Of a DNA stretch of 21,554 bases, positions 1 to 21,554 are shown piece after piece. The notes beneath the pieces were generated by a model that saw only the letters and a program-made list of their open reading frames with translations, searched no databases and had not been told where the DNA came from. The stretch spans positions 1 through 21,554 of IMG/VR virus record IMGVR_UViG_3300032331_001711, one strand, 5' to 3'. Made by a program: the position numbers and the translations under genes. Positions within the stretch are counted from its first letter, which is position 1, and each line of letters opens with the position of its first letter. The DNA is from a virus.

Positions 1-1
1 A

Positions 2-514
2 ACGCGTGAAAACTACATGGCCCAACTGGTGGTCGAACAAATCACCGGCACACGCCAAGAATCGTTCACCAACAGCGCGATGCAATGGGGAACCGACCAG
101 GAACCCTTCGCCCGCGGTGCATACGAAGCGGCCACCGGCAACATGGTGGAAGAAACCGGCTTCGTGAATCATCCGACCATTGCGATGGCTGGCGCGTCAC
201 CTGACGGGCTGATCGGTGACGACGGATGCGTGGAAATCAAGTGTCCCAACACGGCCACCATGATCGAAACGCTGCTGACCGGCGCCGTGCCGCAAAAGTA
301 TTTCGCGCAAATGCAATTCCAAATGGTTTGTGCTGGCCGCGCCTGGTGCGATTACGTGGTGTTTGATCCACGGATGCCAGCCAAAGCGCAACTGTTCATT
401 AAACGCGTACCGCGTGACGATGTGTTTGTCGCCGACATGGAAGCGGAAATTATCAAGTTCTTGGCCGAAACCGCGGTCAAGGTCGATCAACTGAAAAAAA
501 TCATTGGGGAATAA
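2..514 (+). CDS. YqaJ/lambda-exo-type phage exonuclease, 5' end outside window
   Basis: Probable 5'-3' dsDNA exonuclease for phage recombination or DNA processing. An ATG at 17 gives 165 residues, but the frame stays open to the window edge (codons Thr-Arg-Glu-Asn-Tyr before the ATG). Family members carry about 50-100 more N-terminal residues with the RGxxxGGSDA-type start, so this is most likely a 5'-truncated gene and not a short protein. Numbered from the ATG, the core shows E29 in GTDQEPFARG, D63 in ASPDGL, and E73/K75 in VEIKCP, which is the D-(x)n-ExK signature of the PD-(D/E)XK fold. A helix with YFAQMQFQM follows, as usual in YqaJ proteins. The next gene starts 3 bp after the stop and has an SSB-like tail, so the pair resembles an exonuclease/ssDNA-binding recombination module. 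Family assignment is from visible motifs only. Confidence 0.85.
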   Translation, partial: TRENYMAQLVVEQITGTRQESFTNSAMQWGTDQEPFARGAYEAATGNMVEETGFVNHPTIAMAGASPDGLIGDDGCVEIKCPNTATMIETLLTGAVPQKYFAQMQFQMVCAGRAWCDYVVFDPRMPAKAQLFIKRVPRDDVFVADMEAEIIKFLAETAVKVDQLKKIIGE

Positions 515-517
515 ATC

Positions 518-790
518 ATGGCCAAACTTATCAACGAAATCAGCGTAATCACCGGCTCGTACACCAACAGCCAGGGCCAACAAAAGAACCGTTACCAGCG
601 GATCGGCTCGATCATCGACACCAAGAATGGGCCAATGCTCAAAATTGACGTGATCCCATTGAAGGAAGGCGGTTGGGACGGTTGGGCATACATCAACGAA
701 CCCAAGCCACGCGACGAACAGCCGCAACAACAGCGCCAGCCGCAAGGCAGCGGGTTCGACGACATGAACGACGATTTGCCAAACTTCTAA
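518..790 (+). CDS. Small protein with SSB-like acidic C-terminal tail
   Basis: A 90-aa protein. The N-terminal ~65 residues look like a compact beta-rich domain (ISVITGSYTN, then RIGSIIDTKNGPMLKIDVIP, then GWAYINEP). A Gln/Arg/Pro-rich linker and an acidic end, DDMNDDLPNF, follow. That end resembles the DDDIPF tail used by bacterial SSBs to bind partner proteins. It lies 3 bp after the exonuclease gene, with GGGGAA just before its start, so it is probably co-translated. A role in ssDNA binding or recombination is inferred from the tail and the neighbour; I cannot show an OB fold from sequence alone. It could instead be an uncharacterised phage accessory protein. Confidence 0.75.
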   Translation: MAKLINEISVITGSYTNSQGQQKNRYQRIGSIIDTKNGPMLKIDVIPLKEGGWDGWAYINEPKPRDEQPQQQRQPQGSGFDDMNDDLPNF

Positions 791-800
791 GGGGAACGAC

Positions 801-950
801 ATGGGTGGGTTTATTGGAATTCTCTGTTTCATCGCGTGGCTGACGCACATTTTTTGGTGCTTTGGCCATGCCGCCTGGGGCTTCCTGGTGGCTGGCGCGA
901 TCTTCTTTCCAATCGGAATCCTTCACGGGTTCTATCTTTGGTTTGCGTAG
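801..950 (+). CDS. Short hydrophobic membrane protein (49 aa)
   Basis: The ATG at 801 follows AAGGGGAACGAC, a good ribosome-binding site at normal spacing, and the frame runs 49 codons to TAG at 948-950. The product (MGGFIGILCFIAWLTHIFW...) is almost wholly hydrophobic, with two likely membrane helices around residues 3-20 and 24-47 and His residues between them. It fills the gap between the SSB-like gene and the next zinc-ribbon-like gene in the same orientation, which supports its being real. Function unknown; small inner-membrane proteins in early phage operons are often host-takeover or exclusion factors, but nothing here shows that. Confidence 0.6.
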   Translation: MGGFIGILCFIAWLTHIFWCFGHAAWGFLVAGAIFFPIGILHGFYLWFA

Positions 951-959
951 GGGGTGGCC

Positions 960-1472
960 ATGCAATTGGATTTTTTTGGCGACGAAGGTGAATACCTGGC
1001 GCAACTGAAAACCAACTGGCGGGCCACCATCGAAGGCGACGGGGGCCATTGCCCCTGTTGCGGGAAGTGGGGCAAGGTAAGCCCCCAGGGCATGAACGAA
1101 ACACGCGCCCTGGCCCTTCTGTGGCTTTCCCGCGCCCCTTCCGATGTGGATGGTTGGGTCGATGTTCCAAAGATTGGCCCGCGCTGGCTGCTGCGTGGCA
1201 AAACGCACACAACGTTGCAGCATTGGGGGTTCGTGGAATCAGGTGGCCACGCCGACGACAGCAAAAAATCGGATGGCGCCTGGCGCGTGACGCCCAAGGG
1301 CTTGCACTTTATTTGCGGAACGATTACCGTTCCACGTAAGGCGTACATTTACAACAATGTCGTCGAAGGATGGTCGGACGAATGCGTTTCGTTCAGGGAT
1401 TGCTTTGGCCGTCATTTCGACTATGCGGAAGTGATGGCCGACAACTTCAACCTGAATGCGATCAAATTATGA
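960..1472 (+). CDS. Phage protein with CPCC knuckle and predicted winged-helix region
   Basis: A 170-aa product. The ATG at 960 is preferred over the in-frame GTG at 954 because TAGGGGGTGGCC places a G-run at proper distance. Residues 30-34 (HCPCC) form a partial zinc-knuckle. Residues ~47-120 alternate helices with a strand pair and contain HWGFVES and GAWRVTPKG, an arrangement typical of a winged-helix DNA-binding domain. The rest (KAYIYNN through NLNAIKL) is unassigned. Comparable uncharacterised proteins occur in early regions of phages of Gram-negative hosts. Its stop overlaps the start of the next gene as ATGA (1469-1472), indicating translational coupling. DNA binding is inferred from composition and layout, not demonstrated. 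Confidence 0.75.
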   Translation: MQLDFFGDEGEYLAQLKTNWRATIEGDGGHCPCCGKWGKVSPQGMNETRALALLWLSRAPSDVDGWVDVPKIGPRWLLRGKTHTTLQHWGFVESGGHADDSKKSDGAWRVTPKGLHFICGTITVPRKAYIYNNVVEGWSDECVSFRDCFGRHFDYAEVMADNFNLNAIKL

Positions 1473-1699
1473 ATTGCTGCGATGGCGACTGCAATCAGGG
1501 GCGTAATTGCCCCGCAAGGGCAACCGTGTGGGTTTGCCCATTCTGCTACGTAAAAGGCTGCCAAACGCCCGATTCGTGCCGTTCCTTGGCCATCCGCAAC
1601 CATACCCTGGACGAAGTGGCCAAAGAATTCGACAAAATGCGAAGCCTGGGCGACACCGCGGCATCGTTCGCCGCGTTTGTCAGGAACATGAAACGTTAA
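1469..1699 (+). CDS. Cys-rich small phage protein (76 aa)
   Basis: Starts at the ATGA overlap with the upstream gene and ends at TAA (1697-1699), overlapping the stop codon of the opposing endopeptidase gene. It has eight cysteines in the first half (C3, C4, C8, C14, C23, C26, C31, C37), including a CNQGRNCPAR motif and a CPFC pair, so it probably binds one or two zinc ions. The C-terminal half is a charged helix (LDEVAKEFDKMRSLGD). The CNQGR-CPAR signature recurs in small early proteins of Gram-negative phages, with no assigned function that I know. It ends the + strand early block. Confidence 0.75.
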   Translation: MNCCDGDCNQGRNCPARATVWVCPFCYVKGCQTPDSCRSLAIRNHTLDEVAKEFDKMRSLGDTAASFAAFVRNMKR

Positions 1700-2124
1700 A
1701 CAAACGCCCGCGTTCCGGCCTTGTCAATGATTAACGATTGGCGACGGGGTTTGTCACCATCTTTGTTTGGGATGCTTACGTGCGTCCAACGGTCGAATTC
1801 ACGGATCACCTGGTCATAGCCGATTCCCGACGCAATGATGGCTCGCACCACTTCGTCAGGCGTCATGCCAGGAATGCGAATATCGGCAGCGCAACCAACG
1901 CGGTGCTGGCTGGTGTCTTTTGATCCGACAGCATCGTTTACCGCTTTGCTGCGGAATGCTGAATTGACCATTACCGGCTTGCCGCCCAAAACGTTTTTCA
2001 CGTCTTCTAGGAATTCAGCCAAGCGAACCAGGTTGGCCATTTCCGCGTCGTTGGGCGTATTGTCCAGTTCGCGGTGATCGGTGTGCGTCAATTCTTCCAG
2101 GGAAAAATGTTCGGACAGTTTCAC
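1696..2124 (-). CDS. Endolysin: peptidase M15-type D-Ala endopeptidase
   Basis: A 142-aa muralytic enzyme expected to cut peptidoglycan cross-links at the end of infection. The N-terminus MKLSEHFSLEEL is the usual start of phage M15_3 proteins. SQHRVGCAADI supplies the SxHxxGxAxD zinc-binding pair (His and Asp), and WTHVS near the C-terminus gives the third ligand His; all are present, so it should be active. No signal peptide is visible, so export depends on the holin encoded just upstream. It starts with GTG (2124-2122), which overlaps the holin stop as GTGA, with ATGAGG as a ribosome-binding site inside the holin's last codons. Its stop shares the TTAA at 1696-1699 with the convergent early gene. 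Confidence 0.92.
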   Translation of the reverse strand: MKLSEHFSLEELTHTDHRELDNTPNDAEMANLVRLAEFLEDVKNVLGGKPVMVNSAFRSKAVNDAVGSKDTSQHRVGCAADIRIPGMTPDEVVRAIIASGIGYDQVIREFDRWTHVSIPNKDGDKPRRQSLIIDKAGTRAFV

Positions 2125-2531
2125 TTTTTTGACCTCATGTCAGCAAGTTTTTCAACGGTGCGACCACCAAAGTAAGCCAGGAAAATGATTTGGCCCCATT
2201 GGCCCAACAACTGCACGTAGGATTCCTGGGCGTTGTAGCCGAATGCACTCATCATTGTGAACACAAAGTAAGCCACAAAAATGGCAATCAGCGCCAGCGG
2301 CCGAATGTTTTTGGACAACCAGGAATCGGAAGCCATGTCGGCTTTCCAGCGGTCGGTCACGTTTACCAATTCGGTTTCAAACAGTTTGGTGTCGTTGGCC
2401 ATTTTGGCCAGTTCGCCACTTTGCGCCAGGGCGGCCAAGTCCAATTGGGCTTTTGCTTTTGCTTCGGGATCGGGGATCAATTTGTCGATCAACTTCCCGC
2501 CAACAGTCAACAGCGCGTCAAGTCCAAACAT
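2121..2531 (-). CDS. Phage holin (GTA/3TM-holin-like)
   Basis: A 136-aa membrane protein that should form the inner-membrane lesion releasing the M15 endolysin. The N-terminal ~60 residues are an amphipathic segment with LIPDPEAKAKAQ, a hallmark start of the 3TM-holin family. SDSWLSKNIRPL leads into a strong helix (LALIAIFVAYFVFTMM), and a second hydrophobic segment (LLGQWGQIIFLAYFGG) ends in GGRTVEKLAD. The ATG at 2531 is chosen over the TTG at 2537 because GAAAGGTTGACC gives the best ribosome-binding site. It sits directly upstream of the endolysin with a GTGA overlap, the classical holin-endolysin order. Confidence 0.85.
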   Translation of the reverse strand: MFGLDALLTVGGKLIDKLIPDPEAKAKAQLDLAALAQSGELAKMANDTKLFETELVNVTDRWKADMASDSWLSKNIRPLALIAIFVAYFVFTMMSAFGYNAQESYVQLLGQWGQIIFLAYFGGRTVEKLADMRSKK

Positions 2532-2533
2532 GG

Positions 2534-2950
2534 TCAACCTTTCGATGTTGTGATTTGATCTTCACCTTTTGACACGGTGACTTTTTCGCCCTCAACCGTT
2601 ACCTTCATTGGCTGTTCTTTGCGATCCAGGCGATCCAGTTTGGCAATCAAATCTTTGATGACTTCAAATTCGGGACGTTCTTGTTTAGGCGCTGTTCCAG
2701 CAATGCCGTTCAACATTGAAATCAAAGCGGTCAACGACGCACCCAAAAGCCCCATCACGGCCGCGATTTTGTCTTTGTCCAACACTAGGCTTGATGCAAC
2801 ACCAATTGCCACAATTAGGGTGATGTAAAACAAACCGTTTTTACCGATGGCGCGACCCGCAACATCTTTGGCGGGGCTTTGTGCTTCCAGTTTTTTCAAT
2901 TCAACATCGGCCTGGGCTTTGATGACTGCAATTGATTGTTCTTCAGGCAT
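2534..2950 (-). CDS. Two-TM lysis-cassette membrane protein
   Basis: A 138-aa protein. Residues 1-35 are charged, followed by two membrane helices at ~37-58 (GLFYITLIVAIGVASSLVL) and ~64-86 (AAVMGLLGASLTALISML), then a charged, coiled-coil-prone tail (EVIKDLIAKLDRLDRKEQP) and a beta-like end (MKVTVEGEKVTVSKG). It lies between a 1-TM coiled-coil protein and the holin, so it is probably part of the lysis machinery: a second holin, an antiholin or a spanin substitute. I do not recognise a named family. The start ATG at 2950 has GTGAGGTTTT in front, where GAGG overlaps the previous gene's TGA. Confidence 0.75.
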   Translation of the reverse strand: MPEEQSIAVIKAQADVELKKLEAQSPAKDVAGRAIGKNGLFYITLIVAIGVASSLVLDKDKIAAVMGLLGASLTALISMLNGIAGTAPKQERPEFEVIKDLIAKLDRLDRKEQPMKVTVEGEKVTVSKGEDQITTSKG

Positions 2951-2956
2951 AAAACC

Positions 2957-3187
2957 TCACTTGTGAAAATAACTGGACATATAACCGACAACGCTGGACG
3001 CTGCCGACACCAGGGCCATGCCAGCCCAAAAACCACCGCGGCCCTGATTGGCCAGGGCAACCAGTTTTTCCAACTGGTTTTCCATTTTGTCCATCTTGGT
3101 TTCCATTTGGTCAAATCGGCGTTCATAGTCCTGAACCTTTTGCCAAAGGACACCGTATTTGACCGGATCAATTTCGGGTGTATTCAT
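2957..3187 (-). CDS. Small coiled-coil plus single-TM protein (XhlA-like)
   Basis: A 76-aa protein with an N-terminal coiled coil (DYERRFDQMETKMDKMENQLEKLV) and one C-terminal membrane helix (FWAGMALVSAASSVVGYM). This is the layout of the hemolysin XhlA-like family found beside phage holins and endolysins. It likely sits in the inner membrane with the coiled coil facing the cytoplasm and modulates lysis. The ATG at 3187 overlaps the previous stop by one base (TGATG), and AAGGGC lies upstream in the last codons of the ejection-protein gene. The in-frame GTG just upstream is less well placed. Function inferred from architecture and neighbours. Confidence 0.75.
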   Translation of the reverse strand: MNTPEIDPVKYGVLWQKVQDYERRFDQMETKMDKMENQLEKLVALANQGRGGFWAGMALVSAASSVVGYMSSYFHK

Positions 3188-5733
3188 CACTTGCCCTTGT
3201 TTTTAACTTCTTCCAGGGTTGATCCAGCGCCTGGTTCCAATGATTTTTCCACGGCGGCTTTTTCCTTGCGCGACCGAATAAATTTTCGGGCTTCGCTGCC
3301 AATCGGATAACCGCCAACGAATTTCAAACCAGCCACGTTGCCCAACGCTTCAGCGCCACCCGCGGCCTTGTTGGCCAGGTAGCCCACCAGCGTGTTGGAA
3401 TTGTTCACGTATGAACCGCGTGGTTGGAATTGGGTGTAGTTTGCCACGTTGCCCAAAGTCTTCAACTGCAATTGGGTTTCGGGATCAAAAATTTCGCCGT
3501 AGTTCCGCACGTCGTCCAATGACTTCAACGCCTTGTTGTAATTGGCCTGGCTGAAATTTCCTTTGCCGTCAACAATGCCAGCCTTGTCCGACAGCCAGTT
3601 GATGGTTCCGGCCTTGATGTGCTGGTGGCCAACCGAATCGCGGCCCAACGTGTCCACCATTGTCCGAACGTTTTTGTTCACGCCGCGGATCACATACTTG
3701 TCGAAAAACTTGTCGGCCGGTACGGTTTCGTTCACGGCGGCTTTATATGCGGGGTCTTTTTTCAGCGCGTCAAAACGCGACTTGGCCAGGCTGCGGGCGG
3801 TGTCGGCCAGGGGCTTCAACTGCGCGGCGCTGCCTTGCAACGGCAAGTCTTCCAAGGCTTGATAAACCAGGCTGGATGCCATCGAACGGTTGCCGTCGCC
3901 GGATCGTTCAGCCTTGCGGATTTCGGCCGCCAGGTTGGTTCGCAACGCTTCGAATTGCTCAAACGTCATTGGCTCACCTTCGCGGAACCGTTTAAGGTCG
4001 GCCGCGATTTCGGGTGGCACAAAGTTGGTTTTCAGTTTCTTGGACAACAGCGCGTCGGCATTCTTGGCCAACTGCACACCATCAACGGGGAATGTGCCAC
4101 CGTTGGCGTCTTCCAGTTTTTTGTATGCGTTGGTGATTTGTGCGCTGCGTTCGGCATCCAGTTTTTTGTAGGCGTCGATCAACGCTTCGCTGGATTCGAT
4201 GGTGCGCGTCGAATACACGTCGGGCGCCGCACGTTCGCGGATGGCGGGCACGTTCTCCACCAGGGCTTTGTTTTGCTCGTTCAAGCGATAGGCAAGCGCC
4301 TGACCTTCGGGCGTTCCGCGAATGTTTTGTTCTTTGGAAATCTTCACCAGGTCGCCGGTGGCTTGGCCTTCGGTCAAACGCACGGGCACGGGCAGCGAAT
4401 CGCCTTCCAGGTGACGCAACACGACGGGCGCATTCACTTTGTCCAGCGGCATATTGCCGTACAACTGTTTGAATTCGGGCGTGGCCGTTTCCAAAGCCTG
4501 TTTGATGATCGTGGCGTCAGGCGTGGCGGCCGCACCAACGCTTGCGCGTCCACCACCTGGCTGCGCGTAGGGCGCGGCCTGGGGCGGCTGGCCACCAACG
4601 GTTGGCGTTGGAATTGGCGGCTTCACGGTGGTCGTGCCAGGCGCGACGGCTTCCACCGCACGTCCAACACCACGCTGCACAACTTCAGGCGTGACAGCCT
4701 GGACGCCTTGCTTGACGGCCTGGCCAGCCATTTCGGCTTCGCCTTTGATGACTTGGCCAAGTTTGGTTTTGCCCGCGGCCTTGACACCGGCTGGCGCTTC
4801 AATCAGCGCCGTGTTCATCATGTTTTCAACGTCAGTTTTGGGAACGCCGGTTTGTTGCGAAATCCAATCAGCACCTTTTTCCATGTTGGCGCCAATGAAG
4901 TTCATCAATTGTTGGCTGGCCTCGCCTTTGTATTCGGGCGTTTCGGTCACGCCAAAGGCTTTGCCAAATGGCTTGTCAACGGCCGATGTGACTTTTTGCT
5001 GTGTGGCGGCGGCCTGTTCGGGCGTTTGGCCAATAGCGCGGGCGCCAGCATAGGTGACAGCGCCAGCAACGGACGGAATGACGCTGCCCAAGGTAACGTC
5101 TGCCAGGCTGGCGGCTGCGCGGCCTTGGCCACGGAAAAATTCGCCAACCTTACTGGCCACCTTGCCGGTTGCGCCTTGGGGCTTGGCTGGCTCGGGATTC
5201 TTGAATGCGTCGGTCACCGCGCTGTTAATGTCCTGTTCGCCAATGCTTGGAAAACCGGTTGTGGATGCGGACGACGCGGGGGCTGAACCGCCTTGGCCAT
5301 AAATAGCCTTGCGGCCGCTTTCCATTTGCGTGATGCCCGCGCTGATTTGATGACGCACCAGCGGGTTGGACAAGTCGATTTGCTGGTTGGGATCAAGGCC
5401 CGTTACCTTGGCAACGTGCGCGATGTATGCGTTGGTGTCATTCTCTTTTGGGGGCGCCCAGGTCGAAATCACACCCGACAAGGTGTTGATGCCTTTTTTG
5501 CCATACGACGCCAGGTTTTTGTCCAGCGCGGCCAAGCCTTCTTCCATGCTGCCATATTCGGCCAACTTGCCGCCAGGCATCAAAGCGCCAGGGTTGTTGG
5601 TGCGAATTGGTGCTGGCACGTTTGGCGTTGCGGTCGGTGCGGGCGCTGGCGCTGGCCGTGGTTTGACTTTTGTGCCAAAGGCGTCACCCACCGCGCTGTC
5701 AATCTGCGATGGATCAAACAGTTCGACGGCCAT
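3187..5733 (-). CDS. Large internal virion/ejection protein with N-terminal peptidoglycan-hydrolase-like domain
   Basis: An 848-aa virion protein, in the position of P22 gp16. Residues ~43-146 form a domain starting RTNNPGAL and containing GSMEEGLAALDKNL, TWAPPKENDTNAYI and LSNPLVRHQIS. That pattern is known from phage structural proteins with a predicted murein-cleaving role (N-N-P-G start, W-A-P-P...N core). A hydrophobic stretch at ~205-235 (TLGSVIPSVAGAVTYAG) could contact membrane. The rest is long, Ala/Lys/Glu-rich helix, typical of proteins ejected ahead of DNA. The motif SAVxDAF occurs twice, at residues ~13-19 and ~171-177, flanking the domain. The ATG shares one base with the upstream TAA (TAATG), with GGGGG encoded by that gene's final Gly codons. 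Catalysis is not proven, since no unambiguous catalytic Glu can be assigned. Confidence 0.85.
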   Translation of the reverse strand: MAVELFDPSQIDSAVGDAFGTKVKPRPAPAPAPTATPNVPAPIRTNNPGALMPGGKLAEYGSMEEGLAALDKNLASYGKKGINTLSGVISTWAPPKENDTNAYIAHVAKVTGLDPNQQIDLSNPLVRHQISAGITQMESGRKAIYGQGGSAPASSASTTGFPSIGEQDINSAVTDAFKNPEPAKPQGATGKVASKVGEFFRGQGRAAASLADVTLGSVIPSVAGAVTYAGARAIGQTPEQAAATQQKVTSAVDKPFGKAFGVTETPEYKGEASQQLMNFIGANMEKGADWISQQTGVPKTDVENMMNTALIEAPAGVKAAGKTKLGQVIKGEAEMAGQAVKQGVQAVTPEVVQRGVGRAVEAVAPGTTTVKPPIPTPTVGGQPPQAAPYAQPGGGRASVGAAATPDATIIKQALETATPEFKQLYGNMPLDKVNAPVVLRHLEGDSLPVPVRLTEGQATGDLVKISKEQNIRGTPEGQALAYRLNEQNKALVENVPAIRERAAPDVYSTRTIESSEALIDAYKKLDAERSAQITNAYKKLEDANGGTFPVDGVQLAKNADALLSKKLKTNFVPPEIAADLKRFREGEPMTFEQFEALRTNLAAEIRKAERSGDGNRSMASSLVYQALEDLPLQGSAAQLKPLADTARSLAKSRFDALKKDPAYKAAVNETVPADKFFDKYVIRGVNKNVRTMVDTLGRDSVGHQHIKAGTINWLSDKAGIVDGKGNFSQANYNKALKSLDDVRNYGEIFDPETQLQLKTLGNVANYTQFQPRGSYVNNSNTLVGYLANKAAGGAEALGNVAGLKFVGGYPIGSEARKFIRSRKEKAAVEKSLEPGAGSTLEEVKNKGK

Positions 5734-7340
5734 TATTTACCCCCGATCAGTTTTTGCATATCCCCGATTTTGCGAACCAGGCTTTGATAGCCAGGCGAAT
5801 TCGGGCCGCCCGCTTGCGTCACCACCTCGCGGATGGCTTCCTTGTCATTGTTCCGCATGGCATCGTACAAACGCACGGCGTTGATTCCGTCGGCGCCCAA
5901 TGTCTGCGTCCAACGCTGTTGAAATTCCGAAGCCGAAAACGGATTTTTTGTGCGGTTGAATGCGTTGTCAACGCCCTGGTTGAACAGTTCCGTGCCGGTA
6001 GTCAATGCTCGGTTCACGCGGGCAGTTGACTTGATGGCCTGGGGCGTCCAATCGGTCGTGCCGGAAATTTGACCAGCAATTGCACGACCAGCATCCGTGC
6101 CACCCAAACCGGATGACTGCGCCAGCGACGACGTTTGCATGGCCATGTAATGGCCCAACTGGTTCAAGTTGCTGGCATTGTCCGAAGTCCAAGGGATCGC
6201 GGCATAACCGCCGGACAACGCACCAACAAAGTTTGCGCCCTTGCCGGTGATAACGTCGTCGGCCAACTTGATGATTTGGTTGTTGTTGAATTGCTGCACC
6301 GGTGCTTGTGCGGCTGCATTGCGAACGCTTGTGCGAAGCGCGTTTGCGGCATCCAACGTTGTTGTGCTTTCGCCCGCGGGCATACGCACCGGCGCATTGG
6401 CTGGCGCTGCGGGGGTTGCTGGCGCTGTCGGACGGGGCGCTTGGATGTTATTTTGCGGCAACACGCCGCCACCCTGAACGCCAGTTTGGCCAGGCATTGC
6501 GTTGGCGGCTGCGCCGCCTGGCTGCATGGCTGTGTTTGCGCCAGCGGGGATTGTGACTTCGCCCAACATTTCGCCGTTCGGGCCATAAGCCAAAGCGGTC
6601 GGATTGTTGTTCATGTCCACGCGGCCGGTTGGAACGTAACGCGAACCTGGGCCAAGTTGGTTGGTCGCCAAAGGCGCTTGGCCAACCTGAATACTTGGCG
6701 CCTGGCCAGCAACGGACGGGCGGGTGACAGTCGGCAAGATTTGAGCGCCGGTGTTCAATGTGCCAGGCTGCGGGCCAAACTGCTGTTCTTGCGTCGAAAC
6801 TGGCAACAGCGTTTGTGCGCCTGTGATGGCCAACTGCGACCAGTTTGTGTTTTCGGGCATCTTGTTCCAAATCGTTTTGTACGAATCGGCAAGGCGTCCC
6901 AAATCTTTGTTGTCGGGGTTGGTGGCCACCAGGTCGTCCAGGGCTTTCAAATACGTGTCTTTGTTGTTGACACCGGCTTTGCCAAGGATGTTGAAGGTTT
7001 GCCCGACCAACGCTTTTTGGTCTTGCGTCAAACCCATTTTGGCTTTATTGGCTTGCGTTTGGGCCGTGCTTAAATCCGACATATTCCGCAACACGTCGCG
7101 GCCTGTCATTGGCGCAATTTTGGGGATTGCGGCGTTGACTTTACCCATGTCGATGTTGCCATCGGTTTGGAAGTTTTCGGGGTTTGAAAAGAATTCTTGA
7201 AGGCCCAGGCGTTCTTTGTTTCCTTGGCTTTCCTTTTGCAATGCAATGCCACCGCGGCCAATGTTAATCATGTCGCCCAACGACAGATTGGAAACGGGTT
7301 TGATTTGTTCAGCAACGGGTGTGATGTTGTATTCAGGCAT
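5733..7340 (-). CDS. Internal virion / DNA-ejection protein (gp20-like position)
   Basis: A 535-aa protein lying between the gp7-like and gp16-like genes, which is where P22 encodes gp20. The N-terminal ~190 residues are helical (SDLSTAQTQANKAKMGLTQDQ). The middle (~200-335) is Pro/Ala/Gly/Gln-rich low-complexity sequence with PGGAAANAMPG and PRPTAPATPAAPANAP. The C-terminal ~190 residues are helical again and end KIGDMQKLIGGK. Such flexible helical proteins are packaged inside the capsid and ejected to form a conduit across the envelope. Family membership is inferred from position and composition, not a defining motif. AAGGAAAAAATC precedes the ATG at 7340. Confidence 0.75.
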   Translation of the reverse strand: MPEYNITPVAEQIKPVSNLSLGDMINIGRGGIALQKESQGNKERLGLQEFFSNPENFQTDGNIDMGKVNAAIPKIAPMTGRDVLRNMSDLSTAQTQANKAKMGLTQDQKALVGQTFNILGKAGVNNKDTYLKALDDLVATNPDNKDLGRLADSYKTIWNKMPENTNWSQLAITGAQTLLPVSTQEQQFGPQPGTLNTGAQILPTVTRPSVAGQAPSIQVGQAPLATNQLGPGSRYVPTGRVDMNNNPTALAYGPNGEMLGEVTIPAGANTAMQPGGAAANAMPGQTGVQGGGVLPQNNIQAPRPTAPATPAAPANAPVRMPAGESTTTLDAANALRTSVRNAAAQAPVQQFNNNQIIKLADDVITGKGANFVGALSGGYAAIPWTSDNASNLNQLGHYMAMQTSSLAQSSGLGGTDAGRAIAGQISGTTDWTPQAIKSTARVNRALTTGTELFNQGVDNAFNRTKNPFSASEFQQRWTQTLGADGINAVRLYDAMRNNDKEAIREVVTQAGGPNSPGYQSLVRKIGDMQKLIGGK

Positions 7341-7350
7341 GATTTTTTCC

Positions 7351-8100
7351 TTATCCCAATAGCGCGTACATCATGCCAGCGTTACCCAACTGGCCAATGG
7401 TATTGCCCATTGCGTTGGCGGCGCCGATTTGACCGGATGCCAAAGCATTTGCGCCAGCCACGCCCAATTGGCCAATGTTGGTTGCGCTTCCCATCATGGT
7501 ATTTGCAACGTTGGTTCCCAATTGACCGGCAGCCGTGCCCGCGCCTGGTTGACCTTGGCCAATGTTGGCCACGCCCGACAATGTGTTGTAAATGTCGCGT
7601 TTTTGTTGCATCAACTGTGGAAGCGCCGTGCCCATCGTGTAGTCGATGGCAAACTTTTGGCCAGCGCGTTGGACGTTCGATCCACCACCGCCAACGTTCA
7701 TGCCTTGCATGGCGCCGCCGGTTCCTTGCTGAACGGCAAACTGATAGCCAGGCATATTTTGAATGTCTTGCGCGGTCACCGGCGAAGTCAAACTAGGCAA
7801 CAATTCTTGCAGCCGCGTCAGTCCTTTGTAACCCGTTTCTCGATATGGCTGCCCAAGTTCCAATTGCTTTTGGAACATTTCCTTTTGGAAGGCAATGGAA
7901 TCCAGCGCGGTTTGGCGTTGAAGTTGCGCGGCTTCACTTGTGGCGCCCGCTTGCATAGATGCCGCTTCTTTGGCCGTGCTGGCCTGGTTCATACCGCCGC
8001 CAACCATGCCGCCAATACCGGCGCCGATAGCCGCGCCGGTCAGCGTACCGGCTACACCGTAGCCAAGTCCCGCGCCGATGGCTGCTGCAACAAATGTCAT
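7351..8100 (-). CDS. DNA-transfer protein, P22 gp7-like, with glycine zipper
   Basis: A 249-aa virion protein expected to leave the capsid first during ejection. Residues 5-38 are a glycine zipper (AIGAGLGYGVAGTLTGAAIG), suited to membrane insertion. The helical core has FQKEMFQKQLELGQPYRETG followed by KGLTRLQELLPSL, then PGYQFAVQQGTGG and a Gly-rich turn. These are hallmark segments of the phage gp7/DNA-transfer family, which carries PGYQF and a YR-x-G-L-x-L element. It is the first of three successive ejection genes. Its start is read from AAGGGGAATGAT, where GGGG is part of the last codons of the cupin gene. Length is close to P22 gp7 (about 230 aa). Confidence 0.85.
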   Translation of the reverse strand: MTFVAAAIGAGLGYGVAGTLTGAAIGAGIGGMVGGGMNQASTAKEAASMQAGATSEAAQLQRQTALDSIAFQKEMFQKQLELGQPYRETGYKGLTRLQELLPSLTSPVTAQDIQNMPGYQFAVQQGTGGAMQGMNVGGGGSNVQRAGQKFAIDYTMGTALPQLMQQKRDIYNTLSGVANIGQGQPGAGTAAGQLGTNVANTMMGSATNIGQLGVAGANALASGQIGAANAMGNTIGQLGNAGMMYALLG

Positions 8101-8101
8101 A

Positions 8102-8563
8102 TCATTCCCCTTCTAATTTTTTCATCTCGTCGATGATGTTTTTCAGTTTATTGCCTGAATCAAACATCGACGTTTCATCCGGTTCGACCAGTTCCAATTC
8201 GATCTTTTCCAATTCGGTTTCTTCCGTCTTGTGGATCGTCACCCCAATCGAATCTTGGGTGGCCAGGGTTACCCGCTTCGTTCCAGGCTTGCATTCAACA
8301 ACGTCGCCAGCCTGAAGTTTTTTCATTCCGCTTTCAGTCCACGCAATTATCTCGCCCTTCGCGCACAAAAAGAAGTGGGGATGCTTGTGAACCTTGCCGA
8401 CAATCAGCGTTCCAGCCGGACGAAACACGCGGCGGCAATACATACCTGGCACGAAATAGTGTTCGGTCTGCAATTCCAACTGGGGCATCTTGACCATTTC
8501 GGCTTGCAGCCGGTCGATTTGATCCCGTGTTGGCGTGTCGTTGATGATTTCCAGTTCAGTCAA
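8102..8563 (-). CDS. Cupin-like phage protein with TTG start
   Basis: A 153-aa protein. The open frame extends further upstream but overlaps the 84-aa gene. The best start is TTG at 8563, 6 nt after a GGGGG run and overlapping the previous TGA (TTTTGA). Residues ~25-115 match the small beta-barrel proteins seen near tail genes: MPQLELQTEHYF, then GMYCRRVFRPAGTLIVGKVHKH, KGEIIAWTESG and PGTKRVTLA. H59, H61 and H63 could bind a metal as in cupins. The C-terminal ~35 residues are an acidic helical extension (MFDSGNKLKNIIDEMKKLEGE) that I do not remember from the short family members. A structural or sugar-binding role in the tail is possible but unproven. Confidence 0.8.
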   Translation of the reverse strand: MTELEIINDTPTRDQIDRLQAEMVKMPQLELQTEHYFVPGMYCRRVFRPAGTLIVGKVHKHPHFFLCAKGEIIAWTESGMKKLQAGDVVECKPGTKRVTLATQDSIGVTIHKTEETELEKIELELVEPDETSMFDSGNKLKNIIDEMKKLEGE

Positions 8564-8814
8564 AATGTGCCCCCACCAACGCCATTCAAGGCGGTGAAAT
8601 CTGTGAATTTGCCCGCGGCCGGTACAGTCAAACCAATCGTAGTGCCATTGATTGCACCGCCGTTGATGACTTGATAATTCACCGTTTGCGAAACAACGTT
8701 TGGATTTTGCAGCCAAACAATCCATTCCCGCGCTGGATAACCAGTTCTTGGATCAAGAAAAGCCGATTGCGGAAATCGTATGTTTGTTTCACTAAGCGGA
8801 TTTGGGGCGACCAT
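8560..8814 (-). CDS. 84-aa mini tail-fibre-like protein following the gp10-like gene
   Basis: A short protein. The first ~45 residues (FPQSAFLDPRTGYPAREWIVWLQNP) look like a phage adhesion/anchor segment. Residues ~50-84 contain INGGAINGTTIGLTVPAAGKF, the repeat common in phage fibres; a related copy (ITNSTIDSSVIGG...PAAGYF) is at residues ~52-72 of the 861-aa fibre. It ends in GGGTF, the same five residues that end the 861-aa fibre. It occupies the slot where P22 encodes its tail needle gp26, right after gp10, yet is too short for that trimeric coiled coil. ATG at 8814 overlaps the upstream TAA (TAATG), with GGGGGA as ribosome-binding site. Likely a small virion tail component. Confidence 0.75.
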   Translation of the reverse strand: MVAPNPLSETNIRFPQSAFLDPRTGYPAREWIVWLQNPNVVSQTVNYQVINGGAINGTTIGLTVPAAGKFTDFTALNGVGGGTF

Positions 8815-10271
8815 TAGTTATCCCCCACCGATGCTTTCAGGTTTGCGGAAACAATCACGGCGCGAATTGGGTCAGTCACGGCCACTTCAAAAATGCGATC
8901 ACGCGACCAGCCAAGGCGACGCCACATGGCGCGGTTTTGGTAACGGCCAATTTTGCCGATGCTTACCCAATGCTCGTTTGACCAGGTAGAACCGCCGTCA
9001 TTTGACCATCGCAACATGGCTTGCGGGTCTTCCCCTTGGCCAGTCGGCAAACCAACACCAGGCTGGAATTGGATTTGAAATTCCTCAAAAAATTGGCGTT
9101 GTAAGTCCGAAGTCAGGTGAATGGCACGACGCAAACGACGAATTGTTGCGCCGTTGTCGGTGTAAACGTCATTGTTCAGGCTGTAAATTTTGCCGTTTTC
9201 AAAATCGCCAACCAAGTTTTTGCCAGCGAAAAATGCGTAGCAATTTGATCTGTGGCGATAGTAACCACTAACATCATCCCACGAAAGCCATTTGTGCCAT
9301 TGTTGCGTGGCCAGGTCATAAACCCATGTCAGGTCAATGGAAGGAAAGGTCACAACGTAATTTTCGTGGCCTTCAATTTGATAGGTAAAAGCCACCGCAT
9401 CGGACACATCAACGCCAACCAGGCTTTGTTCCACCGCGTGGGTTGAAACACGGGTAAACCTGTATCCATCCACCACACCGATGATCGCTTGGCCGCGGGT
9501 ATCGCGGCTCACAAACGCAAATGATTCACCGAATCGGGAAACCGAATACTTGGCCGCGCAACCATGTTGCATGGTCGTGCCACCAATCCGCTGAAATGGA
9601 AACGTGGTCAAACCAGGAATGACGCTGCCAACGTCCACCCAAACTTCGGTGGTGACTTCGCCAAGCAAATAAACTTGGCGATGGTCAGCAATCAGCGCCA
9701 CCAAACTGTCAGGGGCGCCGTCTTTGCTGCCGTAATTGCCCGTATTGCTGACGGCAAGGCCAAGGTCAGTCACGGCCCAATTCTGCGTTCCTGGCTCGTT
9801 GTAAATGATGTAGGCGTCAACGGTATCCGTTGAAGTCGCATTTGGCCAAAGGCCGGTTGTATCTTGGGCAAACGTCGAAGTTCCGACGACATAGGTGAAT
9901 CGGCCAGCCGCGCACACAAAAAAAGCCGTCAGGCCATTGTTGGTTGTCACGCTGTCGGTGATTTGAACCTGGTCGTTTCCTGGGATTGTGCCAATCAGCG
10001 TTGCGTTGAATGCTGTGTCAATCAAATAAACGCTTTGTGCCGAAACAGCAACCAGGTATTGACTGCCGGACAAAGCCCGCATTCCACGCACTTTTCCGGC
10101 CGTCAGTTGCAGTTCCTCAACCAATCCAGGGGTAGGGTACAACGCGACAACGCCGCGGCTTCCAGGCTGTTTTGTAGGATCAATTTCAGGATAAAAATTG
10201 ATGCACTCTTGCGCGTCCTGGTAGATTGACGGGGCTTCGTAAGAAGCGCCCACGAAGCCGAAGTCAGGCAT
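8814..10271 (-). CDS. Tail hub / packaged-DNA stabilisation protein, P22 gp10-like
   Basis: A 485-aa protein; P22 gp10 is 472 aa. It forms the tail ring below the portal adaptor that closes the filled head. The N-terminus reads GASYEAPSIYQDAQECINFYPE, matching the family's invariant NxYPE start, then LYPTPGL. The remainder is beta-rich (GMRALSGSQYLVAVS, RQVYLLGEVTTEVW, DLTWVYDLATQQWHKW, SNDGGSTWSNEHW), typical of the Phage_stabilise family's beta-propeller-like body. The ATG at 10271 (MPDFGFVG) is preferred over the upstream ATG at 10298 since it overlaps the previous TAA as TAATG and has GGGGGATTT before it. It directly follows the gp4-like gene, the P22 order. Confidence 0.92.
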   Translation of the reverse strand: MPDFGFVGASYEAPSIYQDAQECINFYPEIDPTKQPGSRGVVALYPTPGLVEELQLTAGKVRGMRALSGSQYLVAVSAQSVYLIDTAFNATLIGTIPGNDQVQITDSVTTNNGLTAFFVCAAGRFTYVVGTSTFAQDTTGLWPNATSTDTVDAYIIYNEPGTQNWAVTDLGLAVSNTGNYGSKDGAPDSLVALIADHRQVYLLGEVTTEVWVDVGSVIPGLTTFPFQRIGGTTMQHGCAAKYSVSRFGESFAFVSRDTRGQAIIGVVDGYRFTRVSTHAVEQSLVGVDVSDAVAFTYQIEGHENYVVTFPSIDLTWVYDLATQQWHKWLSWDDVSGYYRHRSNCYAFFAGKNLVGDFENGKIYSLNNDVYTDNGATIRRLRRAIHLTSDLQRQFFEEFQIQFQPGVGLPTGQGEDPQAMLRWSNDGGSTWSNEHWVSIGKIGRYQNRAMWRRLGWSRDRIFEVAVTDPIRAVIVSANLKASVGDN

Positions 10272-11245
10272 TATGCAAATCCCCCATCCATGATCCAACC
10301 GGCATCTTTCGATTTGCCCATCAACAAAGTGTCAGGATAACGCGCAATTTGCGGTGGTCGCATATTGGTTCGTTTGACTGTTGCTTTGGCTTGGGCTGCC
10401 AAAGAGTTAATCATGGCCATTTGCACCTGGTTCATCTTGCCGTACATTGGCAAAAGTCGTTCAGCCAAACACCAGCGTAATGCGTTGATGTAGCCAGGCG
10501 GCAGCGCAATGTCATTGGTCTGCGCGGTGAACGTGCGGAATTGCGTGTAAGCAAACAAGTGCATTTCGCCCTGGGCGGGATTTGGCCAAACGTAAATCGT
10601 GCCCAGGTTTTCGCTGGCCTGGTAATAAACACCCTTTGGCCAGGGGCCGTTCAGTTGTTTCAGGCCGATCATTTCGTACTGTTCCAGGCTGAACACGGCT
10701 ACGGGGTAGTCTAGGCCGCCGCCATAAATCGGGGCGCCGTTGCTGGTTGTGGTCACGCGCACAAACGCGGATTCGATGGTCAGCGGGCGTTCGTAATAGC
10801 CTTGGATGGTCGTGCTGGCCACGGTCTGCGATTTGCTGACGGTGTATGTGCCGCCCTCGTTGACGTTGCCGCCCCCGCCGGTGACAAAGTTCACAATCGT
10901 GGTTCCGGCTGCAATGCCAGTTCCCGACAACGTTTGGCCAATCGTGATGGCGCCCGAAGTCACACCATTCGCGGGAATGGTCAGGGTTGTGCCGCTAATC
11001 GAACCGGTGAATTGGCAACCGACTTGGCCACCTGGGCCGATGGTGTATTGCGTTTGGTTTTGGACGACCGGAAAAATGATTTCGGTTTTGTAAAAAACCA
11101 TCATGTTTTCGTTCGACCATTGGGCGCACATATCGTTCAACATATCGTAGCCGTCTTGGGCTTCGTCAGCGGTTGGAACCTCACCGGCAGCCAACGCGCC
11201 AATGTCTTTCATGGCGCGGGTCACAATGTCAAATGGCGTTGTCAT
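10271..11245 (-). CDS. Head-completion/portal-closure protein, P22 gp4-like, with insertion
   Basis: A 324-aa protein (P22 gp4 is 166 aa), the first tail accessory factor binding the portal. Residues 1-75 ([46 protein letters not shown]) are the helical family core. Residues ~150-324 ([63 protein letters not shown]) resume it. Between them, residues ~76-149 are a Gly/Thr-rich beta segment ([42 protein letters not shown]) that looks inserted. P22 gp4 also has muramidase activity; I see no clear catalytic residue here. AAGGGACTGAC precedes the ATG at 11245. Followed immediately by gp10, as in P22. Confidence 0.9.
10799..11020 (-). other. Inserted beta-rich domain within the gp4-like gene
   Basis: Codons ~76-149 of the gp4-like gene. 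The stretch has a repeating G-T-T/S-G-T pattern, is very rich in Gly, Thr and Ser, and differs sharply in composition from the helical flanks. It begins soon after TIGPGG and ends before [10 protein letters not shown], two motifs that are near neighbours in simpler gp4-like proteins. As I remember, similar segments (SISGTTLTV...SGTGVAAGTTI...GTYTVSxSQTVAS) occur in many unrelated phage structural proteins. This suggests a mobile surface-exposed module; boundaries are approximate. Confidence 0.55.
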
Positions 11246-11254
11246 GTCAGTCCC

Positions 11255-11572
11255 TTATAGTTCGGGCGTGAAAGTTTGTGGCAGCCAGGGCGCAACAACA
11301 GTTGTTTGCGCTTTCACTTGCTGCATTTGTTCTTCCAGCCGCGTTTCGATCATCGGCTTGCCATCGCGCACCGCTTCTTTTTTGATCCACTCAACAACCA
11401 TTTGCTCGGTGATTTGATCGAAAGGAATCTTGCCATCCGGCTCTTGGAATGTCCAGTATCCTTCGGTTTCCACCACCTGGTCGCCATCCTGGGCCGACAC
11501 AAAGTATTTGGCGCTGGTAACAACGCCGTTCTTTGCGTCAATGCCTAAAATTTTCCAGGCAAAGGCTGTCAT
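11255..11572 (-). CDS. Small phage protein, paralogue of the preceding gene
   Basis: A 105-aa protein. The layout is an N-terminal beta region (AFAWKILGIDAKNGVVTSAKYFV, then EGYWTFQ), then PFDQITEQMVVEWIKKEAV and a helix (MIETRLEEQMQQVK), ending in APWLP. The same order occurs in the upstream 111-aa protein (MT-F-KI-I start, P-DQLT-EQ-LSFM-AL, M-IENEI, a Trp near the end), so the two appear to be diverged duplicates. Similar ~100-aa proteins of unknown function occur near tail genes in other phages. Start ATG at 11572 overlaps the upstream TGA as ATGA. Its place between the tailspike and gp4-like genes hints at a tail-assembly or chaperone role, which is unproven. Confidence 0.7.
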   Translation of the reverse strand: MTAFAWKILGIDAKNGVVTSAKYFVSAQDGDQVVETEGYWTFQEPDGKIPFDQITEQMVVEWIKKEAVRDGKPMIETRLEEQMQQVKAQTTVVAPWLPQTFTPEL

Positions 11573-11904
11573 TTGTTTGTCCAATCAATCACGATGGGTT
11601 CTTGGCTTGGCGTTTTTTTGGCTTGAATTGCATCATTGATTTCGTTTTCAATGCAACGCATATCGTCAGGCGCCAGCGCGGCGTTCATAAATGACAGCAA
11701 TTGCTCGGTCGTCAACTGGTCAATCGGCGTAAAACTGGTCGGATCGGCGGGGCCAATTCCAATGTGACGGGCCACGGAATGTTTGAATTCGCCATCCACA
11801 CCTTCCACTTCAAAACCAATCAAAAACACGACGTTTTGCAAACCCAATTTTGGGTCTTGCGGGAATGCTTTGATTTCAAAAATTTTGGTTGTAAACGTAG
11901 TCAT
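11569..11904 (-). CDS. Small phage protein, first of a paralogous pair
   Basis: A 111-aa protein. The N-terminal beta strands are TTKIFEIKAFP and NVVFLIGFEVEGVDGEF; a middle HIGIGPADPTSF leads to FTPIDQLTTEQLLSFMNAAL, and then a helix (DMRCIENEINDAIQAKK) and an IVIDW end. The arrangement matches the following 105-aa gene, so the two form a tandem pair. CATAAAGGAAAAAGAC precedes the ATG at 11904, and the ATGA overlap couples it to its partner. It lies 11 bp after the tailspike stop. No named function recognised; I would guess assembly help or a minor virion part. Confidence 0.7.
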   Translation of the reverse strand: MTTFTTKIFEIKAFPQDPKLGLQNVVFLIGFEVEGVDGEFKHSVARHIGIGPADPTSFTPIDQLTTEQLLSFMNAALAPDDMRCIENEINDAIQAKKTPSQEPIVIDWTNK

Positions 11905-11915
11905 GTCTTTTTCCT

Positions 11916-13793
11916 TTATGAAGTGGTGACAATCATGCCAATCCGAACGCGACGCATATCATCCGTGCCGCCATTTGCAATTGTCATTTGCAAATTGTTG
12001 GATGAAGTTGTGATGGTGACTGTCATTGAAGTGGGAACGCGATAGTCTGCAATGCCTTGGCTTTGTGCATACGTAACCGTACTCAAGCCAGCATTACAAA
12101 TTAAACCACCTTGCCATTGCGCCAAAATTTGACCGGTTGCGGTATCTGTCGCATTCAATGTCAAAGGCAATGTCGGCGTTTTTTCCCATGCAGTAACAAC
12201 GAATTGAATCGTGACTTGCTGATCCGATGCTTGCACCGGATAAATCGTAACGGTTGCCGATTGGCCAGCATCAATGCTGCCAACAGTCACGCCAATCAAT
12301 TTTTGATAATCTGTGAAATAGTCGTCAGATGATCGAATTTTGAATGTTGGCCAAATAGTAAGATTTGGTTTTCCAGCGATTTGGCCGTTTGCTTGATATA
12401 AAAAACCAGGAACAAATTGCGGGCAAATGCTTGGATCGTCTCCAATCATTACCTTTGGATTTTCCGTCAGCACCATTGTGTATGGATAACCAAAAGAACA
12501 TCCATAAAATTCGCTGTATGAGTTTGCGTTTTCTAGGCTGCGCGTGTTGGCTTCCAACATACAACCATAAAAAATGTTTGTATTGTTGTCAGAACCACTT
12601 GCGCCGGTCTTTTTAATTTTGATTGCGGTTGGTGTAGTGTTCGGGCTGGTTCCTGTCAGGATGCCTTCCAAATGCACTTCGGTGAACACGTTTGTGCCGC
12701 CATCATCAATTTGAATGCCGGTGTTTGTAACCTGGCCAATTCGCATTTGATGAAAGTAATTTCGGTTTGATCCCGACGAACCAGAGGGGCAATCCATCAA
12801 CCAAACGCCGCGCTTGCAAGAATAAATGAATGTTGACGAAATGTCGTTGTACCAGCAACCGCTATCCGTCCCGCCAACATCAGGGCCGCAACGCAACACA
12901 ATGCCTTCGTCGCAATTCAAAATATACAAATTGCGGAATGCGTTGTAGAGTTGGAAAACGTAGGACGTGGTTTGATTCATGTCTTCAGGAACAAGTCCAA
13001 GTCCCCATACGGTCGTTTTGCCGTTCGCATCAATCGAAAAACCATCCATCTCGCAATGGCTATCTGACCAACGCACAACAATCATATTGTTGCTGCCAGC
13101 CTTCAATACCGTTGAAGAACCATCGCCAACCAATTTCACTCGGTTGCTTGTTGAATTGGCGTTGGTGTAAGGAATTACCAATCCGTTGTTTTTGCTGTCA
13201 GGGCCGGTGGTCGAGTTAATCAAATACACGCCCGAAGGAAAGTGAACGGCAGCGCCCAAATTTTTGGCCGCATTGATCGCGCTTTGACACGCTGCGCGAA
13301 CGTCGATTGTTCCAGCGCCACTTTGCACGTCGGCAATTTGTGCGGACGTCATAAAGTCCCACACGCTAATCATTTCGGTAAATTTGCTGTGAACGGTTCG
13401 CGCCGTTGCACCCGACAAAAAGTTGGCGTAATCGGCCTGTTTGAAACCAATCAGCGCGTCACCTTCATTGATGTTGGAAGTGTTAGAAAACGCTGAAAAA
13501 TCATTCATGCCTGGGATGTTGTCCCATGATCCAATCTGTGCGCCTGACGAATCCTTCAAAACAAATTTGTAATTAACGCCACTTGTCAGCCAAATTTCGT
13601 TTGGTGTGCGGCCAGCCGAATCCAAGATAATTGGATTTGAATTGGCAATACTTCCGGCGTTGGTCGTGTATGTTGTTTGTGGCGTGGTAGTTCCGGCGGT
13701 GTATGTGTAAAGCAAACCACCGGTCAGCGGAACACCGTTGTTGTCGAAAAACTGCCAACCAGCGCCAGCAAAATAAGAAATGTTGACTGTCAT
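11916..13793 (-). CDS. Tailspike with pectate-lyase-type beta-helix
   Basis: A 625-aa receptor-binding protein that probably binds and cleaves a host surface polysaccharide. Residues ~5-100 are a conserved phage-adaptor head (GAGWQFFDNNGVPLTGG, TYTAGTTTPQTTY, NPIILDSAGR, EIWLTSG, WDNIPG) that docks the spike to the virion. Residues ~140-480 hold the right-handed beta-helix. It opens with VWDFMTS...DVRAACQSAINAAKNLGAAV and FPSGVYLI, the pectate-lyase-superfamily start, and runs on with N-rich repeats (NYFHQMRIG, NVFTEVHLEG, NIFYGCMLEA, EFYGCSFG). Residues ~495-625 are a separate beta domain shared with the neighbouring 421-aa fibre. Catalytic acids cannot be picked by eye. ATAAGGGCAAAAC precedes the ATG. 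Confidence 0.9.
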   Translation of the reverse strand: MTVNISYFAGAGWQFFDNNGVPLTGGLLYTYTAGTTTPQTTYTTNAGSIANSNPIILDSAGRTPNEIWLTSGVNYKFVLKDSSGAQIGSWDNIPGMNDFSAFSNTSNINEGDALIGFKQADYANFLSGATARTVHSKFTEMISVWDFMTSAQIADVQSGAGTIDVRAACQSAINAAKNLGAAVHFPSGVYLINSTTGPDSKNNGLVIPYTNANSTSNRVKLVGDGSSTVLKAGSNNMIVVRWSDSHCEMDGFSIDANGKTTVWGLGLVPEDMNQTTSYVFQLYNAFRNLYILNCDEGIVLRCGPDVGGTDSGCWYNDISSTFIYSCKRGVWLMDCPSGSSGSNRNYFHQMRIGQVTNTGIQIDDGGTNVFTEVHLEGILTGTSPNTTPTAIKIKKTGASGSDNNTNIFYGCMLEANTRSLENANSYSEFYGCSFGYPYTMVLTENPKVMIGDDPSICPQFVPGFLYQANGQIAGKPNLTIWPTFKIRSSDDYFTDYQKLIGVTVGSIDAGQSATVTIYPVQASDQQVTIQFVVTAWEKTPTLPLTLNATDTATGQILAQWQGGLICNAGLSTVTYAQSQGIADYRVPTSMTVTITTSSNNLQMTIANGGTDDMRRVRIGMIVTTS

Positions 13794-13802
13794 GTTTTGC
13801 CC

Positions 13803-15068
13803 TTATGAGAAATGATCCTGGACGGTTACAACAACGTTTGTAATTGATGAACCGCCGGAATTGGTTATTGTCAGCGTCAAATTGTTTGAAGATGCGCCAA
13901 TTGACAATGATGCGCCGCTGAAAGCGCGGTAATCTCCAACGCCCAATGATTCGTTGTAATTTGTGCTGCCAATACCGCGCTGATTGATTGTTCCTGACAC
14001 CCAATTACAAATCACTTGGGCTTTCATGTAAATCGTGCCGCCGTTGCTGTTTTCGTATCCAGTAACAAACACGTCAAACCCATAGTATTTTGTGCCGCCT
14101 GGATTGGCCTTCAAAGTAATGGTGGCGCTTCCACTTCCAGCAATTGTTCCGACGCTGATTGTTCGCAAAGCCTGGTTTACAAATGTTGCAAATTGTGACG
14201 CGTCAAAAGATGCGGCATTTGTTGAATTTGTAAATATGGCGTAAGCGGCATTTCCGGCTGTGCCAGCATTAAGTTGCCTAGTTCCAGTAGTGTAAATTTC
14301 ACTTGCGCCGGATGTGAAAGCCGTTCCTTGGCCAATGTAAACGCCTGAAGCATTGAACGAAGATGTGCCGTTGGAATCGGCAAGTGAAATTGTATTAACC
14401 CAACTTGGCGCGGCCGCACCATTACTTTGCAACAAGTAATTTGCAGTTCCAGCGGCCAAAAATGCGGTGGTATCTGCTGCGCTTTGATAGGGCAAATAAC
14501 CGGCGCCGCCGCCAGCCAGGTTGGTGGCTTTGCCAATAGCCACGGTTGATGGCGCAACCCATTGCGGCGCTGTCCCGCTGGAAGTCAAAATGTAATTGGC
14601 GGTTCCAATTCCCAATTTTGTGAAAGCGGTTCCGCTGGCGTAATACACCAGGTCGCCAGCGGTGTAACTGGCCACGCCCGTGCCACCGTTGCCAAGCGCA
14701 AGGGTTCCCGAAACGTGCGTTGTAAGGCCAATTTTCCCCCAGGAAGGGGCGACGCCAACACCGCCGGAAATCAACGCGTTACCGGTCGCCACATCGGCCA
14801 ATTTGGCCAGGCTGGTGGTGGTGTCGGCATAAAGAATGTCGCCCACCGCGTAAGATGTTTGGCCAGTACCGCCAGCCGTTGCCGGAACAATTTTCCATCC
14901 AATAACCTGGATGGCGTTGGCATTGTCTTTGTAGAACAATTTGCCGTCGGTAATGTTGATGGCGAGTTCGGAACCCAATGTCGAATTGGTCAGATTTCCA
15001 GCCGCGGGCGCTTGCGACGCCGTGGTGCTGGAATAAATCAGAATCGGTGTGTAGCCAGTTTGTGACAT
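13803..15068 (-). CDS. Tail-fibre protein with shared C-terminal domain
   Basis: A 421-aa fibre. Residues 1-58 (STTASQAPAAGNLTNSTLGS, ELAINITDGKLFYKD) are a common N-terminal attachment segment. Residues ~65-215 hold triple-beta-type fibre repeats (GGTGQTSYAVGDILYA, LADVATGNALISGGVG, GGTGVASYTAGDLVYY, ATNLAGGGAG). Residues ~300-421 form a distinct terminal domain (TISVGTIAGSGSATITL, DYRAFSGASL, SSNNLTLTITNSGG) like the C-terminus of the tailspike. It overlaps the 861-aa gene as TTTTAATG, with GGGGG in that gene's last codons as ribosome-binding site. Probably an adhesin or structural fibre of the tail. Its repeats at 14703-14801 are close to a stretch of the 861-aa gene. Confidence 0.88.
   Translation of the reverse strand: MSQTGYTPILIYSSTTASQAPAAGNLTNSTLGSELAINITDGKLFYKDNANAIQVIGWKIVPATAGGTGQTSYAVGDILYADTTTSLAKLADVATGNALISGGVGVAPSWGKIGLTTHVSGTLALGNGGTGVASYTAGDLVYYASGTAFTKLGIGTANYILTSSGTAPQWVAPSTVAIGKATNLAGGGAGYLPYQSAADTTAFLAAGTANYLLQSNGAAAPSWVNTISLADSNGTSSFNASGVYIGQGTAFTSGASEIYTTGTRQLNAGTAGNAAYAIFTNSTNAASFDASQFATFVNQALRTISVGTIAGSGSATITLKANPGGTKYYGFDVFVTGYENSNGGTIYMKAQVICNWVSGTINQRGIGSTNYNESLGVGDYRAFSGASLSIGASSNNLTLTITNSGGSSITNVVVTVQDHFS
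14703..14801 (-). repeat. Fibre module copy A (matches 16640-16741)
   Basis: Encodes LADVATGNALISGGVGVAPS and the following WGKIGLTTHVSGTL in the 421-aa fibre, nearly the same as the 861-aa fibre. By eye the DNA agrees at well over two thirds of positions, including AAATCAA and CCGCCGGAAATCAA-like stretches on the + strand, so the copy is visible at both DNA and protein level. Confidence 0.8.
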
Positions 15069-17653
15069 TAAAAGGTTCCCCCGCCAGTTCCACCGGTCAC
15101 GGTCAAAACGCCGGTAGATGGATTAAATTTGAGTTTAGTGCTTGACACCTTTGCGGGCAAGTTTCCGGTCGTGCTGGTCACCCATGTCAGGTACATATCA
15201 GCCGAAGTCGTTGTGTCGTCGGTGATTGCGATATTCGTTGCATTTGTTGCGTTTGTTGCACTTCCCGCGCTGCCATCAATCGACACGCCGTTCAATGTTT
15301 GGCTGGCGCTGGTGCGGTTCAACGCGATTCCGGTCGTTCCAATGTAAACGGTCGAATTCCCCAACACGGTCGAAGGGATCGTGCCGGTCAATTGGCCAGC
15401 CGGAATGCTGGTCAGGCTGGCAGCCGATCCGCTGAACACCGTGGCCGACAACGTGCCGGTGGACGGGTTGAATTGCAATTTCGTGCTGCTAACATATTCC
15501 GTGCCCAGGTTGCCGGTCGTTTGATTGGCAAAAAGCGGATACCTGGTCGCGTTGGTCGTCGTGTCGTCGGTCACCGTCGCGTAAGCGGTAGGCGTCACCC
15601 AGGACGGGGCCGAAGTCCCGTTCGATTGCAGCACCTTGTTTGCGTCACCGGCTGCGGAAGCCAGGAACGACGTTGTACCGGCCGCGGATTGGTAGGGAAT
15701 ACTAGCGGCAGCACCGCCCGCCAAATTCGTCGCTGTCCCCACGGAAACGCTGCTGGCGGTCACGTTGCGGAAGTATGCGCCCGCGGCATAGTATTGCAAC
15801 AAATCATTGTTGGCTAGGCCGGACACTTGAACGTTTTGAATGTCGTTCAATGTCGGGCCGATGAAAACCTTGACCTGGATCGAACCATTGGTTCCGCCCG
15901 CGGCTTTGGTCACCACGCCAATTTGCACTTTGATGTTTGGCGCCACCGGTTGGGTTTTTGTGTAACCGCCAACAACGGTTGGGTCGTACCAAAGCGCGTC
16001 GCCGTCAGCATAGCCAGGCGAAGTCGATAAATCGTGGACGATACCGAACGCGGTGATGCGACCAAACGAATTTTTGGCAATGTCTTCGGTGGCCAAACCA
16101 ATGATGTGCGTCGGATCGGTCATGCCAATCGGGGCGGGTTCGAAGGTCACATAACCGGTCGTTCCGTATGCGCCCGACACGGCCACAACCTGGCCATTCG
16201 TAATGGCTTGCGATGCGCGGCCGTAAATGAAAATTTCCTCACCGATCTGTTGGGTGATGTTGTTTTGTTTGAAGTTCAACGTATCGCTGGACGAATCAAA
16301 CCACATCGTTCCAATCGGCGTGGATGCGGGAATCGAACCCGAAAACTGAACCGACCTGGCGCCAGCCAAATTGGCGCTGTCGTCAATCGTGATGCCGCTG
16401 TTTTGAATCAGTTTGCCCGTCGTGCCGTCAAATCGGGCGATGGCGTTGTCCGTGGCGCTGCCTGGGCCTGACACATCACCATTGCCGTTTGTCGTCCATG
16501 TAGGGGCGCCAGCGCCGTTTGAAGTCAATACCTGGCCAGCGGTTCCAACTGAAGTGAACGCATAAGCCGTGCCGTTTCCGTAAGCCACCGCGCCAGCCGT
16601 TGGCGTTGCACCGTCGCCGGTTCCACCGTTGGCAATCGGCAGCGTTCCGGAAACATGGGTGGCCAAGCCAATTTTTCCCCAGGTTGGCGCTGCGCCAACG
16701 CCGCCGGAAATCAAAGCATTGCCCGTGGCCACGTCGGCCAGGGTGGATAAAGTGGTCGCACCGGACGCGTAAATAATGTCGCCGATGGTGTAACTGGTCA
16801 GGCCCGTGCCGCCTTTGGCAACCGCAATTGTGGTTGCGTTCCAGGTTCCAGTTGCAATTGTGCCCAGGGTGGTGATCGACGTTTGACCAGGATACGTGTC
16901 GCTGATCTTGATGCCCGACGATGAAACGTCGATGGTCGTGCCGTTCGCTTTGACTGAAAACTGATTCGAAATCAGTTGCAAACCATTGCCCGCGGTATAT
17001 GTGCCCACGCCTGAAAACTGCGACCAGGGCATGGCTGTCACATTGATTGTGCCGGTGCGCGATGCGGTGGTCACCCAACCGGTGGATGCCAACGTGGCGC
17101 CGTCTTCAATGAACGTGAATGCGCCTGGCACTTCCGACCAAACGTTCATGTCGCTGGTGCGTGTCCATCCGCTGGCGCTGGCTGCATAAATGCCGTTTTC
17201 AGCCTGGGCGGTTTGATTCTTGACCAGGATGCGATCGCCCGCGGTCAGCGTGGAAATCCAATCGCCACCAGCCTGGACGGCCAGGCCGGATAACGTGATG
17301 TTGTTTGTGGTTGCGTAAACGCACGACGCTTTCACATCCAAACCTTGGGCGACGGAATCGACATAAGCCTTGTTGGCAATGTCGGTGTCGGCCGAAGGCG
17401 ACGTGGCCACCTGGCCGGTGACGGCGTAAATGTTTGTGAAATAACCGGCTGCGGGCGCGGTTCCACCAATCACCGATGAATCAATCGTGCTGTTGGTGAT
17501 CGTCAAACCCGATTGAATCGGGTTAATGTTGGCGTAAAACGGTGTTCCGGCGGGGCCGATGAACGTGATTAAATCAAACGTCGGTTCAGGCTGAAAAAGC
17601 GCCTGAACCGGTTTGATGTTGGTCGTGTTCGTGACAGCGGTGCTGTTCGACAT
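15068..17653 (-). CDS. Major tail-fibre protein, repeat-rich (861 aa)
   Basis: The first adhesion gene of the block. Residues 1-75 include ITNSTIDSS..GGTAPAAGYF, the fibre anchor repeat. ANKAYVDSVAQGLDVKAS (~93-110), RILVKNQTAQAENGIY (~141-156) and DGATLASTGWV (~184-194) form the widespread phage-fibre KAYVD/VLVKNQ domain. Residues ~278-340 and ~640-685 are modules shared with the 421-aa fibre. Residues ~470-600 (EIFIYGRASQ, VSGAYGTTGYVTF, GLATEDIAKNSFGRITAFG) are a beta domain. Two DDTTT repeats end the protein, which closes in GGGTF. ATG at 17653 follows TTAAGGGGGCGTC. No depolymerase motif seen; a non-enzymatic fibre is likely. Confidence 0.88.
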   Translation of the reverse strand: MSNSTAVTNTTNIKPVQALFQPEPTFDLITFIGPAGTPFYANINPIQSGLTITNSTIDSSVIGGTAPAAGYFTNIYAVTGQVATSPSADTDIANKAYVDSVAQGLDVKASCVYATTNNITLSGLAVQAGGDWISTLTAGDRILVKNQTAQAENGIYAASASGWTRTSDMNVWSEVPGAFTFIEDGATLASTGWVTTASRTGTINVTAMPWSQFSGVGTYTAGNGLQLISNQFSVKANGTTIDVSSSGIKISDTYPGQTSITTLGTIATGTWNATTIAVAKGGTGLTSYTIGDIIYASGATTLSTLADVATGNALISGGVGAAPTWGKIGLATHVSGTLPIANGGTGDGATPTAGAVAYGNGTAYAFTSVGTAGQVLTSNGAGAPTWTTNGNGDVSGPGSATDNAIARFDGTTGKLIQNSGITIDDSANLAGARSVQFSGSIPASTPIGTMWFDSSSDTLNFKQNNITQQIGEEIFIYGRASQAITNGQVVAVSGAYGTTGYVTFEPAPIGMTDPTHIIGLATEDIAKNSFGRITAFGIVHDLSTSPGYADGDALWYDPTVVGGYTKTQPVAPNIKVQIGVVTKAAGGTNGSIQVKVFIGPTLNDIQNVQVSGLANNDLLQYYAAGAYFRNVTASSVSVGTATNLAGGAAASIPYQSAAGTTSFLASAAGDANKVLQSNGTSAPSWVTPTAYATVTDDTTTNATRYPLFANQTTGNLGTEYVSSTKLQFNPSTGTLSATVFSGSAASLTSIPAGQLTGTIPSTVLGNSTVYIGTTGIALNRTSASQTLNGVSIDGSAGSATNATNATNIAITDDTTTSADMYLTWVTSTTGNLPAKVSSTKLKFNPSTGVLTVTGGTGGGTF
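15101..15223 (-). repeat. DDTTT fibre repeat, copy 2
   Basis: Residues 811-851 of the 861-aa fibre (TDDTTTSADMYLTWVTSTTG...VSSTKLKFNPSTGVL). Same register as the copy at 15428-15571: DDTTT, TTGNL, VSSTKL-FNPSTG. Such repeats usually fold as trimeric beta shaft segments. Confidence 0.85.
15428..15571 (-). repeat. DDTTT fibre repeat, copy 1
   Basis: Residues 695-742 of the 861-aa fibre (TDDTTTNATRYPLFANQTTG...VSSTKLQFNPSTGTL). Matches the copy nearer the C-terminus; the two are separated by ~70 residues containing SATNATNATN and GQLTGTIPS. Confidence 0.85.
16640..16741 (-). repeat. Fibre module copy B (matches 14703-14801)
   Basis: Residues ~305-338 of the 861-aa fibre (LADVATGNALISGGVGAAPT, then WGKIGLATHVSGTL). 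The counterpart in the 421-aa fibre differs at only a few residues, and the DNA is also similar, so one copy was probably derived from the other by duplication or recombination. Confidence 0.8.
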
Positions 17654-17662
17654 GACGCCCCC

Positions 17663-18004
17663 TTAATCTGCTTGGACGGGCGTGATGTAAAGTGTGTTTG
17701 TGCCGCTGCTAATCGCCTTGATGTAAAACGGGCCTTTGGGGGCTGCGATCACCAAGGGAAAATTCATGCTGCCAGGTAACACGTAAGAACCGGAAGTGCC
17801 GGTGGTGGCCACTTTCGGGGTCACCAGGTTGGCCGATTCGGGCGCCATTTCAATGGCTGCAACGCCGGTTCCAACATTCAACAAACTGACGTAGTTTGTT
17901 TGATCGTTGGTCGATGGAACGATTTGCAAAGCCGCCGACGCTGATGTTGTCAAGTCAAGCGCATAGGTTGGCCCGCTTGTTCTAATGGCTGATAAATTGA
18001 CCAT
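17663..18004 (-). CDS. Small beta-rich virion-type protein (113 aa)
   Basis: The first gene after the capsid-block terminator. The product is Ser/Thr/Ala/Val-rich (SASAALQIVPSTNDQTNYVS, LLNVGTGVAAIEMAP, SYVLPGSMNFPLVIAAPKG, FYIKAISSGTNTLYI), with no charged clusters or membrane helix, suggesting an all-beta structural protein. Its end (PFYIKAISSG-NTLYI) recalls small capsid- or tail-associated proteins, but I cannot name a family. GGAAAGGGTTAAAA precedes the ATG at 18004. It precedes the fibre block by 9 bp and may be co-expressed with it; a decoration or fibre-base role is a guess. Confidence 0.7.
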   Translation of the reverse strand: MVNLSAIRTSGPTYALDLTTSASAALQIVPSTNDQTNYVSLLNVGTGVAAIEMAPESANLVTPKVATTGTSGSYVLPGSMNFPLVIAAPKGPFYIKAISSGTNTLYITPVQAD

Positions 18005-18030
18005 TTTTAACCCTTTCCCGTGTTTTGAAA

Positions 18031-18059
18031 ATTATAGTGCCGACCATAGAAAAAAAGCC
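18031..18059 (-). promoter_or_regulatory. Candidate promoter, TATAAT box after terminator
   Basis: A perfect TATAAT lies on the - strand at 18036-18031, 27 bp upstream of the 113-aa start. No TTGACA-like box is present at 16-19 bp spacing (GGCTTT at 17 bp), so it is a -10 only. Its position just past the terminator would restart transcription into the tail block. An activator or phage factor would be needed if it works. Confidence 0.3.
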
Positions 18060-18077
18060 ACCCCTTTTGAGGGCGGC
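18050..18077 (-). terminator. Rho-independent terminator after the 140-aa gene
   Basis: On the - strand: GCCGCCC, a TCAAAAG loop, then GGGTGGC followed by seven T. The 7-bp stem includes one G-U wobble, so it forms well only in the minus transcript; the plus strand would have an A-C mismatch. It lies 21 bp after the 140-aa stop and before the 113-aa gene, separating capsid from tail genes. Confidence 0.85.
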
Positions 18078-18098
18078 CTTCTTTCACTTCATGCCATA

Positions 18099-18521
18099 TT
18101 AAGGCAAGAATGTCAGGTCGTAACCGTAGATGAACACATCGGCGGTTGCGGCTGCGCCCTGGGCGGTAGTGTTGCGAATGTAAAGGGGTGTGCCCGATAC
18201 TGCGTCGGTTGACGTAGCGGCGGTAACAACCACTTTCGCGGGGGCGCTGTTGCCGGTCAAAGCATAAGCGGTTTTGACAGCCGTACCGGTTGCGCCTGGG
18301 CCTGTGTAAACGGCCAATTGGGCCGTAGTCAGGTTGATGGACGCGTTGGTGACGATGATGCTTTGAACGCTGACGCTACCGGCCACCAGGATGGGGGCAA
18401 TGGTGTCGGCGACTGCGTTCAGGTTCACGCCTTGGGCCGATGCAATCAGGCGAAGTGCCTGGTTTGTTGCAAGGGGGGTAGGGTGATTCGTGGTGGTTGA
18501 TGCTGGCCCTGGATTGCTCAT
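18099..18521 (-). CDS. Small coat-adjacent protein (140 aa), possible decoration protein
   Basis: A 140-aa product following the coat gene. It starts MSNPGPASTTTNHPTPLATN, then a beta-rich body (SVSVQSIIVTNASINLTTAQ, LAVYTGPGATGTAVKTAY, AKVVVTAATSTDAVSG) and FIYGYDLTFLP. Gly/Thr/Ala/Val are abundant; there are no cysteines and little charge. This fits a virion surface or head-decoration protein, but no named family is recognised. TTTGGAGAAATTAAC precedes the ATG at 18521. It is separated from the coat gene by a UUCG hairpin and followed by a terminator, so it is the last gene of the capsid transcript. Confidence 0.7.
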   Translation of the reverse strand: MSNPGPASTTTNHPTPLATNQALRLIASAQGVNLNAVADTIAPILVAGSVSVQSIIVTNASINLTTAQLAVYTGPGATGTAVKTAYALTGNSAPAKVVVTAATSTDAVSGTPLYIRNTTAQGAAATADVFIYGYDLTFLP

Positions 18522-18549
18522 GTTAATTTCTCCAAATTAGGTTTAATGA

Positions 18550-18569
18550 AGGGCGACCGAAGCCGCCCT
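18550..18569 (-). terminator. UUCG-capped hairpin after the coat gene
   Basis: On the - strand: GGGCGGC TTCG GTCGCCC, a 7-bp stem with one G-U and an ultrastable cUUCGg tetraloop, 7 bp after the coat stop. The following TTCATTAAACC is not a good U-tract, so it may be a partial terminator or an mRNA 3'-end stabiliser rather than a strong stop. The plus strand would have an A-C mismatch, so it is directional. Confidence 0.6.
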
Positions 18570-18576
18570 CGTTTCT

Positions 18577-19821
18577 TTAGGCTGCGACGCGGCAAGCCAA
18601 TTCGGGGTACAAAGGCGCCCAACCGTACAACACATCCAAACGCGTAGGAATGGAATCGTTGTTGATCGTGTATTGACGAACAACACGGATGGACAAACCA
18701 AGGTCTTTGTCGGACGCACGGCCCGCAAAGTGAACCCCGTCGGGCAACTCAAGGTCAGCCGTGGCCAAGGTCGCAAAATTCTTGTGGAATACCAAGTTTT
18801 GCGGGCTGGTTGTGCCGGTGTTGTTGAACGGTGTCACGGCAGCGGTGGCGCTGGTGGAAGTCACAACAACGTTTTGGAATTGGCCGCCGGTGATGATCGC
18901 GGGCGAAACAGTCACGGCCGTGCCACCAGTTGCGACGGCAGTAGTAGCCATCACAACGAAGTTGCGAAGTTTGCCGGAACCGTAGGCTGCGCGGTTTTGG
19001 GGGTTGACAGCGTAAACGCCAGCAATTTGGATCACGTCGCCCTGGTTCAAAGTCAATGCTGACGATGCGGTCAAAGTAACGGAACCGAATTGTGCCCAAC
19101 CGGTAGCAATACCGAAGGAAGCGGAAGTGGTGTCAACAGTCAGGGTTTTGCCGCTGTAAGAACCAAAAGTTTGGTTCACAACGTTCTGATCCATGTACCA
19201 GTTCATGCCAGCGGAATCGCGGCCCATCATGCCTTTGGTGTATTGCTTGCCGATCACGTCGGAAGGAACAAACAAACCTTTCAGGCTGTCAACGATGGTT
19301 GCGGAAGTGAAGGGCTCCACCACGCAAGAACGGCGACCGTCGCGGGGTGCGCCTTCGCTGTCCAGGTAAGCGCCAGCGGTCAAGTACGTAATCAGGCCGG
19401 TGGGCGGTGTGCCAGCCGTGCCGACGATGTTGGCCACGTTGTTTTTGGCCATAGTCAGGCCGTCCAAGTCCATTTTGTTGGCGATGGCAGCAACAGCGGG
19501 CTTCAGAATGCGGTCGCTGAACATATCCAAAGACAAGGCCAAATCCTGGGTCGTGAATTGGGTATCGACGTGGAATTGGGTGGACAAAGTAACTGGCACG
19601 GAAGTTTCGTTGAAGTCTTCAACGTTCAGCGCGGGGCCAGTAGTACCGATGAATCGGCCAGGACGACGGACGTTCAGGGTGTTACCGATTTTTGCGCCGG
19701 TGACAGCAAATTGGTCGTCGTATTCGCGGGTGACGTTGTTTGTGAACGTCAATTCGTTTTCCAAAACCATCAACGCTTCGTTGGTGATTTTTGAAATCGT
19801 CAGTAAATTGTTTCCAGACAT
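18577..19821 (-). CDS. Major capsid (coat) protein, P22 coat family
   Basis: A 414-aa protein; P22 coat is 430 aa. The sequence has the family's layout: an N-arm (NEALMVLENELTFTNNVTRE), ANKMDLDGLTMAKNN, a central GMMGRDSAGMNWYMDQNVV stretch, and an inserted-domain-like region with SVTLTASSALTLNQGDVIQI and AGVYAVNPQNR. The C-terminal part has LSIRVVRQYTINNDSIPTRL and DVLYGWAPLYPELACRVA. It directly follows the scaffold, as in P22. ATTAGGAAAACAAA precedes the ATG at 19821. It should form the T=7-type shell. A hairpin after the stop may keep coat mRNA abundant relative to downstream genes. Confidence 0.93.
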   Translation of the reverse strand: MSGNNLLTISKITNEALMVLENELTFTNNVTREYDDQFAVTGAKIGNTLNVRRPGRFIGTTGPALNVEDFNETSVPVTLSTQFHVDTQFTTQDLALSLDMFSDRILKPAVAAIANKMDLDGLTMAKNNVANIVGTAGTPPTGLITYLTAGAYLDSEGAPRDGRRSCVVEPFTSATIVDSLKGLFVPSDVIGKQYTKGMMGRDSAGMNWYMDQNVVNQTFGSYSGKTLTVDTTSASFGIATGWAQFGSVTLTASSALTLNQGDVIQIAGVYAVNPQNRAAYGSGKLRNFVVMATTAVATGGTAVTVSPAIITGGQFQNVVVTSTSATAAVTPFNNTGTTSPQNLVFHKNFATLATADLELPDGVHFAGRASDKDLGLSIRVVRQYTINNDSIPTRLDVLYGWAPLYPELACRVAA

Positions 19822-19851
19822 TTTGTTTTCCTAATTGAAAAGGGTTAATTG

Positions 19852-20811
19852 TCAGCGAATCTGCCTGTTTTGGCGGGCCGCTTTCCATTGGGCAAATGTA
19901 CCGTGAAAATTGCCGTCGGCATCCACGTTATTGTCCGTTTTAGAAACGGCGCCACGAATCGGGCTGATTGGCGCTGGCGCTTTAGATTTCACCGCGGTCG
20001 ATTTCACTTCGGGGGCGCTGGCTTTTGGGGCGGTTTTCTCAAACTGCGCCTCAAGTCTGCCGATTTGTCGAAGGGCTGAAATTACGGAACCTTCGCCAAG
20101 TTTCTTGGCAAAGTCGGGATTCTCGGCCAAGTGATAAAGGATTTGTGGCCCCACATCACTATCCATGATTGCGTCGCGCACGGGGTCTGAAATAGACACA
20201 TCGCTTGACTGAACCATGTCGTCGAAATCCGGCAATTCGCTTCTCGCTGCATTCACGCGGTCGGCCCAACTCTTTTCGAATTGCGCCCGTTGTTCCGCGG
20301 CCTTGCGATTTGCTTCTGCCTGGTCACGTTCCATCAACTTCTTATCAGCGGTATATTCGGCCAACGCTTTCGCGTATTCGAACATATCGTTGAATTCTTC
20401 AGGCTTGGGTTCGGGGCCAAAATCGTCCTGGGCTTTCGCCTGGGGGTTCGCTTTGGTTTCCAGTTCCTTCAGCCTGGCTTCCAGTTCTTGCCTGGCTTCG
20501 CGTTCCTTTTGGGCCTCGGCCCGTGCGGCTTCGCGTTGCTTGGTAATCTCTGAAAAGCGCCTTTCGATCTTCGGGTTCGCCTTGCGTTCCTTTTGATCGT
20601 CTTCTACGGTCGCCTCATTCCCTTCCCCGTCTGAATCACTCTGATCGGCCTGATTTTCCGGCTCGTCAGCAACCTGGGTTTCCCCGTCGTTTGCTGGCGC
20701 CTCGGTGGTTTCAGGCTGCGCGTCAACTAATCCAAGTTTACGGGCGGTGAATTCCGCTAAATTGTCACTCGTCACCAGGTTAGCGGCGACGCGTTCTTGC
20801 ACTTCGGACAT
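19852..20811 (-). CDS. Scaffolding protein
   Basis: A 319-aa protein (P22 gp8 is 303 aa). Residues ~30-75 are acidic (ETTEAPANDGETQVADEPEN), followed by a long charged helix (FSEITKQREAARAEAQKERE, ARLKELETKAN) and EYAKALAEYTADKKL. The C-terminal end is basic and rich in Lys/Ala (VKSKAPAPISPIRG) and finishes FHGTFAQWKAARQNRQIR, the coat-binding helix type typical of phage scaffolds. Its position between portal and coat also fits. TAGGGATACGT precedes the ATG at 20811. It should template procapsid assembly and leave before DNA packaging. Confidence 0.9.
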   Translation of the reverse strand: MSEVQERVAANLVTSDNLAEFTARKLGLVDAQPETTEAPANDGETQVADEPENQADQSDSDGEGNEATVEDDQKERKANPKIERRFSEITKQREAARAEAQKEREARQELEARLKELETKANPQAKAQDDFGPEPKPEEFNDMFEYAKALAEYTADKKLMERDQAEANRKAAEQRAQFEKSWADRVNAARSELPDFDDMVQSSDVSISDPVRDAIMDSDVGPQILYHLAENPDFAKKLGEGSVISALRQIGRLEAQFEKTAPKASAPEVKSTAVKSKAPAPISPIRGAVSKTDNNVDADGNFHGTFAQWKAARQNRQIR

Positions 20812-20831
20812 ACGTATCCCTACGAATCAAC

Positions 20832-20849
20832 CCAATGAAAACCCATTGG
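20832..20849. repeat. Inverted repeat CCAATG-6-CATTGG
   Basis: Perfect 6-bp arms with a 6-base spacer, in the untranslated leader of the scaffold gene. It could form a weak hairpin in the mRNA or be a protein-binding site. No U-tract follows, so it is not a terminator. Confidence 0.5.
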
Positions 20850-20857
20850 TAGGTTTT

Positions 20858-20872
20858 GGTTAATTGTTAACC
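20858..20872. repeat. Palindrome GGTTAA-TTG-TTAACC
   Basis: A perfect 6-bp inverted repeat with 3-bp centre, sitting where the -10 of the candidate promoter would be. The form is that of an operator; it might also make a small stem-loop in RNA. It lies between the portal and scaffold genes. Confidence 0.6.
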
Positions 20873-20892
20873 GGAATCAATCTCATTGTCAA
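20863..20892 (-). promoter_or_regulatory. Candidate promoter for scaffold/coat
   Basis: Right after the portal stop, the - strand has a perfect TTGACA (20892-20887) and, 18 bp on, AACAAT (20868-20863), four of six matches to TATAAT. The palindrome GGTTAA-TTG-TTAACC covers this -10, which would suit a regulated site. It lies ~50 bp ahead of the scaffold ATG. The -10 is poor, so this is tentative. Confidence 0.4.
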
Positions 20893-21554
20893 CTATTGTG
20901 GCATGGCCATCGGCTGCTGCATTTCAGGTTGCATTTGCGGCTGCATTTGTTGCTGCGGCATTTGGCCAGGAATACCCGACGCCATGTCCATTTGTCCAAT
21001 GAACGGGCTGGCGCCCTGGTGAATATCCTCGGCTGCAACGCTTGAAAATGCGTATTGCTCGGCGTTCATTTGCTCGATGCGGCGCAATAGGTCTTCCGGC
21101 GACATATTGGCCAACAACAGTTTGACCACCGCGTCGATTTCCGTTTTGTTTTGGCTGGTGATCGACCTGGTGTTTTGGTCGTTGACCTTGACTTCGGCCA
21201 TCGTTTCGGTGTTGTGCGCCTTGGCGATGCCTTTGATAAGTTCGCGGCGGGTTTCGCCTTCCTGGCGCACACCTTCTTTGGTGACGCCATATTTGATGTC
21301 CAGGCCCATCGCTTGCATTTGCTGTTGCTGGTCTTGAACCATCTTCTGCAATTGCATCAACTTCATTTGAACCTGGGGTGGAATGTCGATCTTCTCGTCG
21401 ATCTGCGCCAGCGGGTTCATGGCTGCCAGGCGGTCGGCGATCACGTCGGCGCCAGGGAAATCCATGTTGCGGAACAGTAGGTCGCCCGCGACCTGGAAAA
21501 TCTCGTTTTGCGCCATCAACGGCATCATGGCTTCGACGGCTTCCTGGCGCTTGC
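20893..21554 (-). CDS. Portal protein, C-terminal part (5' end outside window)
   Basis: The frame is open to the right edge (codons KRQEAVEAMMPLMAQNEI continue before the internal ATG), so this is the C-terminal ~220 residues of a longer protein. The pattern KRQEAVEAMMPL, NMDFPGADVIADRLAAMNPL and a Gln-rich tail (QMQPQMQPEMQQPMAMPQ) matches the C-terminal region of P22-type portals. The following genes are scaffold and coat, as in P22. The helical stretch with QMKLMQLQKMVQDQQQQMQA would form the portal barrel or stalk. The function as DNA-packaging vertex is inferred from family and order. Confidence 0.9.
   Translation of the reverse strand, partial: KRQEAVEAMMPLMAQNEIFQVAGDLLFRNMDFPGADVIADRLAAMNPLAQIDEKIDIPPQVQMKLMQLQKMVQDQQQQMQAMGLDIKYGVTKEGVRQEGETRRELIKGIAKAHNTETMAEVKVNDQNTRSITSQNKTEIDAVVKLLLANMSPEDLLRRIEQMNAEQYAFSSVAAEDIHQGASPFIGQMDMASGIPGQMPQQQMQPQMQPEMQQPMAMPQ

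Follow-up and report, generated by a model that had tools for sequence, protein, structure and literature searches.

A predicted beta-barrel module inserted in a phage head-tail adaptor and reused in other virion proteins

The adaptor gene and the inserted segment

The window analysed in this study is the whole stretch of 21,554 nucleotides of the IMG/VR virus record IMGVR_UViG_3300032331_001711. It contains a P22-like structural gene block, in which the P22-type coat protein is encoded at 18577..19821 on the minus strand (PF11651, E 1.1e-40). An ORF at 10271–11245 (minus strand) encodes a protein of 324 aa and adjoins the gene of a gp10-type, or nozzle, protein at 8814..10298 (minus strand), which was assigned by its match to Phage_stabilise (PF11134, 35.5 bits with the cut-off of 25). 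The SU10_adaptor family of Pfam (PF24175) matches residues 141–290 of the 324-aa protein with 35.5 bits (cut-off 27), and phrog_637 (head-tail adaptor Ad3) from PHROGs matches residues 1–52 (E 5.5e-5). These matches and the adaptor fold of its model identify the protein as a P22 gp4 / T7 gp11 / SU10-type head-tail adaptor. It resembles P22 gp4, T7 gp11 and SU10 gp11 in the profile match, the fold and the adjacency to gp10, and differs from them in having an extra barrel in the beta region.

The N-terminal part of the adaptor (residues 1–75, 11021..11245, minus strand) consists in the model of two helices followed by the opening strands of the beta region, and carries the phrog_637 match. The C-terminal part (residues 150–324 and the stop codon, 10271..10798, minus strand) contains the remaining beta region and the C-terminal helices, and is matched by PF24175. 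Between them, residues 76–149 (10799..11020, minus strand) form the segment further referred to as the module. The initial annotation had described a Gly/Thr/Ser-rich segment of about 74 residues at this place; its coordinates, ORF and junctions hold, and so does the composition, with Gly, Thr and Ser making up 52.7% of residues 76–149 versus 18.8% of the remaining adaptor. The G+C content of the module is 0.60, and that of its flanks is 0.51 and 0.54.

Two ORFs of the tail region, 8560–8814 and 15068–17653 (both on the minus strand), have the near-identical C-termini GVGGGTF and GGTGGGTF, respectively, which are perhaps a shared C-terminal signal. One more ORF of the tail gene region, 8102–8725 (minus strand), shows a weak cupin match of 20.4 bits, below the Pfam cut-off of 27.2.

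The spacing between YTIG and RP equals 8 residues in six relatives of 232–241 aa, versus 82 residues in the studied adaptor. These module-free adaptors come from Rhodoferax phage P26218, EBPR podovirus 1, Pseudomonas phage PAE2, ctTUS972, ctfPj964 and Vibrio phage VvAW1. The same YTIG/RP site is occupied in some relatives by a tandem array of two or three modules. In a set of 230 unique ORFs of the gp4 type, with fragments counted, the number of module copies is zero in 32, one in 191, two in 5 and three in 2; these are counts of ORFs in loci fetched by similarity, partly overlapping stretches of the same contigs, and not natural frequencies. Both the gp4-type and the gp10-type ORFs were counted from single-pass searches, and no ORF is common to the two sets. 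An iterated gp4 search drifted into gp10 via the module (61 ORFs shared), and its counts were dropped. The adaptor alignment was made without 7 of the 81 representatives, which were fragment-like, and the module alignment included about 91 of the 124 module representatives and 4 more.

All of the best 80 of 598 IMG/VR relatives match across residues 1–323/324, whereas in the distant adaptors the segment is absent and its flanks meet directly. Judging from these alignments and from the models described below, residues 76–149 are a real inserted domain, placed in frame, that would leave the adaptor fold intact.

The adaptor of Xanthomonas phage PBR31 (locus L004, 2992–3945) is interrupted at the junction used by the module, by an insert similar to it in size. 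It was rejected as an instance of the same module, given that the module profile scores it at 7.5 bits only, and was left as another or very diverged insert. Hence, the junction may be a repeated landing place.

Predicted structure of the adaptor and of the module

In the AlphaFold2 model of the adaptor (75 rows, mean pLDDT 81.8, pTM 0.70), helices 4–15 and 26–43 on one side and 250–267 and 273–294 on the other flank a beta region of about 180 residues (53–234). The strands of the module fall inside this region, between strand 66–69 and strand 154–168. According to VIA-align 2, the model matches P22 gp4 (8u10_m, Z 15.3, 112 residues, rmsd 2.1), T7 gp11 (6r21_N, Z 11.4, 172 residues, rmsd 4.5) and the SU10 adaptor (7z47_B, Z 9.5, 192 residues, rmsd 3.4). 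The claim of the initial annotation that the segment splits the helical core was inexact: the helices are parted by the beta region of about 180 residues, of which the segment makes up only 74. Similarly, the adaptor exceeds P22 gp4 in length only partly because of the insert; the module-free relatives still have 232–241 aa, since a beta domain missing from P22 gp4 is present in adaptors of the T7/SU10 type, as stated in sections of PMC6702177 and PMC9509320.

The beta domain of the T7 and SU10 adaptors is described in the same sections as a fibre dock, which P22 and Sf6 do not have; a passage of PMC6702177 depicts P22 gp4 as entirely devoid of the beta region. By overall fold match and position, the module-bearing beta region of the studied adaptor appears to resemble the fibre dock of T7 and SU10. 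The module likely points outward on the surface of the head-tail joint, given this fibre-dock position.

Modelled alone (96 rows), the module yields a mean pLDDT of 93.1 and pTM of 0.84, with five strands, the first and the last of them long. It is predicted to fold on its own as a small barrel resembling domain II of EF-Tu/IF2 and chain 1 of 8ECI. None of 108 Foldseek matches of the module in the PDB reaches E<=1e-3. The best of them is weak (8eci_1, Arthrobacter phage Bridgette, 30% identity, E 5.7e-3, TMq 0.66); VIA-align 2 aligns 67 residues of this chain with Z 7.6 and rmsd 2.5. This chain is a separate one of 124 residues, unlike the inserted module, and its homology to the module is not established by sequence. 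Bridgette is not mentioned in passages of PMC10635136.

The list produced by VIA-align 2 for the module consists almost entirely of domain II barrels of translation factors, with Z up to 8.4 (rmsd 2.4, 72 residues), although by the tool's own warning Z near 8 can reflect a common arrangement only. The Foldseek E-value of EF-Tu (8rdw_H) is 5.3. The likeness to the EF-Tu/IF2 barrels is therefore one of fold only, at 6–16% identity, and the module has no GTPase context. No Ig fold is present among the listed Foldseek and VIA-align 2 matches of the module model, an absence that is not exclusive of Ig.

Sequence searches of solved structures yielded nothing credible: for the whole adaptor they gave antibody chains only (best E 0.014), and for residues 76–149 the best E-value was 0.35. 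The 96-row profile of the module searched against solved chains had a best E of 0.58, and 8ECI chain 1 was not among its matches at E<=5.

Among predicted structures of viral proteins, 18 of 357 matches of the module model reach E<=1e-3. These include an HK97 major capsid protein (48% identity) and a P22 gp10 protein (42%), as well as a pectate lyase protein, a tip attachment protein J and a repeat protein of the side tail fibre. Two collagen-repeat proteins of the giant virus Indivirus ILV1 (BFVD A0A1V0SCQ2 and A0A1V0SDM6) also match the module model, with 45% and 32% identity, respectively.

Occurrence of the module outside the adaptor

Residues 76–149 have no Pfam match at E<=1. Taken alone, they match phrog_21413 (E 6e-12) and phrog_38233 (E 1.4e-10), neither of which is an adaptor family. 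These two families, phrog_38233 (tail fiber protein, profile of 896 positions) and phrog_21413 (unknown, 595 positions), hold a module-like stretch within longer proteins. When 34,728 six-frame ORFs from the fetched loci were searched with a profile grown from the segment, 516 matched at E<=1e-3, and none matched after reversal of the same 34,728 sequences, even at E<=1; since the loci were chosen by similarity, this comparison is a control of specificity and not a frequency.

The nearest additional carrier is gp10. In related phages, the alignment places modules at one site of the neighbouring gp10, usually two in tandem; no module was detected by the module profile in gp10 of the studied DNA (8814–10298). 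Among 240 unique gp10-type ORFs, again including fragments and with the same reservation as for gp4, 131 contain no copies, 3 contain one, 101 two, 2 three and 3 four. These gp10 counts are after merging of overlapping hits; without merging, six ORFs had five copies.

Beyond gp4 and gp10, the module was found in 81 ORFs forming 42 clusters, which were built on similarity outside the module, so that several may represent one protein class. For naming of the host proteins, 27 of the 81 ORFs were scanned with PHROGs and 27 with Pfam, the two sets being nearly the same. The named hosts include a tail tube protein (L233, PF18906), a major tail protein (L229, phrog_807), tail sheaths (phrog_205/DUF3383) together with neck terminators (PF23961) in L190 and L354, a baseplate J protein (L231, PF04865), a beta-helix spike (L131, PF12708), a T7-type fibre (L378, PF03906), a head protein (L354, phrog_1912) and a minor capsid or cement protein with three tandem copies (L350, PF23982 and PF22758). 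An exception to the phage-like hosts is L382, a Bacteroidota protein that combines five tandem copies with GEVED, fn3 and Por_Secre_tail domains. Several of the scanned ORFs, such as those of L237 and L370, have no match in PHROGs or Pfam besides the module, and that of L359 has none whatever. Twenty-two of the 81 ORFs, or their cluster mates, come from contigs that hold gp4-type genes as well, or from uncultured sequence only.

Several module-bearing ORFs may be encoded close to each other. Of three contigs from bacterial genomes, L354 and L363 have four module-bearing stop-to-stop ORFs each, and L364 has three; in each contig these ORFs belong to one phage-like region, and in L354 they include the head protein, the neck terminator and the tail sheath. 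The ORF 3332–6253 of L225 encodes a tail protein with two modules, and has a Pfam match to E1_FCCH elsewhere, at residues 855–912.

In 25 whole records, all chosen as holding matches, the hits fall in frames of gp4 length (324–399 aa) and gp10 length (621–712 aa), the assignment to gp4 or gp10 being based on the frame size in aa. Outside these length classes, one record has a hit in an ORF of 509 aa, and two records have hits in very large frames (4028 and 5746 aa). Searches by tblastn against isolate phages gave one record at E<=1e-3 for residues 76–149 and five records at E<=1 for another module, and the search against plasmids gave none at E<=1; in both collections the low-complexity filter may hide more.

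The suggestion of the initial annotation that the segment is a transferable module also present in unrelated phage structural proteins is thus supported by the two non-adaptor PHROGs, by gp10 and by the 81 further ORFs, with hosts from sheath to spike. It had also named a contrary outcome, in which the segment is common to all close gp4 homologues and has no matches outside gp4 proteins; the first half of this holds for the best 80 of 598 relatives, and the second is false. Given the occurrence in many unrelated particle proteins, the data suggest that phages share the barrel as an add-on part.

Selection, history and possible role

Median dN/dS of the module is 0.111 and that of the core is 0.057 (292 unsaturated pairs from 169 single-module adaptors); therefore, the module is maintained by purifying selection, somewhat less strictly than the core. 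Median dS in the same 292 pairs equals 0.71 for the module and 1.06 for the core, and the median identity in 5000 sampled adaptor pairs is 68.1% and 68.8%, respectively.

In 193 dereplicated loci with the full gene pair, the copy numbers in gp4 and gp10 are (0,0) in 24 loci, (1,0) in 70, (1,2) in 88, (1,3) in 1, (1,4) in 4, (2,0) in 3, (2,2) in 2 and (3,2) in 1. On the tree of these loci, module presence changes once in gp4 and once in gp10, and the gp4 copy number changes seven times; the tree was built by FastTree, has long branches and similarity-chosen loci, and gain and loss are not distinguishable by this count. Repeated gain or loss of gp10 modules had been expected in the clade, but only the one change was seen. 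Recent copying between gp4 and gp10 within a genome was not seen either: the mean identity of gp4 and gp10 modules is 51.0% within genomes (192 comparisons) and 51.0% between them (600). Because they are equally alike in both cases, no recent hopping is seen. With its single changes of presence on the tree, the module behaves as a stable part within the studied phage group. This stability and the equal identities indicate that transfer between genes is older or rarer than the clade.

Mobile beta domains of another kind are known in phages. Fraser is said to have described promiscuous Ig-like domains on phage virion proteins in 2006. Such domains are, likewise, accessory beta domains of many virion-protein classes, often inserted or in tandem, and a similar role has been proposed for them; in contrast, the module stretches have no Ig match in Pfam, and the listed fold matches are barrels of the EF-Tu/IF2 type. 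In the nozzle of the short-tailed phage SU10, as sections of PMC9509320 describe, tandem Ig-like domains are inserted in the nozzle protein; gp10 of the relatives studied here similarly has tandem modules at one site, although the predicted fold differs. According to portions of PMC13033339, M. smegmatis, unlike E. coli, is labelled by the Ig-like domains of phage Douge in isolated form, and excerpts of PMC9230969 propose that extra Ig-like domains on tail sheaths aid adhesion, stability or appendages.

The adhesive role considered here is based on the analogy with the phage Ig-like domains. The self-folding barrel, inserted in frame, would stand in a beta region like the fibre dock while the adaptor fold is preserved. 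If the adaptor is dodecameric like its relatives, each virion would bear 12 module copies in a ring below the head, and the gp10 copies of related phages would add modules lower on the same tail. By sequence, the same domain is reused in many other virion proteins, often in tandem and sometimes in several neighbouring genes of a phage; any outward-facing loop of a virion protein could accommodate it. Many such copies acting together may provide weak general contact with the host surface, probably with glycans. Under this reading, the module would be an autonomous inserted barrel, reused across virion proteins, that most likely serves as a weak multivalent host-surface adhesin; our confidence in the reading as a whole is evenly balanced. 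We counted in its favour the spacing of 8 versus 82 residues, the lone fold, the wide reuse (also in several neighbouring genes of one contig), the selection, the preserved adaptor fold and the analogy with the Douge domains, and against it the stability in the clade, dN/dS about twice that of the core, the one non-phage-like host (L382) and the origin of the 22 further ORFs noted above.

An unlikely explanation is that the module extends the fibre dock, gripping tail fibres or spikes at the dock (in some phages, at the nozzle) and fixing their orientation. The place of the module, in a beta region corresponding to the dock of T7 and SU10, agrees with it, as do the SU10 dock loops, which protrude radially and hold the fibres, and the nozzle with its inserted Ig-like domains (in sections of PMC9509320). 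A dock extension accounts poorly, however, for the modules in sheath, tail tube, terminator and cement proteins, which have no known docking role, and for the module-free adaptors among the relatives.

We regard as rather improbable that the module clamps neighbouring subunits and reinforces the particle in the manner of cement proteins. The closest solved structure by Foldseek, at 30% identity, belongs to Bridgette, which has dimeric capsid cement proteins according to portions of PMC13033339, and 8ECI chain 1 may be one of these; the cement or minor capsid protein of L350 has modules in tandem. Against this, the 8ECI match is weak (E 5.7e-3, with 0 of 108 at 1e-3) and absent from the profile search at E<=5, and tandem arrays at one loop would suggest projecting appendages rather than clamps.

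Still another explanation, quite improbable in our opinion, treats the module as a tolerated passenger, spread among outward loops by recombination and largely lacking a function itself. The wide spread across unrelated proteins, the seven changes of gp4 copy number on the tree and the G+C content exceeding that of both flanks are compatible with a passenger, but purifying selection (median dN/dS 0.111), identity at the level of the core (68.1% vs 68.8%) and retention in all of the best 80 of 598 relatives speak against it. Finally, that the segment is an ancestral part of the adaptor lost by distant relatives is hardly credible: its presence in all of these 80 relatives and a tree count blind to gain versus loss would allow it, but the module is predicted to fold alone, occurs in unrelated proteins, repeats in tandem and is absent from the six adaptors of P26218, EBPR podovirus 1, PAE2, ctTUS972, ctfPj964 and VvAW1.

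Returning to the adhesin, a broader form of this proposal is that the module represents a non-Ig mobile domain family serving as a general virion add-on in phages with short, long and contractile tails. Such a family would often occupy several proteins per virion and occur in tandem, on capsid, cement, adaptor, nozzle, terminator, tube, sheath, baseplate, fibre and spike; it would have spread to giant viruses and to surface proteins of bacteria, and would form a ring of at least 12 adhesive barrels at the head-tail joint of the studied group. We put this forward tentatively, as having slightly less than an even chance of being correct. Promiscuous beta domains on virion proteins are known, so far mainly Ig-like ones; what appears to be new is the different predicted fold and the lack of a Pfam match. 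No description of the module was found in the open-licence literature, the searching of which was mostly aimed at its setting, and four motif strings of the module had no match in open-licence papers. In portions of Smug et al. 2023 (PMC10684548), the mosaicism of phage domains is mapped, and domain databases are noted to cover several tail classes poorly.

The module also presents a hazard for annotation: phrog_38233, named 'tail fiber protein', hits adaptor, sheath and terminator via the module alone, and the name fits the host protein rather than the module. The matches in giant viruses, if borne out by sequence, would link surface proteins of phages and giant viruses. At one junction, the module is present in some adaptors and absent from others, which offers a natural comparison. 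A second accessory module with a reach like that of the Ig-like domains would provide a defined case for studying why phages add domains to their virions and how insertions spread through essential genes.
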